This document shows positions 1-64,000 of a stretch of 64,000 nucleotides of DNA, in pieces. Source of the stretch: Herbinix sp. (GTDB lineage: Bacteria > Bacillota > Clostridia > Lachnospirales > Lachnospiraceae); contig JAQSYO010000005.1 of the NCBI GenBank assembly GCA_029256105.1, forward strand, positions 1 to 64,000. The letters are read 5' to 3'. A program made the position numbers and the translations under genes. Each line of letters starts with the position of its first letter. Positions within the stretch are counted from its first letter, which is position 1. The notes under the pieces were generated by a model. The model was not told where the DNA came from, did no database searches, and saw nothing but the letters and a program-made list of their open reading frames with translations.

Positions 1-1
1 C

Positions 2-1459
2 CAGATGCCCGGAATGACAGGAATTGAATTGTTGAAAGAAATCCACCAAAAGTGGCCAAGTAGCCAGGTTGTTTTTTTGACGGGTCATGATTCCTTTGAT
101 TACGCATATAAAGCAATCCAATATCATGCTACCAGATATATATTAAAAAATGAGGGTGATGACGTCCTGCTTTCGGCTATCGGTGATTGCATTGCTGTGA
201 TTGATAAAGATGCGCATAACACCGGTTTATTGTCGCTGGCGGAAGCGGAAGTGCAATCCTATCAGCCGATTATACGCCGTGATTTCTTACAATCTATTTT
301 GGTAGGGCATTTGCCGGAGCTTCAAGAACTGAAAAGAGAGTTTGAGAGGCTAGATGTTTGCCTTGATACATCGCAACCAGTAATGTTGCTGGCTGCACGC
401 ATTAGTGAAATTCCCAGAGAAGATATGATTGCTTCTATTGATATTATTCTACGAGACAAAATCGGACACGTGACCCGAAGCGAGATTGCTTGGGTGAATT
501 CAAACAGCATTGCATGGATTATTCAATCAGCGGCTGCTCAAAGCTTGGAACGCACTAAAATTACGATAAAAGGAATGGCAGAAAGTATACAAAGGGTTTG
601 CGCCGGAACAATGAATGTGAAGATCAGTTTCATTTTCGATTCCACGGCGATTCGGTGGTTTGATCTTGCAAAGCGCTTTTCTATCCTCCATCATACACTC
701 GAATACAGACTTGAACAACATCCTGATGTTGCAATTGCCGGGTTGGAGTTTTTCTTAGGAGAATTAGGCAGTACGAGCCAAATCAATAAATCTGGGTTAA
801 CACAATATCGTGAGATTGCCGATAAGATTGCAGTGGGCATGGCAAACAATGACAGTAAAAATGTAGCACTGTATACCAATTGGCTTGCGGAGGTGCTGAG
901 CAGCAATGAGATCAAAAACACACTATATGCGATCGAGCTAAATGCAGAGCTTCGGCTGATGCTCCTGACGTTTGTGACGAAGCATGAGCTACAAGACATA
1001 TTCCAAAACGATGATGAGTTTCGGCTTTTTTTAGCGGACACAAACATGGAGGATATTAACTGGTTTGTTGACCGGTTCAAATCCCTCACCGTACGCATGA
1101 TGAGCCTTTGTCAACAGGAACAAGGCAAATCAACTGAGGTTTTCATTCATTACCTGTTGCAATATATGAGTACAAACCTTGACGCCGACCTTTCACTTTG
1201 CGCCTTGTCCGAAAAAGTATATCTCAATCCGTCATATCTGTCTCGCCGCTTTAAGGAATTGACCGGGAAAAACATTATTGACACCATCACAGTGATGCGT
1301 GTTTCTGCCGCATGCCGCTTTCTGGAGGATAATAAGTATAAAATAAGCAAGATCGCTCCAATGGTGGGGTACGAATCGGCCGCTCATTTTTCAAGAGTTT
1401 TTAAGAAACAAATAGGAATGACGCCCCAAGATTATCGAGATAAAAATGCATACAAATAA
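2..1459 (+). CDS. YesN-type response regulator with AraC output domain (5' end outside window)
   Basis: The open frame runs in from the left edge, and its first visible residues, QMPGMTG, are the sequence that normally follows the phosphoacceptor aspartate of a receiver domain, so only about the first 55 residues are missing. The rest of the receiver is visible, including FLTGHD and the lysine of YILKN. A poorly conserved middle region of about 280 residues follows. The last 100 residues form a double helix-turn-helix AraC domain ending in the typical FKKQIGMTPQDYR. Such proteins activate sugar transport operons when phosphorylated by a YesM-type kinase, which is probably encoded just left of the window. 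The binding protein, permeases and GH97 enzyme downstream are the likely targets. The family assignment is firm; the inducer is unknown. Confidence 0.93.
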   Translation, partial: QMPGMTGIELLKEIHQKWPSSQVVFLTGHDSFDYAYKAIQYHATRYILKNEGDDVLLSAIGDCIAVIDKDAHNTGLLSLAEAEVQSYQPIIRRDFLQSILVGHLPELQELKREFERLDVCLDTSQPVMLLAARISEIPREDMIASIDIILRDKIGHVTRSEIAWVNSNSIAWIIQSAAAQSLERTKITIKGMAESIQRVCAGTMNVKISFIFDSTAIRWFDLAKRFSILHHTLEYRLEQHPDVAIAGLEFFLGELGSTSQINKSGLTQYREIADKIAVGMANNDSKNVALYTNWLAEVLSSNEIKNTLYAIELNAELRLMLLTFVTKHELQDIFQNDDEFRLFLADTNMEDINWFVDRFKSLTVRMMSLCQQEQGKSTEVFIHYLLQYMSTNLDADLSLCALSEKVYLNPSYLSRRFKELTGKNIIDTITVMRVSAACRFLEDNKYKISKIAPMVGYESAAHFSRVFKKQIGMTPQDYRDKNAYK

Positions 1460-1542
1460 AATATTAGTAAAGATTACGTAGGTAAGTAAAAAGTCGATAA
1501 GTATAACTATTATATAAATCGATATACTTACTTATACAATAT
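1395..1542 (+). repeat. Direct repeat copy A (3' end of the regulator gene plus downstream DNA)
   Basis: This stretch covers the last ~20 codons of the regulator and about 80 bases beyond its stop. It recurs at 1684-1833 with scattered substitutions and small indels; both copies start at GAGTTTTTAAGAAACA and end at GCAATAT or ACAATAT. The copies are separated almost exactly by the palindromic element at 1546-1681. Confidence 0.85.
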
Positions 1543-1545
1543 CCT

Positions 1546-1681
1546 GTCTTTGATACTCGAAAAATAGAAAAAGCCTGCAAATCATTGATATTAAAGGATT
1601 TGTGGGCTTTAATGTTGTTAATAAAAATGCACTGTTTTCAAGGCTATCAATGATTTCGCTTTTTATTCAAGTATCAAAGAC
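1546..1681. repeat. Palindromic element with ~40-bp imperfect terminal inverted repeats
   Basis: The left arm (1546-1590) begins GTCTTTGATACTCGA, and the right arm (1645-1681) ends TCAAGTATCAAAGAC, its near-perfect reverse complement. Pairing continues inward through AAAAAGC and AAATCATTGATA. The element fills the gap between two direct repeats, as expected for a small non-autonomous mobile element or an expanded hairpin. No open reading frame is present. The left arm can also pair with 1597-1610 to form an ordinary terminator, so two mutually exclusive RNA folds are possible. Confidence 0.6.
1569..1616 (+). terminator. Hairpin terminator of the YesN-type regulator
   Basis: AAAGCCTGCAAATC pairs with GATTTGTGGGCTTT across a 13-base loop. 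The stem is followed by a modest T-rich stretch (TTTAATGTTGTT). It lies within the palindromic element and would separate the regulator transcript from the transporter genes. Confidence 0.55.
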
Positions 1682-1683
1682 CC

Positions 1684-1833
1684 GAGTTTTTAAGAAACAG
1701 GTAGGAATGATGCTCCAAGATTATCGAAGACAAAAATGCATAAAAAAAATATTAGTAAAGATTGAGCAAGGAAAGTAAAAAAGGCGATATGTACAATTAT
1801 TATACAAATTGATATACTTATTCATGCAATATT
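1684..1833 (+). repeat. Direct repeat copy B, a diverged fragment of the regulator 3' end
   Basis: The sequence matches 1395-1542 at an offset of 289 bases, but its reading frame is broken and carries no start, so it is a non-coding duplicate of the AraC tail. Because it lies directly upstream of the binding-protein gene, the duplicated downstream part now forms the 5' leader of that gene. Confidence 0.8.
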
Positions 1834-1855
1834 AACATTCTAAAGGAGGGTTTTT

Positions 1856-3544
1856 ATGAAAAAATTAGTTAAGTTAGTTAAATCAGCAGCGGTAATAACG
1901 CTTGCGATTGTAATGTCTGCCTCTGTCATTGGATGCGGAAATTCTGAGGATACAAAGACAGAAAATGCAACAACTACACCATCCGACTCACCGGAAGCAT
2001 CGGCTGATACTGACGGTCCATTCGAAAAATATGCCGAACCGATCAAAATTACATCAGTCAAAAACCTTGGCGCGGGTAACCTTGATTTCCCTGAAGGCGA
2101 TGATATCGAAAACAACGTCTGGACAAGAGAATACAAAGATGCTCTGAACATCGACGTCAACTTACTCTGGACGACAAATGAGCAGCAATATGACCAAAAG
2201 CTGAACATCGCCATCACTTCAAATGACCTGCCCGATGTTATGGTGGTCAAAAACACGCAACTTAAAATGATGTATGAAAACGATCAGTTAATGGATATGA
2301 CGCAGATTTTGCCGGAATACTGGGCAGATTTTACTAAGGAAGTATTGAACGCAGACGGCGGTGACGGCCTCAAATCCGCAACCTTTGACGATAAGCTGAT
2401 GGCTATTCCGGTAGTCGGCACAGGCCTTATGAGTTGTAAAGTGCTTTGGGTGCGCACCGACTGGCTTGACAGACTCGGTATTGAACTACCTAAAACAGTT
2501 GAAGATATGTTAAAAGTGTCGGACGCTTTCACAAACAATGACCCAGACGGCAACGGTGTAAAGGATACTTTCGGTTTGGCCGTTCATAAAGATTTGTTTG
2601 AAGGTGGTTATGCCAGCTTGGAAGGTTTCTTCAACGCATATAACGCATATCCTCTTATTTGGACTAAAAAAGACAACAGCCTTGCGTATGGCACAGTACA
2701 GCCAGAAGCTAAAACAGCTCTTGCCGTTTTGCAGGATTTATATGCAAAAGGACAGCTTGACCCTGAGTTTGGTGTAAAAGACGCCAACAAAGTAAACGAA
2801 GAAGTAGGCGCAGGCAAGTTTGGTATGTTCTTTGGAGACTTCTGGAACATGGCTTGGCTCAACGATGTAAAAGTGGAGCATCCTGAAATGGAGTGGGTGC
2901 CAATCGCTATCCCGGCTAATAACGGTACCCCTGCAAAGGCAGGAAAAACCTTTGGAACAGGAACATATATCGTAATTAACAAAAATTGTAAAAATCCTGA
3001 AGCAGTCGTAAAAATGCTCAACCTTCAGCTTGAAAAAAGCTATGGTGCAACTGCAGAGCCAACCGTTTACAACATCACACCGGACGGCTACGGTGCATAT
3101 GCATACACTATACCAACCGGCGTTGAACCAGGTATGAAAAACTTTATTGCTGCAGAAAAAGTCAGTGACGCTGTTAAAACGGGCGATGTTTCAAAACTCA
3201 ATGACGAAGAGAAAAGCTACTATGATATGAGCATGTTGGCAATTGGCGGTGATTACAAAAACAGCAACTGGCATCAGCTTAAAATGTTTGGTCCTGACGG
3301 ATCTTTGACTGTCATCAACAAATATTGGGCTGACGGCAACGTCATGTCGGATGAATTCTATGGTGCACCAACTGAGACAATGGCAGAAAAATTGTCAACA
3401 CTCAAAAAACAAACACTTACCGATTTCACAGCTATTATCATGGGCGCTCCAATTGATGATTTTGACAAATTTGTTACTAACTGGAACAATCTTGGCGGAA
3501 AAGTGATGACGGACGAAGTCAATGCATGGTACGCTGAGCAATAG
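1856..3544 (+). CDS. Extracellular sugar-binding lipoprotein of a CUT1 ABC transporter (LplA-like)
   Basis: The 562-residue product starts with a lysine-rich signal peptide and a lipobox (VIGC, cysteine near residue 27), so it is lipid-anchored on the outer face of the membrane. An acidic Ser/Thr-rich linker precedes a type 1 solute-binding fold. Near residue 226 the loop NNDPDGNGVKDTFG has the spacing of the calcium-binding loop common in LplA-type proteins. The ATG follows AAAGGAGGG at good spacing. It should capture an oligosaccharide and deliver it to the two permeases downstream, although a terminator at 3565 separates them. The GH97 enzyme in the operon suggests an alpha-linked gluco- or galacto-oligosaccharide. 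The substrate is not readable from sequence alone. Confidence 0.92.
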   Translation: MKKLVKLVKSAAVITLAIVMSASVIGCGNSEDTKTENATTTPSDSPEASADTDGPFEKYAEPIKITSVKNLGAGNLDFPEGDDIENNVWTREYKDALNIDVNLLWTTNEQQYDQKLNIAITSNDLPDVMVVKNTQLKMMYENDQLMDMTQILPEYWADFTKEVLNADGGDGLKSATFDDKLMAIPVVGTGLMSCKVLWVRTDWLDRLGIELPKTVEDMLKVSDAFTNNDPDGNGVKDTFGLAVHKDLFEGGYASLEGFFNAYNAYPLIWTKKDNSLAYGTVQPEAKTALAVLQDLYAKGQLDPEFGVKDANKVNEEVGAGKFGMFFGDFWNMAWLNDVKVEHPEMEWVPIAIPANNGTPAKAGKTFGTGTYIVINKNCKNPEAVVKMLNLQLEKSYGATAEPTVYNITPDGYGAYAYTIPTGVEPGMKNFIAAEKVSDAVKTGDVSKLNDEEKSYYDMSMLAIGGDYKNSNWHQLKMFGPDGSLTVINKYWADGNVMSDEFYGAPTETMAEKLSTLKKQTLTDFTAIIMGAPIDDFDKFVTNWNNLGGKVMTDEVNAWYAEQ

Positions 3545-3564
3545 TAAATTGAATCTATAAGTAA

Positions 3565-3598
3565 AAGGGCGGTCATGCACAGCCGCCCTTATTTTTTT
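3565..3598 (+). terminator. Strong intrinsic terminator between binding-protein and permease genes
   Basis: AAGGGCGG and CCGCCCTT form a perfect 8-bp GC-rich stem followed by ATTTTTTT. Its place inside the operon suggests partial termination that keeps permease levels below those of the binding protein. Confidence 0.9.
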
Positions 3599-3614
3599 GG
3601 ATAGGAGAAGTCAT

Positions 3615-4514
3615 ATGAAAAAAAGTAAGTTCTTGAAAAATTGGCCGTTGCATATCATGCTTCTTCCAGCCGTCATCTTGTTGTTTGTTTACAATTATAT
3701 CCCGCTTGTTGGTAATTTAATGGCCTTTGAAAAATTTAACCCGAACAAGGGCCTATTTGGCTCAAAATGGGTAGGACTGGATAACTTCAAATATGTGCTA
3801 GTCATGCCTGATACAACGCAAGTGCTTTGGAATACATTTTATATCGCAACGATGAAAGTAATTGTCAGTATTGTATTACCGGTATTTGTTGCATTGCTTC
3901 TGAATGAAGTCCGTAGTGTCAAATATAAAAGGTTAATGCAAACAATTGTTTATTTTCCTCACTTTCTGAGTTGGGTTATTCTTTCCGGTATCATGATTGA
4001 TGTTTTGTCACCTTCAACAGGTATCATGGGGAATTTGTTTGCGCTGTTTGGTGCAAAGGCTCCGTTTTTCTTAGGCGACCCCAAGTTGTTCCCTTACACC
4101 CTTGTTATTACAGAAGCGTGGAAAGAATTTGGATTTGGTACAATCGTATATCTCGCGGCTTTGACAGGCATTGACCCGGGTCTTTATGAAGCATCTATGA
4201 TTGATGGGGCAAACCGCTGGAAACAGGTTCTGCACATTACAATCCCCGGGATATTACCAATTGTCTTGTTGATGGGTGTTTTGAGTATGGGAAATATCTT
4301 AAACGCCGGATTTGATCAGGTATTTAACCTTTATAGTGCGCAGGTTTACAGTACAGGAGACATCCTTGACACGCTTGTCTATAGAATCGGTATGCTTGAT
4401 GCGCAGTATGGTGTTGCAACAGCGGTTGGGCTATTTAAGTCGGTGGTCTCGTTCACGATGCTTTCGATTTCTTATGTACTGGCGCATAAATATACTGACT
4501 ATAGGGTGTTTTAG
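3615..4514 (+). CDS. CUT1 sugar ABC transporter permease (LplB/UgpA-type)
   Basis: This roughly 300-residue protein has a Lys-rich cytoplasmic N-terminus and about six hydrophobic segments. The cytoplasmic EAA loop (EASMIDGANRWKQVLHITIPG), which docks on the ATPase, is clear near residue 195. The chosen ATG follows TAGGAGAAG at 8 bases; a TTG 18 bases upstream lies within the terminator T-tract and is unlikely to be used. It forms the membrane channel with the permease starting at 4529. No ATPase gene is present, so a shared MsmX/MsmK-type ATPase encoded elsewhere probably energises the complex. Confidence 0.93.
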   Translation: MKKSKFLKNWPLHIMLLPAVILLFVYNYIPLVGNLMAFEKFNPNKGLFGSKWVGLDNFKYVLVMPDTTQVLWNTFYIATMKVIVSIVLPVFVALLLNEVRSVKYKRLMQTIVYFPHFLSWVILSGIMIDVLSPSTGIMGNLFALFGAKAPFFLGDPKLFPYTLVITEAWKEFGFGTIVYLAALTGIDPGLYEASMIDGANRWKQVLHITIPGILPIVLLMGVLSMGNILNAGFDQVFNLYSAQVYSTGDILDTLVYRIGMLDAQYGVATAVGLFKSVVSFTMLSISYVLAHKYTDYRVF

Positions 4515-4528
4515 GAGGGTGTGAGATT

Positions 4529-5413
4529 ATGAAAAAGACAACAACCGGCAGAAAAGTTTTTGTCGTATTCAATTATATATTTTTGACATTGCTAGCCTTG
4601 AGCTGCCTGCTCCCGATTTTAAATCAATTGGCTGTTTCTTTCAGCTCAAGCGGTGCAGCAACGGCAGGCGAAGTAGGCATTTTACCAGTCAACTTTACTT
4701 TGGACGCTTATAAATATATGGGTTCTAAGCCTGCTTTTTTTGATTCTCTGCTTGTATCGTTTGAAAGGGTTTTGATTGCAGTTCCTTTGAGTATGGTTGT
4801 TTCTGTTTTGGCAGCCTACTCGCTCTCCAAGCAAAACAATGAGTTTGGCGCAAGAAAATATTATATCTGGTATTTTGTTATCCCGATGATGTTTACAGGC
4901 GGATTGATTCCAACTTATATGGTTGTCAGAAATACAGGTTTGATCAATTCGATGGGGGCACTTGTAATCCCCTGTGCTATCAACGTTTTCAATATTCTTC
5001 TTTTGATGAACTTTTTTAGAGGCATTCCAAAAGAATTGGAAGAAGCGGCTCAACTCGATGGTGCCGGACACTTGCGCGTACTTTTATCGGTCATTATACC
5101 AGTTTCTGCACCTGTGATTGCGACCGTTGCGCTATTTTTTATCGTCAACCATTGGAATGCTTGGTTTGACGGATTAATCTATATGAACTCACCCGGAAAA
5201 TATCCGTTGCAGACATATCTGCAAACCATGGTCGTATCGAGAGACCTGATGGCGATGGAATCCATAAGAGACGTCCGCAACAGCGGTGTAATATCTGACG
5301 CAACAGGAAAAGCAGCACAAATCTTTTTGGCTGCGCTTCCAATTTTAATGATCTATCCGTTTTTACAAAAATATTTTACAACAGGAATTGTTATGGGCAG
5401 TGTCAAAGGATAA
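4529..5413 (+). CDS. CUT1 sugar ABC transporter permease (LplC/UgpE-type)
   Basis: The 294-residue membrane protein starts 14 bases after the preceding permease, behind TAGGAGGGTG. It has about six transmembrane segments and an EAA loop (EEAAQLDGAGHLRVLLSVIIP) near residue 170. The C-terminal KYFTTGIVMGSVKG is characteristic of the LplC branch. It pairs with the permease at 3615-4514 to form the translocation pore. Gene order (binding protein, two permeases, glycosidase) supports import followed by cytoplasmic hydrolysis. Confidence 0.93.
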   Translation: MKKTTTGRKVFVVFNYIFLTLLALSCLLPILNQLAVSFSSSGAATAGEVGILPVNFTLDAYKYMGSKPAFFDSLLVSFERVLIAVPLSMVVSVLAAYSLSKQNNEFGARKYYIWYFVIPMMFTGGLIPTYMVVRNTGLINSMGALVIPCAINVFNILLLMNFFRGIPKELEEAAQLDGAGHLRVLLSVIIPVSAPVIATVALFFIVNHWNAWFDGLIYMNSPGKYPLQTYLQTMVVSRDLMAMESIRDVRNSGVISDATGKAAQIFLAALPILMIYPFLQKYFTTGIVMGSVKG

Positions 5414-5434
5414 ATAGGAAAGGAGATTACGACT

Positions 5435-7984
5435 ATGTGGAAAATTATTTCCCCCAAGGAAAGGTTAAGTATAGAAATTACACAAAAGCTAGACAACAGC
5501 TTATGTTACAGTGTCATCAAAGACGGTAATCCGGTCATGGAGGAAAGTCCGCTTGGCATCATCACCAACATTGCGGAGTTTGATAAAAACTTTATTTTCG
5601 AAAGAATGGAAACCGCTTCTATCTGTGAAAGCTATGCCCTTCCCGCAGGCAAGAAATCAGAATATCACAATCATGCAAAGGAGATGACACTTTATTTCCA
5701 ATGCGAGGGTTATCCTTTTATTCTCCGTGTGAGAGCTTATGATGAGGGGGCAGCGTTCCGCTATGAAATCCCGCTGGAAGAGGGTTCTTTACTGATCAAG
5801 AAAGAAACAACAGAGTTCTGCTTTACGGCGGCATTTGATATGCTTTGGTTGCAGGACTGGATCAAAACCTATGAAGGACCGTATGATTTTCATCAGTGGG
5901 ACAACAGCTTAAATGGGCAAGGCTATGGGATGCCGGCCTTGTTGCATGATCAAAAAACCGACAGATGGCTCATGGTGAACGAAGCCAATGTGATTAACAC
6001 AAACGGCAGTTACTGTTCATGCCATCTTTGTGGCTCAGAAGACCGAACCCTGACCATTGCCTTTGCACCGGAAGAAAAAGGGCAACCAATCAACTCAAAC
6101 TTGCCTTTTCAATCTCCATGGAGAATGATTGTGGCGGAAGACAGCCTTGATGCCATGGTTAACAATACACTCAATTATAACCTCAATCCTCCTTCTATTA
6201 TTGAGGATGAATCATGGATCAAACCCGGGCGTGCATTGTGGGCATGGTGGGAATATGAAAATAGTGCACAGCTTTATTCTGAATCAAAAAAATATGTGGA
6301 CTACGCTGCGGCAATGGGTTTTGAAGCAGTCACGCTGGATTGCGGTTGGGATGCAAGTTGGGTAAAAAACATTTGCGATTATGCTCACAAAAAGAATGTG
6401 CAAATTCATATCTGGACGGGTATGCATCGCATTGATACGGTGGAAAAAGCCGAAAAACTTATTTCTCTCTGGTCAGGCTGGGGTGTCGACGGATTAAAAG
6501 TGGACTTCTTTGAAAACGATTCCTGCCATACCATGTGGCAATATAACATGATTGCAGACCTTATGATTAAGAATAAGCTGATGATCAACTTCCATGGCTC
6601 TACTAAACCCATGGGTGAAGGTCGAACTTGGCCGAATTTCTTAACCGCAGAAGGCATCATGGGGCTTGAGCATTACAAGTGGAGCGATATGCCAAACGCA
6701 GAACACAACTGCACCGTACCTTTTACCAGAAACGTTGCAGGCCCGATGGATTATACGCCGATAGGCTTGTCCAATACAAACCGAAACACGACATGTTGTC
6801 ATCAGCTTGCCTTACCGGTTGTATTTTATTCTGGCGTCACTCATTATTCTATGTCAATTTTTTATATGGAAGCATGGAACGGCACGAGATTTTTACGCCG
6901 CACATTTCCAGAATATGATAGTGTCAAAGTTCTTTCCGGTTTCCCAGGCAATCATGCAGCAATCATGAGGAAAAAAGCTAACGAATGGCTGATCGGTGTG
7001 ATTTCGGCACCAAAGCAGACCATTGAGCTAAAAATGAATTTCCTTCCGGAAGGTAGTTTTGAAGCAGAAATCTATGAAGATGACGATAAAGGAGAAATGA
7101 TTGAAATAAAAAAAATAACGGTCACAAAAGACACTGTGATCATACTAAATCTGTTAAAAGCGGGTGGGGCGGGCATTTATATTGCAAAGACAATCGAAGA
7201 GCCTACAAACGGAGTATGTTCTGGTTATATGACAGAAGGTATTAACCTTCTGGCGTCAGAAGCAAAACCTTTAAAGGGAAGCGAGATTGTCCATTGGAAT
7301 CAAGAATTAAAAGGACTACAACTTGTAGGAGGGGCAGAGATTGTTTGCAACGTGCCAGAGACAAAACGTTATACTTTGCGCCTTTTCTATACAGCGGCGG
7401 AAGCATGGGCGCTTGCAGTGTCGAATGGCATCACCACTGCGCAAGCAAATATGCCGGCCAGCAAATCCAACAAAGTGTTTATCACTCATGAACTGACTGT
7501 TTTGCTGAACAAAGGTGAAAATAAGCTGATGATCAACCGTGTATCTGGGTTTGTGCCTGCGGTCCATAAATTCTGCTTGATTGATAACAACCCTGCGGAT
7601 ACCATTACACTAGGTGCCGAAATGGCGGTTTTGACAAACGGAGCAGAGCTGATCACTGCCGCTACAGGTGAATATGAAGCGGTTGGCCTTGGATACGATG
7701 CCGAAATGATATTCGAAGACATATGTCTTTCACAAGAGGGCGACTATATCCTGAACATCGGCTATTGCGGAGGAGACAGCCGTGACATCAAGATTGAAGC
7801 TAATGGAGATACGTTGGTCGAGACTTACTTGCATAGCACCAGCGGATGGTTCTTTCCTGTTTGGGATAACTATGAAGGCAAGGAAGTTTTGATTAAACTG
7901 CGAGAAGGCAAGAATAGGATACGTTTGTTTAATCCAAACGGTACCATGTCTCATATCCGTAACATCGCATTAACGCTTGAATGA
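5435..7984 (+). CDS. GH97 family glycosidase with extra C-terminal beta domains
   Basis: The product has 849 residues and no signal peptide, so it acts in the cytoplasm. The N-terminal beta-sandwich and the catalytic barrel match family GH97. Landmarks are GFEAVTLDCGW, GVDGLKVDFFEND (Asp357), NFHGSTKP, GIMGLEHYKW and NVAGPMDYTP. In characterised GH97 enzymes an aspartate at the position of Asp357 marks the retaining subgroup, which includes alpha-galactosidases, whereas the inverting alpha-glucosidases use glutamates. The last ~220 residues exceed the usual family length and resemble one or two CBM-like beta-sandwich domains. It is the last gene of the operon and should cleave the imported oligosaccharide. 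The choice between alpha-galactosidase and alpha-glucosidase is an inference. Confidence 0.88.
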   Translation: MWKIISPKERLSIEITQKLDNSLCYSVIKDGNPVMEESPLGIITNIAEFDKNFIFERMETASICESYALPAGKKSEYHNHAKEMTLYFQCEGYPFILRVRAYDEGAAFRYEIPLEEGSLLIKKETTEFCFTAAFDMLWLQDWIKTYEGPYDFHQWDNSLNGQGYGMPALLHDQKTDRWLMVNEANVINTNGSYCSCHLCGSEDRTLTIAFAPEEKGQPINSNLPFQSPWRMIVAEDSLDAMVNNTLNYNLNPPSIIEDESWIKPGRALWAWWEYENSAQLYSESKKYVDYAAAMGFEAVTLDCGWDASWVKNICDYAHKKNVQIHIWTGMHRIDTVEKAEKLISLWSGWGVDGLKVDFFENDSCHTMWQYNMIADLMIKNKLMINFHGSTKPMGEGRTWPNFLTAEGIMGLEHYKWSDMPNAEHNCTVPFTRNVAGPMDYTPIGLSNTNRNTTCCHQLALPVVFYSGVTHYSMSIFYMEAWNGTRFLRRTFPEYDSVKVLSGFPGNHAAIMRKKANEWLIGVISAPKQTIELKMNFLPEGSFEAEIYEDDDKGEMIEIKKITVTKDTVIILNLLKAGGAGIYIAKTIEEPTNGVCSGYMTEGINLLASEAKPLKGSEIVHWNQELKGLQLVGGAEIVCNVPETKRYTLRLFYTAAEAWALAVSNGITTAQANMPASKSNKVFITHELTVLLNKGENKLMINRVSGFVPAVHKFCLIDNNPADTITLGAEMAVLTNGAELITAATGEYEAVGLGYDAEMIFEDICLSQEGDYILNIGYCGGDSRDIKIEANGDTLVETYLHSTSGWFFPVWDNYEGKEVLIKLREGKNRIRLFNPNGTMSHIRNIALTLE

Positions 7985-8101
7985 CTATCAAGTTCCTTAC
8001 GGGGTGATATTTATTAAAAACAGTACAGATAGTGGTGTATCATTATACCCCGGGCATTATATTTCATCCTATCATACCAACTTATGGAGATATTAAATAT
8101 A

Positions 8102-10222
8102 ATGAAAATAAGAGAAAAGTATCAAGTGAAATACAACAACGAGAGCAGCTCGATAACAAGCAGATTGATAAATGCTATACGAGGAATAGTTACAATTTTA
8201 AATATCAATACGATACGTACTAAATTAATTTTATCTTTTTTGGTTCCAATTGTATTTATTATTATTCTGGGAATAGTTTCATATAATAAAGCGGCAGAAG
8301 GAATACGAGATAGTTATGAACATTCCACTAAACAGGCGATTCATATGACAAGTAAATATCTTCAATTAGGTTTGAATTCTGTTGTATCTCTTTCTACTCA
8401 ATATCGAGTTGATGAAAATATTAAGATGTATTTTCAAGGTGCATATAAAGACGACTTATTTTTATATAGTACTAATAATAAAGATATCAAAAATTCAATT
8501 ATTACGAAGGAAGCTACTGAAGATTTTATTTCTGGAATTTCATTCTTATCGGATGAGGTTGAAAGTATTACTACTGCTTCTTCGGTAGAAGATGGTTCCG
8601 TATCGGAGTTCCTTAAAACAGATATAGGTCAAATCGTTAATAAAACAAACAGTATTGCCTGGTTAGGAAGTAACACCTATTTGGATGAGAAACTAGGAGT
8701 TGGACCTCAGAATTATGCATTGCGTCTGATCGGGACTGTTATGGGATCGGACTCACTGATTGTTATTGATATTGATGATGAGGCAGTAAGGAATATTCTA
8801 AAAGATACGGAGTTTGAGAAAACAGGAATTATTAGATTGGTAACTGCTGATGGGAAGGAAATATTACCCGGAGATGTCTCAAGTGATTTGGACCTAACCT
8901 TTGTAGGTCAGGATTTTTATCAAGACGCTATAGACTCGGAACAGTCAGATAATGCTGATTACGTAGATTATAAAGGCGAACGTTATTTGTTTATATACTC
9001 AAAAGTCGGAGAAACAGGCGCAATGATATGCTCTCTGATACCGAATAGTACGATACTAAGTCAGGCTGACAGTATTCTAAAGATAACTGTTTTTATCGTA
9101 CTTATTGCTTGTATTATTGCGGTCATGACAGGTGCTATTATATCAAACGGTATTGGGAAGACAATCAAATACATAATTACAAAATTGAAAAAAGCATCAG
9201 AAGGAGATTTGACTATTAATATTAGTACAAAACGCCATGACGAATTTTTGATATTAATAGATGAATTAAATAACACATTCACCAATATGAAAAATCTAAT
9301 AAGTAATGTAAAAATTTTAAGTGGGGATGTATCTAAGACATCGGATAATGTGGCAATAACTTCGGAAGACTTTGTTAAAACAACAGGTGATATCTCTTAC
9401 GCGATGAATGAAATCGAAAAAGGAATCATTCAACAGGCAAAGGATGCAGAAGAATGTTTGATGCAAATGGATAACTTATCAAGTAAAATAACGTTGTTGG
9501 GTGACAATACAAGTAAAATTGAAAGGATTACTGAAACGACTAAAACAAGTATTAACAAAGGAACAATAGCAACGAGTAATCTAAATGAACAGACTAAATC
9601 TACGAAGGAGATTACCACGATTATTGTTAAGGAGATCGAAAGTCTTGCGGAAAAATCAAAGACAATCGATTCTATCATTAATGTTATAAATGAAATTTCG
9701 AATCAGACGAACTTACTTTCATTAAACGCATCAATAGAGGCAGCAAGGGCGGGAGAAGTAGGAAAGGGTTTTGCAGTTGTTGCTGGTGAGATAAGAAGTC
9801 TTGCAGATCAAACAAGAAAATCGGTAAATGATATCAAGCATATTATTAAAAGTATTCAGGAAAATACTAAGAATGCTGTTGTTACAGCAAAAAAAGTGGA
9901 AGATGTTATGCATTTGCAAGATAGAGCAGTTGAAAATACCACGACTTCTTATTTAATTATTAATGAGAGTGTAGATAATCTTATGATACATTTACAAAAT
10001 ACCATAGAAAATGTTAGTAGTATTGAAGATTCAAGGGTTAGCACATTAGGAGCAATAGAAAATATATCCGCAGTGTTACAGGAAATAGTAGCTTCTACCA
10101 ATGTTGTAAATCAGATTTCGGGAAACCAATTGGTATCAGTAGAAACGCTTAATCATTGGGCAAGTAATCTAAATAGAAATTCGGAGTATCTTGTTCAGGA
10201 AGTACAAAAGTTTACAGTATAA
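8102..10222 (+). CDS. Methyl-accepting chemotaxis protein
   Basis: The ~706-residue product has a transmembrane segment near residues 40-62 ([18 protein letters not shown]), an extracellular sensor region of about 260 residues that looks like a Cache-type domain, a second membrane segment, a HAMP linker and a long coiled-coil signalling domain. The conserved hairpin tip reads [23 protein letters not shown]. It senses an extracellular ligand and controls CheA. The ATG at 8102 is preferred because GGAG lies 12 bases upstream; an in-frame ATG at 8084 has no binding site. Its composition is clearly more AT-rich than the GH97 gene 120 bases upstream. The ligand is unknown, but the surroundings suggest a sugar. 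Confidence 0.93.
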
Positions 10223-10309
10223 ATTTACAAATACATGGAGGAAGAAAAGGTTTGTCCTGTTATTCTAAATAATACATTGCAAGAAAAGGTATAGATATAA
10301 CTCTCAGCA

Positions 10310-10365
10310 AATTGCCAGAGTAAGAAGTTAGTGAAAGACTAACTTTTTATTCTGGTAATTTTTTT
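10310..10365 (+). terminator. Intrinsic terminator after the chemoreceptor
   Basis: ATTGCCAGAGTAAGAAGTTAGT pairs almost completely with the stretch ACTAACTTTTTATTCTGGTAAT around a GAAAG loop, and TTTTTT follows. The A-rich left flank and convergent orientation with galM suggest that it may serve both strands. Confidence 0.85.
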
Positions 10366-10403
10366 GAAATGGTATTTGAGAGTTAACCTTTCCCTTGACT
10401 TAA

Positions 10404-11465
10404 TTAGTAAGAAATAAATTTAAATATTATGGTTCGATCAAAGGGGCAATCTGGAGTGGTATAACAGCATTGTTCAGGCAAGAAATTAGGGGAATTGGGT
10501 ATGTCCTGGGCTTCCAAGGCAATTGCACAGGAATCAGACGAATTAAAACCACCGGCTAAACTCCATTGATCACCGATATAGCCTCCCGAATACAGTACAA
10601 TACCAGGTGCATCTGTATAAAGCTCCATGATATAGTTAGAAGAGCTATCCCTTAAGTTGAGCGTCTTCTTTACCTGGTTGTTTTTATTATCAAAAATAAA
10701 TGCATTATTATACCCGTGTGCAATGGATAATTGCTCATGGTTGGGATATAAGGCAATATTGTTCTTGAGTGAAGTGTAAGTGCTAAAATCAAAGGGTGAA
10801 TCGGAGCAGCTAACAATGGAATCAGGAATATGTTCATAATTATTTGCGACGAACTGAGAGGCGTCTACTTTAATTTGTTGCTCCAAGCCGGAACGGTTAA
10901 AATCACCGGAGAGATTAAAGTAGGAATGATTTGAGATGTTGAGGTAGGTAGCCTTATCTGTTATAGCGTGATAATGTATTTTAAGTGAGTTGTCATTTGT
11001 TAAGGAATAGCAGGTCTGAATACAACGTTCACCGGGATATCCGTCTAGCCCATCTGATAGCTTGATAGTCAAGGTAACGCTGCAACTAGCAGAATTGCAG
11101 TAGGTGGATACCTCGTCCCAATTTTGCAAGGAAGCATTATGAAATCCACCATGTGCATTGTGATTGCCTTCATTTTGAGAAAGGGTATAAGTTTTTTCGT
11201 ATACAGGTAACACAGCTCCTTCGATGCGACCGGCATTTGGAGCCAAAGTTGCACCTAGATAAAGCGGATTATTCTGATATGTTTCCCAGTTGTCATAGGA
11301 CAATATTACGTTTTTATCTGTTCCATCTGAAAAAGGAAGCACTATGCTTTGAATTGAAGCACCAAGTGTTAGTATTTGAACCTTAGTATTTAAATCATTA
11401 GCAAGGGTATATTGAAATACATCAGACCCATTTATGGATCCTAAATAGTTTTTATTAATATTCAT
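10404..11465 (-). CDS. galM: Aldose 1-epimerase (galactose mutarotase)
   Basis: The 353-residue cytoplasmic protein interconverts alpha and beta anomers of galactose or glucose so that released sugars can enter the Leloir pathway. Family landmarks are clear: APNAGRIEG, AHGGFH, the NISNHSYFNLSGD segment carrying the catalytic histidine, and ALEAQDIPNSPN holding the catalytic glutamate (about Glu318). The length is normal for the family. The gene lies downstream of, and in the same direction as, the AraC regulator at 11604-12452. Its presence fits the alpha-galactosidase-type enzymes elsewhere in the window. Confidence 0.92.
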   Translation of the reverse strand: MNINKNYLGSINGSDVFQYTLANDLNTKVQILTLGASIQSIVLPFSDGTDKNVILSYDNWETYQNNPLYLGATLAPNAGRIEGAVLPVYEKTYTLSQNEGNHNAHGGFHNASLQNWDEVSTYCNSASCSVTLTIKLSDGLDGYPGERCIQTCYSLTNDNSLKIHYHAITDKATYLNISNHSYFNLSGDFNRSGLEQQIKVDASQFVANNYEHIPDSIVSCSDSPFDFSTYTSLKNNIALYPNHEQLSIAHGYNNAFIFDNKNNQVKKTLNLRDSSSNYIMELYTDAPGIVLYSGGYIGDQWSLAGGFNSSDSCAIALEAQDIPNSPNFLPEQCCYTTPDCPFDRTIIFKFISY

Positions 11466-11603
11466 ATTGGCTAGTATAATCCGATTATCCTAATTTATAG
11501 GCGATTGGATTATATTTTCCTTTCTTTTTTATTGGTTATATTCAAAATAAATTTTATGCGTAATGGAGCTGATCGTTGTATATCATTATCATTTAGTTGA
11601 AGA

Positions 11604-12452
11604 TTAATCAGGGGGACTGTCGCGAAATTTTAAAGGTGTAATACCCAGATTCTTACGAAAGGCTGTACAAAAGGCGCTGGAGGAAGAAAACCCATGAGAA
11701 AAACCGATTTCTTCAACTGATAAATGCGTGGTTTTTAAATAAAATTTTGCTGAATTAATTCGAGAAGTTAATACATATTCATGCGGTGTATTTCCAGTTA
11801 TCTTTTTAAAGGTCCTAGCAAAATAAAAAGGACTTAAATTGGCAAGAGATGCCAGACGATTTAAGCTTAATTCTTCTCCTGGATGCTCATTGATATAAGT
11901 AGTTATTTCGTCAATTACGTAGGAATGATCAGACACGGGATTGTTTTCGGTGATGGAAATTAATAATTCAGTAAGAATATTAGTAATATAGTCAGAAATC
12001 AATACTTCCTTAATAATTTGATTTTGAATGCAATTATCAAGTACCTTCTTCATATTTTTTTCAACAATATATGGATTTTGGATACGGATAACCGGCCCTT
12101 TGGAGTTGGTTATTGTATTAAAATACTCTCGTGCCAACAGACCATCAAAATGAATCCATAAGCATTCCCATCCTTTTTTGGAGTAGTATTCATGTGTTTG
12201 GTAGCAATCAAGGAAAACCAGCTGTTCATTGGTGGCAGTGTACTGTTGTTCATTGCATACAACGGTGCATTCGCCATGGATTAGGTACATCAGCAAAAAA
12301 CTGTCATAGGAATTGCGGATCAGGTGGTATTCCGGTTCATAATAAAAATGTCCCAAGCAAATGGGATAAAAGAACATTCTCTGTGCTTGAAGACTAGGTG
12401 TATGAAAATATATGACAGATTGATCTTGGACACCGGGTTCATGGGATTTCAT
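11604..12452 (-). CDS. AraC family transcriptional regulator with cupin sensor domain
   Basis: The 282-residue protein has an N-terminal AraC-type cupin domain (about residues 20-160) and a C-terminal double helix-turn-helix (about 185-280) with the motif LANLSPFYFARTFKKITGNTPHEYV. The second helix-turn-helix contains ISHGFSSSSAF-type residues (read here as IGFSHGFSSSSAFCTAFRKN). Such regulators bind a sugar in the cupin pocket and activate nearby catabolic genes. It faces galM in the same direction and is divergent from the DUF5107/TPR gene; the 248-bp AT-rich gap at 12453-12700 must hold promoters for both sides. The inducer cannot be read from the sequence. Confidence 0.9.
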   Translation of the reverse strand: MKSHEPGVQDQSVIYFHTPSLQAQRMFFYPICLGHFYYEPEYHLIRNSYDSFLLMYLIHGECTVVCNEQQYTATNEQLVFLDCYQTHEYYSKKGWECLWIHFDGLLAREYFNTITNSKGPVIRIQNPYIVEKNMKKVLDNCIQNQIIKEVLISDYITNILTELLISITENNPVSDHSYVIDEITTYINEHPGEELSLNRLASLANLSPFYFARTFKKITGNTPHEYVLTSRINSAKFYLKTTHLSVEEIGFSHGFSSSSAFCTAFRKNLGITPLKFRDSPPD

Positions 12453-12700
12453 ATAGATGTTAGCTCCTCTCTTTTTAAGTTATAGCTCAATTAATTATAT
12501 CATTAAAAAAAAAAATTAAAAGAGCAAGAAATCAAAATTTTATGGCAAGTTATAAGAATGAAATTAATTAAATAGTATGATAAATTAAGGATGTAATAGA
12601 AAAAGAAAAGTTTTGTGAAAAGTTTTAAAATATAAAAATTAGACGATTGTAATGAATCTTAAATAGGAATAAGTACCAAGTAGGCAGAAAAGGAGTAATT

Positions 12701-15700
12701 ATGGAACAAGTAAAAGTATGGGAAGAAAGAATTATAATTCCGACCTATGAAATAGGGGAGCCGGAGAAGAACCCGATGTTTATCGATAAAAGAGTATATC
12801 AGGGTAGTACAGGAAAGGTATATCCATATCCGACCATCGAGAAAATCAGTGATACTAAAATAGATAAGGAATACAAAGCAGTCTTTCTTGAAAATCAATA
12901 TTTAAAGGTAATGGTACTACCAGAGCTTGGTGGCCGTATCCAAAGAGCATATGATAAAACCAACGATTATGATTTTGTATATTATAACAAAGTCATAAAG
13001 CCTGCTTTAGTCGGACTGACAGGACCTTGGATTTCCGGCGGTATAGAATTTAATTGGCCTCAGCATCACAGACCAACTACTTTTTTACCGGTTGATTATA
13101 AGTTGAAGGAGTACGATGATAACAGTAAGTCCGTAATGGTAAATGATGTTGATAGAATCAATGGAACAAAGGGGATCGTTGAATTTAGGATTTATCCAGA
13201 TAAGGCTTATATTGAAATCAACGGGCAGTTATATAACCGAACTGCGATGCCACAATCCTTTTTGTGGTGGGCGAACCCAGCTATTGCAGTAAATGATGAT
13301 ACTCAGTCTGTATTTCCACCTGATGTACATGCAGTTATGGATCATGGAAAGAGGGATGTATCCAAATTCCCAATCGCAACAGGCATTTATTATAAACATG
13401 ATTATGGCGAAGGGGTGGATATTTCCAGATACAAAAACATTCCTGTGCCTACCTCTTATATGGCAGCTAAATCAGAATATGATTTTGTCGGGGGATACGA
13501 TTATGGTAAAAAAGCGGGTATTCTCCATGTTGCTGATCACCATATATCACCGGGTAAAAAACAATGGACCTGGGGCAACGGAGATTTTGGTAAAGCATGG
13601 GATCGTAATTTGACAGATGAAGATGGACCGTATATCGAATTGATGACTGGAGTTTTTACCGATAATCAACCGGATTTTACCTGGCTGAAGCCCTTTGAAG
13701 AGAAGAAGTTTACACAATATTTTATGCCATATAAATCAATTGGTTATGTAAAAAATGCGACTACCAAAGCTGCTGTCAATATTGAAGTAGAAGGTGACAA
13801 TGTTAACGTGGGTGTATATGCAACGGGATTGTATGATAATGCCAAGATAATTATAAAGTATAGAAATAAATTGATCTCAGAAGAAATTGCAAAAATCTCA
13901 CCGGTAGATATCTATCATAAAGTAATTAAACTTCCAGAAGCGAAAGATACGGATATTAGTATTACGGTACAACATAATGATCAAGTATTGGTAGCTTTCG
14001 AGCAAGAAGAGAAAAAAAATGAACAACTGCCTGAACCAGCGCGCGCAGCTAAAAACCCCGAAGAAATCATGACAAATGAAGAATTATATTTCACAGGCCT
14101 ACACATTGAGCAGTATCGTCATGCTACCTATTTACCTGATCCATATTATTTGGAAGGATTAAAAAGAGATGCAGGGGATAGTCGTATTAATACAGCATAT
14201 GGAGCTCTATTGCTTAGAAGAGGTGATTTTACAAAGGCAGAGTCCTATTTTAGAAAAGCGATAGTGAGACTGACCTGGAAAAATCCCAATCCTTATAATA
14301 GTGAGGCGTATTACTATCTTGGACTTACCTTAATGTATCTGAAACAGGATAAAGAGGCTTTTGATGCATTCTATAAAGCAACATGGACAAATGAACAACA
14401 AGAAATGTCATTCTATTATCTAGGAGTTTTAACCGCAAAGCTAGGAGAATATCAAAGTGCACTTGATTTCTTAAATAAAGCCCTTGTGAAAAATTCGCAG
14501 AATATAAAAGCAAGGGGTATGAAGGCAGCAGTATTACGTAAATTAAATAAATTCGAATTAGCAGAAAAATGGATTGAGGAGAATTTGGAATCGGATCCCT
14601 TTGATTATGTTTCATGGTTTGAAAGATATCAGCTAACTGGAAAACAGGAAGTATTAGTGGCTATGAATAATCTGATGAGAGGTTTTGATGAGAACTATCT
14701 TCAGACAGCAAGGGACTATGCAGAGGCAGGCTTTTATAGAGAAGCTATTTTGATCTTAAAGCAATGTAGTGAAAGTAAACCAATGTTAAAGTATTATGAA
14801 GGATACTACCTAGGACTTATGAGAGAGGAAACGGAGGCTCATGCTGCGATCAAGGAGGCAGAAGGCAGGATACCAGATTACACATTTCCGAATAAAATAG
14901 AGGATATTCTGGTTTTACAATATGCAAATGAATGTAATCCTAAAGGTGCGAAAGCTTATTACTATCTTGGTAATTTATATTATGACAAGTTACAATATGA
15001 TATTGTCAAGGTTTTATGGGAAAGATCAGAGAAACTTGACAGTGCTTTCCCAACCGTGTTACGTAACCTTTCATTAATTTATTATAATAAATGTGGAGAA
15101 CCTCAAAAAGCGAAAGACGCAATGGAAAAAGCTTTTGCACTGGATACAACGGATGCAAGAATTTTCCTTGAATTAGACCAACTTTATAAGAAACTCGGTA
15201 TGTCTGCTGAAGAAAGATTGCGAAAGTATGATCAGTACCCAGAGACCTTTGCAAAGCGAGATGATGTATGCGTGGAATATGTAACATTACTCAATATGAC
15301 TGGTAAGTACAAAGATGCATATGAGTACATAAGTAAACGGATATTTCATCCTTGGGAAGGTGGAGAAGGTAAGATCACCACTCAGTATTCAACAGCACTC
15401 CTTGAATTAGCCAAGATTGAAATGAAAGCAGAAAATTATAGTCTAGCAAAATACTATCTAGAGAGAATTCTTGTTTATCCTGATAATTTAGGTGAAGGTA
15501 AGTTAGAAGGTACTAAGGATAATCATGCTTATTACTATTTGGGTCTTGTTTGTGAAAGAACAGGAGATAGGAAGAAGGCTGAAGAATTCTTTAGGAAAGC
15601 CACCTTAGGTGCAGATGAACCAGCAGGAATGATGTATTACAATGATCAACCAGCGGATATGATTTTATATCAAGGACTTGCGCATCTGAGATTAGGCAAT

Positions 15701-16000
15701 AAATCGGAGGCAGTTTCTAAGTTTTATAAGTTACTCGACTATGGTGAAAGACATATTTTTGATAAAGTTCAAATTGAATATTTTGCAGTGTCTTTACCGG
15801 ACTTCCTAATCTTTGAGGATACTTTGGAGTTAAGAAATAAGGTCCATTGCTATTTCCTAATTGGGCTTGGTAATATCGGCCTTGGTAGGTTTGAGGAAGC
15901 AAGAAAGTACCTGGATAAAGCCAGAAATCTGGATCAGAATCACATGAACTGCATGTTGTTTGAGAAAGACATTACTTCTGGTGATGGATTGTTGTTATAG
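12701..16000 (+). CDS. DUF5107 and tetratricopeptide-repeat protein of unknown function
   Basis: The 1099-residue protein has no signal peptide. Its first ~340 residues resemble the DUF5107 family, with LPELGGRIQRAYDK, GGIEFNWPQHHRPT and the WTWGNGDFGKAWDRNL segment. The pattern of a ligand-contacting beta-sandwich resembles galactose mutarotase-like or glycosidase accessory folds, which is an inference. From about residue 450 to the end it is built of tetratricopeptide-like helical repeats, for example NTAYGALLLRRGDFTKAESYFRKA and AYYYLGLTLMYLKQDKEAFDAF. The start follows AAAAGGAG at normal spacing. Proteins of this type commonly sit in carbohydrate loci of Firmicutes, Actinobacteria and Bacteroidetes, but I know of no settled function. 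Here an AraC regulator and galM are divergent neighbours. Confidence 0.85.
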   Translation: MEQVKVWEERIIIPTYEIGEPEKNPMFIDKRVYQGSTGKVYPYPTIEKISDTKIDKEYKAVFLENQYLKVMVLPELGGRIQRAYDKTNDYDFVYYNKVIKPALVGLTGPWISGGIEFNWPQHHRPTTFLPVDYKLKEYDDNSKSVMVNDVDRINGTKGIVEFRIYPDKAYIEINGQLYNRTAMPQSFLWWANPAIAVNDDTQSVFPPDVHAVMDHGKRDVSKFPIATGIYYKHDYGEGVDISRYKNIPVPTSYMAAKSEYDFVGGYDYGKKAGILHVADHHISPGKKQWTWGNGDFGKAWDRNLTDEDGPYIELMTGVFTDNQPDFTWLKPFEEKKFTQYFMPYKSIGYVKNATTKAAVNIEVEGDNVNVGVYATGLYDNAKIIIKYRNKLISEEIAKISPVDIYHKVIKLPEAKDTDISITVQHNDQVLVAFEQEEKKNEQLPEPARAAKNPEEIMTNEELYFTGLHIEQYRHATYLPDPYYLEGLKRDAGDSRINTAYGALLLRRGDFTKAESYFRKAIVRLTWKNPNPYNSEAYYYLGLTLMYLKQDKEAFDAFYKATWTNEQQEMSFYYLGVLTAKLGEYQSALDFLNKALVKNSQNIKARGMKAAVLRKLNKFELAEKWIEENLESDPFDYVSWFERYQLTGKQEVLVAMNNLMRGFDENYLQTARDYAEAGFYREAILILKQCSESKPMLKYYEGYYLGLMREETEAHAAIKEAEGRIPDYTFPNKIEDILVLQYANECNPKGAKAYYYLGNLYYDKLQYDIVKVLWERSEKLDSAFPTVLRNLSLIYYNKCGEPQKAKDAMEKAFALDTTDARIFLELDQLYKKLGMSAEERLRKYDQYPETFAKRDDVCVEYVTLLNMTGKYKDAYEYISKRIFHPWEGGEGKITTQYSTALLELAKIEMKAENYSLAKYYLERILVYPDNLGEGKLEGTKDNHAYYYLGLVCERTGDRKKAEEFFRKATLGADEPAGMMYYNDQPADMILYQGLAHLRLGNKSEAVSKFYKLLDYGERHIFDKVQIEYFAVSLPDFLIFEDTLELRNKVHCYFLIGLGNIGLGRFEEARKYLDKARNLDQNHMNCMLFEKDITSGDGLLL

Positions 16001-16137
16001 CTAATCTTAATGGTAGGAATCCAAATGTATTTTATGAATTAGATGCGCAGCACAGGCAGTTTTAAACCAGAAGAATTAGTTGGTATATCAACAGTTCGTT
16101 TTAATTAGACAGTATTAATAATAGTGAAGGAATAGTT

Positions 16138-16172
16138 AGGCACCCTATCAAAAAATGGTAGGGTGCCTTTGT
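16138..16172 (+). terminator. Intrinsic terminator after the DUF5107/TPR gene
   Basis: AGGCACCCTA and TAGGGTGCCT form a perfect 10-bp stem with a short A-rich loop, followed by TTGTT. It lies about 140 bases beyond the stop codon. Confidence 0.85.
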
Positions 16173-16208
16173 TATATGAATCTGTCCCTTAATGTGGAAA
16201 TGGTATAG

Positions 16209-16391
16209 CTAAGTTTCTCTGCCACGAGTTGCAAGCAGATCACCTCGGTATGGAACTTTGTGCCATATACAGAAAAGTTGCATCGCTTCTTTGGAAGTCA
16301 TAGTTTCTGTCAATGCTGTACTCTGAAGTTGAACTCCTAATAAATCTGCGGTAGATCGCGCCAGTGCGATAGTTTCACAAGCGATGTTCTT
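16209..16391 (-). pseudogene. Unrecognised coding relic on the minus strand
   Basis: Between the terminator at 16138 and the next gene, the minus strand carries an open stretch of about 60 codons ending in TAG. It reads ALARSTADLLGVQLQSTALT and then KEAMQLFCIWHKVPYRGDLL. It has protein-like composition and is less AT-rich than the surrounding spacer, but has no start codon or ribosome binding site. I do not recognise the family. It is probably the 3' end of a lost gene or of a decayed mobile element. Confidence 0.25.
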
Positions 16392-16537
16392 GCTTTTAAA
16401 ACAAAATAATATACCTTTTATGTAAAATATTTTATATTATTTGTTGGATTAGTTCGTTATAATAATAAGGGACGTCTTAACTATACCTCAGCTTGTAAGA
16501 AGTAAAGTAGGAATGATTAAGGAAAGAGGAGAAAATT

Positions 16538-18151
16538 ATGTTCAAAGTATTGCTGGTAGATGATGAAATCCTAACAAGAGAAGCTATTAGCATGAATATT
16601 CCATGGGAGGAACAGGGCTTTTGCCTGATTGGGACTGCGGAAAACGGACAGGAAGCCATTGAACAGATGAAACATATGCAGCCGGATCTTGTAATTACGG
16701 ATATCTGTATGCCATATATGGACGGGCTGGAGCTTGCGAACTACATCCATCAGAATTTTCCTGATACGAAGGTCGTGATTTTGAGTGGTCATGATGAATT
16801 CGAATATGCAAGACATGCACTTGCCTACCATGTGAAAGAATATATCCTGAAACCGATCACTTCGCTGGAACTTAAAGAGGTTTTAAAAAGAGTAAGAATA
16901 AGTCTTGAGGAAGAGGCCGGCAATAAGGCTCACCTTGGAAAAATGCAATTGGAGTACCATAAGAACATCCCCGTACTACGGGAAAGATTTTTACGCCGAA
17001 TTATCGAAGAGCGCTACCAGGGACGAGACATATATGATAAAATGAATGGATTAAATATAAACCTTTATGGAGATTTTTATACGGTAATTCTGGTTTATGT
17101 TGAGGATGCTCAGGAGTTCTGCCTGATTTATCCGGATTCCGAAGATGATTTAATTCGTTTTACTACTACGAATATCATCAGTGAGATAATGGAGGAAGTA
17201 CATGCCGGAATAGCTGTTCAGCTGTCGGAACACCGAATGGCGTTACTTTTTGCGGCGGATTGCGAGCAGGAGCTTGAGAGACAAGTTGATGAGACCTGTC
17301 ATCGTATTCTGAAGAGCCTCTGGGATTTTGTGAAGATAAAGGTGAGCTTCAGTGTGGGTATTACGGTGAATACACCATATTCCTGGTGGGATTCCTATCG
17401 GAATGCCAAAGAGGCCTCTGAGTACAAATTTATATCCGGTAAAAATGATTTTATCTATGGCCGGGATTTGAAAAAATACGTACCAATGAATGAACCTATC
17501 TCTGTTGAAGACTGGAGCGATCGATTAACACTTCAGATAAAACTGAATCAGAAGCAGGAGCTCGAGCGTTCTGTTACCGAACTCTTTCAGGAGATTAAGA
17601 GTAAATGCAATTTGAGGAAGGATATCATTTTATATGCGCAGAATATCTTCCTTTCCATCGTATTTGAGCTCAGGGGAGCGGACGTGGATCGTGAGCCCGG
17701 TTATACAGAAGAAAGAATAGTACTTAGAAAATTAATGGATAGCAGATATTTAAGTGAACTGGAATATGATTTTAAATCCTTGTGCACAGAGTTGATGAAT
17801 AAAATCTGCGGTAATAAGGACGGTGAAAGCCGAAAATTGATCATACTGGCCATGGATTATATTGAGAAAAATTATGCAGACTCGAATATTTCTCTAAATA
17901 TAGTCTGTAGCTATCTGGGTGTTAGTATCAGTTACTTCAGTATTAATTTTAAGAATTATACCGGAGAGACTTTTGTTGAGGCTCTAACCAGAATCAGGAT
18001 TGATAAAGCAAAGAAAATGATGGATGTCACGGATTTAAAGACTTATGAGATTGCGGATAGAGTCGGATATAATGACGCCCATTATTTCAGCATGATATTT
18101 AAGAAGACAACGGGGATGACACCTTCCGAATACGCAAAGAACAGAAAATAA
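16538..18151 (+). CDS. YesN-type response regulator with AraC output domain
   Basis: The 537-residue protein has an N-terminal receiver domain with the acidic pocket Asp8/Asp9, phosphoacceptor Asp55 (DLVITDICMP) and Lys105 (YILKPI). A variable middle domain follows, and the last ~110 residues form an AraC-type DNA-binding domain ending FKKTTGMTPSEYAKN. The ATG follows GGAAAGAGGAG. It is followed immediately by a histidine kinase, an anchored sugar-binding protein and a CUT2 transporter, so it probably activates this transporter when the sugar is sensed. The complete set of signature residues indicates a functional regulator. Confidence 0.95.
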   Translation: MFKVLLVDDEILTREAISMNIPWEEQGFCLIGTAENGQEAIEQMKHMQPDLVITDICMPYMDGLELANYIHQNFPDTKVVILSGHDEFEYARHALAYHVKEYILKPITSLELKEVLKRVRISLEEEAGNKAHLGKMQLEYHKNIPVLRERFLRRIIEERYQGRDIYDKMNGLNINLYGDFYTVILVYVEDAQEFCLIYPDSEDDLIRFTTTNIISEIMEEVHAGIAVQLSEHRMALLFAADCEQELERQVDETCHRILKSLWDFVKIKVSFSVGITVNTPYSWWDSYRNAKEASEYKFISGKNDFIYGRDLKKYVPMNEPISVEDWSDRLTLQIKLNQKQELERSVTELFQEIKSKCNLRKDIILYAQNIFLSIVFELRGADVDREPGYTEERIVLRKLMDSRYLSELEYDFKSLCTELMNKICGNKDGESRKLIILAMDYIEKNYADSNISLNIVCSYLGVSISYFSINFKNYTGETFVEALTRIRIDKAKKMMDVTDLKTYEIADRVGYNDAHYFSMIFKKTTGMTPSEYAKNRK

Positions 18152-18166
18152 GGAGATGATACGATA
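18150..18166 (+). promoter_or_regulatory. Ribosome binding site pointing to an AUA start for the kinase
   Basis: AAGGAG at 18150-18155 overlaps the stop codon of the regulator. Eight bases downstream, in frame with the kinase, stands ATA AAG AAG ATA (18164-18175). The first conventional start (TTG, 18176) is 20 bases from the binding site, too far for normal initiation. Either ATA is used or an original ATG has mutated. Confidence 0.6.
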
Positions 18167-18175
18167 AAGAAGATA

Positions 18176-19930
18176 TTGAAATTTAAAAGTATCCGTACCA
18201 CAATTGTTATGGTATTCACTGCACTGATCGTGTTTATCGTATTAATTTTTGCAACGATAGCCTATAATCAGGGGGAGAAGATGGTCTTCTCTACGGTTAC
18301 GGATTATGTGACTCAGTTAAATGAACAGATTAACTCCAGTATCAACTCCTACATTTCGTATATGGAGAATGTAGCCCAGCTGGAGATTAACAGTGATAAC
18401 GTAAAATATATCCTCTTTGCCGATGAAAAAGAGGAGAAACTGAAAAAGCAGAGGGACGCCTGTATCAGGAATGTTAGTGCTCAGTTTAACGTGCTGCGGG
18501 AAACCAGAGAGGATATTCACAATATCGGAATACTCGGGAAAAACGGAACTTATCTGATTAATAACCGAATGGTGAAGATTAATTCCTATATGGATTATAC
18601 GACGACGGACTGGTATCTAAGAGCGATGAATGGCGAATCTGTTCTTACCACTTCCCACGTACAGAACATCGTACAGGACGATTACCAATGGGTAGTTACA
18701 CTCAGCAATGGTATCACGAATGCAGCAACCGGTAAGATAGAGGGTGTCTTCTTCATCGATCTGAATTACAGTTCGATCAGTAACCTTTGTGACAGCATTG
18801 ATCTTGACCGCCGGGGATATGTATTTATTATTGATAACAACGGTGATATCATCTATCATCCTAAGCAGCAACTGATCTATAGTGGAGTGCTCAGGGAGAA
18901 TATCAATGAGATTCTTGCAAATAAGGGTAGTAACTATCTTACTCTGGATGGAGAGAAGATCTACTTTACCGCTAAGTCAAAGAAAACCGGCTGGACCGTA
19001 GTCGGAGTAACCTATAAGAGTGATATCATGGAACAGATGGATCAGATGAAATTAATGTATGTTCTTCTGACAGTAGTTTTGTTGTTCTTTGCCACTGTCC
19101 TGGCCGTAATATTCTCCAATGCGTTAACGAAACCCATCATGGCATTGCGTAAATCGATGAAACAGGTGGAAACTGGTAATTTTGACATCCAAATAGGCAC
19201 AACGGATGAATATATGAATGAAATAGGAGGCCTTCATAATTCCTTTAAAATCATGATCTACAAAATCAGACAGCTGATTGAAAATAACATAGCTGAGCAG
19301 GAGGCGAAGCGTAAAAGTGAGTTAAGGGCATTGCAGGCACAGATTAATCCGCACTTCCTTTATAATACACTGGACTCTATCATTTGGATGGCGGAGGGCA
19401 GTAAGAATGAGGAGGTTATCCGAATGACTTCGGCTTTGTCCAAGCTTCTTCGTAAGAGTATCAGTAACGAGGATGAGCTTGTCACATTGGAGTGTGAGAT
19501 AGATTATGTAAAGGAGTATCTGACCATACAGAAGATGCGTTATCAGGATAAAATGGAATACGAGATCGTTGTTGATGAGAATATTCTTAAGGTTCCAATT
19601 GTGAAGATGGTACTACAGCCCATTGTGGAAAATGCTATTTATCATGGAATTAAATACAAGGAGAATAGAGGTTTGATAAGAATCACCGGAAGGATCTTGG
19701 GGAATGACGTGATCATTCAGGTTATTGATAATGGATCGGGCATGGATGAGGAGACCTTGCGAAACATTCTTGTCGCTAAGAGAAAGGATGAATCAAAACG
19801 CGTCGGAGTTCAGAATGTGCATAACCGACTTCAGTTATATTATGGTAAGAATTACGGATTGCAATACGAAAGTAAAGAGGGGGAAGGCACCACCGTTAAT
19901 ATCACCATACCAAACCAGGAGTGTATATGA
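18176..19930 (+). CDS. YesM-type sensor histidine kinase
   Basis: The product (584 residues from TTG, 588 if the in-frame ATA at 18164 initiates) has a membrane segment near residues 9-30, an extracellular double-Cache-like sensor region, a second membrane segment near 285-303 and a HAMP domain. The His_kinase domain carries the phosphoacceptor His393 in QAQINPHFLYN. The ATPase domain shows VENAIYHGIK and DNGSGMDEE. This is the standard layout of LytS/YesM kinases that respond to extracellular carbohydrate. It is co-transcribed with the regulator at 16538. The sugar-binding protein encoded next probably presents ligand to it. Confidence 0.94.
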   Translation: MKFKSIRTTIVMVFTALIVFIVLIFATIAYNQGEKMVFSTVTDYVTQLNEQINSSINSYISYMENVAQLEINSDNVKYILFADEKEEKLKKQRDACIRNVSAQFNVLRETREDIHNIGILGKNGTYLINNRMVKINSYMDYTTTDWYLRAMNGESVLTTSHVQNIVQDDYQWVVTLSNGITNAATGKIEGVFFIDLNYSSISNLCDSIDLDRRGYVFIIDNNGDIIYHPKQQLIYSGVLRENINEILANKGSNYLTLDGEKIYFTAKSKKTGWTVVGVTYKSDIMEQMDQMKLMYVLLTVVLLFFATVLAVIFSNALTKPIMALRKSMKQVETGNFDIQIGTTDEYMNEIGGLHNSFKIMIYKIRQLIENNIAEQEAKRKSELRALQAQINPHFLYNTLDSIIWMAEGSKNEEVIRMTSALSKLLRKSISNEDELVTLECEIDYVKEYLTIQKMRYQDKMEYEIVVDENILKVPIVKMVLQPIVENAIYHGIKYKENRGLIRITGRILGNDVIIQVIDNGSGMDEETLRNILVAKRKDESKRVGVQNVHNRLQLYYGKNYGLQYESKEGEGTTVNITIPNQECI

Positions 19931-19992
19931 TAAATTGGGAGAAATCATAAATTATATGATTGATAGGTGGATGTACGGGGATGGAGTGAATT

Positions 19993-20967
19993 ATGAAAAG
20001 AAAAGTTATATTTGTGATATTAATTTCAATATTATTTCTACTGGCAATCGGAAAAGGTGGTTACCAGGTCTATCTGAACTCTTCACAAACTAGTTTGAAT
20101 ATCATCTATATCCCCAAGGAAATGAAAGGTTCTGATTTCTGGTCCTCCGTGATTGCAGGAGCAGAGACAGCTGCGACGGAAAATGGAGTAAATCTGAAGG
20201 TAATGGCACCGGAAAAAGAGGCTGATATCGAGGTACAAAACAGAATAATTCTGGAGGCAATTAAGAAAAAACCAGATGCTATCTGCGTATCACCAATCTC
20301 TAGTGATGAGAATCTTCCTGCATTAAGAAAGGTGAAGGAGGCTGGTATTAAACTCGTATACATCGATTCGATCACCTCGGAGCAGCTGCAGGATGCAATC
20401 GTCGCTACTGATAACTACGAAGCGGGACGTAAGATGGGAGAGTTTATTAACAATACGATAGTAAATACTTCAAAGATTGCGATTATATCTCATATGAAAG
20501 GTTCCTCGACTGCCACGCAGCGTGAAGAGGGCCTTAGGCAGGCACTTGGTAATAAGGCATCACAAATTGTCGATGTGGGCTACAGCAATTCGGATTATGA
20601 TATCGCTTACAAGGAAGCGGTAAAAATTCTTAAGAAATACGATATCAATTATCTTGCCTGTCTGAATGAATATTCTGCGATTGGCGCAGCCAGGGCGGTT
20701 AAGGATCTGGGTCTTGAAGGGAAATTAACCCTGATTGGGTTTGACAGCTCCATCGAAGAGATTAAACTCTTAGAGGAGGGGGTATTCTCAGTAATCGTTG
20801 TACAGAGAGCCTATAGTATGGGGTATCTCGGAATAGAAACTACGGTAAATTGTATCAGATCCAAAAATAGCGGTATCAGTATAGACTCCGGATCTATATT
20901 GATTACCAAGGATAACATGTATGATGTAGAGAATCAGGAAGTATTGTTTCCGTTCTATGGTAAATAA
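19993..20967 (+). CDS. Membrane-anchored RbsB-type sugar-binding protein, probable sensor subunit
   Basis: The 324-residue product has one N-terminal hydrophobic segment (VIFVILISILFLLAIG) but no lipobox cysteine, so it is probably tethered to the membrane as an uncleaved protein. The rest matches the Peripla_BP_4 fold of ribose/galactose-binding proteins, with GSDFWSSVIAGAETAATENG, KKPDAICVSPIS and LIGFDSSIEEIKLL. Its position between the two-component genes and the transporter, with a separate binding lipoprotein at the transporter end, suggests that it feeds ligand state to the kinase rather than to the permease. A start ATG follows GGAG at normal spacing. Confidence 0.87.
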   Translation: MKRKVIFVILISILFLLAIGKGGYQVYLNSSQTSLNIIYIPKEMKGSDFWSSVIAGAETAATENGVNLKVMAPEKEADIEVQNRIILEAIKKKPDAICVSPISSDENLPALRKVKEAGIKLVYIDSITSEQLQDAIVATDNYEAGRKMGEFINNTIVNTSKIAIISHMKGSSTATQREEGLRQALGNKASQIVDVGYSNSDYDIAYKEAVKILKKYDINYLACLNEYSAIGAARAVKDLGLEGKLTLIGFDSSIEEIKLLEEGVFSVIVVQRAYSMGYLGIETTVNCIRSKNSGISIDSGSILITKDNMYDVENQEVLFPFYGK

Positions 20968-20983
20968 AATATTCCTCTTTTTA

Positions 20984-21016
20984 CAGCCTGTCGGCTAACG
21001 ACGGGCTGTTTTTTTT
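20984..21016 (+). terminator. Intrinsic terminator between the sensor genes and the transporter genes
   Basis: CAGCCTGTCG and CGACGGGCTG form a stem with a 5-base loop, followed by a run of T residues. It separates the three sensor genes from the transporter, implying a promoter in 21017-21174. Confidence 0.9.
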
Positions 21017-21174
21017 GCAGGGAAGTAAAATAATAACTTTTTGGTGGAAGTTAATGAATTCAAAAATGGAGGAAAGATTCTTATAATAAATCTATAATCA
21101 CTGAAGCGAAAATAGCTGACATGATGGACCTTGATGGTATAAGCAAAAAGAATGATAGAACGGAAGGTGAAAAA

Positions 21175-22683
21175 GTGGGGGATGTAATTCTTCAAGCCAA
21201 AGAAATTGACAAAACATTTCCTGGAGTACATGCCTTGAAAAAGGTAAGCTTTGAACTGAGAAAAGGTGAGGTACATGCCTTACTTGGTGAGAACGGTGCC
21301 GGTAAATCTACCCTGATGAAAATAATTACGGGTATTTATGCAAAGGATAGCGGAACAATTATCTATGAAGATGGGGAGATTAATTTTACCGGACCCAAAC
21401 ATGCGCAGGAGGTTGGTATCTCCATCGTACATCAGGAGCTAAATCTTATCAATCATTTGACAGTGGCTCAGAATATCTACATCGGGCGTGAGATGATGAA
21501 TGGCAAAATGATCAATGATAAAAAGATGAATGAGGAGGCTGCAAAGCTATTTAAACTTCTGAATATCGAAATAGATCCGGCAGAGAACATGGGTAATCTT
21601 ACAGTGGGTAAACAGCAGATGTGTGAAATCGCTAAGGCGATATCAAGAGATGCAAAGATCATTATCTTCGATGAGCCGACAGCAGCACTGACCGTTTCTG
21701 AAATTGATAAGCTCTTCGCAATCATTCGTGATCTGAAAGCTAAGAATATGGGTATTATCTATATCACTCATAGAATGGATGAAATTAAAGTGATCACTGA
21801 CCGTCTGACGGTAATGCGAGATGGAGAGTATGTAGGAACCAAGTTCTCGGATGACTGTACGAAACAAGATATCATCAATATGATGGTTGGTCGTGTTATC
21901 TATGAGGAACCGAAGCAAAAGAGTAATGTCCCTAAGGATGCTCCAGTCGTTCTTGAGGTTAAGAAATTAATTGCCGGTAAGATGGTTAAGGACATTAGCT
22001 TCAAATTATATAAGGGTGAGATTCTTGGTTTTGCAGGTCTAATGGGGGCAGGAAGAACTGAGACAGTTCGTGCGATCTTTGGAGCCGATCCATACGACAG
22101 CGGTGAAATCTTTGTAAATGGAAAGAAAGTGTCGATTAAATCTCCGATGGATGCTGTTAAGTACGGTATCGGTTATTTGTCCGAGGACCGGAAGAGATAC
22201 GGAATCATTCAAGAAAAGACCATAGCAGAGAATACCACAATGGCATCACTTGAGAACTATGTTAAGGGAATCTTCATTGATCATAAGAAGGAAGCTCAGA
22301 TAACTAAGAAATATGTAGAGGAATTAAAAACCAAGACACCAAGCCTTAATGCCTATGTGAAGAATCTATCCGGGGGTAATCAACAAAAGGTGGTAATCGC
22401 GAAATGGCTAGCTCGAAACTGTGATATCTTGATTTTCGATGAACCAACCAAGGGTATCGATGTTGGTGCTAAGAGTGAAATCTATCATCTAATGAATGAA
22501 CTTGCAGCGATGGGCAAAGCAATTATTATGATCTCTTCCGAACTTTCAGAAGTCCTTCGTATGAGCGATCGTATCGTAATAATGAGTGAAGGAAGAAAAA
22601 CTGGGGAGTTATCGATTGAAGAAGCGAGCCAGGAGAAGATTATGTACGCTGCAACATTAGTTAATGATAATGGAGGAAAATAA
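21175..22683 (+). CDS. CUT2 sugar ABC transporter ATPase (RbsA/MglA/XylG-type)
   Basis: The product is a tandem-domain ATPase of about 502 residues. The first half has Walker A GENGAGKST, a Q-loop region HQELNLI and the variant signature LTVGKQQMCEIAKAIS. The second half has the degenerate Walker A GLMGAGRTE, the intact signature LSGGNQQKVVIAKWL and Walker B ILIFDEPTKGIDVGAK, as is normal for this class. The GTG at 21175 follows GGAAGGTGA, whereas the longer in-frame ATG at 21121 lacks a binding site. It powers uptake of a monosaccharide through the permease encoded next. Confidence 0.94.
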   Translation: MGDVILQAKEIDKTFPGVHALKKVSFELRKGEVHALLGENGAGKSTLMKIITGIYAKDSGTIIYEDGEINFTGPKHAQEVGISIVHQELNLINHLTVAQNIYIGREMMNGKMINDKKMNEEAAKLFKLLNIEIDPAENMGNLTVGKQQMCEIAKAISRDAKIIIFDEPTAALTVSEIDKLFAIIRDLKAKNMGIIYITHRMDEIKVITDRLTVMRDGEYVGTKFSDDCTKQDIINMMVGRVIYEEPKQKSNVPKDAPVVLEVKKLIAGKMVKDISFKLYKGEILGFAGLMGAGRTETVRAIFGADPYDSGEIFVNGKKVSIKSPMDAVKYGIGYLSEDRKRYGIIQEKTIAENTTMASLENYVKGIFIDHKKEAQITKKYVEELKTKTPSLNAYVKNLSGGNQQKVVIAKWLARNCDILIFDEPTKGIDVGAKSEIYHLMNELAAMGKAIIMISSELSEVLRMSDRIVIMSEGRKTGELSIEEASQEKIMYAATLVNDNGGK

Positions 22684-22687
22684 AAAA

Positions 22688-23737
22688 ATGGAAAAACTTA
22701 AAAGAAATCCGATTATTAAAGCAATCGGTACGCAACGACTAATTGCGCTCCTAGCGCTCATCGTAATATTCGCATTTTTCTGCCTTGCAAGTCCGTCATT
22801 CCGTAAATATACAACCTTTATCAGCATTCTGGATGCTTCTTATTATATCGGCTTCATGGCGATCGGTGTATGTTTTGCAATTACAACCGGCGGTATCGAT
22901 CTTTCGATCGGAACAGTACTTGTATGCTCTTCCTTGATCTCCGGTACTTTATTCATGAATGCTGGTGTTCCGATTGCAATATGTCTTGTGATTAGTATTT
23001 TGATCGGTACCTTATTCGGTATTATGAACGGATTTATGGTTACTAAAATGGGATTACCGCCATTTGTGGCAACGCTGGCGAGCATGTTGGTTTCAAAAGG
23101 TATCGGATCCATTGCGACGAAGGCTCAGGCTGTGTCCTGGCCACAGATAGGACAGGAAGGTGGCTGGTATCGTTACATCTTTAAGATCAATTATACGGAT
23201 GCCAACGGAATTCAGCATTTGATCCCAACTGGCTTTATATTACTGATTGTATTAGCAATCGTGATGTCTACCATTCTAAATAAGATGCGTACCGGTCGTT
23301 ATATTCTTGCACTCGGTTCCAATAAGGAAGCGGCTAGATTATCCGGTGTAAATGTAGATAAGTATCAGTTATTGGCATATGTATTCTCAGGTACCTTTGC
23401 AGGTATCGCTGGACTTGCTTATGCAGCTATCTATTCCACAATGCTTCCTGGCGGTGGTGCAGGCTTCGAGTTAGATGCAATTGCCAGTGTAGTAATCGGT
23501 GGAACCTCTATGTCAGGAGGTGTTGCAACCATCGCCGGAACTATCATCGGTGTATATATCATGGCAGTGCTTAAAACAGGTCTTCCATTCATCGGTCTTA
23601 TGAACTATTGGCAGCAGCTGATCACAGGTATCGTACTTGTGGTTGCGGTATTCATGGATGTTTATAATAAGCAAGCAAAAAAGACGAAGGTTGTAAAAGA
23701 AAAAAAAGTTCTTGGAAAAAAGGTTGAGTTATCATAA
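22688..23737 (+). CDS. CUT2 sugar ABC transporter permease (RbsC/MglC-type)
   Basis: The product of about 349 residues has roughly eight to ten hydrophobic segments. It carries the family features TGGIDLSIGTVL and ALGSNKEAARLSGVNVDKY, with GGTSMSGGVATIAGT near the C-terminus. The ATG at 22688 is preferred since GGAGG stands 11 bases upstream; an in-frame ATG at 22664 would overlap the ATPase gene and has no clear binding site. It forms the channel with the ATPase upstream and the lipoprotein downstream. Confidence 0.94.
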   Translation: MEKLKRNPIIKAIGTQRLIALLALIVIFAFFCLASPSFRKYTTFISILDASYYIGFMAIGVCFAITTGGIDLSIGTVLVCSSLISGTLFMNAGVPIAICLVISILIGTLFGIMNGFMVTKMGLPPFVATLASMLVSKGIGSIATKAQAVSWPQIGQEGGWYRYIFKINYTDANGIQHLIPTGFILLIVLAIVMSTILNKMRTGRYILALGSNKEAARLSGVNVDKYQLLAYVFSGTFAGIAGLAYAAIYSTMLPGGGAGFELDAIASVVIGGTSMSGGVATIAGTIIGVYIMAVLKTGLPFIGLMNYWQQLITGIVLVVAVFMDVYNKQAKKTKVVKEKKVLGKKVELS

Positions 23738-23794
23738 CCGAAGGAAACAAAGGTTATTTGATATACTATATAATGAATTTAGGGAGGAATAACA

Positions 23795-24916
23795 ATGAAA
23801 AGAAAGTTTTTAAGCGTAATCCTTGCAACTGCTATGATCGCAACGATGTTAACAGGTTGTAGCTCCAAGGAAAGCACAAGCGAAACAAACAACACAGGCT
23901 CATCTACATCAACGGATACCACAGCAGATACAAGTACTGATACTAGTACAGATGCAGCTAAGACAGGATTAATTTATTTGGTTTCCAAGGGATTTCAGCA
24001 CCAGTACTGGCAAGCAGTATATCAAGGCGCTCAGAAAGCAGCTGATGAAGTTGGTTGTGAGCTCAAGATGGAAGGTCCTGCAACAGAATCAGATATCGCT
24101 GATCAGGTACAGATGTTAAACAACGCAGTAAATCAGGCTCCGATTGCAATCGGACTTGCAGCTCTTGATACAGAGGCTTGCCTTGATGGTATCAAAGCAG
24201 CTCAGTCAACTAAGATCCCGATTATCGGTTTTGACTCTGGTGTTGCAAACGCTCCTGAAGGTGCTGTATACGCTAATGCATCCACAGATAACTATCAGGC
24301 TGGTATTCTTGCTGCTACTGAGACCTTCAAATTAATTCAGGGTAAACTCGCTAAGGGTGTTAAGATTGGTGTTCTCAGCCAGGACGCTACTGCTGAGTCA
24401 ATCATTAGCCGTGGTCAAGGCTTCATCGATGAAATGAAGAAAGAGATCGAAGCAGCTGGTTTTACAGTATCAGTAGAAGGTCATGCAAAGTTTGAAAATG
24501 TAGCTGACGGAGCTGACATCACAATCCAGGTAGCTGTTCCTGCTTCCGTAACCATGGAACTTTCCACAATTGACGCTCAGAATATGTTAAATGATAGTGC
24601 ATTCATTTGTATCTATGGATCTAATCAACACTCCGCAGAAGCATTAGTAATTGCGGATGAGAATTTAAATAAACTTGGTCCTGATGGCGTAGTTGGCGTA
24701 GGCTTTGATGCCGGCGTAGTTATTAAGGGTGCAGTTGCTTCCAAGAAGTTAGCTGGAGCTGTAACTCAGGATCCTATGAACATCGGTTACATGACTGTTA
24801 AGCTTGCATTTGATGCTGCTAATGGTAAAACTGTTGAGAGTGTAGACACAGGATGTCAGTGGTATACCTCTGAGAATATGAAAGATGATAATATCGCTCC
24901 AAATCTTTATGACTAA
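23795..24916 (+). CDS. CUT2 sugar-binding lipoprotein (RbsB/MglB/ChvE-like)
   Basis: The 373-residue product has a signal peptide with lipobox MLTGCSS, a long Ser/Thr/Asp linker, and a Peripla_BP_4 fold visible as GFQHQYWQAVYQGAQKAADE, IPIIGFDSGV and GVVGVGFDAGVVIKGA. The ATG follows AGGGAGGAATAAC. TATAAT at 23770-23775 in the short gap before the gene could be an internal promoter that raises its expression above the permease. It should deliver the sugar to the permease at 22688. The regulator and kinase upstream probably control it. The sugar identity is not readable. Confidence 0.93.
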   Translation: MKRKFLSVILATAMIATMLTGCSSKESTSETNNTGSSTSTDTTADTSTDTSTDAAKTGLIYLVSKGFQHQYWQAVYQGAQKAADEVGCELKMEGPATESDIADQVQMLNNAVNQAPIAIGLAALDTEACLDGIKAAQSTKIPIIGFDSGVANAPEGAVYANASTDNYQAGILAATETFKLIQGKLAKGVKIGVLSQDATAESIISRGQGFIDEMKKEIEAAGFTVSVEGHAKFENVADGADITIQVAVPASVTMELSTIDAQNMLNDSAFICIYGSNQHSAEALVIADENLNKLGPDGVVGVGFDAGVVIKGAVASKKLAGAVTQDPMNIGYMTVKLAFDAANGKTVESVDTGCQWYTSENMKDDNIAPNLYD

Positions 24917-24963
24917 TTGTACATTTAAAATTATATAAACATATGTAATAGAACATAATAAGA

Positions 24964-25006
24964 AAGACTCCCGCCTTAGAACTAAACTAAGCGCTGGAGT
25001 CTTTTC
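24964..25006 (+). terminator. Intrinsic terminator at the end of the CUT2 operon
   Basis: AAGACTCC with CGCCTTAG pairs with CTAAGCG and GGAGTCTT around a short AACTAAA loop, with a small internal bulge. TTTTCT follows. Confidence 0.85.
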
Positions 25007-25414
25007 TGCTGAGAGGAAAGAGATAGGTCAATCCTGAAATTTTACGACCTATAGGGTTGCCTTTATTATTTATAATAAAATCTCCAACCTAGCAATACCT
25101 TTGTATGCCTTACATAATAATATACACAGTATGCTTGTCAGGGAGAGTACTCTTTCAGTTCGCATCTGCATGTAGTTGTGAATACTGCTTGCTTAGTAGT
25201 TTGATATCTTTCCTTCCTGTATAAATTCCACCATGTGGTACCAGTGATAAAGGCCATAGGGAGCAATCCTTTGGGAAACAATCTTATCATTACGGAAGCC
25301 TATTGTTCATATGAGCCACTTCCAATGGTGAGTTAATATATAATGGTTCCATCCTTCCTTATTACATTCATCTTGATCAGTTACTTGAAAGCCTTCACGG
25401 TTTCAACCTACTTA
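25007..25414 (-). other. Gene-free stretch with a possible decayed coding region
   Basis: No intact gene is present. On the minus strand, about 25070-25290, a mostly open frame reads KIVSQRIAPYGLYHWYHMVE and continues for about 70 codons with one in-frame stop. I do not recognise it. It may be a remnant of a lost gene. No convincing promoter was found in the rest. Confidence 0.25.
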
Positions 25415-25470
25415 ATATAAAAAATAAGTGCTAATATAATACTTATTTCTAAGTTTATATTAGCACTTAT
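25415..25470 (-). terminator. Terminator of the minus-strand chemoreceptor
   Basis: ATAAGTGCTAATATAA (25424-25439) is the exact reverse complement of 25455-25470. On the minus strand the stem is followed by TTTTTT, as expected for an intrinsic terminator about 85 bases beyond the chemoreceptor stop. A smaller GCTG/CAGC hairpin lies at 25487-25512. Confidence 0.8.
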
Positions 25471-25553
25471 ACAAAACCAAGGGCTGCTGCAGAATTTCCA
25501 ACAGCACGGTCATTCATAAAGTCTGTACAATAAAACACAACATGATTTTTACA

Positions 25554-27317
25554 TTATTTTATAAACGTAGCATTAGTTATAACTTCTATCTGGAACATAT
25601 CAATGATCTGTTTGTTATCAACTACCAAATGATCAACTTCTTCTACCTCGTTGTTAATGCTTGTCATAGCGGCGAGAATTTCCTGAGTTGTCGCGGAGGC
25701 TTCCTCTGTGCTGGCCGCATACTGTTGTGCGATTGCAGACAGATTGCTGCTGATATCAGATACATTTATTTTACTCTGATTCATACGGGAGCAGGCACGG
25801 TCCAGTGTGACGATAGCTTCATTAATTTGGTCAAGGGAATTAATGATGGATAAATATCTGTTCTTCGTTTCTTCAATTCCTATGTACTGTGTTTCTACAG
25901 CACCTTTCACAAGGTTACTCTGTTCACGGGCGTTGGTTATATTATGTTTCACCTGTTCTAGAATTGTTTCAATCATCCTAGTCGATTTTGCTGATTGATC
26001 GGATAGTTTACGGATCTCGTCAGCAACCACTGAGAATCCTTTTCCCGCTTCACCGGCTCTTGCTGCTTCGATGGCGGCATTAAGTGCAAGAAGATTCGTT
26101 TGCTCTGAAATAGAGGAGATCATGCTGCTGGCTTCACCAATCTTAGCAGCATTCTCGTAGGTAGTTTCAATGATATCAAAGATATTAGTAAAGGAATTTT
26201 TATTGCTTAATGCCTCATCAGAGAGTGTATTCACTGTTATCAGACCTTCCTGACCGGCTTGTGTAATATCTTGGCTTACGTTTATCAGCAGCCCGGCTGC
26301 AGATAGATTATCAGTAACAGCACCTCCCAGTTGATTGATTTCGCTGATTAAAAGTTCGGTATCACTTGACTGCACAGTGGCTCCCTCAGCGATTTCTGAG
26401 ATACTTACTGCTATCTCGTTCATAGCTTTCGTAATTTCCTGTGATTTACCTCTCATGATGTTCGAAGATTTTGCCAATTCATCCGAGGAAGATTTCAGGT
26501 TGCTGATGATATTCTTCAGGGAATAAAACATTTTGGACATGGAGGCGGATAATTTACCTATCTCATCTTTTGCTTTCATGTTCTGCGGTAGGAAGGTAAG
26601 ATCATTCTGAGCCAGTCGGTTCATCTCATCGGAAAGTATGGCCATGTTATTACGTAGGTAGCGGACGATAATAAAAGCCATAACCAAGGTGTAAGTAAAG
26701 ATAATTAGAATGATAAAGCTGATATCTAATAATTTCTGATCCGTATAATGTTTCAGCGATGAATCTGTGTAGTCAGCATATTCGTCGAGGATTTCATACA
26801 TCGTGTTAAATCCGGTACGAATGTCATTGAAGGCCTCGATACTGGCTTTGAAATCTCCGGATCCGGATTCTGGTTTATAAGACCACATCCAATTCTGTAA
26901 TTTCTTATTAAATTCCTTGAATAACTCGGATAAAGTCTGACCGGTGGTCGAATGCTTAAATTCATACATTAATTCCTTATGCTTCTTAAGATTCATGTCC
27001 ACAGTATTTACCGTCTGAATCAAGGTATTTAGCTTTGTATTGAAATCCTTCAATAAGATGCTTCGATCCTCCTTGGTAATTTCAGTATCCCATACTAGGC
27101 TCTTCTCAATACTTAACATCTGGTACAGATCGCGTTCCGTATTCTGTATTAGATAAGAATTCTCATAGATAATATCATGATATGATTCTCTTGTTGTAGT
27201 GCGGATATTATGCATCATAATTCCTATAAAAACAGGAGATAGAAACAGAAAAATAATTGCTGGACTTACCATGGTCACTAGCTTTTTCATAATACTTATA
27301 TTTTTTATTAATTTCAT
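25554..27317 (-). CDS. Methyl-accepting chemotaxis protein with a helical sensor domain
   Basis: The 587-residue protein has a membrane segment near residues 12-34, a mainly helical extracellular region of about 150 residues resembling a four-helix-bundle sensor, and a second membrane segment near 195-218. HAMP and the signalling coiled coil follow, with the hairpin tip [28 protein letters not shown] stands upstream of the ATG. It has a different sensor type from the receptor at 8102, so the two should respond to different ligands. No chemotaxis signalling genes are nearby. Confidence 0.94.
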
Positions 27318-27450
27318 AAAATGCCTCCCTTATCTTAGTAAGATAATAAAATTATAAAGATATAAGAAAGCGTAATCAATTTAATATATAACATATATTG
27401 TTCATTTTCTTCCATAAATTATCAATAAAGCTGGAGTAGATAAGCTGTCG

Positions 27451-27480
27451 TTATTAAATCATACCGGTATGGTTTAATAA
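27451..27480. promoter_or_regulatory. 30-bp near-perfect palindrome, candidate operator
   Basis: The sequence centred on ATACCGGTAT is symmetric over 30 bases (TTATTAAA outer arms), with a single mismatched pair. It lies in the 515-bp gap between the divergent chemoreceptor and ArsC-like genes, about 134 bases from the chemoreceptor start. It has no following T-tract, so a protein-binding site is more likely than a terminator. The rest of 27318-27710 is AT-rich, with no gene seen. Confidence 0.5.
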
Positions 27481-27710
27481 CTTACTCAATTGGTACTAAA
27501 TTCTAATCATGGAAAGAGATTGAAATTGTTTAATTAGGTAATGCTGTCATCTGATTTTCAATTCATTTCTATTATCTAGCATGTAGTAATGCAACAGGCC
27601 TTCTATTTACTGGAATTTTTATACTAGAATATCTATACACCAATAAATTAATATGAATTGGATTTCCTCCATATTTTACATATAATTTACAAATATATAA
27701 CATAAAATTG

Positions 27711-27739
27711 TTAGTTCATTTAAAGTAAAGTGCTATAAT
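27711..27739 (+). promoter_or_regulatory. Probable promoter of the ArsC-SigZ genes
   Basis: TATAAT at 27734-27739 is preceded by TGC, giving an extended -10 element. TTAGTT is a weak -35 match at 17-base spacing. It lies about 95 bases before the ATG. Confidence 0.5.
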
Positions 27740-27832
27740 TTAATTAAGAAAAATAGTCTATTTTAATAATTTTAGATTAGAACAAGAAAGGATATGTATA
27801 GTAGAAAGATGTGCGCTATACAAGGTGATATT

Positions 27833-28267
27833 ATGGAAAATAGCAAAATGAGAGTACTATTTATTTGTGTTTATAATTCATTCCGTAGTCAAGTTGCAGA
27901 AGCTTTTTTAAATCATAAGTATGGAGATAAATTTATTGCAGAAAGCGCAGGTTACAAGACGAAAGAAATAAATCCTATTGCTATTGAAGTAATGAAAGAG
28001 AAAGGTTATGATATCGCAAACAACAGTATAAACAGAGTCTTTGATTATTATAACGAGGGTAGGAGCTATCAATATGTAGTAACCGTATGTAATCGTGAAT
28101 CAGAAGGAGATTGTCCGATATGTCCAGGAAATGTTATAAGATTGCACTGGGATGGTTTAGATAATCCAGAAGAATTTATCGGCACAAACGAAGAAAAATT
28201 AGAAAAAGCACGTAATCTTTGTAATGATATTGAAAAAAGAGTGGATGAATTTGTGAAAATCATATAA
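27833..28267 (+). CDS. arsC: ArsC-like arsenate reductase (low-molecular-weight phosphatase fold)
   Basis: The ~144-residue protein matches the thioredoxin-coupled ArsC family. The P-loop CVYNSFRS has the CX5R form (Cys12, Arg18), although canonical ArsC reads CTGNSCRS. The segment VTVCNRESEGDCPICPGNVIRLHW supplies the cysteine pair used in the disulfide relay, and HWDGLDNPEE is typical. The ATG at 27833 follows AAGGTGA; an upstream ATG at 27794 has poor spacing. It lies 35 bases before a SigZ-type sigma factor, probably co-transcribed. No arsR or arsB is adjacent, so a role other than classical arsenate resistance is possible. Confidence 0.83.
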   Translation: MENSKMRVLFICVYNSFRSQVAEAFLNHKYGDKFIAESAGYKTKEINPIAIEVMKEKGYDIANNSINRVFDYYNEGRSYQYVVTVCNRESEGDCPICPGNVIRLHWDGLDNPEEFIGTNEEKLEKARNLCNDIEKRVDEFVKII

Positions 28268-28302
28268 AGTATAGTTAAAAGGTTTTGAGGAGTGATATAT
28301 CG

Positions 28303-28860
28303 TTGAATGCAAATTTTGAAAGTATTTGGGAAGAGTTTAGTATACCAATGAAAGCTTTTGTCAAAAAACGTATTAATAATGATCAGGACGCAGAAGATAT
28401 AGTACAGATTATTTTTCTGAAAATACATGATAATATTGATAACTTGATAAAAGTTGATAAAGCGCATTCATGGATATATACAATTGCTCGAAATACAATA
28501 TTTGATTTTTATAGAACGCAAAAACATGATTTATGTTTAGAAAACTTAACTGAGGATATCTATAGTGATCAGCAGGAGGAAGTAGTATTAAATAATGAAA
28601 TGGCGCAATGCTTAAAAAATATGATTCAATATCTTCCTGAAAAATACAAGCAAGCTATTGTTTTGACAGAGTTTGAGAATTTAACTCAAAAGGAATTAGG
28701 CTTACATTTAGGTATATCAGAATCAGGTGCAAAATCAAGAGTTCAGAGAGCTAGAGCTAAGCTTAAAGAAATGATACTAAATTGCTGTTACGTAGAGAAG
28801 GATCATAGAGGCAATATAATTGATTACAAAGTGAAAAATAATGATTGTAATCATTGTTAA
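28303..28860 (+). CDS. sigZ: RNA polymerase sigma factor of the SigZ type
   Basis: The ~185-residue protein has sigma-70 region 2 (DQDAEDIVQIIFLKIHDN and WIYTIARNTIFDFYR) and region 4 (LTQKELGLHLGISESGAKSRVQRARAKLKE), the pattern of ECF-like factors. Similarity to Bacillus SigZ is strongest in AEDI-(V/L)-Q and SWIYxIxRNTIxDxYR. A TTG at 28303 is favoured because GAGGAG stands 10 bases upstream; a TTG at 28285 overlaps that site. The C-terminus ends in a short cysteine-containing tail (NNDCNHC), which could sense metal or redox state. No anti-sigma factor is adjacent. Confidence 0.88.
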   Translation: MNANFESIWEEFSIPMKAFVKKRINNDQDAEDIVQIIFLKIHDNIDNLIKVDKAHSWIYTIARNTIFDFYRTQKHDLCLENLTEDIYSDQQEEVVLNNEMAQCLKNMIQYLPEKYKQAIVLTEFENLTQKELGLHLGISESGAKSRVQRARAKLKEMILNCCYVEKDHRGNIIDYKVKNNDCNHC

Positions 28861-28886
28861 TAATCTTTGTTTTTATACATGGTCTG

Positions 28887-28933
28887 TAAAAATAGCTGGA
28901 TGGGTAATTAAAATAACCCATCCAGCTATTTTT
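28887..28933. terminator. Bidirectional terminator between sigZ and the DUF2703 gene
   Basis: AAAATAGCTGGATGGGT is the exact complement of ACCCATCCAGCTATTTT across a short loop, flanked by A residues on one side and TTTTT on the other. It serves the convergent genes from either side. Confidence 0.92.
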
Positions 28934-28946
28934 ATAACGACTATTT

Positions 28947-28984
28947 CATACAAGTGAATCATCTTGCTGATTCATCTTGTATGG
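28947..28984 (-). terminator. Second hairpin immediately after the DUF2703 gene
   Basis: CATACAAG with GAATCA pairs with TGATTC and CTTGTATG around a TCTTGC-type loop. It starts 3 bases beyond the stop codon on the minus strand. It lacks a strong T-tract and may stabilise the transcript or assist the neighbouring terminator. Confidence 0.5.
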
Positions 28985-28987
28985 ATG

Positions 28988-29425
28988 TTAACAACATCCA
29001 CTGCAATTACAACATCCAGAATTTTCTGGAGGTGTTGTTTTTTCTTTGTTTAGATCTAATACCTTATAAGCCGCTTTTCGGATGGCTTTTGCAGGTATTT
29101 CATCATATTCATTGCCTTCAAATGTGATTGCTCTACAGTAAATATCTTTTCCCAATAGAACGGTGCAGGATTCACAATAACTTTCTGAAACTGTGATATC
29201 TAAGATTTCTTCAATAGGTACTCCGTTAAAGAGGATTAAATTTGATTGTGCAATATGATTATCATCAAGCTTTGTATCAATAAATTCCACATTGATTTCC
29301 TTGGATTGTAGTACCTTATTTAATCTTTTGATTTCCTGATTAAGGTTTTCGCCTGTGTCATAGCAGCGGTCGCAGGTATCACCAGCCACATCAAGATGCT
29401 TCCATTCAATAATTAGTGTTTTCAT
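28988..29425 (-). CDS. DUF2703 protein with cysteine-rich ends
   Basis: The 145-residue protein resembles the DUF2703 family. It begins with a thioredoxin-like strand (MKTLIIEWKHLDV) followed by a CDRC motif, has a second CESC motif near residue 86, and ends in a cysteine cluster (GCCNCSGCC). Eight or more cysteines in so small a protein suggest metal binding or thiol transfer. It converges on arsC and sigZ. AGGAGG precedes the start. The biochemical function of the family is not known to me. A role in metal, metalloid or thiol stress with its neighbours is an inference. Confidence 0.78.
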   Translation of the reverse strand: MKTLIIEWKHLDVAGDTCDRCYDTGENLNQEIKRLNKVLQSKEINVEFIDTKLDDNHIAQSNLILFNGVPIEEILDITVSESYCESCTVLLGKDIYCRAITFEGNEYDEIPAKAIRKAAYKVLDLNKEKTTPPENSGCCNCSGCC

Positions 29426-29649
29426 AAATACCTCCTGAATAGTTTATATATATAAAGACGTACGATCTTATAAATAGACGCAAATAAAGGCGAAGGAATT
29501 AAATTGTATTTGCTTGTAATAGCGAGAATTGCTTGATTTAGTTATCCCAGATATCACCTATTTAATAGATCAATTAATGGCAGAGGTGAGACAGGTAGTG
29601 AATAGTAAAATGGATAAATATGTAACGCATAACAACTTAGATCGGGGTA

Positions 29650-29720
29650 AAATAAAGAATGAGATAAAGAAGGAGATAAAGAATGAGATAAAGAATGAGA
29701 TAAAGAATGAGATAAAGAAT
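29650..29720 (+). repeat. 12-bp tandem repeat encoding an (IKNE)n stretch
   Basis: The unit GAGATAAAGAAT occurs about five times in a row, with one A/G variant and a partial copy at the left. It lies inside a short open frame (29529-29795, TTG start, 88 codons) that would encode a charged helix with IKNEIKNE repeats. That frame lacks a ribosome binding site and a recognisable domain, so I do not call it a gene. It resembles the C-terminal tail of a lost coding sequence. Confidence 0.8.
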
Positions 29721-29928
29721 GAACTCAGTGAGTATTTGTGGGTTAAGATGAAAAGGAGTCCAATGATATTACCAATTATTATGGAGATATTATAAACCAA
29801 TATAGGAATTTGGGATTGAAGAGCCAATGAGTCATATACTGAAAGCTGAGTATGCTTTTCGTGAAAGCTGTGGTGGCTTTTTAGATTACTAAATGGTTAA
29901 TATAATTAACTGGAATGATGAAAATAAT

Positions 29929-30003
29929 AGGTTTCTAGGCATTGGAATTTTCGCAGGAAAATGCGAGTAAAGCTTCCGATGCCTGGAACCTTTGTTTTTT
30001 GTT
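29929..30003 (+). terminator. Large hairpin with T-tract upstream of helD, terminator or attenuator
   Basis: The arms AGGCATTGGAA and TTCCGATGCCT pair, with outer extension AGGTT/GAACCT and an inner TTCGCA/TGCGAG stem; TTTGTTTTTT follows. No convincing gene precedes it, so it may end a leader transcript that leads into helD. A second hairpin follows at 30042. Confidence 0.6.
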
Positions 30004-30041
30004 CGAGAAATGGGTCCTTTTTTATAAGTGTGTCATAGACA

Positions 30042-30083
30042 AAAGAAAGGTGGTTTTGCATCCGCAATAATCACCTTTCTTTC
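30042..30083. repeat. Inverted repeat upstream of helD
   Basis: AAAGAAAGGTG pairs with TCACCTTTCTTT, and an inner TTGC/GCAA stem extends the hairpin. It has no T-tract. It lies about 130 bases before the helD start and may be a regulatory site or RNA structure. Confidence 0.5.
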
Positions 30084-30131
30084 CATCTTAATAATATCAT
30101 ATATAACCATTAAAAACAAGACTGTTATTCT

Positions 30132-30160
30132 GATTAGAGTTGTGCTAGAGTTTTTATAAT
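30132..30160 (+). promoter_or_regulatory. Candidate promoter of helD-rph
   Basis: TATAAT at 30155-30160 lies 50 bases before the ATG. The -35 region (GATTAG at 17-base spacing) is poor, which suggests that an activator or a special induction mechanism is needed. Confidence 0.35.
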
Positions 30161-30209
30161 AATTTATAAGAGGAACTTTCTGGCGATTTTAAATATGGAG
30201 GGATCTGTA

Positions 30210-32360
30210 ATGGAAAATAATCAGTCTGAATTAGAATTTGAAATGAAAAGGTTAGAAGAAACGATATCATTAGCTAAAAAACAGTTGAATCAAGCGAGAC
30301 AGAGAAATGAGGAGAATAAGTCGGCGATTATTTCTGCCAAAAAAGAATTACGAGAAAATACAGAACACTCCATTTCAGGTCTTTGGACTTCAGATGGTTT
30401 TGAAGCGCTGGCTGAATTAAGTCAATATGTGAATCCTGTTACAGAAAAAATCGCAGACTACGAAGCGGTGGAAAATAAAATCGTCCTATTAGAAAATTTA
30501 ATTAAGTCACCTTATTTTGCTCGTATAGATTTTAAATTTGATGATGAGGATTTGCCCGAAAAAATATATATCGGACGATCTTCCTTAAAGAAAGACAATT
30601 CCTACGAGTCCTTTGTTTATGACTGGAGGTCACCAATAGCTAGTGTCTTTTACCGTTTTGTAACTGGGCAAGTGTTTTATGATGCACCAGGTGGGAGGAT
30701 AACTGGAGAGGTTAATTTAAAGCGTCAGTATGAAATTAGGAACGAAATATTAGAATATTTTTTTGATGCTGAAGTTCAAATTGTAGATGAATTTTTGAGA
30801 AAACTATTGTCTCATAATACTTCATCCAAAATGAAAACGATTGTAGAATCCATACAAAAGGAACAAGATATTGTGATAAGAGATATGGAAAATGACTTAA
30901 TGATGGTGCAAGGAGTGGCGGGAAGTGGTAAGACTTCCATAGCCCTTCATAGGGCAGCGTATCTTATGTATCAAGGCTTGTCAACTAAGCTGTCTGCTCA
31001 TAATATAATGATTATTTCTCCAAACACATTATTTGAACAGTACATTTCTAATGTAATACCTGAACTTGGTGAAGATAACATAGTATCCGTTATATTCGAA
31101 GAAATGCTTGCTTCCATATTGCCAAACATACGGATACAGTCAAGAAATCAGTTTTTAGAAAATTTAATTACAAGCTCTGGGTACCGGGATACGATTAAAA
31201 GCAGCATCGAATTTAAAACCTCACACAAGTTTATGGAAATATTAAACCTGCTTATTCGCGATATACCACTTAGATGGATTGAGTTTGAGAATATCTATAT
31301 TGATGGCCAGCTTATTCTAAGCAAAGAAGTGCTGAAGGAGAAAATAGTAGGAAAATATGAAATACCCTTAGGGGTGAGATTAAAACAATTAGAGGAATTT
31401 ATAGTAGAGTTAATATATGATACGAAAAGAATTCGCTTAAAGAAATCATTAAAAAAGGAAATGATGAGATTTACCGAGCTTAATGTTATAAATATATATA
31501 GAAGGTTATTCAATGATAAAGAATATTTTTATCATATAGCGAAAGATATAGAGCTTCCCGATTGCATGGGAGATATTTTAATATACACGCAGGAGAATTT
31601 AGCTTCCAATCTTTTATACTATGATGATGCAACTGCTCTCGCCTATTTAAATTTAAAAATAAATGGTGTAGATGATTATAGAAACATAAAACAAGTGGTA
31701 ATTGATGAAGCACAAGATTACTATCCCCTTCATTATGAAATATTCAATTTACTCTTTGCAAATGCTAAATATACGATTTTGGGAGATATTAATCAAACCC
31801 TAGAAAAGAATGAAGATATGTCGCTATACGAACAAATTAAAAAAATTCTAAATAAGAAAAAATCATCTCTTGCTACAATGGATAAAAGTTTTCGCTGTAC
31901 AAATGAAATTTTGATGTATAGTTCAAAATTCATTGAGAAATGCTTCGAAATAAAGAGCTTTAATCGAAAAGGAGATGAGCCTAACATCTACTCGGCCTCT
32001 AACCAATCGTCGCTTATTGATATGATTATTTCAGAAATAAATTTATGTTTAGAAAAGGGATACCAGTCAATCGGACTAATCTGTAAAAACGAAAAAAATG
32101 CCATTTCCTTGTCAGAGTTTCTAAAAGATAGAGTTGATGTTAAATTAATAAAAAGTGAGAGTACATCAGATCTACAGGGAGTATTTATTATACCTGTTTA
32201 TATGTCGAAGGGACTTGAATTTGATGCTGTTTTAATATGCGACACAGATAATAAAAATTATCATAGTGAAGATGACAAAAAGCTATTATACATTGCGTGC
32301 ACAAGGGCACTTCACAGGCTCAACTTGTTCTGTATAGGAGAGACTAGCCCGTTGTTATAA
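30210..32360 (+). CDS. helD: HelD-like superfamily 1 helicase acting on RNA polymerase
   Basis: The ~716-residue cytoplasmic protein begins with a charged coiled coil of about 60 residues, as in HelD, which inserts into the RNA polymerase channels. The UvrD/Rep-like motor motifs are all visible: Walker A GVAGSGKTS near residue 235, DEAQDYYPL (motif II), GDINQTL (III), MDKSFRCTNEI (IV), MSKGLEFDAVLICD (V) and YIACTRALHRL (VI). The ATG at 30210 follows GGAGGG at 7 bases. HelD proteins use ATP to release stalled RNA polymerase from nucleic acid, and a related actinobacterial protein (HelR) displaces rifamycins. Its position directly before a rifamycin phosphotransferase suggests the same role here. 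Confidence 0.9.
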   Translation: MENNQSELEFEMKRLEETISLAKKQLNQARQRNEENKSAIISAKKELRENTEHSISGLWTSDGFEALAELSQYVNPVTEKIADYEAVENKIVLLENLIKSPYFARIDFKFDDEDLPEKIYIGRSSLKKDNSYESFVYDWRSPIASVFYRFVTGQVFYDAPGGRITGEVNLKRQYEIRNEILEYFFDAEVQIVDEFLRKLLSHNTSSKMKTIVESIQKEQDIVIRDMENDLMMVQGVAGSGKTSIALHRAAYLMYQGLSTKLSAHNIMIISPNTLFEQYISNVIPELGEDNIVSVIFEEMLASILPNIRIQSRNQFLENLITSSGYRDTIKSSIEFKTSHKFMEILNLLIRDIPLRWIEFENIYIDGQLILSKEVLKEKIVGKYEIPLGVRLKQLEEFIVELIYDTKRIRLKKSLKKEMMRFTELNVINIYRRLFNDKEYFYHIAKDIELPDCMGDILIYTQENLASNLLYYDDATALAYLNLKINGVDDYRNIKQVVIDEAQDYYPLHYEIFNLLFANAKYTILGDINQTLEKNEDMSLYEQIKKILNKKKSSLATMDKSFRCTNEILMYSSKFIEKCFEIKSFNRKGDEPNIYSASNQSSLIDMIISEINLCLEKGYQSIGLICKNEKNAISLSEFLKDRVDVKLIKSESTSDLQGVFIIPVYMSKGLEFDAVLICDTDNKNYHSEDDKKLLYIACTRALHRLNLFCIGETSPLL

Positions 32361-32423
32361 TATCGTAGTCTCGATGGTCGTTATCAAAATTATCTAAGAA
32401 GGTATTAACGAGGAGGTAACCAC

Positions 32424-35033
32424 ATGAGTTCTTATGTATTTGGCTTTCAGGAGATTGACAAGACAAAAATCGAAGTAGTTGGGGGTAAAGGTGCGAACCT
32501 GGGGGAACTTTCCGGGATTCCCGGAATACTCATACCAGATGGCTTTTGTATTTCAACAGAAGCATTTCAAAGAATGATTGGAGAAACGGCTTTGATTAAT
32601 GAATTGCTAGATCAGCTATCGTATCTTTGTGTGGAAGACCGAAGAGAAATAAGTGAACTTAGTGGAGAGCTTCGCAGGGTCATCGAAGGGATAGTCATCC
32701 CTGAAGATATGATAGAAGAGATCATCCATTATCTCATCAGACTTGGAGAAAATAATTCCTATGCAATACGATCCAGCGCAACTGCAGAGGATTTGCCAAC
32801 AGCTTCTTTTGCGGGTCAGCAGGATACGTATCTGAACATTATTGGAAGGGAGGCAATCCTAAAGCATATCAGCAAGTGCTGGGCATCGCTATTTACCGAG
32901 AGAGCAGTAACTTACCGCCTTCAAAACTGCTTTGACCACCGCAAAGTACACCTGTCTGTGGTGGTTCAGAAGATGGTATTCCCAGATGTGTCAGGAATTA
33001 TGTTTACTGCCGATCCCGTAACTTCTAATAGGAAGGTGTTATCGATTGATGCCAGCTTCGGACTTGGCGAAGCTTTGGTCTCAGGACTGGTGAATGCTGA
33101 TAATTATAAAGTGCAAAGCGGCAAGGTTGTCGATAAGAAGATATCTACCAAGAAGCTGGGTGTTTATGCTTTGAAAAATGGTGGGACAAAAGAAGTGGAG
33201 CATGAGCCTGAGATACAGAATAGGCAAGCGCTGACACAGGAGCAGATTTTGCGGCTTGATTACATCGGAAGAAGGATCGAAGAACATTTCGGCTGCCCCC
33301 AGGACATCGAATGGTGTTTGGCTAAGGATACATTTTATATTGTCCAGAGTCGCCCAATCACTACGTTATACCCAATTCCAGAAGTGAAGGATAAAGAAAA
33401 CCATGTCTATGTATCCGTCGGACATCAACAAATGATGACAGACGCTTTGAAACCATTGGGAATGTCTATATCCGAGTTAATATCTTTTGGAGTCAGGTAT
33501 AAAGCCGGCGGGAGATTGTTTGTTGATGTTGCACAAATGTTGGCATCACCTGACAGCAGAAAAATGTTATTAAATAATATGGCTCAACATGATCCCCTCA
33601 TGAAAGACGCACTTACGACCATAATAGAGCGAGATTTCATAAAATGTTTAGCAAATGATAATGAGGAACAGAGTGACCGTAATAATAAAAGTACATCGCC
33701 TGCGGGGGCTGGGGTAGAAATAGAAAACGACCCGACAATCGTTTTTGATTTGATAAAGAGCAGTCAAGCATCCATAGAAGAGTTAAAGCAAATTATCCAG
33801 AGTAAGTCCGGATCGGATTTATTTGATTTTATTCTTGAAGATATTAAGGAGTTAAAGAGGATTTTATTTGACCCAAAAAGTACAGCTGTATTTATGGCGG
33901 CTATAAATGCTTCCCTTTGGATGAATGAAAAAATGAGCGAGTGGTTAGGTGAAAAAAACGCAGCTGATACGCTTTCTCAGTCTGTTCCAAACAATATTAC
34001 TTCTGAGATGGGACTGGCGCTACTTAATGTGGCAGACGTGATTCGACCTTATCCGGAAGTAATTGAGTATTTACAGCAGGTAAAAGAGGATAACTTCTTG
34101 GAGGAATTGGCTAAGTTTAAGGGTGGACAGCAAACCCAAGAGGCTATTATTGCGTATCTTAACAAATACGGAATGCGATGCAGCGGGGAGATCGATATTA
34201 CGAAAACCCGCTTCAGCGAAAAGCCAATAATACTTGTCCCCATGATACTAAATAACATTAAAAACTTTGAGCCAAATGCCGCCAATCGGAAATTTGAGCA
34301 AGGACGACGTGATGCTTTGAAAAAAGAGCAAGAGTTATTAAGTCGCTTGAAGCAGTTACCGGAGGGTGAACAAAAAGCAAAAGAGGCAAAGCGAAGGATC
34401 GACCTAATCCGGAATTTTATAGGGTATCGAGAATATCCAAAGTATGGCATGGTTAGTCGCTACTTCGTTTATAAGCTGGCTTTAATGAAAGAAGCCGAAC
34501 AACTCTTACGAGCAGGTGTTATTCAAGAGAAAGAAGATGTATACTATCTCACTTTGGAAGAATTTCACGAAGCCGTACGCACGTATAGACTGGATTACCA
34601 AATCGTAAGCATGCGAAAAGATGAGTATAAATCATATGAAAAATTAACTCCTCCTCGTGTTATTACGTCTGATGGTGAAATTATTACAGGAGCGTATAAA
34701 CGAGAGAATCTCCCGGTTGGCGCTATAGTAGGTTTACCTGTTTCTTCCGGAAGCTTTGAGGGACGAGCACGTGTCATCTTAAACATGGAAGATGCTAACA
34801 TGGAAGAGGGAGATATATTGGTCACCAGCTTTACTGACCCTAGCTGGACACCATTATTTGTATCCATAAAAGGTCTGGTCACCGAAGTTGGTGGACTAAT
34901 GACCCATGGAGCAGTCATCGCACGCGAATATGGTTTACCTGCAGTTGTCGGAGTGGAAAATGCAACCAAACTGATAAAAGATGGAGAGCGGATTCGTGTG
35001 AATGGAACAGAAGGATATGTAGAAATCCTATAA
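32424..35033 (+). CDS. rph: Rifamycin-inactivating phosphotransferase
   Basis: The 869-residue protein has the three-part layout of Rph: an N-terminal ATP-binding domain (GGKGANLGELS; YAIRSSATAEDLPTASFAGQ), a central rifamycin-binding region, and a C-terminal swivelling histidine domain with GGLMTHGAVIAREYG (His828), which carries the phosphate. The segments DIEWCLAKDTFYIVQSRPIT and SVGHQQMMTDALKPLG match Rph more closely than PEP synthase. The length is almost identical to the Listeria enzyme. Rph phosphorylates the ansa-chain hydroxyl of rifamycins using ATP. GAGGAGGT precedes the ATG. It forms a likely operon with helD and the AraC gene that starts 10 bases after its stop. Confidence 0.9.
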   Translation: MSSYVFGFQEIDKTKIEVVGGKGANLGELSGIPGILIPDGFCISTEAFQRMIGETALINELLDQLSYLCVEDRREISELSGELRRVIEGIVIPEDMIEEIIHYLIRLGENNSYAIRSSATAEDLPTASFAGQQDTYLNIIGREAILKHISKCWASLFTERAVTYRLQNCFDHRKVHLSVVVQKMVFPDVSGIMFTADPVTSNRKVLSIDASFGLGEALVSGLVNADNYKVQSGKVVDKKISTKKLGVYALKNGGTKEVEHEPEIQNRQALTQEQILRLDYIGRRIEEHFGCPQDIEWCLAKDTFYIVQSRPITTLYPIPEVKDKENHVYVSVGHQQMMTDALKPLGMSISELISFGVRYKAGGRLFVDVAQMLASPDSRKMLLNNMAQHDPLMKDALTTIIERDFIKCLANDNEEQSDRNNKSTSPAGAGVEIENDPTIVFDLIKSSQASIEELKQIIQSKSGSDLFDFILEDIKELKRILFDPKSTAVFMAAINASLWMNEKMSEWLGEKNAADTLSQSVPNNITSEMGLALLNVADVIRPYPEVIEYLQQVKEDNFLEELAKFKGGQQTQEAIIAYLNKYGMRCSGEIDITKTRFSEKPIILVPMILNNIKNFEPNAANRKFEQGRRDALKKEQELLSRLKQLPEGEQKAKEAKRRIDLIRNFIGYREYPKYGMVSRYFVYKLALMKEAEQLLRAGVIQEKEDVYYLTLEEFHEAVRTYRLDYQIVSMRKDEYKSYEKLTPPRVITSDGEIITGAYKRENLPVGAIVGLPVSSGSFEGRARVILNMEDANMEEGDILVTSFTDPSWTPLFVSIKGLVTEVGGLMTHGAVIAREYGLPAVVGVENATKLIKDGERIRVNGTEGYVEIL

Positions 35034-35043
35034 GGGGGAAAAT

Positions 35044-35883
35044 ATGGGTTCAATAAATTTTACTATTATACCACCTAAAAAAGAATTAAGTCATGACGTC
35101 GAGTGTTTCAGGATTGCGGAGCATGGTGGCAAGCAAGGGTTAGCTATCAAAGTATGTCCAAATGGCTTTCCGGGTATTGTATTTCAGCATAGCAACGGGA
35201 AGCCAACCATCGAAAATATTGTTACTAACTCTGGAAGAGTTTTGCATATGCCGGATACCTTATTTATTTATGGGCAGGTAACCGAGCTTTCTGTTATGAA
35301 TTTCAAACAAGAGCCATACATTACAGTGCAAGCAATCCTAAAGCCACACGCACTTAAAACCCTGTTCGGAAGGGATGCATCGAAACTGACTAATAATTCG
35401 ATGAGCAGTTCAGAATTTAATGCAGAAGAATTTAATGAACGTATGATTTCAGCGAAAAGTCATCAAGAATATATCACCTTGTTTGAGAAGTTTTTGCAGG
35501 AAATGAAGAGGGAGCAACAATCCAGAGATATTCTGGTTGAAGAGTCGCTGCAATATATTCAATCAAATATCAGCACCATCACGGTAAAAGAGTTACTTGA
35601 AAATGTATACTTATCAGAACGCCAATTTGAAAAGAGGTTTATTCAAACAGTAGGCATTACGCCGCAATTTTATATTCGAGTGAAACGATTTAACGAAGCA
35701 ATGAGGCGGATTGATTCCGGACAATATGAATGTCTTAGTGATGTTGCTTATTCCCTCAATTATTTTGATCAATCACATTTTATTCGTGATATCAAGGTTT
35801 TTTCCGGAATTACTCCAAAAAGTATATCGCAGAAGGTAAATGAACTCCATCATGACCTTATCGGTACTTCCTACTTGTCCTAA
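35044..35883 (+). CDS. AraC family transcriptional regulator, probable controller of helD-rph
   Basis: The 279-residue protein has an N-terminal domain resembling the DUF6597 type (PGIVFQHSNGKP, LFIYGQVTE) and a C-terminal AraC DNA-binding domain with VYLSERQFEKRFIQTVGITPQFYIR and LNYFDQSHFIRDIKVFSGITPK. It starts 10 bases after rph behind GGGGGAA, so it is translated as part of the same operon. A regulator encoded with two rifamycin-defence genes is a natural candidate for their control. Induction by the drug is an inference. Confidence 0.87.
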   Translation: MGSINFTIIPPKKELSHDVECFRIAEHGGKQGLAIKVCPNGFPGIVFQHSNGKPTIENIVTNSGRVLHMPDTLFIYGQVTELSVMNFKQEPYITVQAILKPHALKTLFGRDASKLTNNSMSSSEFNAEEFNERMISAKSHQEYITLFEKFLQEMKREQQSRDILVEESLQYIQSNISTITVKELLENVYLSERQFEKRFIQTVGITPQFYIRVKRFNEAMRRIDSGQYECLSDVAYSLNYFDQSHFIRDIKVFSGITPKSISQKVNELHHDLIGTSYLS

Positions 35884-35979
35884 TACGACGGAATTTTACA
35901 ATTAATTTAGCAGTAAAAATTGTAATATTTACTTATTCGAATAATCGTAAGATTATTCATAAGAATTGGGAGTAATGTA

Positions 35980-36819
35980 ATGAGATTTCATACTGCATTT
36001 AAATCGGAACAAGGGAAAATAGCGATTCTGAAATTCTATGATTTACAAATAGAAAATTGGAATTTAACTCATGAAACAATAGATATTAAGACTCAACACG
36101 GAAACTGCTTTATAATGGCATGTGGTGAAAAGAATGCGCCACCTCTTATATTGCTTCATGGTAGCGGCATAAACTCATGTATGTGGCTGGAGGATGCAAA
36201 AGTCTATGCGAAAAGTCACAGAGTATATGCAGTTGACATTCCTGGTGAAGCGGGTAAAAGTGACGAAAACCAGATGCCGCTTACGGGTTCTTTTTATGTG
36301 GATTGGTTGAGAGATGTTTTTGATGCATTAGCAATAGAGAAAGCAAGCCTTATTGGTATTTCCTTTGGCGCTTGGTTGGCAATCAAGTTTTCTGTCAGTA
36401 ATCCTGACAGGGTAGATAAGCTTATATTGCTTTCACCATTAGGTATAAGTCCCCAAAAGAATTCTTTTCTTTTCATACTGTTGACTTGTATGATAGCGGG
36501 AGAAAGAGGAAGAAGTAGACTTTACCATAAAATTAATTTAAATCCCGCGGTTTCTCAAAATATATTGGATTACCAAAGGCTTATCGGAGAAAACTTCAAT
36601 TCTCGAAATGAATTGATACCTTTGTTGTCAGACCAGGAGTTAAAGAGATTAACTATGCCCGTTCTAATGTTTTTGGGGCAAAAGGATATCATCATTTCTG
36701 TAGGAAAAACAGCAAAACGCTTGGGAAGTTTACTTCCAAATGCAAGAATAAGCATTCTGCCGTCCATTGGACATACCCTTATTAACCTTGCGGATAAGGT
36801 GTCAGCTTTTATAGATTAG
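35980..36819 (+). CDS. Alpha/beta hydrolase
   Basis: The 279-residue protein has the alpha/beta hydrolase fold: oxyanion-hole motif LLHGSG, the nucleophile elbow GISFGAW (GXSXG-like, serine near residue 127), an acid residue in GQKDIIIS and the catalytic histidine in SIGHTLI. No signal peptide is visible. GGGAG precedes the ATG. The substrate cannot be inferred. It lies downstream of the AraC gene with a 96-base gap and may or may not share its transcript. Confidence 0.9.
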   Translation: MRFHTAFKSEQGKIAILKFYDLQIENWNLTHETIDIKTQHGNCFIMACGEKNAPPLILLHGSGINSCMWLEDAKVYAKSHRVYAVDIPGEAGKSDENQMPLTGSFYVDWLRDVFDALAIEKASLIGISFGAWLAIKFSVSNPDRVDKLILLSPLGISPQKNSFLFILLTCMIAGERGRSRLYHKINLNPAVSQNILDYQRLIGENFNSRNELIPLLSDQELKRLTMPVLMFLGQKDIIISVGKTAKRLGSLLPNARISILPSIGHTLINLADKVSAFID

Positions 36820-36856
36820 AAAACCCTTAGAAAATGATTGAAAGGTGGAAAAAGAG

Positions 36857-37225
36857 ATGAAGATGATCATACCCAATTTGTTTATTGACAGCTGCAAAGA
36901 AAATCTTGAATATTACAAACATATTTTTGGTGGTGAGCTAAAAAACATTGTTCCACGGTTTGATTCAGCTGGTAAAGTGATGCATGCTGAACTACAGATT
37001 AACGAAAATTGCATATTGTATTTTGGTGATAAATTGGAAGAAGCACCGCCCACTCCTAACATTCATATATTTTTGAAATTTGATACAGATGAAGAGATCA
37101 GGAAGATATATAATGCGTTGAAGAAGGATGGGTGTGTTGAAGTTGAACTAGATGAATCTTTCTGGGGAACGTTGCATGCAGTTGTTATAGATAAGAATGG
37201 GTTAACGTGGGATTTGGACAAGTGA
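36857..37225 (+). CDS. VOC/PhnB-like glyoxalase-fold protein
   Basis: The ~122-residue protein resembles the PhnB/DUF3-demethylubiquinone-methyltransferase group of the VOC superfamily. It begins with a strand-helix segment (IPNLFIDSCKENLEYYKHIFGGEL), has the HAELQINENCILYFGD segment and ends VVIDKNGLTWDLD. ATG 36857 is preferred because AAGGTGG stands 8 bases upstream. VOC proteins bind small molecules or act as metal-dependent enzymes. The specific activity is unknown. It lies 37 bases after the hydrolase, probably in the same transcript. Confidence 0.85.
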   Translation: MKMIIPNLFIDSCKENLEYYKHIFGGELKNIVPRFDSAGKVMHAELQINENCILYFGDKLEEAPPTPNIHIFLKFDTDEEIRKIYNALKKDGCVEVELDESFWGTLHAVVIDKNGLTWDLDK

Positions 37226-37346
37226 CATTGTGTTTTAGGGATGAAGTGGGTATCATATTAGTACAACGTCCACGGAAACAAAACCTTTGAATTCTAATCG
37301 TACCTTAGTCAAGCGAGTGGTAGCCTTTTTAAGGAATAAGGCAAAT

Positions 37347-37388
37347 AAGAAAACAGCCAAGACATTAAAATCTTGGCTGTTTTCTTAT
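37347..37388 (+). terminator. Intrinsic terminator after the VOC gene
   Basis: AAGAAAACAGCCAAGA and TCTTGGCTGTTTTCTT form a perfect 16-bp stem with an 8-base loop. A/T-rich flanks suggest function on both strands. Confidence 0.92.
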
Positions 37389-37553
37389 TAAATATATTTT
37401 TTGCAAGATAGTTTTAGTGGAATTACGAAGAGATAAGGTAATTATAAGACAACCTATTTCATTATAAAGTAATGAAAATAAATTCCTGTTAATAAGCATT
37501 TGAAAGTCAGTCTTTTAATTAATGGTCAATTTTTAAAAATATTAAAAATTACT

Positions 37554-37582
37554 TTGACAGGTAGAGTAATTCGTGATATTAT
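37554..37582 (+). promoter_or_regulatory. Strong promoter of the PadR operon
   Basis: A perfect -35 (TTGACA, 37554-37559) and a TATTAT -10 (37577-37582) are separated by exactly 17 bases. This is the best sigma-A promoter in the window. Confidence 0.85.
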
Positions 37583-37602
37583 TACATCAGACAGAACACT
37601 AC

Positions 37603-37620
37603 CTGATAGAGTACTATCAG
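37603..37620. promoter_or_regulatory. Palindromic operator, probable PadR site
   Basis: CTGATAG and CTATCAG form a perfect inverted repeat with a 4-base spacer, just downstream of the expected transcription start. The placement suggests that PadR represses its own operon. Confidence 0.7.
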
Positions 37621-37657
37621 ACATAGGTATAATTGAATAATTTAGGGAGGTACGTTA

Positions 37658-37987
37658 TTGATTAGCAGCGATATTATTAGAGGACATCTGGATGCGATTA
37701 TTTTACGGTTAATTTATGAAAAGGATTGCTATGGCTATGAAATTTCAAATGAAATCATTGACCGAACCAATAATGAATTTAAAATTAAAGAAGCATCATT
37801 GTATGCAGTTTTACAGCGTCTTGTTAAAAAAGAGCTTATAGAATCTTATCTCGGCGATATATCGCTGGGGGGAAGACGCCGTTACTACCGCATCACCAAT
37901 CTTGGCCGAGCGTATTTGAAGGAAGAAATCCGCAATTGGCACAACGCACGTGATATTATCAATATTTTTATGGAGGGTTTGCAATGA
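37658..37987 (+). CDS. PadR family transcriptional repressor
   Basis: The 109-residue protein has the PadR winged helix: RGHLDAIILRLIYEKDCYGYEIS, EASLYAVLQRLVKKELIES and GGRRRYYRITNLGRAYL. A TTG start follows GGGAGG at 7 bases. Its stop overlaps the next start by four bases (ATGA), implying translational coupling with the membrane proteins. PadR proteins release DNA on binding small hydrophobic compounds or respond to membrane stress, so the downstream membrane proteins are the likely output. The operator at 37603-37620 supports autoregulation. Confidence 0.93.
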   Translation: MISSDIIRGHLDAIILRLIYEKDCYGYEISNEIIDRTNNEFKIKEASLYAVLQRLVKKELIESYLGDISLGGRRRYYRITNLGRAYLKEEIRNWHNARDIINIFMEGLQ

Positions 37988-38574
37988 ACGAAATTGATAT
38001 GCAAATTAAAAAGCTTTTTGAAGACATACCGGAAAGTAATCGCAAAAATGAAATAATTCAAGAGATTGCCCAGAATCTCAATGAAAAAGTATCAGATCTT
38101 GTTTTAAATGGACGGACGAGAGAGCAGGCAATAAAACAGGCTGTAGATGATTTTGGTGATATTGATGACTTAAAAAAGGAATTTATAGATAGCACCAGGG
38201 TTGCTGAAAGTAAAAGAAATGGACTTTCACTTGCATTTTCGATTTGGGGTGGAAGCCTAATCCTTGCACTTTTCTTATTTATCAATTTTTATTATACGCC
38301 AAATACAATATGGTTTGTTTATCCGGCGTTTGCTGTCGTATGGTGGCCAATGACAATGTACTTTCAATGGTATCGTAATAAATATGATGTACCGATCGGT
38401 TTTGCGTTCTCAGTTTGTAGCTTTGTTCTTATTATAGGGCTTATGTTATTTATTAATATTTATTATACACCTAAAATCTTATGGTTTGTTTACCCGATCT
38501 TTGCAATAATCTGGTGGCCATTAGCGATGTTTTTTCATAATCTGCGCCAAAAAACCAGAGAAGAGGTGGAATAG
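37984..38574 (+). CDS. HAAS-like membrane protein with two WWP-containing repeats
   Basis: The 196-residue product has a soluble, charged N-terminal ~75-residue region (IPESNRKNEIIQEIAQNLNEKV; QAVDDFGDIDDLKKEF) that resembles the HAAS/permease-prefix domain commonly found next to PadR regulators. Four membrane segments follow, arranged as two repeats with the motifs IWFVYPAFAVVWWPM and LWFVYPIFAIIWWPL, each preceded by LFIN(F/I)YYTP. It overlaps the PadR gene by four bases. The same repeat continues in the next gene. Function is unknown; a PadR-controlled membrane-stress role is an inference. Confidence 0.85.
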   Translation: MNEIDMQIKKLFEDIPESNRKNEIIQEIAQNLNEKVSDLVLNGRTREQAIKQAVDDFGDIDDLKKEFIDSTRVAESKRNGLSLAFSIWGGSLILALFLFINFYYTPNTIWFVYPAFAVVWWPMTMYFQWYRNKYDVPIGFAFSVCSFVLIIGLMLFINIYYTPKILWFVYPIFAIIWWPLAMFFHNLRQKTREEVE

Positions 38575-39558
38575 ATGATAAGCACGAATAATACAGTGAA
38601 AAATCGACGTAATTCAATCGGTTTTTCACTTGCCGGAAGCCTTATTATAATTCTGTTTTTTGCATTTGTTAATTTTTCCACTGGGGTGAGCTTCCCATGG
38701 TTTATATTTCCGGCATATGCAGTACTTTGGTGGCCAATTATGACAATCTTTATCGGAAAGCATTCCATGAAGATGCTTTCCCTGGTCGGTAGTCTTGTTA
38801 CTATTGCCTTATTGGTTATGATCAATTACTTGACCTCATGGAACTACCCATGGTTTTTATTCCCCTCCTTTGCAATACTCTGGTGGCCTATCGCAGCTTT
38901 ATTTGGATTAAAGCGGAGTAAAGTATTTTCGATTGTTGGAAGCATCGCGCTAATCACATTTTTTATCATCATAAATTATGTCACATCACCCTTCGAAATA
39001 TGGTTTTATTACCCCATTTTCGTTGTAATCTGGTGGCCGTTAAGTGTATTTTACTCTGGACCGAACACAATCAAGGGCTACTCAGTACTTGGAGCTTTAA
39101 TCATTATTTCTTTTCTGACGTTAGATAATTTTATCAATTTACCATATTGCCCATGGGCGTTGTTAACCTATTTTCCAGTCTTGATGTGGCCGGTGGGAGT
39201 GCTACTTGGAAGGCGGTTAGGCAAGCTTACTACAGCCTTGATTATTGGTTTTTCCGGTATTGTTTATTATGTAATATTGAATATGTTAGTATTCAAAGGC
39301 TTTCCATGGGCTATGTTCCCCGCATATGCACTTTTATGGTATCCCTTAGCAATCGCTTTTGCAAAACGCGGAAGCTCACTAATCTTTTCCGTCAGTGGAT
39401 CTATATTGAGCGCAGCTCTGTTTATTGCAGTCAACTTTTTTACCACACCACACAACATTTGGGCAGTCTATCCGATTTTTGCTCTTATATGGTGGCCTCT
39501 TTCTATTTATTATTTTGTGTACCTACATCAAAAAGTTGACTCTGTGCGTAGGCATTGA
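38575..39558 (+). CDS. Polytopic membrane protein built of six WWP-containing repeats
   Basis: The 327-residue product begins directly after the preceding stop, with GAGGTGG in the end of that gene as ribosome binding site. It consists almost wholly of six repeats of about 50 residues, each a pair of membrane segments: a GS-starting first helix, a short polar loop, then (F/Y)PW(F/A)xFPxxAxLWWPI. The motif is seen as LWWPIMTIF, LWWPIAALF, IWWPLSVFY, LMWPVGVLL, LWYPLAIAF and IWWPLSIYY. About twelve transmembrane segments are expected. I do not recognise a transporter family. The same unit occurs twice in the upstream gene, so the pair arose by repeated duplication. Confidence 0.85.
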   Translation: MISTNNTVKNRRNSIGFSLAGSLIIILFFAFVNFSTGVSFPWFIFPAYAVLWWPIMTIFIGKHSMKMLSLVGSLVTIALLVMINYLTSWNYPWFLFPSFAILWWPIAALFGLKRSKVFSIVGSIALITFFIIINYVTSPFEIWFYYPIFVVIWWPLSVFYSGPNTIKGYSVLGALIIISFLTLDNFINLPYCPWALLTYFPVLMWPVGVLLGRRLGKLTTALIIGFSGIVYYVILNMLVFKGFPWAMFPAYALLWYPLAIAFAKRGSSLIFSVSGSILSAALFIAVNFFTTPHNIWAVYPIFALIWWPLSIYYFVYLHQKVDSVRRH

Positions 39559-39574
39559 GCCACGTAAATAAAAA

Positions 39575-39612
39575 ATTCCGGAACATGCTTGCATGTTACC
39601 GGAACTTTTTTT
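39575..39612 (+). terminator. Intrinsic terminator of the PadR operon
   Basis: TTCCGG with ACATGC pairs with GCATGT and CCGGAA, followed by CTTTTTTT. It is convergent with the AraC gene on the minus strand. Confidence 0.92.
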
Positions 39613-39660
39613 ATCTTTATAAGGTTGTGGAATCCATTATAGATATAATTAATTACAATT

Positions 39661-40587
39661 TTAATCCAATGATCTAGATCTATATTTTGAAGGCGAAATT
39701 CCTATCATGTTTTTAAATGCTTTTTGAAAAACCACCGGATCATTATAGCCTGATATTGTGGCTATTTCTGCAATAGAAAAGGTGTCATCTTTCAATAGGT
39801 TGCAGGCTTTATTTATCTTATATTGTGTTAAATATTTCTGAGGAGGAGTATTTAAGCACTCTTTAAAGATAGTTGTAAAATAACTGCGGTCTAAGCCTAC
39901 ATAATTAGCAAGATCGGATACTGTTATATGCTCCATATAATTGGTATGAATAAAGTCGATTGCTTTACGTATGTATTGACTTTTCGTCGTATGTGGATTT
40001 ACAGAACTATTTTGTTGTACGTTTTCTACTAACTCTGCAAATAGAGAATAGAGCAGAGATTGAATCCGTAAATTTGTACTATGCGTGTATTCATTATTTA
40101 CCTTGACCATTTCCAACAAACAATTCTTTAGCTGATCACCCCTTGTAAATTGAAAGGTGGGTTGTTCTTGTGTAAGCTCCGCAAGACGCAAATAATTATT
40201 AGCATTCAAGCCATGAAAACCGACCCAAACGTATTCCCAAGGATTTTCGACGCTAGCTGAATAGATGGATACTTCATTTGGACTTAATAAAAAGCCTTCA
40301 TTTTCCTTTAAGCTATATATTTTATCTCTGACTTTCAAGGTACCTTCGCCGGATAAAACATAATGAATAACATAATGCTCGCGTATTGCCGGACCCCAGG
40401 TGTGGCCTGGAAGGCAGGAGGATATGCCGCAATAGTACATATATAATTCAGAAGAATTGGTATTGTCATGAAAATGTAATTCTTTCATGGTGTCATCCGT
40501 ATATATTTCCTTTAAATAGGAATTAAGGTTACTAATCGTTGTACCATCATTCGATAATAGCTCACAATGTTTTACTCTCATAGACAA
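39661..40587 (-). CDS. AraC family regulator of the adjacent sugar locus
   Basis: The 308-residue protein has an N-terminal cupin sugar-sensing domain (about residues 40-170, with YVIHYVLSGEGTLKV) and a C-terminal AraC domain with LANYVGLDRSYFTTIFKECLNTPPQKYL and ATISGYNDPVVFQKAFKNMIGISPSKYR. It is divergent from the catabolic genes starting at 40855, so it most likely activates them in response to a sugar. The 267-bp gap at 40588-40854 must contain the control region; it includes a CGTCT/AGACG inverted repeat at 40743-40760. Confidence 0.92.
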   Translation of the reverse strand: MSMRVKHCELLSNDGTTISNLNSYLKEIYTDDTMKELHFHDNTNSSELYMYYCGISSCLPGHTWGPAIREHYVIHYVLSGEGTLKVRDKIYSLKENEGFLLSPNEVSIYSASVENPWEYVWVGFHGLNANNYLRLAELTQEQPTFQFTRGDQLKNCLLEMVKVNNEYTHSTNLRIQSLLYSLFAELVENVQQNSSVNPHTTKSQYIRKAIDFIHTNYMEHITVSDLANYVGLDRSYFTTIFKECLNTPPQKYLTQYKINKACNLLKDDTFSIAEIATISGYNDPVVFQKAFKNMIGISPSKYRSRSLD

Positions 40588-40854
40588 GACCTTCCCTTAC
40601 GGTATTCTGCACTAATTTCTTAATTATTATAGCATGATTATTGTAATATTACTATTATGGAGTTTGTTTTGTGGTTTTTTAATTTAGGATGGAATATCAC
40701 ACTGTAATACACACAAAAAGACTATAAAAAGCATCAAAACTCGTCTTAACGATACAGACGGCAAATGTTATGATGATAATTGTTTCAGATCACACATAAA
40801 TAGTATGCCTGCGGCCCAAAGCTTGCAGACAATGAGAAAGATCTGGTTATTAAA

Positions 40855-42147
40855 ATGGAAAAAAATATATATAAATTTTCAGATTGTATAAGTCATTGCG
40901 GATTTCATAACCTACCCAATGGATTGGAAAAATATTTTGATTTATATGAAGAAGGTTTTCAAGGAGAAATTATTGATAAAAGCTTTCTGAAAGATTGCTT
41001 TCAAAGATTTAACGTACCGGAGGCTAAACGTAAGCTGATGGAAAATGCCTTGGGCGAAATAGAAGAAGATTCTATCTTGTGCTATTTTACCAGGTTTTTA
41101 ATCTGGGATATGTGCTTGGCTATGAAACGTTTTGAAGATAATTATTACAATAACCTAGTACCAACCTGTTTACATAATTATAAGGAATATTATCCTTTTA
41201 TTCTATTACTTGCTTGCGTAAAGCCTTCTATGGAGATGCTTCAAAATAAAGGTGTCCCTTTGAAGTATTATGAAGAGATACCATATACACCTATGAGAAA
41301 GCAATTTGATAAATGGATATTGCAAGAGGATATCACAGTGAGTGACTTCCCTTGGGATATCAATTTTTATACGTGTTCCATTTTTCTAATGGATAGATTT
41401 TACTTTATACCCTGTAAGCTTGAAGAAGGACTAAGTGTATATCGAAACAGAGTCAATAACCGTGTTGTAGCGCTCCAACATGCAAATAATGAATTTAGGA
41501 GGGATGGGCAGTTTAATGGTACGAATGAGGTTTTTGATGATAAGGGTAAATTTTTGTCACAATGGAACGAAGATGACCTTTCGATACGGGCAAATGCAAT
41601 TAATCCTATGGGTTATGTAGAACAGACTCCGGTTATTTTGCTAAAAGCAGATTGGAGGTTAACCTTGACGAAAGGAGACATTTTGTTGGCGTTCCATATC
41701 CCGGATGGTCCTGGATATACACCTCAAAGAGTTAGAAATTCTATGGAGCTTGCACTAGATTTCTATGCAACCTACTTTAGAGAGCTGGGCATCAAAGGGT
41801 TTTGGAGTGAAAGTTGGCTTTATGACTCCCGAATTTCATTGGTTATGGAATATGAGAAAAGCAATATTGTGAAAGTCCAAAGTCAGTTTTATCGATATCC
41901 TATCAAAACCAGTGACAGAATGCTACTGGAGAGAGTCTTTGGAGATAAAGATGTAGACTTGTCGAAGGTTATATGCACAAGCAACTTGCAACAGGCAATT
42001 ATAGGTTACATGAAAACAGGCGCACGGTTTAATACCATTAGCATGTTTGTTCTAAAGGAGGATGTCGTTAAAATTGGCGATTGTCCCTACATTTCCACAG
42101 ATGATATCGAGAGTTTTAAAACAGTCGTTGATAGCCATATGGCGTAA
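40855..42147 (+). CDS. GNAT-like acyltransferase-domain protein
   Basis: The 430-residue cytoplasmic protein resembles the two-part family annotated as acyltransferase domain-containing (NAT_N plus a GNAT-like C-terminal domain). The C-terminal landmark is LLAFHIPDGPGYTPQRVRNS followed by KGFWSESWLYD. It has no signal peptide. The ribosome binding site is weak, so the start is less certain. It lies upstream of the sugar kinase at 42224 and GH36, and the AraC gene is divergent. Such proteins recur in Firmicute glycan loci. Whether it acylates a sugar, an amine or a protein is unknown. Confidence 0.68.
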   Translation: MEKNIYKFSDCISHCGFHNLPNGLEKYFDLYEEGFQGEIIDKSFLKDCFQRFNVPEAKRKLMENALGEIEEDSILCYFTRFLIWDMCLAMKRFEDNYYNNLVPTCLHNYKEYYPFILLLACVKPSMEMLQNKGVPLKYYEEIPYTPMRKQFDKWILQEDITVSDFPWDINFYTCSIFLMDRFYFIPCKLEEGLSVYRNRVNNRVVALQHANNEFRRDGQFNGTNEVFDDKGKFLSQWNEDDLSIRANAINPMGYVEQTPVILLKADWRLTLTKGDILLAFHIPDGPGYTPQRVRNSMELALDFYATYFRELGIKGFWSESWLYDSRISLVMEYEKSNIVKVQSQFYRYPIKTSDRMLLERVFGDKDVDLSKVICTSNLQQAIIGYMKTGARFNTISMFVLKEDVVKIGDCPYISTDDIESFKTVVDSHMA

Positions 42148-42223
42148 GATAATGATACTAATTTACAAAAAAATCGGATGAATTTTAATGGTAAGTAGAG
42201 CAGAGGAAAGGAATGGAAAACAT

Positions 42224-43339
42224 ATGACAAGAGAGGAATATTGCTCAAAGATAGAAGAAGTCATTCGTTGCATGGCTTTTCAAGGAGATTGCGTGCATTA
42301 TGAACGCTTTGGAAATGGTCATATCAATGATACTTTTGTTGTATACACGGAACAAGAAAATAAGTCTAGGGTACGATATATTCTCCAAAGAATAAATCAT
42401 CAAATATTCAAGAAACCGGAACATCTAATGGAGAATATCGTAGGTGTGACAGACTTTATAAAATGCAAAATTGTTCAAGAGAAAGGTGATGTTGATAGAG
42501 AAACCTTGAATATCGTAAGGACGAAGTTGGGCAATACCTATTACGTAGATAGCATTGGCTCTTATTGGAGGGCTTATCTTTTTATTGAGGGGGCTACTTC
42601 CTATGAACAAGTAGAAAAACCGGAGGATTTTTATCAGAGTGCAGTGGCTTTTGGACATTTTCAAAAGCTATTATCCGATTATCAGGCGCATACTCTTTAT
42701 GAAACAATTATGGATTTTCATAATACTCCGGTTCGCTTAGCAAATTTAAAGAGAGCTGTTACGGAAGATGTATATGGAAGAGTCAGGAAAGTTATTTCAG
42801 AGCTTGATTTTATATATAAGCAGGAAGAATTTACACATGTTCTAATGAATTTATATAAAGACGGAAAGCTTCCTCTTAGGGTTACACATAACGATACCAA
42901 ATTAAATAATATAATGATTGATAATAAATCTGGTAAAGCAATCTGTGTTATCGATCTTGATACGGTAATGCCGGGTTTTTCGGTAAACGATTTTGGAGAT
43001 GCAATTCGGTTTGGAGCCACCACTGCTGCAGAGGACGAAATAAAACTGAACAAAGTTAATTTTCGTATTGACCTGTTTGAATTATATACAAGAGGTTTTT
43101 TGGAAGGTTGCGATGGAAGTCTTACCGAGATAGAGAAGAGACTACTTCCCATTGGAGCAAAGATGATGACGTTAGAATGTGGAATTCGGTTTTTAACGGA
43201 TTATTTACAAGGGGACACTTACTTTAGAATTAATAGAGAAGGTCAAAATCTAGATAGAGCTAGAACTCAATTAAAGCTCGTTTCAGAAATGGAAAAGCAA
43301 TGGGATGAGATGAAAAATATAGTGATAAAATATTGTTAA
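42224..43339 (+). CDS. Sugar 1-kinase of the aminoglycoside phosphotransferase superfamily (NahK-like)
   Basis: The ~371-residue protein has the APH kinase fold. GNGHINDTF corresponds to the nucleotide-binding strand; RVTHNDTKLNNIMID is the catalytic loop with its Asp; and CVIDLDTVMPG supplies the metal-binding aspartate. These segments match N-acetylhexosamine 1-kinases, which phosphorylate GlcNAc or GalNAc at the anomeric hydroxyl. ATG 42224 has GAGGAAAGGA about 12 bases upstream; an in-frame ATG at 42188 has no clear binding site. Together with GH36 it would turn released hexosamine or hexose into a 1-phosphate. Galactose or another sugar could equally be the substrate. Confidence 0.8.
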   Translation: MTREEYCSKIEEVIRCMAFQGDCVHYERFGNGHINDTFVVYTEQENKSRVRYILQRINHQIFKKPEHLMENIVGVTDFIKCKIVQEKGDVDRETLNIVRTKLGNTYYVDSIGSYWRAYLFIEGATSYEQVEKPEDFYQSAVAFGHFQKLLSDYQAHTLYETIMDFHNTPVRLANLKRAVTEDVYGRVRKVISELDFIYKQEEFTHVLMNLYKDGKLPLRVTHNDTKLNNIMIDNKSGKAICVIDLDTVMPGFSVNDFGDAIRFGATTAAEDEIKLNKVNFRIDLFELYTRGFLEGCDGSLTEIEKRLLPIGAKMMTLECGIRFLTDYLQGDTYFRINREGQNLDRARTQLKLVSEMEKQWDEMKNIVIKYC

Positions 43340-43348
43340 GGAGGATGC

Positions 43349-43402
43349 ATGGAGATGGCAGAACAGAAATCCAATGGGGTATCAAGTATAAATAAACAGT
43401 AA
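43349..43402 (+). other. 17-codon mini-ORF with a perfect ribosome binding site
   Basis: ATG 43349 follows AAGGAGGATGC and encodes MEMAEQKSNGVSSINKQ before a TAA. It could be a leader peptide, or the remnant of a gene whose body has been deleted. The GH36 gene follows 39 bases later with its own binding site (AGGAAAG). Confidence 0.35.
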
Positions 43403-43441
43403 ATTGAACAACTACGAATAAAGATTTAGGAAGGAAAGAAT

Positions 43442-45670
43442 ATGCCCATATTATTTCACGAAAACGCCAGAGAGTTTCATTTATACAATGATCAAATCAG
43501 TTACATAATGCAAATAATGAAGAATGACCAAATAGCAAATTTATATTATGGAAGTTGTATCAGGGATAGAGAAAATTTTAGTTACCTAGTAAGGACAAAA
43601 TATTGTTCAGAAGCTGCCTATACTTCAGTGGATGAGGACCATAAGTTATCATTGCAGTATATTCAACAGGAATATCCTTCTTATGGAACTTCGGACTTTC
43701 GTTATCCTGCTTACTGTATAAAACAAAACAATGGTAGCAGCATAACTAATTTTACATACAAATCTCATGAGATATTCCCTGGTAAAAAGAAGCTTCCAGG
43801 TTTACCTGCAACCTATGTTGAAAGCGAGGAGGAGGCTACAACCTTAGAAATAAGGCTAGTGGATGATTTAATAAATACGGAATTGGTATTAAGCTATACC
43901 ATCTTTGAAGGATTACCGGTAATTGCTAGGAATGTCAGATTTATTAATCTTGGAGTAGCTGCAATCTGCTTAGAAAGGGTCATGAGTGCCTGCGTTGATC
44001 TACCCGAGGATGATTTTACAATGGTACATTTGGTAGGTGCCTGGGGAAGAGAGCACTATGTCAAGGAAAGAGAGCTGGGTGAAGGTATTCAGGGAATATA
44101 TAGCATGCGTGGTTCTAGTAGTGCAGAGCATAATCCATTTATCGCTTTAAGAAGGAATAATACAACCCAGTTCAGTGGAGAGGTCTATGGGTTTTCTCTG
44201 GTATATAGTGGTAATCATCTGGAACAGGTGGAGGTAGATCATAATAATATGACACGTGTGATTATCGGAATTCATCCGGATACGTTTCAATGGGAGCTGA
44301 CAGCGGGAGCAATGTTCCAGACACCCGAGGCGGTTATGGTTTATTCTGATAAAGGCATAAATGGTATGAGCCAGACATTCCATCAATTATTTCGTAACAG
44401 ACTGGTAAGAGGCTACTGGAGAGATAAAGCAAGACCAGTACTAGTGAACAATTGGGAAGCGACACAGACAGCTTTTACGGAGGAGAAAATATTACAACTG
44501 GCAGCGAAAGCAAAAGAATTAGGCATTGAGATGTTGGTTCTAGATGATGGATGGTTTGGAGATCGTGACGGTGAAGAAGCCGGATTAGGGGATTGGTACG
44601 TAAAAAATAATAAGAAACTACCGGATGGAATTGAAGGTTTGGCAGATAAAATAGAGCGTATTGGCTTGAAATTCGGCTTATGGTTTGAGCCTGAAATGGT
44701 AAATAAGGATAGTGATTTATACCGGCAGCATCCGGATTGGATTATACATACCCCTGGTAGATTTCAATCACCCAGTAGATTTCAGCATGTTCTGGATTTT
44801 AGCAGGAAGGAAGTTATCGATTATATTTATGATCTAATGGATAAGTGTCTATCAAAGGCTAAGATATCCTATGTAAAATGGGATATGAACCGATATATTA
44901 CAGAGTGTTATTCCGTAACACAGCTTCCGGAGCAGCAAGGGAAGATATTCCATCAATATGTGTTAGGTGTTTATGATTTATATGAAAGATTAATAAGTAA
45001 ATACCCAACCATTCTATTTGAATCCTGCAGCAGCGGTGGAGCAAGATTTGATCCGGGAATGCTGTATTATGCGCCACAAGCTTGGGCAAGTGATAATTCA
45101 GATGCTATTGATCGTATTAAGATACAATATGGGACCTCCTATGTATATCCTTTATCAAGCATTGGAGCTCATGTGTCCCATGTTCCTAATCTGCAGAATG
45201 GAAGAACAACTCCTTTATCAACCAGGGGAAATGTTGCTTTCTTCGGAGCATTTGGTTATGAAATGGATTTGGGTGAATTAAGTGAAGACGATTCAAAGCA
45301 GGTAAAAGAGCAAGTAGAATTTTATAAAAAGTATGTTAAGTTATTTCATAAAGGAACTTTCTATCGAATGGACAATCCGTTTTCAAAGGATGTAGCTTCT
45401 TGGATGGTAATTTCTGAGGATAGGAACGAAGCTTTGGTTGGTTATTATCGATTAAATTTATCAGTAAATTGTGGATGGAAATATTTAAAACTGACCGGCT
45501 TAGATCCTGACAAGCTCTACAGCGTAAATCAGGGCAGTCAACTTTCCTATGGGGATGAGTTAATGAAGATTGGAATCATGATAGATGAATTCGAATGGGA
45601 GATGCAAAATATAGAATATGGTTCCAAAATAGTTCATTTGTTGTGTGTAGAAAATAAGGAAGTATCATAA
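43442..45670 (+). CDS. GH36 alpha-galactosidase (or alpha-N-acetylgalactosaminidase)
   Basis: The 742-residue intracellular protein has the GH36 layout: N-terminal beta-supersandwich (residues 1-~320), catalytic barrel (~330-650) and C-terminal beta domain. Barrel motifs are VLDDGWFGDR, GLWFEPEMVN, the nucleophile Asp481 in YVKWDMNR and the acid/base Asp537 in SCSSGGARFD. These agree with retaining alpha-galactosidases of the AgaA/RafA group. There is no signal peptide, so oligosaccharides must be imported first. It is the fourth gene of the locus controlled by the AraC protein at 39661. The neighbouring NahK-like kinase leaves GalNAc substrates open. Confidence 0.92.
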   Translation: MPILFHENAREFHLYNDQISYIMQIMKNDQIANLYYGSCIRDRENFSYLVRTKYCSEAAYTSVDEDHKLSLQYIQQEYPSYGTSDFRYPAYCIKQNNGSSITNFTYKSHEIFPGKKKLPGLPATYVESEEEATTLEIRLVDDLINTELVLSYTIFEGLPVIARNVRFINLGVAAICLERVMSACVDLPEDDFTMVHLVGAWGREHYVKERELGEGIQGIYSMRGSSSAEHNPFIALRRNNTTQFSGEVYGFSLVYSGNHLEQVEVDHNNMTRVIIGIHPDTFQWELTAGAMFQTPEAVMVYSDKGINGMSQTFHQLFRNRLVRGYWRDKARPVLVNNWEATQTAFTEEKILQLAAKAKELGIEMLVLDDGWFGDRDGEEAGLGDWYVKNNKKLPDGIEGLADKIERIGLKFGLWFEPEMVNKDSDLYRQHPDWIIHTPGRFQSPSRFQHVLDFSRKEVIDYIYDLMDKCLSKAKISYVKWDMNRYITECYSVTQLPEQQGKIFHQYVLGVYDLYERLISKYPTILFESCSSGGARFDPGMLYYAPQAWASDNSDAIDRIKIQYGTSYVYPLSSIGAHVSHVPNLQNGRTTPLSTRGNVAFFGAFGYEMDLGELSEDDSKQVKEQVEFYKKYVKLFHKGTFYRMDNPFSKDVASWMVISEDRNEALVGYYRLNLSVNCGWKYLKLTGLDPDKLYSVNQGSQLSYGDELMKIGIMIDEFEWEMQNIEYGSKIVHLLCVENKEVS

Positions 45671-45794
45671 TAAGGAAATTATTTTTTAATAAATTGCACA
45701 TAATCCTTGCTTTATTGTATTTATATCTGGTGAAATGACACAACAAAACGTCTTATTTGCCAAACAATACTTCATATTAATTAAGATTTCCTTA

Positions 45795-45803
45795 TGCTAT
45801 AAT
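45795..45803 (+). promoter_or_regulatory. Extended -10 promoter upstream of the surface-protein relic
   Basis: TGCTATAAT is an extended -10 element; the -35 (TATTAA, 45775-45780) is weak. It lies 67 bases before the relic ATG and may now drive the genes from 46382 onward. Confidence 0.45.
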
Positions 45804-45869
45804 CTATCTGTAAACAGTTAATATGTTGTTCGATAATATTTGCAGTTTCCACAAAAATGGAGGAGTTAT

Positions 45870-46285
45870 ATGAAACGAAAGGTAATTTCAATTTGATTAG
45901 TCGCTATGTTGAGCTTAAGCAACCTGCTTCCTTCAAAAGATATCGCATTGGCGGATGAGACAGGCCGGTTGCAATCGGTGTAATGAAGGAGGGGGCTTAC
46001 ACCTTAGGAATTAAAGTTATAAATCCTCTTGAAAACGGCAATATTCTGGGCTTTGCAAATGCAAACCAAAGAGCAGATGGATGGTTGGAATTAGGGAATA
46101 TCACAGTAATTAATGCTTCAAATACTGACACATCAACCAAGAATTCAGTGAATACTTCTTCTGATATTCCAAAAACAGGAGAAGGAAATATAATAACATT
46201 TCTCTATCTGGTCATGATGACAATAATTGCTGTATGCGGCATTGTTCTTAATAAAACAATCGGTAAGAGAAGAAATGGTAGTTAA
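45870..46285 (+). pseudogene. Collapsed LPXTG-type surface protein gene
   Basis: ATG 45870, after ATGGAGGAG, begins a secretion signal (MKRKVISI) that is cut by TGA at 45894. Beyond the stop it continues as LVAMLSLSNLLPSKDIALAD, a good signal peptide. A frame change follows. From 45983 an open frame encodes a short beta-domain-like tail, a Ser/Thr linker and a cell-wall sorting signal: IPKTGEG, a hydrophobic segment (FLYLVMMTIIAVCGIVL) and a basic end (GKRRNGS). The middle of the protein has been lost. The parent was probably a secreted, sortase-anchored glycan-binding or glycan-cleaving protein that served this locus. Confidence 0.75.
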
Positions 46286-46381
46286 AAGTTAGTATTTATA
46301 TGATTTAATTATTCATATAAGCAAAAGCATGAAAATTTCAAATTACAGAAGCATAAGCAGAAGATTAGAAAGGATATAAAC

Positions 46382-47680
46382 ATGAAATTAGCAGTAATCG
46401 GTGCAGGACAGAGGGGTATGATATATGCAGAGTATGCAAATACATGTTCCGATGTGGAAATAATTGCTGTAGTGGATCCATCGCAGGAAAGAAGAAATTA
46501 TGCAGCTGAGCGGTTGAACTTACCTGGGGAAATGCTGTTTGATAACGTAGATAGTTTTTTTTATCAAGGTAAGATAGCAGACGCGGTGATCATTGCATCC
46601 ATGGACCTTGATCATTATAAGCAGACGATGAAAGCCTTGGAATGTGGTTATCATATACTCCTTGAAAAGCCCATATCCCCTAATCCGACGGAATGTATGG
46701 AGATAATGGAGAGTGCCAACGCAAAGCATCTCAATGTAATTGTCTGTCATGTTTTAAGATATACCAATTTCTTTACAACGATCAAAGCAATTCTCGACAG
46801 TAAGGAACTTGGTAAAGTGATAACAATAGAACATAGCGAAAACATTGGGAATTTCCATATGGCTCATTCCTTTGTACGAGGAAATTGGAGAAGAAAAGAT
46901 CTGTCAAGCCCTTTAATTATGCAAAAATCCTGCCATGATATGGATATTTTAACCTGGCTTGTGGGAAGTGAAGCAAAAAGAATTTCCTCCTTTGGTAACT
47001 TAACCTATTTTAAAGAGGCAAATGCACCAGAAAATAGCGGCATAAGATGTCTGGAATGTGCAGCTGCAGCGAATTGCAGGTTTGATGTAAGAAAAGTGTA
47101 CCTGCCTATCATGGGTGAATGGCCGGCAACCAAGGTCTCATTAGTGCAAACAGAGGAAGGGCTTATGGAAGCCTTTCAGAACGGTCCCTATGGACGCTGT
47201 GTTTATCGTTGTGACAATGACGTATGTGACAATCAAGTAACCTTAATTGAATTTCAAAATGGAGTAACGGTTAGTTTTAATTTGAGTGCATTTACAAACC
47301 GGATCAGCAGAACAATTAAAATTATGTGCGAACACGGAGAAATAAAAGGTGATGACTCTCTTAACACGATAGAAGTGACACACTTTTCACCAAATTCAAT
47401 AGAAGCCTATGAAAAAAGAATGATTCACCCGGGAACAGTTATTGGTGGTCATGGTGGTGGAGATCTTGGACTAACCACGGATTTTATCAATTTAATTCGA
47501 ACGAAGAGCAATTCCATCAGGTCCTCCATTTCGGAATCAGTAGAAAGCCATATGATGGCGTATGCGGCAGAGCAGTCCAGAATCAGCGGACAAATCATTG
47601 ATGTTGGCGAGTTGAAAAAGGAAATTAGAAGCTTGATCAATAAAGAATACATAGAATGTGGTGATGATAAATGCGAGTGA
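46382..47680 (+). CDS. Gfo/Idh/MocA family NAD(P)-dependent sugar oxidoreductase
   Basis: The 432-residue protein starts with a Rossmann fold (KLAVIGAGQRGMIYAEYA), contains the family EKPIS motif (LLEKPISPNP) with its conserved lysine, and has the C-terminal beta-sheet domain with GGHGGGDLGLTTDF. A cysteine-rich insert near residues 220-240 (CLECAAAANC) is typical of a subgroup. It has no signal peptide. It overlaps the next permease gene by ten bases. Family members oxidise or epimerise sugars, and the NAD-dependent GH109 glycosidases also have this fold. Its context next to GH36 and transport genes points to processing of the imported sugar. Confidence 0.9.
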   Translation: MKLAVIGAGQRGMIYAEYANTCSDVEIIAVVDPSQERRNYAAERLNLPGEMLFDNVDSFFYQGKIADAVIIASMDLDHYKQTMKALECGYHILLEKPISPNPTECMEIMESANAKHLNVIVCHVLRYTNFFTTIKAILDSKELGKVITIEHSENIGNFHMAHSFVRGNWRRKDLSSPLIMQKSCHDMDILTWLVGSEAKRISSFGNLTYFKEANAPENSGIRCLECAAAANCRFDVRKVYLPIMGEWPATKVSLVQTEEGLMEAFQNGPYGRCVYRCDNDVCDNQVTLIEFQNGVTVSFNLSAFTNRISRTIKIMCEHGEIKGDDSLNTIEVTHFSPNSIEAYEKRMIHPGTVIGGHGGGDLGLTTDFINLIRTKSNSIRSSISESVESHMMAYAAEQSRISGQIIDVGELKKEIRSLINKEYIECGDDKCE

Positions 47681-48615
47681 AAAAAGATAGTATTCGAAAA
47701 AAGAGTGGTTTTATGAAAGAGTTAAAACAAAACCGAATTTTATATTTAATGTGTTTGCCGGCGTTAATTGTATTAATTCTCTTTTGCTATATACCATTTA
47801 CCGGTATTTGGATGGCCTTCACTGATTTTAATGTTGTTGATGGTATTTTTGGTAGCAAGTTCGTGGGGCTTGATAATTTTAAATATTTCTTTATCGGAAA
47901 TAGTACGGCTTGGAGGGTTACCTTTAATACTTTAATTATCAATCTGTTTTGTATCCTATTTGGCTTAATTGTACCAATCAGTATAGCAATCTTTTTTAAC
48001 GAGATAAGAGGAAAAATATTCAAAAAACTAACACAAAGTGCAATGTTCTTTCCATACTTTCTCTCGTGGGTTGTTGTTGGAGCTATTATTTACGGTTTTT
48101 TTGCCAGTGATGTCGGCTTAGTAAACAGAGTACGTGAAATGCTGGGGTATGATTCAATCAGCTGGTATGCATCACCACAATACTGGAAGGCGATTATCAT
48201 TTTTGCAAATGTATGGAAGTGGAGCGGATACAGTTCCATTATTTATATGGCTGCTATGTCCAGTTTTGATCCCGCCTTATTTGAAGCAGCGGAAATTGAT
48301 GGTGCCAACAAATTACAAAGAATTTGCTATCTAACCTTGCCGATGCTAAAGTCAACCGCAGTTGTCTTGGTATTATTGAGTGTGGGACGTATCTTCTATG
48401 GTGATTTCGGTATGATTTATGGTATTGTGGGCAATAACCCAAGCTTGTCCGATGCAGTTTCGGTCATTGATACGTATGTATATTCCTCCATGAAAACCCT
48501 AGGGTTCTCCTACTCTGCAGCGATTGGTTTATATCAATCAATCATGGGATTGATACTGGTAACTTTAGCAAATAAGTTTGCAAAGAAAATAAACGACGGA
48601 GAGGGGTTATTCTAG
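47671..48615 (+). CDS. CUT1 sugar ABC transporter permease (LplB-type)
   Basis: The 314-residue membrane protein has a basic cytoplasmic N-terminus, about six transmembrane segments and the EAA loop EAAEIDGANKLQRICYLTLP near residue 210. It overlaps the oxidoreductase gene by ten bases, so the two are translationally coupled. Its start follows GGTGATGA; an internal ATG at 47713 is an alternative. It works with the permease at 48617 and the lipoprotein at 49579. No ATPase is encoded with them. Confidence 0.92.
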   Translation: MRVKKDSIRKKSGFMKELKQNRILYLMCLPALIVLILFCYIPFTGIWMAFTDFNVVDGIFGSKFVGLDNFKYFFIGNSTAWRVTFNTLIINLFCILFGLIVPISIAIFFNEIRGKIFKKLTQSAMFFPYFLSWVVVGAIIYGFFASDVGLVNRVREMLGYDSISWYASPQYWKAIIIFANVWKWSGYSSIIYMAAMSSFDPALFEAAEIDGANKLQRICYLTLPMLKSTAVVLVLLSVGRIFYGDFGMIYGIVGNNPSLSDAVSVIDTYVYSSMKTLGFSYSAAIGLYQSIMGLILVTLANKFAKKINDGEGLF

Positions 48616-48616
48616 C

Positions 48617-49510
48617 ATGAAGATAAAAAGGTCATACAGCGATAGGGTACTGAAAACAATAGCTTACTTATTCATGGGTTTATTTGCGATAATCTGCATT
48701 TATCCGTTAATTCTTACCTTGAGCGTTTCGTTATCTTCTGAAAGGGAAGTAGCATTGTATGGGTATTCGATATTCCCGCAGGGCTTTACCTTGAATACCT
48801 ATATCTATATTTTTGCACATAGTGGTATGAAAATTCTTAAATCCTATGGGCTTACGATTTTTGTAACAGCGGTTGGAACTTTGGGTGCGTTGCTTATTAC
48901 AACAATGATTTCCTTTGCAATATCGATTAAGTCATTAAGATACAGAAATGTGATTGCTTTTATATGTAATTTTACCATCATCTTTTCTGCCGGCTTAATA
49001 CCCTGGTATATCATGTGTGTAAAATATTATCATCTAAGAAACAGTGTTCTTGCATTAATTGTTCCGTCTATTTTCAGTGTATGGAATATGTTCCTGCTGC
49101 GTACTTATTTTTCTCATATACCGCAATCTCTATATGAGGCAGCCAAGATAGACGGAGCGAATTATTTTAAAATATATAATAAAATTGCTATGCCTTTATG
49201 TAAGACGGGGATTTTAACCGTTGGATTAATGTATGCGCTACAATACTGGAACGACTGGTGGAATGCACTGATGTTCATAAATGATAAGAAATTGTTTACG
49301 CTTCAATTTTATTTATACAATATCTTATCGAATGTAAATGCAATTAGTTCAGGTTTAGTTCCTTCAGGAGCAGCAGCAAATATAGCATTACCGGCAGAAA
49401 CAGTGAAAATGGCGGTAACGGTAATTACCATCGGCCCAATTATATTCTTGTACCCATTTGTTCAAAAATTCTTTATTAACGGTATTATGACAGGAGCGGT
49501 AAAAGAATAA
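48617..49510 (+). CDS. CUT1 sugar ABC transporter permease (LplC-type)
   Basis: The 297-residue protein begins one base after the stop of the preceding permease. It has about six membrane segments, the EAA loop EAAKIDGANYFKIYNKIAMP near residue 180, and the branch-specific C-terminus KFFINGIMTGAVKE. It completes the transmembrane pore of this transporter. Confidence 0.93.
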   Translation: MKIKRSYSDRVLKTIAYLFMGLFAIICIYPLILTLSVSLSSEREVALYGYSIFPQGFTLNTYIYIFAHSGMKILKSYGLTIFVTAVGTLGALLITTMISFAISIKSLRYRNVIAFICNFTIIFSAGLIPWYIMCVKYYHLRNSVLALIVPSIFSVWNMFLLRTYFSHIPQSLYEAAKIDGANYFKIYNKIAMPLCKTGILTVGLMYALQYWNDWWNALMFINDKKLFTLQFYLYNILSNVNAISSGLVPSGAAANIALPAETVKMAVTVITIGPIIFLYPFVQKFFINGIMTGAVKE

Positions 49511-49578
49511 GAGATACATCTTTTAAGATGTAAAGCAGTTATGCTTAACATAAATATTAATTTTAACAGGAGGGTTTT

Positions 49579-51105
49579 ATGAAAAAACAAAAACTAATAG
49601 TTGTTGTATTAGTAATCTCCATGATTATGGGATTACTGGGTGGATGCAGTCAAAAAAATGAAGGCGATCAAACAGTCGATAAGACGAATCAATCGAGTGA
49701 TACCGATAATAACAAAAAAGAGAATTCCACCGGGAAGATGGAGACATTAACGATTTTATATCCGGGAGATGAGTCTGATCGTATGACCTCATTTATCGAA
49801 AATGAATTTGCTGAAAAGATGGCAGCAGATCTTAATCTAAAAGTCGAAATGATTTTTGTACCTTGGGATTCCTATTGGGAGCAAAAGGACATTATGCTGG
49901 CAGCAAATGAACCAATTGATTTATATTGGGATGGTTTGCCAAATCTTTCCCAAATGGTAAATGAAAAGCAGGCAATGCCGCTTGATGATTTAATTAGTCA
50001 ATATGGTCAGGACATACTTAAGGTTATTCCGGCAAGCCATATTGAAGGAGCAAAAGTAAAAGGAGAGATTTATGGAATTCCTTCCTCCTATGGTTCCTCT
50101 TCAGGTATGTATCAATTTGTTACAGTACGCCAGGATTTAATGGATGCAGTTGGTATGACGGACTTGAACACACCAGAGGATTTAAAGGAATATGCAACTA
50201 AGGTGAATGAACAGTTCCCTGAATTAAAAGGACCTGGAGACATAATTTTTAAACCTCTCACAAGATATTATCAACCGGAACAATACACCTTTGTAGCAAA
50301 AGAAGAAATGGCTGTTTATGGTGAAGATACTGGCAAAGTGTATAGTTATTATGAAACAGATGCTTTTAAAAGCGTAGCAAAATATAATAGAGATATGTTT
50401 ACGTCTAAACTATATGCAGATGAATTATCTACCAACTACAATGAAAGAACGAATCGTATGCAGACTGGCTTATACATATGGACAGAAGGCTCCTTTGGAA
50501 AAGATACCGAAATCGCAGATGCAGTAAAAGCAAACGCACCTGATTCCAAATTAAAGAATTATTTATTAGCAGATGATAAGCCTAGATACATCACAGCTAC
50601 CGGTGGAGAGGTTCTATGCATTCCGTATACAGCTCCTAATCCGGAAGGCGCTATGAAATTTATTAATTGGCTGTATTCTTCACAGGAAAACTATTTATTT
50701 GCAATTTATGGTGTAGAAGGAACAGATTATGAAATGGTAGATGGAAGAATTAACAGATTAGTAACCAATGATTTCTTCTACGAATGGATGTTCCGTAATA
50801 AAAACTATACGGTATTTACACCGAATGTTGATGAAGAATATATCGAGCAGTATCAACACTGGGATGATAATGCAAAATTATCCAATGCCATCGGTTTTGT
50901 ATTTAATAACGAAAATGTAAAAGAGATTGAAACAGCAATATTTGAAGTATGTTCAAAGGATTTGGCTCCGATAAGAAATGGTTTTGTAGATTTTGATGAG
51001 AATTACGATGCTGCAATTAAGAAATTAAAGGATGCTGGAATGGATGAATATATAGCAGAGGTACAAAGACAGTTTGATGAATTTATAGCTAATAAAAATA
51101 AGTAA
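49579..51105 (+). CDS. Sugar-binding lipoprotein of the GH36/GH31 locus transporter
   Basis: The 508-residue protein has a signal peptide with lipobox LLGGCSQ, an acidic Asn/Asp/Thr linker and a type 1 solute-binding fold (MAADLNLKVEMIFVPWDSYW; TAPNPEGAMKFINWLYSS). CAGGAGGG precedes the ATG. Here the binding protein follows its permeases rather than leading them. It captures the oligosaccharide for the pore encoded upstream. The ligand is probably the alpha-linked substrate of GH36 or GH31. Confidence 0.92.
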   Translation: MKKQKLIVVVLVISMIMGLLGGCSQKNEGDQTVDKTNQSSDTDNNKKENSTGKMETLTILYPGDESDRMTSFIENEFAEKMAADLNLKVEMIFVPWDSYWEQKDIMLAANEPIDLYWDGLPNLSQMVNEKQAMPLDDLISQYGQDILKVIPASHIEGAKVKGEIYGIPSSYGSSSGMYQFVTVRQDLMDAVGMTDLNTPEDLKEYATKVNEQFPELKGPGDIIFKPLTRYYQPEQYTFVAKEEMAVYGEDTGKVYSYYETDAFKSVAKYNRDMFTSKLYADELSTNYNERTNRMQTGLYIWTEGSFGKDTEIADAVKANAPDSKLKNYLLADDKPRYITATGGEVLCIPYTAPNPEGAMKFINWLYSSQENYLFAIYGVEGTDYEMVDGRINRLVTNDFFYEWMFRNKNYTVFTPNVDEEYIEQYQHWDDNAKLSNAIGFVFNNENVKEIETAIFEVCSKDLAPIRNGFVDFDENYDAAIKKLKDAGMDEYIAEVQRQFDEFIANKNK

Positions 51106-51134
51106 AAATATCAATTAATATGTATATATAACCG

Positions 51135-51188
51135 GACCACCTAAATGTAAAACTTAAGGTAACTGTTTTATATTATGGTGGTCTTTGT
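51135..51188 (+). terminator. Intrinsic terminator after the binding-protein gene
   Basis: GACCACC and GGTGGTC pair, with inner TAAAAC/GTTTTA pairing, followed by TTTGTT. It implies that the GH31 gene is transcribed from elsewhere or by read-through. Confidence 0.65.
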
Positions 51189-51338
51189 TATAACAAGGTT
51201 TTAAAAATATCCATTTAATAACTACAAATGCCCAATTTGTCAGTACAATTGGAAGTAATATTGAAGTTAAACCAAAAGAATTATACGATATATTAATGGA
51301 GACTAAGACAGGGTTGCAATTAAAAGAGAATCCGAAAG

Positions 51339-51692
51339 ATGAATGAGTTATCTTCAAATACAGTTGAAAATATTACGAAGCATTTTGTAAATCAAACAGG
51401 AAATATATCAAAATCAATTTCAGAAATAGAACAGGCTATGCAACAGCAAGCAGGAGATTCCTCTGAAAGCTTAGAAGATATGGATAACCTGTCAGAAGAA
51501 ATTGGTAGGGTTTATAATATCATCAAGGAAGTAAATCTATTAATATTTGATACAAATAGTAATATTGATAAAAATATAATCATTATAGATGATTTAAGAA
51601 CAAAAGCCATAGCTACGAACAAAATTACAATACACTTAATAAACGACATCGAAACTACAGATAAATTATATGTAACAAGGAGCAAAGAATGA
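51339..51692 (+). pseudogene. Internal fragment of a methyl-accepting chemotaxis protein
   Basis: The 117-codon frame encodes only part of a chemoreceptor coiled coil. SISEIEQAMQQQAGDSSESL and EDMDNLSEEIGRV align with the same region of the receptor at 8102 ([30 protein letters not shown]). It lacks the membrane segments, HAMP domain and signalling tip. It has no good ribosome binding site. Its end overlaps the GH31 start by four bases. Another short open stretch just upstream (51218-51346, IKPKELYDILMETKTG-like) may be a further relic. Confidence 0.75.
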
Positions 51693-53197
51693 AAGAGCGA
51701 ATTATAGAGAATGAATATTGGTATGGGGCTTGTGTTAAGTATGGATTGAATATGCCGCTTCATGAAAAAAGCGAATGCATACTTGATTTTAGTAGTAATA
51801 CCACTCCAAATCAGGCAATGCCATTGTTAGTGTCCAGTAAGGGAAGATACCTTTGGGGAAAGACTGGCTTCGAAATTACTTTCCATAATGGTGAAATGGA
51901 ATTTCCTGATGATGTTCTACTCAAATCAGAGTTTGGGAATCTGAAAGGTGCTTATTTATCCGCTATGCAAGAGCATTTTCCTTTTCATCAGAAAATGCCA
52001 TCAAGAAATTTATTTCATAAAATTATCTATTGTACTTGGATAGAATTAACCTTTGATCAAAATCAAAAGGATATCCTGAAATACGCACAGAATATCTTAA
52101 ATAATGGAATGCCGGCAGGCGTATTGGTGATTGATGACGGTTGGTCTGAAAGTTATGGTGAGTGGAGATTTCATAGTGGTAAATTCCCTGAAGCAAAGAA
52201 GATGATTGATAACCTGCATGAAATGGGATTTGAAGTCATGCTTTGGGTATGCCCATATATTTCAGCAGATACGGTAGTTTACCGTGATGCTTTGAAAAAA
52301 GATATTTTAGTTAGGCAAGAGGATGGGGAACCCTACATAGTAAAATGGTGGAATGGATATTCCGCTGTTCTTGATATGTCCAATCAGAAAGCGCAGGAAT
52401 GGTTAAATAAGCAATTAAAAGAGTTGAGGTCAATGGGTGTGGATGGTTTTAAGTTTGATGGTGGAGACAGCATTTATTATAGAACAGATAATCAGACGGC
52501 CTTGAAGGTGAGTCCGGATGAGCATTGTAACCTGTGGGCTAAATTCGGTGAGCAGTTTGAATTCAACGAATTTCGAGCTTCCTTTAATGCAGGTGGCTAT
52601 GGTCTTCTTCAGAGACTTTGTGATAAAGAACACTCCTGGGGAAACACTGGAATTAATTCGTTAATTCCGGATACCTTACTTCAAGGGCTGACTGGTCATC
52701 CATATAGTTGCCCGGACATGATTGGTGGTGGAGAATATTTGAATTTTCTGGAGGTGGCTGAAGAAAGCCATGACCAAGAGTTATTTGTAAGACATTGTGA
52801 AATAGCTTGTCTGATGCCAGCAATTCAATTTTCTGCAGCACCCTTTCGAATTCTTAGTGAAGAGAACTTTAAATCAATTATGAGAAGTTTGGAGTTTAGA
52901 AATAAATATATTGATAAGATTTTGCATTACATAGAATTAGCAGCAGCGACCGGAGAACCTGTTATAAGATATATGAGCTATGAATTTCCGGAGGAGCCTG
53001 TGGAAAGGATTATCGATCAATTTATGTTAGGTGAGAGAATACTGGTGGCACCGGTTTATCAAAAAAACTGCACCGGAAGAGAAGTATATCTGCCAAAAGG
53101 TAATTGGAAATTTGGAGATGGAGAGGTAATGAGTAAGGGAGAAAAAATGTATATTAATTCTACTCCCGGCTGTCCTTTAGTATTTGAAAAAATATAA
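51689..53197 (+). CDS. GH31 family alpha-glycosidase, short form
   Basis: The 502-residue intracellular protein matches GH31: GVLVIDDGWSESYGEW, VMLWVCPYIS, the nucleophile Asp257 in GVDGFKFDGGD, LTGHPYSCPDMIGGGEY and RYMSYEFP. The N-terminal beta domain is shortened to ~120 residues. The usual acid/base motif with a Gly-Asp pair reads SWGNTG here, a marked change that may reflect an unusual subgroup. AAGGAG precedes the ATG, which lies inside the end of the chemoreceptor fragment. GH31 includes alpha-glucosidases, alpha-xylosidases, alpha-galactosidases and alpha-N-acetylgalactosaminidases. The last two fit the locus. Confidence 0.85.
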   Translation: MKERIIENEYWYGACVKYGLNMPLHEKSECILDFSSNTTPNQAMPLLVSSKGRYLWGKTGFEITFHNGEMEFPDDVLLKSEFGNLKGAYLSAMQEHFPFHQKMPSRNLFHKIIYCTWIELTFDQNQKDILKYAQNILNNGMPAGVLVIDDGWSESYGEWRFHSGKFPEAKKMIDNLHEMGFEVMLWVCPYISADTVVYRDALKKDILVRQEDGEPYIVKWWNGYSAVLDMSNQKAQEWLNKQLKELRSMGVDGFKFDGGDSIYYRTDNQTALKVSPDEHCNLWAKFGEQFEFNEFRASFNAGGYGLLQRLCDKEHSWGNTGINSLIPDTLLQGLTGHPYSCPDMIGGGEYLNFLEVAEESHDQELFVRHCEIACLMPAIQFSAAPFRILSEENFKSIMRSLEFRNKYIDKILHYIELAAATGEPVIRYMSYEFPEEPVERIIDQFMLGERILVAPVYQKNCTGREVYLPKGNWKFGDGEVMSKGEKMYINSTPGCPLVFEKI

Positions 53198-53321
53198 AGT
53201 GATAAACTTTTGTGAGATTAGCATTCCTATCATAATTTGATTTCATAGAAGAAATGATAATTTATTGATATATTTTTAGTAGATAATAATGTGGTGAACT
53301 AACAAGATAATTAGTAAATAT

Positions 53322-53358
53322 AAATCCCTTACTTTTCGAAGTCTGGGATTTTTTTTAT
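53322..53358 (+). terminator. Intrinsic terminator after GH31
   Basis: AAATCCC and GGGATTT pair across a 17-base loop and are followed by TTTTTTTT. The stem is short, but the T-tract is strong. Confidence 0.7.
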
Positions 53359-53380
53359 CCTAAAAGTACATCCGAAAGCC

Positions 53381-53434
53381 ATAAAAAAGATGAAAGCTAT
53401 AAAAAAGATGAAAGCTATAAAAAAGATGAAAGCC
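53381..53434 (+). repeat. 18-bp tandem repeat, three copies
   Basis: The unit ATAAAAAAGATGAAAGCT occurs three times (the last ends in CC), preceded by a partial copy. No gene overlaps it. The surrounding gap (53198-53781) contains the terminator, this repeat and the promoter below, with nothing else recognised. Confidence 0.9.
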
Positions 53435-53573
53435 ACAATAAAGGCATAAAATGCTCCTCTGGAATATAGAAGGTATGATATACTTAACGATTAATATAAG
53501 GGGGTATAAAACTTATCAAAGTTCTTCATTTTTATTTGTATTCTGAATTCTTATATTATATAGATAAGGCTTA

Positions 53574-53582
53574 TGCTATAAT
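53574..53582 (+). promoter_or_regulatory. Extended -10 promoter of the two-component genes
   Basis: TGCTATAAT forms an extended -10 and shares ten further bases (TTATGCTATAAT context) with the site at 45795. The -35 region (TATTAT) is weak. It lies 200 bases before the regulator ATG. Confidence 0.45.
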
Positions 53583-53781
53583 TATATATTAAATTTAACC
53601 AATTTAAAAAATTATGATGTTATATTTGTAAAATTTAAGAAAAATAATATAATTTCAGGAAATATAGTATGAATTTTGTAGCAGATTTCTAAACATTCGA
53701 TACGCAGAAGGTAATGAAAGTAAAAAATGATAGGATAGCTATGGAACATCCGCTTCTGTTTAATACGAAAGGAGAATTAAT

Positions 53782-54519
53782 ATGTATCAATTAGTCATAG
53801 TTGATGATGAGGAGAAGATATTAGAGGGAATTTCTGAATTATTTCCTTGGAACAATATTGGATTTAATGTTGCCGCACGTTTCCTTGATGCCAGAAGTGT
53901 ATTAACCTATGTAAAAAACAACCCGGTAGATGTGGTTATGACAGATATTTCAATGCCTGAAATGAATGGTATTGAACTTACAAAGGAACTAAAATGTTAT
54001 CCGGAGATTCAAATTGTTTTGTTCAGCAGTTATAGAGATTATGAATATATGCGTGCTGCAATCCATTATGGAATAAGTGATTATTTGCTGAAGCCGATTA
54101 GGTACGATGAATTGGTAACGTGTTTTGAAAAAATAAGAGCAAAGCTTGATGAAAAAAATATCATAGAAATCCCAAAACCGAAAACCTATTACAATGAAAT
54201 TATTGCACGTGTAGATCAATATTTGATAAATAATTACCAAAAAGCATCATTAGAAGGAGCTGCAGAAGCAGTGGGACTCAGCCCCAATTACCTATCAAAG
54301 ATATACAAAGAAAAATCCGGCAGCGGCTTCCTGGAACGGTTGAATCGAATTAAGATGGAAAAGGCCTGTGAGCTTTTAATGGATCCTAGCTATAAGCATT
54401 ATGAAATCGCATTTTACGTAGGGTATGACAATCCAAAGAATTTCTCAAGGGCATTCAAGACTTATTTTAATGTTAGCCCTATGGAGTATAGAAATGGTCA
54501 AAGGAAGGGGATAAATTAA
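53782..54519 (+). CDS. Short YesN-type response regulator
   Basis: The 245-residue protein joins a receiver domain (Asp8/Asp9; phosphoacceptor Asp55 in VVMTDISMPEMNG; Lys near YLLKPI) almost directly to an AraC domain (VGLSPNYLSKIYKEKSGSGFLERL; VGYDNPKNFSRAFKTYFNVSP). It lacks the ~250-residue middle domain of the other two YesN-type regulators in the window. AAAGGAG precedes the ATG. It is followed three bases later by its kinase, and probably activates the CUT1 and GH43 genes downstream. Confidence 0.94.
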   Translation: MYQLVIVDDEEKILEGISELFPWNNIGFNVAARFLDARSVLTYVKNNPVDVVMTDISMPEMNGIELTKELKCYPEIQIVLFSSYRDYEYMRAAIHYGISDYLLKPIRYDELVTCFEKIRAKLDEKNIIEIPKPKTYYNEIIARVDQYLINNYQKASLEGAAEAVGLSPNYLSKIYKEKSGSGFLERLNRIKMEKACELLMDPSYKHYEIAFYVGYDNPKNFSRAFKTYFNVSPMEYRNGQRKGIN

Positions 54520-54522
54520 TCC

Positions 54523-56316
54523 ATGCTGCATAAATTTTTCATTAAACGTTTCCGGACTTTTGCATTAATCATGATTATTCCCTTAATGATCATTTTTGGC
54601 ATTATGGGTTATCTTGTTATGAATGCGCAGCAGAATGATTTTAAGAAAATAGGAGTGAATTCCTTAACCAGTATCAATGATAATATTGTGAATATTATTT
54701 ACAGTTCAATCCATCAGCAAGATGTAACCATGAGAAATGCGCAATATATGATTTCCATGAAAAAACTAATGAGTCATGATATTTTGGTGTATCGGGATAT
54801 TATTTTTATGAATTCTATAATCAATTACTTAACAAGTGCTCAAACATCATACCGCTATATTGATTCTATTTATCTTTATATGGATGGACTGGATAATTTT
54901 CTGTCATCATCCTCTGATGAACTAGCTTCCTTCACTAGCTTTTATGATACGGAGTGGTATGATCACTATAGAAAAATACCGAAGGATAGCAATCAATTCG
55001 TTGAGACTAGGGAAGTGCAAAGACATAGTTATGATACAGCAAAAGAAGTAATTACCATATATAAGCGAATGTCATATGCTAAGGGAGTTATTGTATTAAA
55101 TGTAAAATCTGACAACTTTGGGGAGAGACTTAAGGACATGTTAAATCCCGGCCAAAGTTTCTTCTTTTTAAATAAGGACGGGGAAGTTTTATATAGAAAC
55201 AATAAACAAACAGAATCAATTGTAAATTTGGAAAATGATTTTTTCGGTAACATTACAAAGGAGTATGATGTAAAAGGAGAATATAGCCATAACCAGAAAT
55301 GGATTGAGGTGAATAAGGAATATTATCTGATTAATGTAATGCCGGACGATAATAATCAGACCTATTTGGTATCGATGATATCTTTTGATGCATTTACGGA
55401 TAATATTAGAGATTTTATAAGGCTTGCCTTAGCTATCTTAATGATTAATTTTCTTATAGTAATGCTTTTGGCTTGGATTACCACTAAAAGTGCATTTAAA
55501 CATATTACTTATCTGGTGGATGTGTTCAGCGCAGCAGAAAGAGGAGAAGAAGTTGAAAAACCGCAGCTATTTGTAAGGGATGAATATAATCTGATATTGA
55601 ATAATATTTTATTTCTCTTCATTAAAAATAACCAGATGCAATCGAATTTAATGGAAAAGCAGCATCAGAACCAGATATCCGAATTGATGGCACTTCAAAT
55701 GCAGATTAATCCACATTTTATTTTTAATACTCTTCAGACGATGGATTTGGAGGTTTTGAAAGAACTGGGGGGACAATCAACACTGCATACCTTAATTCAG
55801 GAACTATCCAGTATTATGAAGTATGCGCTGACGGATCCTACAGAATTAGTATCCTTAAAGGAAGAGCTAAATTATTTAAAGGCGTATATCGAAATTCAAG
55901 AAGTAAGATTTAACAATAATATCGTCACTTATTATGAAATAGATGATTCCTTGCTGGAGTACTCTGTTTTTCGTCTAATGCTTCAACCAATTATAGAAAA
56001 CAGTGTTAATCATGGGATTAGATCATCGAATGAACGATGTTGCATAAAAATCAGAGTTTATAGGATAAAGGATGATATCTGTTTTGATGTAATTGATAAT
56101 GGCGTGGGGATGACCAAGAATACCCTGAATGAACTGAAGATTAAGATTAATGATGCGAAATCTAAGAATATCGGACTGACCAATCTAAATCGACGTTTAA
56201 TCCTACGCTATGGTGAATACAGCAGACTGAAAATTCAAAGTAAAAAGGACATGGGAACAGTTATTAGATTTAAAATACCGATAGAGGAGATGGAAAGAGA
56301 AAGAATGATATTGTAA
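54523..56316 (+). CDS. YesM-type sensor histidine kinase
   Basis: The 597-residue protein has a membrane segment near residues 12-32, a Cache-like extracellular domain, a second membrane segment near 295-320, and a HAMP-like linker. The His_kinase domain contains the phosphoacceptor in LQMQINPHFIFNTL. The ATPase domain shows IIENSVNHGI, DNGVGMTKN and IGLTNLNRRL. It starts three bases after the regulator, so translation is coupled. It probably senses an extracellular xylo- or arabino-oligosaccharide directly or via the binding lipoprotein; this is inferred from the GH43 gene in the same locus. Confidence 0.94.
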   Translation: MLHKFFIKRFRTFALIMIIPLMIIFGIMGYLVMNAQQNDFKKIGVNSLTSINDNIVNIIYSSIHQQDVTMRNAQYMISMKKLMSHDILVYRDIIFMNSIINYLTSAQTSYRYIDSIYLYMDGLDNFLSSSSDELASFTSFYDTEWYDHYRKIPKDSNQFVETREVQRHSYDTAKEVITIYKRMSYAKGVIVLNVKSDNFGERLKDMLNPGQSFFFLNKDGEVLYRNNKQTESIVNLENDFFGNITKEYDVKGEYSHNQKWIEVNKEYYLINVMPDDNNQTYLVSMISFDAFTDNIRDFIRLALAILMINFLIVMLLAWITTKSAFKHITYLVDVFSAAERGEEVEKPQLFVRDEYNLILNNILFLFIKNNQMQSNLMEKQHQNQISELMALQMQINPHFIFNTLQTMDLEVLKELGGQSTLHTLIQELSSIMKYALTDPTELVSLKEELNYLKAYIEIQEVRFNNNIVTYYEIDDSLLEYSVFRLMLQPIIENSVNHGIRSSNERCCIKIRVYRIKDDICFDVIDNGVGMTKNTLNELKIKINDAKSKNIGLTNLNRRLILRYGEYSRLKIQSKKDMGTVIRFKIPIEEMERERMIL

Positions 56317-56442
56317 TGATAATGATATAAACGGTAAGTAAATATGGTGGCATATGTAATTAAGGAGATAAAAGATTAAAAATGATACTATCCATCTAAA
56401 ACACAGTAAAATATGAATTCTTATATTAGAACAGATGCCTTT

Positions 56443-56471
56443 TTGAGATGGGCATTCAATGATAGAATACT
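56443..56471 (+). promoter_or_regulatory. Candidate promoter of the CUT1-GH43 operon
   Basis: TTGAGA (-35) and AATACT (-10) are separated by 17 bases and lie 70 bases before the binding-protein start. The -10 match is weak, as expected for an activator-dependent promoter. Confidence 0.4.
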
Positions 56472-56540
56472 ATTATTGAAAGGACTTATTTCTTATGAAT
56501 TAAGGACATTCAATTAATAAAAATGGGAGGTATTTTATTT

Positions 56541-57911
56541 ATGAAACAGAAAAAGGTTTTAGCGGTCATTCTTGCTACTATGATGTCAATTTCTCTTGTG
56601 GCATGTAGTAAAGACAGTTCTGACAGCAATGCTACCAATTCAAGTACGGAACCTAAAGTTACTGGCTCTGCTGATGCAGGTTCAACGGATGCAGGTTCTA
56701 CCGACAAACATGATCCGGTAACACTTCGTTTCTCTTGGTGGGGGGGAGATCCAAGACACGAAGCAACATTAGCTGTTATTGATGCATTTGAAAAAGAAAA
56801 TCCTTGGATTACAATTGAAGCCGAGTACGGTGCACAAGATGGGTATAATGATAAACTTATGACTCAGTTTGCATCTGGTACGGCACCTGATATTATCCAG
56901 CTAGAGACTGGTGCAGCACCTGAATATTATGGTCAGGGTCAGCTATTAAATCTTTCTGAAACAAGTATTGATTTTTCAAATTTTGATGCAACATTCCTTG
57001 AAAATAACGGACAATTCGGCTCCGGAAGCCAGTATGCAATCCCTATGGGTAAGGCAGGAACTGCAATCGTCGTTAATAAGGATTTGGCTGATAAGATTGG
57101 AATTGACTTCAGTAAACCGTATGATTGGGATCAGTTAATTGAATGGGGTAAACAGGTACAGGCTTATGACCCTTCCCTATATCTTATCTCTGGTAATGAG
57201 TCCTATATGATGCCGTTTGTACTGCGTGCTATGGCAAGGCAAATGAACGGACTGCCTATCATCAATGATCAAGAAGGTAAGTTAAACATGACGGAAGAGC
57301 AATTTACGCAGGCACTTGAGTTTGTAAAACAATTATATGAAAACAACGTAGCGGTTCCTCTATCCTATATGGCTACCTATGGAGTGAACAACCAGGACGA
57401 TCCAAATTGGATTGCCGGTAAATACGTTGCCTACGTAGGTTATACTTCATCAGCTAATGTAATGCAGGCTGCAAACCCGACACCTAATTATATTGCAGGA
57501 AACCTACCGATACTTGCAAATGCAAAGAGCGATGGTTGGGTGAATGACTGTCCTCAGTATGTAGGTATTTATGCAAAATCACAACATCCAGAAGAGGCTG
57601 CCTTATTCTTAGACTACTTCTTTAATAATGAAGAATCAATGAAAACTTTGGGTACAGTTCGTTCTGTTCCACCTACTGAAAAAGCTCAAGCTCTTACTTT
57701 GGAAGCTGGAACTCTGAATGCTTTAACAAAGATGGCTGTTGATGTAAGTATGCAGTACAACGGTTTATCAGACTCCGGCAAGACAACCAGTGCTGAGGTT
57801 AGTGCCATACTGAATGATGCATATGAAAACGTTGCTTTTGGTGAAAAAACACCGGCAGAAGAAGCAAAAGAAATAGTAGAATTAATTAATGATTACTTAT
57901 CAGCACAATAA
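56541..57911 (+). CDS. CUT1 sugar-binding lipoprotein (pentose-oligosaccharide locus)
   Basis: The ~456-residue protein has a signal peptide with lipobox SLVACS, a Ser/Thr/Ala-Gly linker with short GSTDAGSTD repeats, and a type 1 binding fold (LRFSWWGGDPRHEATLAVID; GTAPDIIQLE; YAIPMGKAGTAIVVNKDLAD). ATG 56541 follows GGGAGG at 10 bases; an ATG 18 bases upstream overlaps that site. A strong terminator follows the gene and should reduce transcription of the permeases. It probably binds xylo- or arabino-oligosaccharides, which is inferred from GH43 downstream. Confidence 0.93.
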   Translation: MKQKKVLAVILATMMSISLVACSKDSSDSNATNSSTEPKVTGSADAGSTDAGSTDKHDPVTLRFSWWGGDPRHEATLAVIDAFEKENPWITIEAEYGAQDGYNDKLMTQFASGTAPDIIQLETGAAPEYYGQGQLLNLSETSIDFSNFDATFLENNGQFGSGSQYAIPMGKAGTAIVVNKDLADKIGIDFSKPYDWDQLIEWGKQVQAYDPSLYLISGNESYMMPFVLRAMARQMNGLPIINDQEGKLNMTEEQFTQALEFVKQLYENNVAVPLSYMATYGVNNQDDPNWIAGKYVAYVGYTSSANVMQAANPTPNYIAGNLPILANAKSDGWVNDCPQYVGIYAKSQHPEEAALFLDYFFNNEESMKTLGTVRSVPPTEKAQALTLEAGTLNALTKMAVDVSMQYNGLSDSGKTTSAEVSAILNDAYENVAFGEKTPAEEAKEIVELINDYLSAQ

Positions 57912-57945
57912 TTACTTATAAAAAACATATAATTCTTCTAGGAGA

Positions 57946-57979
57946 AAGGGATATCTCTTATTTAGATATCCCTTTTTTA
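57946..57979 (+). terminator. Strong terminator between binding-protein and permease genes
   Basis: AAAGGGATATCT and AGATATCCCTTT form a perfect 12-bp stem with a 7-base loop, followed by TTT. It occupies the same operon position as the terminator at 3565. Confidence 0.9.
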
Positions 57980-57998
57980 ACAAGCGAGGTGATAGGGA

Positions 57999-58892
57999 AT
58001 GAAAAGATCAAAAAGTGCTAAACGGGGTTATAAAGCTTACATATATATATTACCTTGGTTGATTGGCTTAATGGTGTTACAATTATATCCTTTTGTAGCT
58101 TCTTTGATATATTCATTTACCAATTATAATGCATTTGGAAAAATGAATTTTGTTGGTCTTGATAATTATATCAGATTATTTACAAAGGATAAGGAATTCT
58201 ACAAATCCCTGGGAGTGACTATAAAATATACCTTGCTGACGGTGCCCGGTAAAATCATTTTATCCTTAGCGATTGCTGTGATGTTAAATAAGGCAAGAAA
58301 GGGCATCGGTATTATGAGGACTGTATTCTATCTGCCATCTTTATTCGGTGGAAGCATAGCAGTTGCACTTCTTTGGAAACTGTTATTTATGGATAGTGGT
58401 TTAATAAATTCAATGCTACATGTCTTTGGAATCAGCCCTGTATCATGGTTGGGCGATCCTAAGATTGCACTTGCAACACTTAGTTCATTAGAAATTTGGC
58501 AATTCGGTTCTTCTATGGTTATGTTTCTGGCTGCACTCAAGCAGGTACCGCAATCCTTATATGAAGCTGCAGGTATTGATGGAGCAAACAAAATACAAGC
58601 ATTCCTTAAAGTTACATTTCCACAGATTACTCCTATTTTATTCTTTACAATTATCATGCAGACAATTAACGCGCTGCAAAACTTTACATCAGCATTTGTC
58701 ATTACGAAGGGCGGACCGGTGAAATCTACCTATATGCTGGGCTTAAAGCTTTATAATGACGGCTTCGCTTTTTATAAGATGGGATATGCAAGTGCTTCTT
58801 CCTGGGTTATCTTTATGTTAATCTTAAGTATCACGCTTGTCCTGTTTGGAACACAGAAATTCTGGGTGTTTTATGAAGATGAGGCCAAATAA
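57999..58892 (+). CDS. CUT1 sugar ABC transporter permease (MsmF/UgpA-type)
   Basis: The 297-residue membrane protein has a basic N-terminus, about six hydrophobic segments and the EAA loop EAAGIDGANKIQAFLKVTFP near residue 190. GGTGATAGGG precedes the ATG, 20 bases beyond the terminator. It forms the pore with the permease at 58939. No ATPase is encoded nearby. Confidence 0.93.
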   Translation: MKRSKSAKRGYKAYIYILPWLIGLMVLQLYPFVASLIYSFTNYNAFGKMNFVGLDNYIRLFTKDKEFYKSLGVTIKYTLLTVPGKIILSLAIAVMLNKARKGIGIMRTVFYLPSLFGGSIAVALLWKLLFMDSGLINSMLHVFGISPVSWLGDPKIALATLSSLEIWQFGSSMVMFLAALKQVPQSLYEAAGIDGANKIQAFLKVTFPQITPILFFTIIMQTINALQNFTSAFVITKGGPVKSTYMLGLKLYNDGFAFYKMGYASASSWVIFMLILSITLVLFGTQKFWVFYEDEAK

Positions 58893-58938
58893 TTCCATAT
58901 ATGCAATAATGTTGAAATAAAGAATGAAGGTGAGAATA

Positions 58939-59787
58939 ATGAATAAAAAACAAAAAACGAATATACGCGAGGCTTTTGTATATGCCCGTTTCATAATTTT
59001 GGGATTAATCATGATTTATCCGTTGATTTGGATGTTTTTTGCAAGCTTTAAATCCAACGAAGAGATCTTTGGTTCCCTAAGTCTGCTTCCCAAAAGCTTC
59101 AGCCTACAGCCGTATCTCAATGGTTGGAAAAGTGTTGGTGGACTAACCTATGGGAATTTCTTTCTGAATACATTTAAATTAGTGCTTCCAACTACATTGT
59201 TTACCGTAATATCCAGTACGCTTGTGGCTTATGGCTTCACACGTTTCGAGTTTAAGGGAAAGAAAATATTATTTGGAATATTGATTTCTACTCTTATGTT
59301 ACCGAATGCAGTTATCATTATTCCTAGATATACAATATTCAGGACATTGCACGTTTTAGATTCCTATTGGCCATTTTACCTGGCAGCTATTTTTGCGTGT
59401 TATCCGTTCTTTATCTATATGTTGATTCAGTTCATGAGAGGATTACCGGTTGAATTGGATGAATCAGCTTATATGGATGGATGCGGAACCTTTCGGGTAT
59501 TATATGGAATTTTATTACCTCTTTTAAAACCTGCATTATTTTCCGCCGGACTATTCCAATTCCTTTGGACCTATAATGATTACTTTAACTCCTTGATTTA
59601 TATTAATTCGGTAAAGAAATTTACAATTTCTCTGGCGCTACGTCTATCCATCGATGCTGAGACAGTGATTCAATGGAATCAAGTAATGGCAATGGCGTGT
59701 GTTGCTGTTATTCCGGTTGTAATTCTATTCTTCTTTGCTCAAAAATATTTTGTTGAAGGCATTTCAACGACAGGTTTAAAAGGCTAA
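58939..59787 (+). CDS. CUT1 sugar ABC transporter permease (MsmG/UgpE-type)
   Basis: The ~282-residue protein has about six membrane segments and a divergent EAA loop (DESAYMDGCGTFRVLYGILLP near residue 180). The C-terminus FVEGISTTGLKG is typical of the MsmG branch. ATG 58939 follows AAGGTGAG at 5 bases; the upstream in-frame ATG at 58924 precedes that site and is unlikely. It partners the permease at 57999. Confidence 0.93.
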   Translation: MNKKQKTNIREAFVYARFIILGLIMIYPLIWMFFASFKSNEEIFGSLSLLPKSFSLQPYLNGWKSVGGLTYGNFFLNTFKLVLPTTLFTVISSTLVAYGFTRFEFKGKKILFGILISTLMLPNAVIIIPRYTIFRTLHVLDSYWPFYLAAIFACYPFFIYMLIQFMRGLPVELDESAYMDGCGTFRVLYGILLPLLKPALFSAGLFQFLWTYNDYFNSLIYINSVKKFTISLALRLSIDAETVIQWNQVMAMACVAVIPVVILFFFAQKYFVEGISTTGLKG

Positions 59788-59872
59788 TACAAGGTAAAGT
59801 AGTTGTATCGTTGTTGTTATTGAATAAGGTACTGGAAGTGCTGGAATGATTTCAATTTAAGGAGGTACTCAT

Positions 59873-61456
59873 ATGGCTTATGCTACTAATCCCATTCTTA
59901 CAGGCTTTAACCCCGATCCTTCTATACTCAGGGTGGGTAATGATTATTTTATTGCAACCTCCACCTTCGAATGGTTTCCGGGGGTTCAGATCCATCATTC
60001 AACTGATTTGATTCATTGGGAATTAATCGGACACCCACTAGAGAGGCTGTCTCAATTAAATATGCTTGGAGAGCAGAATTCCTGCGGTATATGGGCACCA
60101 TGTTTATCTTATAGCAATGGACTTTATTATCTTATTTATACGGATGTAAAATCCTTCATTGGAATGTTTAAGGATACACATAATTATCTCGTTACCGCAA
60201 CAGACATCAGAGGTCCGTGGTCTGAACCGATATACTTAAATGCCAGCGGTTTTGATGCATCCCTATTTCATGATAAGGATGGAAAGAAGTACTTATTGAA
60301 TATGTTAATGGATTATAGATACTGGCATACGAAATTTGGTGGGATTATACTGCAGGAATATTCAGAAGAAAAGAAAGCTTTAATCGGAGAACCAATTAAT
60401 ATTTTTAAAGGTACTCAACTTAGATTGACTGAGGGACCGCATCTTTATCAACAGGATGGATATTATTACTTAATGACAGCCGAGGGCGGAACTGGATACG
60501 AACATGCTGTAACCATGGCAAGAAGTAAAAATATCGAAGGTCCGTATGAAGTGGATCCAAGGAATCCTATATTAACATCGTATCATACACCGGAAAATCT
60601 TCTTCAGAAAGCAGGTCATGCAAGCTTAACGAAAGGTCACAATGGAAAATGGTATTTGGTCCATCTATGTGGTAGACCGGTTGGTGAAAACCGAATGTGC
60701 ATCTTGGGACGTGAAACAGCACTGGAGGAGGTGGTATGGAAGGATGGATGGCTTCGCCTTGCAAATGGTACCAATTCGCCTAGTGAAAAGGTGGAAATCG
60801 AAGGAGTCGAGACGGATTCAACTGTAGAAAAAAAATACTTAATGGAAGATTTTAATAGTGATCAATGGAGTATTCATCTTCAAACTCTACGAGTACCTTT
60901 GGCCAATCGAGCATCTTTAACCGAACGCCCCGGATATTTACGGCTATATGGTAGGGAATCCTTTTCTTCCTGCCATTACCAGTCGCTTTTAGCTCATAGA
61001 CAACAGAGCTTTTATGTGGAAGCTACCACAAAATTAGAGTTCCAGCCAAAAAGTTTTCAAACTATGGCAGGACTTGTCTATTATTATAATTCTTTAAGTT
61101 ATTATTACTTATATATTACAGAAGATGAAGTGGCAGGAAGAGTATTAAGTATCATTTCCAGCATATTGGGCAAGGGCAGCCAGCCTATTGGTGTAGGTAT
61201 TTCCTTACCGGCAACAGGAGAGGTTTATTTAAAGCTTACAACAAAAAAGGAAAAAGCATATTTCTCCTATTCCTTCGATAATAAAAGCTATTTAAAAGTT
61301 GGTAAAGATCTTGATGCTACTGTATTATCAGATGATTATTATGCTTCAACGGGCCATATTATGTTTACGGGAGCATTTATAGGCATCTGCTGTCAGGATT
61401 TATCAGGACAAGGAACCTATGCCGATTTTGATTATTTTGAATACAAGGAACAGTGA
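59873..61456 (+). CDS. GH43 beta-xylosidase / alpha-L-arabinofuranosidase
   Basis: The 527-residue intracellular protein has an N-terminal five-bladed propeller and a C-terminal beta-sandwich, the layout of XynB-type GH43 enzymes. The three catalytic acids occur at family positions: Asp15 (FNPDPS) as base, Asp128 (GFDASLF) as pKa modulator and Glu187 (TEGPHLY) as acid. The spacing agrees with the Selenomonas beta-xylosidase to one residue. AAGGAGG precedes the ATG. It should remove xylose or arabinose from imported oligosaccharides, and the transketolase encoded next fits pentose use. The gene end lies in a 21-bp triplication. Confidence 0.93.
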   Translation: MAYATNPILTGFNPDPSILRVGNDYFIATSTFEWFPGVQIHHSTDLIHWELIGHPLERLSQLNMLGEQNSCGIWAPCLSYSNGLYYLIYTDVKSFIGMFKDTHNYLVTATDIRGPWSEPIYLNASGFDASLFHDKDGKKYLLNMLMDYRYWHTKFGGIILQEYSEEKKALIGEPINIFKGTQLRLTEGPHLYQQDGYYYLMTAEGGTGYEHAVTMARSKNIEGPYEVDPRNPILTSYHTPENLLQKAGHASLTKGHNGKWYLVHLCGRPVGENRMCILGRETALEEVVWKDGWLRLANGTNSPSEKVEIEGVETDSTVEKKYLMEDFNSDQWSIHLQTLRVPLANRASLTERPGYLRLYGRESFSSCHYQSLLAHRQQSFYVEATTKLEFQPKSFQTMAGLVYYYNSLSYYYLYITEDEVAGRVLSIISSILGKGSQPIGVGISLPATGEVYLKLTTKKEKAYFSYSFDNKSYLKVGKDLDATVLSDDYYASTGHIMFTGAFIGICCQDLSGQGTYADFDYFEYKEQ

Positions 61457-61499
61457 TTTGAATATAAGGAACAGTAAATTGAATATAAGGAACAGTAAA
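61437..61499 (+). repeat. 21-bp tandem triplication covering the GH43 stop codon
   Basis: Three consecutive units of TTGAATA(C/T)AAGGAACAGT occur at 61437, 61458 and 61479. Each encodes (F/I)EYKEQ followed by its own stop (TGA, TAA, TAA), all in the GH43 frame. Only the first copy is translated unless stops are read through. Confidence 0.95.
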
Positions 61500-61520
61500 T
61501 TGTATTAAAGGAGGATGAAA

Positions 61521-62345
61521 ATGAGTTATAGCAAAGAATTGATTGAAGAATTAAACCAGAAAGCAAAGAAACTTCGAAAGGATGTCGTAATCAGCATCGG
61601 AGTTGGTGTTGCAGGACATATTGGGGGATCAAATTCTGCTGCTGACATAGTAACAGCGTTGTATTTCCACAAAATGAAACATGATCCGAAGAACCCTAAA
61701 ATGATTGACAGAGACCGCTTCCTTTTAAGCAAAGGTCACGTTGCGATACTACAGTATGCCGCTTTAGCGGAAGCAGGATATTTTCCGGTGGAGGATCTTA
61801 AAAATACAAAGGAAATTGGCTTTTATTTGCAAGGACATCCGGATGTTCTTAAGACGCCCGGTATTGAAGCGGGTACAGGTTCCCTAGGTCAAGGTTTATC
61901 GATTGGCTTAGGCATGGCCTTAGGTATGAAGCTTGATAAGATTGACAGGAAAGTATATGTTTTGGTTGGTGACGGAGAAATAGCAGAAGGTCAGATATGG
62001 GAAGCGGCTATGGCAGCCAGTTCCTTCAAAGCAGATAATCTGGTAGCAATTGTTGACCATAACAAACTACAGGCAAATGGTTTGATTAAAGACCGGTTTA
62101 ATAGCATGCCGTTAATTCCGAAATGGGAGAGCTTTGGCTGGAGGGTAATAGAAATTGACGGTCATAATATGGAGGAAATCCTTACCGCTTTTGATATAGC
62201 GGACACAGTGAAAGGGCAGCCGACCGTAATCATCGCACACACGGTAAAAGGAAAAGGTGTAAGCTTTGCCGAAAACGTTGTAAGCTTCCATAATGGAATG
62301 CTAACGGAAGAAACATATGCACAAGCACTGAAAGAATTGTCGTAA
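61521..62345 (+). CDS. Transketolase, N-terminal subunit
   Basis: The ~274-residue protein is the thiamine diphosphate-binding half of a split transketolase. Landmarks are GHIGGSNSAADIVTALYF, FLLSKGHVAILQYAALAEAGYF, GTGSLGQGLSIGLGMALG and the metal/ThDP motif GDGEIAEGQ followed by VDHNKLQANG. ATG 61521 is preferred because AAAGGAGG would abut the ATG at 61515. It works with the C-terminal subunit encoded 16 bases downstream in the non-oxidative pentose phosphate pathway. Its place after GH43 ties it to pentose breakdown. Confidence 0.94.
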   Translation: MSYSKELIEELNQKAKKLRKDVVISIGVGVAGHIGGSNSAADIVTALYFHKMKHDPKNPKMIDRDRFLLSKGHVAILQYAALAEAGYFPVEDLKNTKEIGFYLQGHPDVLKTPGIEAGTGSLGQGLSIGLGMALGMKLDKIDRKVYVLVGDGEIAEGQIWEAAMAASSFKADNLVAIVDHNKLQANGLIKDRFNSMPLIPKWESFGWRVIEIDGHNMEEILTAFDIADTVKGQPTVIIAHTVKGKGVSFAENVVSFHNGMLTEETYAQALKELS

Positions 62346-62361
62346 GAAGGAGGATATGAAA

Positions 62362-63291
62362 ATGGCATATACAAATCAAAGAATGGCGTATGGTAATACG
62401 TTAGTGGAATTAGGAAAGGAGGATAAGAGAATCGTTGTTCTCGATGCTGATCTTGGTGGTTCTACTATGGGTAAATTATTTGAAGTAGCATATCCTGAGA
62501 GACATTTCGAGATGGGTATTGCGGAAGCTAATATGACTTCAGTTGCCGCGGGATTGGCTCAGACAGGTAAGATACCTTTCACTAATTCCTTTGCGGTTTT
62601 TGCGGGAGGCCGTGCATATGACCAGATACGACAGACAATTGCAACCGGAAAGCTGAATGTGAAAATCTGTGGATCTTCCTCCGGTATGTCAGATTTTGGT
62701 GATGGTGCAACACATCAAGCAGTAGAGGACATCGCTATTATGCGGGCCATTCCCAATATGACAGTAATCTGTCCAGCAGATGCCAATGAGACAGTACAAG
62801 CAGTGAAAGCAGTAATTGACATGTCCGGCCCCTGCTATATCAGGTTAAACCGTAATGATTATGAAAATGTTACAACCGAGGATAAGCCCTTTGAAATCGG
62901 TGTACCGAGTGTACTGAAAGAAGGCAGTGATATTGTAGTGTTTGCTACCGGAATAATGGTAGGAAAGGCTTTAGAGGCTGCTGCAAAGCTGAACGATAAG
63001 GTATCTGTAAAGGTTGTCAACGTTAGTACAATCAAACCTTTGAATAAAGAAGTCGTGATTAGTCTGGTGAAGGGCTGCAAAGCAATTGTGACGGTAGAGG
63101 AGCACAGTATCGTTGGCGGTCTTGGAAGTGCAATTTCGGAGGTACTTTGTAAGGAATGCAAGCCGATAGAATTTGTCGGTGTAAATGATACCTTCGGCAG
63201 CAGTGCCCATAATTATGATGATGTATTAAACTATTATGGTCTTACAAAAGACAACATTGTGAAAGCCATTGAGAAAATGGCGGCTTTATAA
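62362..63291 (+). CDS. Transketolase, C-terminal subunit
   Basis: The ~309-residue protein supplies the pyrimidine-binding half: FEMGIAEANMTSVAAGLA contains the glutamate that activates thiamine diphosphate, and FGDGATHQAVEDIAIMRAIP and KPLNKEVVISLVKGCKAIVTVEEHS follow. AAGGAGG stands 8 bases before ATG 62362; the ATG at 62356 is too close. It forms a complex with the product of 61521-62345. Both genes have clear binding sites and normal lengths. Confidence 0.94.
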   Translation: MAYTNQRMAYGNTLVELGKEDKRIVVLDADLGGSTMGKLFEVAYPERHFEMGIAEANMTSVAAGLAQTGKIPFTNSFAVFAGGRAYDQIRQTIATGKLNVKICGSSSGMSDFGDGATHQAVEDIAIMRAIPNMTVICPADANETVQAVKAVIDMSGPCYIRLNRNDYENVTTEDKPFEIGVPSVLKEGSDIVVFATGIMVGKALEAAAKLNDKVSVKVVNVSTIKPLNKEVVISLVKGCKAIVTVEEHSIVGGLGSAISEVLCKECKPIEFVGVNDTFGSSAHNYDDVLNYYGLTKDNIVKAIEKMAAL

Positions 63292-63378
63292 ATGTCTTGG
63301 CAAGGTGAAGCATGAAGCTTGTGTAGGAGTGGAGGAAAAGTGAAAATAGTCTCGCAAAAATCATGCGAGCCATTACAA

Positions 63379-63500
63379 GAACTCCAAAATGAATTCCATT
63401 GGAAATTCATTTTGAACTTCTTTCAGGCATTGTTTGTGCCTGCGTAGTCCTCGGCATAAATTTATTATGCGCAGAAAGCATGCGCAGGAATGGGGTAGAA
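63379..63500 (+). other. Cluster of hairpins between the transketolase and dehydrogenase genes
   Basis: The 209-bp gap holds several inverted repeats in succession. CCAAAATGAATTCC pairs with GGAAATTCATTTTG at 63379-63420 around a 3-base loop. CAGGCA pairs with TGCCTG at about 63424-63443, GCATAA with TTATGC, and TGCGC with GCGCA. No T-tract follows the first hairpin. It may be a transcript-processing or attenuation region, or a nest of repeat elements. Confidence 0.55.
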
Positions 63501-64000
63501 ATGAAAATTGGATTTATCGGACTTGGAATCATGGGAAAGCCCATGGCAAAAAATCTTATTAAGGCAGGGCATGACCTGATTGTATTTGATGTAATAAAGG
63601 AAAATGTGGACGATGTTGTTGTAGCCGGTGCAAAATCAGCAGCTTCTTCAAAGCAAGTTGCACAGGAATGTAAATTAATTATTACCATGTTACCGAACAG
63701 TCCTCATGTAAAGACAGTTATTATGGGAGAAAACGGTATACTTGAAGGTGCGTCTGAGGAAACAATCGTTGTCGATATGAGTTCCATCGCACCGAGTGCC
63801 TCTCAGGAGATGGAAAAGTCATGTGCAGAAAAGGGTGTAAAATTAATTGATGCTCCGGTATCCGGCGGTGAACCGAAAGCAATTGATGGATCCTTATCTA
63901 TCATGGTAGGCGGAGATAAAGCTGTATTTGATGAAGTGTATGATATTTTGATGGTGATGGGTGCAAGTGCAGTCCATTGCGGAGATATTGGTGCAGGAAA
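63501..64000 (+). CDS. 3-hydroxyisobutyrate dehydrogenase family reductase (3' end outside window)
   Basis: The frame starts at ATG 63501 and runs off the right edge after 166 codons. It begins with a Rossmann fold (KIGFIGLGIMGKPMAKNLIKAG), contains ITMLPNSPHVKTVIMGENG and the substrate-binding segment DAPVSGGEPKAIDGSLSIMVGG. This matches beta-hydroxyacid dehydrogenases such as tartronate semialdehyde reductase (GarR) and 3-hydroxyisobutyrate dehydrogenase. The catalytic lysine lies just beyond the edge. The ribosome binding site (GGGG) is modest. Its link to the pentose operon is by position only. Confidence 0.88.
   Translation, partial: MKIGFIGLGIMGKPMAKNLIKAGHDLIVFDVIKENVDDVVVAGAKSAASSKQVAQECKLIITMLPNSPHVKTVIMGENGILEGASEETIVVDMSSIAPSASQEMEKSCAEKGVKLIDAPVSGGEPKAIDGSLSIMVGGDKAVFDEVYDILMVMGASAVHCGDIGAG

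Follow-up and report, generated by a model that had tools for sequence, protein, structure and literature searches.

What does a bacterium do with two membrane proteins that are built from the same small hairpin and encoded behind a PadR-type regulator? The question is raised by the window analysed here, a stretch of 64,000 nucleotides from Herbinix sp. An initial annotation, made from the letters alone, described a padR gene followed by two membrane genes, which we call A and B: A carries two copies of a repeat after a HAAS-like domain, and B consists of six. Open reading frames and a comparison of the units bear out this gene set, its order and the two-plus-six layout.

HAAS domains have been proposed to relay membrane signals to PadR, replacing two-component systems (PMC11237479, in the sections available). 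Some of what we describe is partly known already, namely PadR-HAAS dyads, the permease prefix domain 1 that A carries and the likely kinship of the unit with the 2TM and DUF6320 families. What is new is a tandem hairpin array of variable length that forms a separate protein and is tied to PadR. With a likely regulator and operator now assigned to it, an unstudied hairpin of the 2TM/DUF6320-like kind becomes open to genetic tests of its function.

A three-gene operon and its repeat

All features discussed here lie on the plus strand. The padR gene (37658..37987, 109 aa, TTG start) matches the PadR family PF03551 with E 6.5e-19 and 68.2 bits against a cut-off of 27. The PadR of a second locus, L007, passes the same cut-off of 27 with 71.7 bits; these two proteins were scored by PF03551, and those of the other five members were aligned only. 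Gene A (37984..38574, 196 aa) encodes the HAAS-like domain and two hairpin units, and gene B (38575..39558, 327 aa) six hairpin units with 12 predicted helices. The proposed translational coupling of padR to A agrees with the four bases, ATGA, that the two genes share at 37984-37987; the start of B directly abuts the stop of A. Beyond B, at 39576..39613, a stem-loop with a single bulged base and a run of T after it resembles a terminator; it can be read by eye but is not among the sites that a scan of the region listed. When the window was compared with L004 and L005, dN/dS was 0.03-0.06 for padR, 0.09-0.12 for A and 0.13 for B, at dS values ranging from 0.32 to 1.68. The three genes form an operon under purifying selection.

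Are the eight units of A and B really the same repeat, as had been claimed? In a self-comparison of the two proteins, all 28 pairs of the eight units align with z-scores of 4.4 to 12.0 relative to shuffled sequences. The units of A lie at 38230..38370 (A1, VWWPM) and 38401..38541 (A2, IWWPL), with a motif spacing of 57 residues. Those of B lie at 38617..38757 (B1, LWWPI), 38770..38910 (B2, LWWPI), 38920..39060 (B3, IWWPL), 39073..39213 (B4, LMWPV), 39226..39366 (B5, LWYPL) and 39379..39519 (B6, IWWPL), and here the motifs follow one another at 51, 50, 51, 51 and 51 residues. Each unit had been said to end in (L/I)WWP(L/I). That is exact for five of the eight, but A1, B4 and B5 depart from it. 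Across the 47 units of the seven loci introduced below, WWP is exact in 36, and the most invariant residues are Asn19 and Trp28, each present in 46; Pro40 follows with 45, Trp39 with 43, Trp38 with 40 and Ser4 with 38.

All three genes occur together at seven distinct loci; Alkalicoccobacillus contributes one of these, and genomes of the Clostridia type the other six. A scan of genome contigs gave six loci, four of which are members: L004 (Lachnoclostridium sp. UBA1308), L005 (Ruminococcaceae bacterium UBA1320), L006 (a Clostridia MAG) and L007 (Alkalicoccobacillus murimartini). The remaining two, L008 and L009, encode kinases that contain a 2TM-like stretch and were rejected. Two more members, G471 and G460, came from genome searches, which also returned G1028 and G1116; these are the genomes of L004 and L006, so that each was counted once. 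Further candidates were set aside: G599 is antisense to a mutL-like gene, the match in G1036 falls within another large membrane gene, G1119 and G1353 lack a supporting gene, and the protein of G1208 is DUF6320-like.

The number of units differs among the loci. A has one unit in L006, L007, G471 and G460 and two in the window, L004 and L005; B has three in G460, four in L007 and G471, six in the window, L004 and L005, and at least eight in L006, where the gene runs off the end of the contig. A tree of the units (47 rows, 47 columns, midpoint root, 17 of 44 inner forks drawn open) places the A units in a single group (98/91) and clusters the last B units with the units that come first in L007 and G471 (97/92). 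The last B unit of the window is 51-57% identical to the last B unit of L007, G471 and G460. For the window, L004 and L005, the nearest units are those in the same place, so the six-unit form is older than these three.

How widespread is the module? With a single sequence query, a match was found in 1 of 299 genomes of the family. The other surveys gave matches in 3 of 34 genomes of the genus (one false), 4 of 392 of the order (one false), 5 of 321 of the class (two of them members), 1 of 398 of the phylum and 1 of 22 in the family of G471. A match here means E ≤ 0.001; the samples overlap, and the window's own genome is counted in all of them except the family of G471. The larger searches scored the best few first-look candidates per genome, so absence from a genome is no proof. 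The profile of A, chiefly its HAAS-like half, matches in 83 of 295 genomes of the order. Its hairpin half alone matches the window's own genome, G471 and G460, and weakly G441 (E 2.0e-4), which has no WWP unit. Of the HAAS matches that extend into the hairpin half, three places (G441, G304 and G423) were inspected and show no WWP unit; G480, G451, G386 and G350 are examples of other genomes with such matches.

A plasmid collection gave no match. Around the seven loci, 110 open frames with at least 110 codons were compared (BLASTP E ≤ 1e-6). Outside the trio and the frames that overlap it, one pair is shared, window position 28279 and L004 position 2188, at 25% identity; since this weak pair is the only one, the trio stands alone. 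The apparent rarity and scatter of the module suggest that it has been transferred or often lost. Literature searches by topic turned up neither an inducer nor binding nor a phenotype for any of the members, and among the matches listed from the PadR, HAAS, 2TM and DUF6320 literature no title concerns a PadR-controlled hairpin array. The observation itself stands because the genes are conserved, the repeat z-scores are as given above and dN/dS is low: the operon is real, conserved and rare.

Predicted fold and kinship of the unit

The initial annotation read the repeat as a pair of helices. A model of the tandem pair B1-B2, from an alignment of 18 rows of two-unit, non-overlapping fragments, agrees: it predicts two helical hairpins (pLDDT 90.5, pTM 0.76), whose helices span fragment residues 2-26, 34-48, 55-77 and 85-100 (add 10 for B numbering). 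The model of full-length B also has 12 helices, at a pLDDT of only 51.8 from a 5-row alignment; as this model is poor, the fold search used the tandem pair.

Where would the WWP motif lie with respect to the membrane? It occupies fragment residues 42-44, close to where the short second helix ends. With loops bounded by their offset from the motif, and in sequences that are related rather than independent, lysine and arginine fill 7 of 405 outer-loop positions versus 108 of 433 positions in the loops between units. By the positive-inside rule, this bias makes the inter-unit loops most likely cytoplasmic. The motif would then most likely sit in the cytoplasmic half of helix 2, with Asn19 and Trp28 at the outer face. 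Because the motif is near the cytoplasmic end of this short helix, a position at the inner interface is plausible. The idea of an interfacial WWP is thus compatible with the predicted topology, but it singles out a motif that is less invariant than Asn19 and Trp28.

Is the unit a known one? The 14 proteins A and B of the seven loci all stay below the cut-offs of Pfam membrane families. Their best score for 2TM (PF13239) is 16.4 bits against a cut-off of 24.8. An artificial tandem consensus of the unit reaches 25.5 bits for 2TM (cut-off 24.8) and 21.1 for DUF6320 (PF19845); among four scrambled controls there is no match to 2TM and a single one to DUF6320 (13.9 bits), so the DUF6320 likeness is partly one of composition. 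We also searched 1297 open frames from other loci with a profile made of the 47 units. The top match is the Gemmatimonadota kinase L009 (E 2.1e-8), inside its 2TM domain (Pfam 32.7 bits), followed by the 2TM member L073 (E 1.2e-5) and by L008 (E 4e-5); L008 and L009 had entered the set through their likeness to B, and L073 had not. The unit is predicted to be a two-helix hairpin and the profile matches are reciprocal, so that we regard it as related to 2TM and do not file it as a member. The 2TM members seen have one hairpin, unlike the present arrays with up to at least eight in tandem.

All seven B proteins match DUF6320 weakly at E ≤ 10, and among these seven none reaches its cut-off of 29.9; the best, that of L005, scores 23.4 bits. 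The B profile in turn matches the DUF6320-like protein of G1208 (E 1.2e-7), which itself scores 25.3 bits to DUF6320. As read from their sequences, DUF6320 proteins have tandem membrane hairpins, like B, but those read carry an N-terminal Cys-rich stretch that B lacks. Direct profile comparison is weak, giving a probability of 62.8% against a two-sequence 2TM alignment and of 21.3% against DUF6320. Taken together, the profile and consensus matches argue that the unit is related, as a divergent form, to the 2TM hairpin and probably also to the hairpins of DUF6320.

B reached the cut-off of no transporter or enzyme family in Pfam or NCBIfam, and no PDB chain matched it by sequence. Foldseek with the tandem pair gave a best E of 3.7 against the PDB, where the few weak rows include ENT1 and EmrE, and of 2.6 against viral models. 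The earlier statement that no family could be recognised therefore holds for B as a transporter or enzyme, but not for the unit, given its relation to 2TM and DUF6320. Three other leads were discarded. The idea that the unit derives from the hairpin at the C-terminus of ordinary HAAS proteins came down to motif-level likeness only (profile comparison, probability 4.6%, P 0.0088), and both a PF23521 match in the window (E 3.1e-4, 21 bits, cut-off 27) and a Piezo-unit match of the consensus (E 0.011) were taken as composition.

The HAAS-like domain and the operator dyads

What could connect these hairpins to PadR? Residues 13-67 of A (38020..38184) score 49.0 bits for permease prefix domain 1 (NF038403, cut-off 30), in keeping with the HAAS-like domain first proposed. 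All seven A proteins exceed this cut-off, with 31.2 to 58.3 bits; that of G460 barely does so (31.2 versus 30). A stand-alone padR gene adjoins A in each of the seven loci. We call the domain HAAS-like because two marks of HAAS itself fail. The GxP motif of the third helix, whose proline is said to define HAAS, is replaced in the seven members by F-G-D-(I/F/L). The Pfam HAAS model (PF22564, cut-off 27) is not reached by any of the seven: the window scores 12.9, L006 13.5, L005 15.1 and G471, the best, 16.6, and L004, L007 and G460 have no listed match.

Two published systems invite comparison. Ravi et al. (2024; PMC11237479) describe dyads in which, likewise, a stand-alone PadR adjoins a membrane protein that begins with a HAAS-like domain, and they mention HAAS fusions to uncharacterised 2TM domains. 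The present A proteins differ from these dyads in lacking the GxP proline, and the available sections of that article mention no second, hairpin-only protein whose copy number varies. The closest studied case we found is the Listeria LltR-lmo0600-lmo0601 operon (Hauf et al. 2019; PMC6624303). In the available part of that report it, too, has three genes, is autorepressed by its PadR protein (expression rises ~100- to 150-fold in the mutant) and encodes a DUF1700-type membrane protein, an excess of which impairs growth at 6 C; the lltR promoter was induced by none of the antibiotics and disinfectants tried. Its third gene encodes a DUF4097 exoprotein, not a hairpin array, and we liken the two operons by their descriptions.

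The promoter first described, TTGACA and TATTAT with a 17-base spacer (37554..37582), is found as claimed: it has a TG before the -10 hexamer and 11 of 12 consensus bases. By itself the match is weak, since 2.5 kb contain 13 promoter-like sites where 11.4 are expected; in L004-L007 the padR promoter lies at the same place. The operator claim fared less well. The palindrome CTGATAG-N4-CTATCAG (37603..37620) is perfect in the window only. In the four relatives searched for it, L004-L007, its best match is 6/7 in L004 and L005, 4/7 in L006 and 5/7 in L007. It represents two neighbouring half-sites of what is conserved, an array of 23-bp dyads with the symmetrised consensus ATTACTCTGTCAGACAGAGTAAT, taken from the aligned padR promoters.

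Dyad 1 of the window, ATTACTTTGACAGGTAGAGTAAT, covers the -35 hexamer (37548..37570) and scores 29.3 bits by a matrix trained without the window; the best 23-bp dyad outside this promoter in the 64 kb has 10.9. Further, overlapping dyads occupy 37578..37630, starting at 37578 (16.0 bits), 37593 (20.1) and 37608 (8.0), so that the second lies at 30 bp and two more follow at 15-bp steps. Dyad 1 has the same position in L004-L007 (whose own scores are in-sample) and before both B and padR of G471, and at all of these promoters it is repeated 33 bp downstream. With a 56-base matrix built without the window, the window site scores 36.0, and no other site in the 64 kb exceeds -0.7. Throughout the Herbinix sp. 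genome the core operator pattern is exact at this promoter only, with one other place at three mismatches; a control pattern likewise has one match.

G471 is the most informative relative, for there B lies upstream of padR as a separate unit. A matrix from the five other promoters finds two clear sites in its 9 kb: the one that precedes B scores 49.3 bits, the one preceding padR 35.8; what remains are reverse readings of the same palindromes (7.5 and 0.7) and a next best of 1.2. Because this B is apart from padR and yet has its own dyad, B is probably a PadR target; the separated gene is the best evidence that B belongs to the PadR regulon. We infer that PadR binds the 23-bp dyads. G460 has no dyad at -35, only downstream sites (17.3 and 14.9).

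Is the dyad a property of the hairpins or of the regulator? In 27 other HAAS loci, a strong dyad precedes padR in G352 (L044) only. This PadR-HAAS operon has the same 23-bp dyad (25.3 bits) and a HAAS-like membrane protein, but no WWP unit was seen in that protein and no B gene in the 3.4 kb analysed, and a search of G352 with the B profile gave no match. The operator is therefore a mark of this PadR branch rather than of the hairpins alone. Scores of 14.3-17.3, in the range of the downstream sites of G460, are also reached by four HAAS loci that lack WWP units, and the second PadR-HAAS pair of the Herbinix sp. genome has no dyad (best 4.1). As G352 illustrates, the 23-bp operator can be used to find more PadR-HAAS operons.

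A proposed switch and its rivals

How might the parts work together? We give about an even chance to an autoregulated switch in which PadR and the HAAS-like protein respond to a membrane signal, with arrays of one divergent 2TM-type hairpin as both sensor and main product. At rest, PadR dimers would occupy the tandem 23-bp dyads over the -35 box and the region past -10, keeping padR, A and B almost silent. A would anchor its cytosolic HAAS-like domain by one or two hairpins; a change in the membrane around them would pass to the domain, which in turn would cause PadR to leave the DNA. The ensuing burst of expression would yield B, an array that may spread or reinforce the response within the membrane (it might stabilise the bilayer or bind a membrane-active compound), and also more A and PadR, which would reset the switch. 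By analogy, then, the hairpins of A would sense and B would be the mass product; the contact between PadR and A, the membrane signal and the activity of B are all supposed here, and the role toward membrane-active compounds that had been suggested may apply. Speaking for the switch are the PadR and NF038403 cut-offs passed, the three genes found together in seven of seven loci, the recurring 23-bp dyad with its two sites in G471, the confident tandem-pair model, the charge bias of the loops, the autorepressed Listeria operon and the published PadR-HAAS proposal. Speaking against it are the missing -35 dyad of G460, whose downstream sites score no higher than those of HAAS loci lacking WWP units, the failure of both HAAS marks, the poor model of full-length B, the lltR promoter that no tried antibiotic or disinfectant induced, and the literature searches that turned up no inducer, binding or phenotype.

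B has no HAAS-like domain, so nothing ties it physically to PadR, which also counts against the switch. B could instead transport or pump out a membrane-active compound that PadR binds directly, like LmrR for LmrCD, with A tuning the system. Several PadR regulators do govern pumps (PMC6624303, available part), and the low-confidence model of B has 12 helices, but the family, PDB and Foldseek searches above found no transporter (best Foldseek E 3.7), and a unit number of 3, 4, 6 or at least 8 is unlike a fixed transport path; we think this improbable. Alternatively, the hairpins of B might assemble with those of A as a further sensor whose copy number sets sensitivity. The shared unit, the grouping of the A units with the last-B-unit group in the midpoint-rooted tree (95/85) and the differing copy numbers would fit, but a B made only after induction would act late; we hold this reading to be unlikely.

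That the array is a passive filler or stabiliser of the membrane under general stress, with PadR sensing a small cytosolic ligand and A an anti-repressor only, strikes us as very unlikely. Few unit positions are strongly conserved and B evolves faster than padR (dN/dS 0.13 versus 0.03-0.06), as a filler might, but the last B unit is kept apart from the other units between distant loci (51-57% identity of the window with L007, G471 and G460), which argues for distinct roles of the units. Chance or artefact behind repeat and operator we consider negligible: hydrophobic sequence may look repetitive and the contamination estimate of the Herbinix sp. genome is 7.48%, but z-scores of 4.4-12.0 in 28 pairs, conservation in seven loci and dN/dS well below 1 refute it.

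A bolder version of the preferred switch makes the array itself tunable within the membrane: A would sense, B would amplify by co-assembly of like hairpins, and the signal would reach PadR without a kinase. We hold this to be rather improbable. Were it so, the number of 2TM-type units in B would set the strength with which changes in the bilayer, for instance in tension or thickness or through an inserted peptide, are read or buffered. On whether hairpin number matters, nature supplies a dose series in B proteins of 3, 4, 6 and at least 8 units.

Operator in PadR-HAAS pairs and tryptophan motif in HAAS-like proteins

A 23-bp operator dyad identical in kind to the putative PadR site of the window's padR-A-B operon lies at a PadR-HAAS operon of the searched genome G352 (locus L044, positions 936-958). 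The membrane protein encoded there differs from that of the window operon, and the dyad is common to both; it is thus usable as a probe for further PadR-HAAS operons. Another pair of a PadR and a HAAS-like membrane protein, on contig C21 of the Herbinix sp. genome itself (L081, 926-1998), has neither the 23-bp operator nor WWP units, the two-helix hairpins repeated in proteins A and B.

Among 28 HAAS-like proteins compared (loci L026-L052 and L081), 21 carry W-x3-W-(I/V)-(I/V)-(F/W) within their last 70 residues. This motif and the WWP unit are similar in look, a likeness at the level of the motif only.

Hairpins in other proteins

DUF6320 proteins, in which a Cys-rich N-terminus precedes tandem hairpins, occur in the window's own genome (L069, contig C27:237945-238502) and in 20 more: all 19 genus genomes surveyed (own included) and 21/31 overall. 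None was found in 14 control genomes. In two Gemmatimonadota protein kinases (L009, 4852-6855; L008, 4594-6837), the membrane stretch is a 2TM-type hairpin resembling the WWP unit; the L008 kinase scores under the 2TM cut-off.

Neighbours of the operon

Three genes nearby on the operon's strand, at 40855-45670, code for a protein with a GNAT_C domain, a kinase of the APH fold (Pfam PF01636) and an alpha-galactosidase of family GH36. An AraC regulator (39661-40587) lies on the strand opposite to these three.
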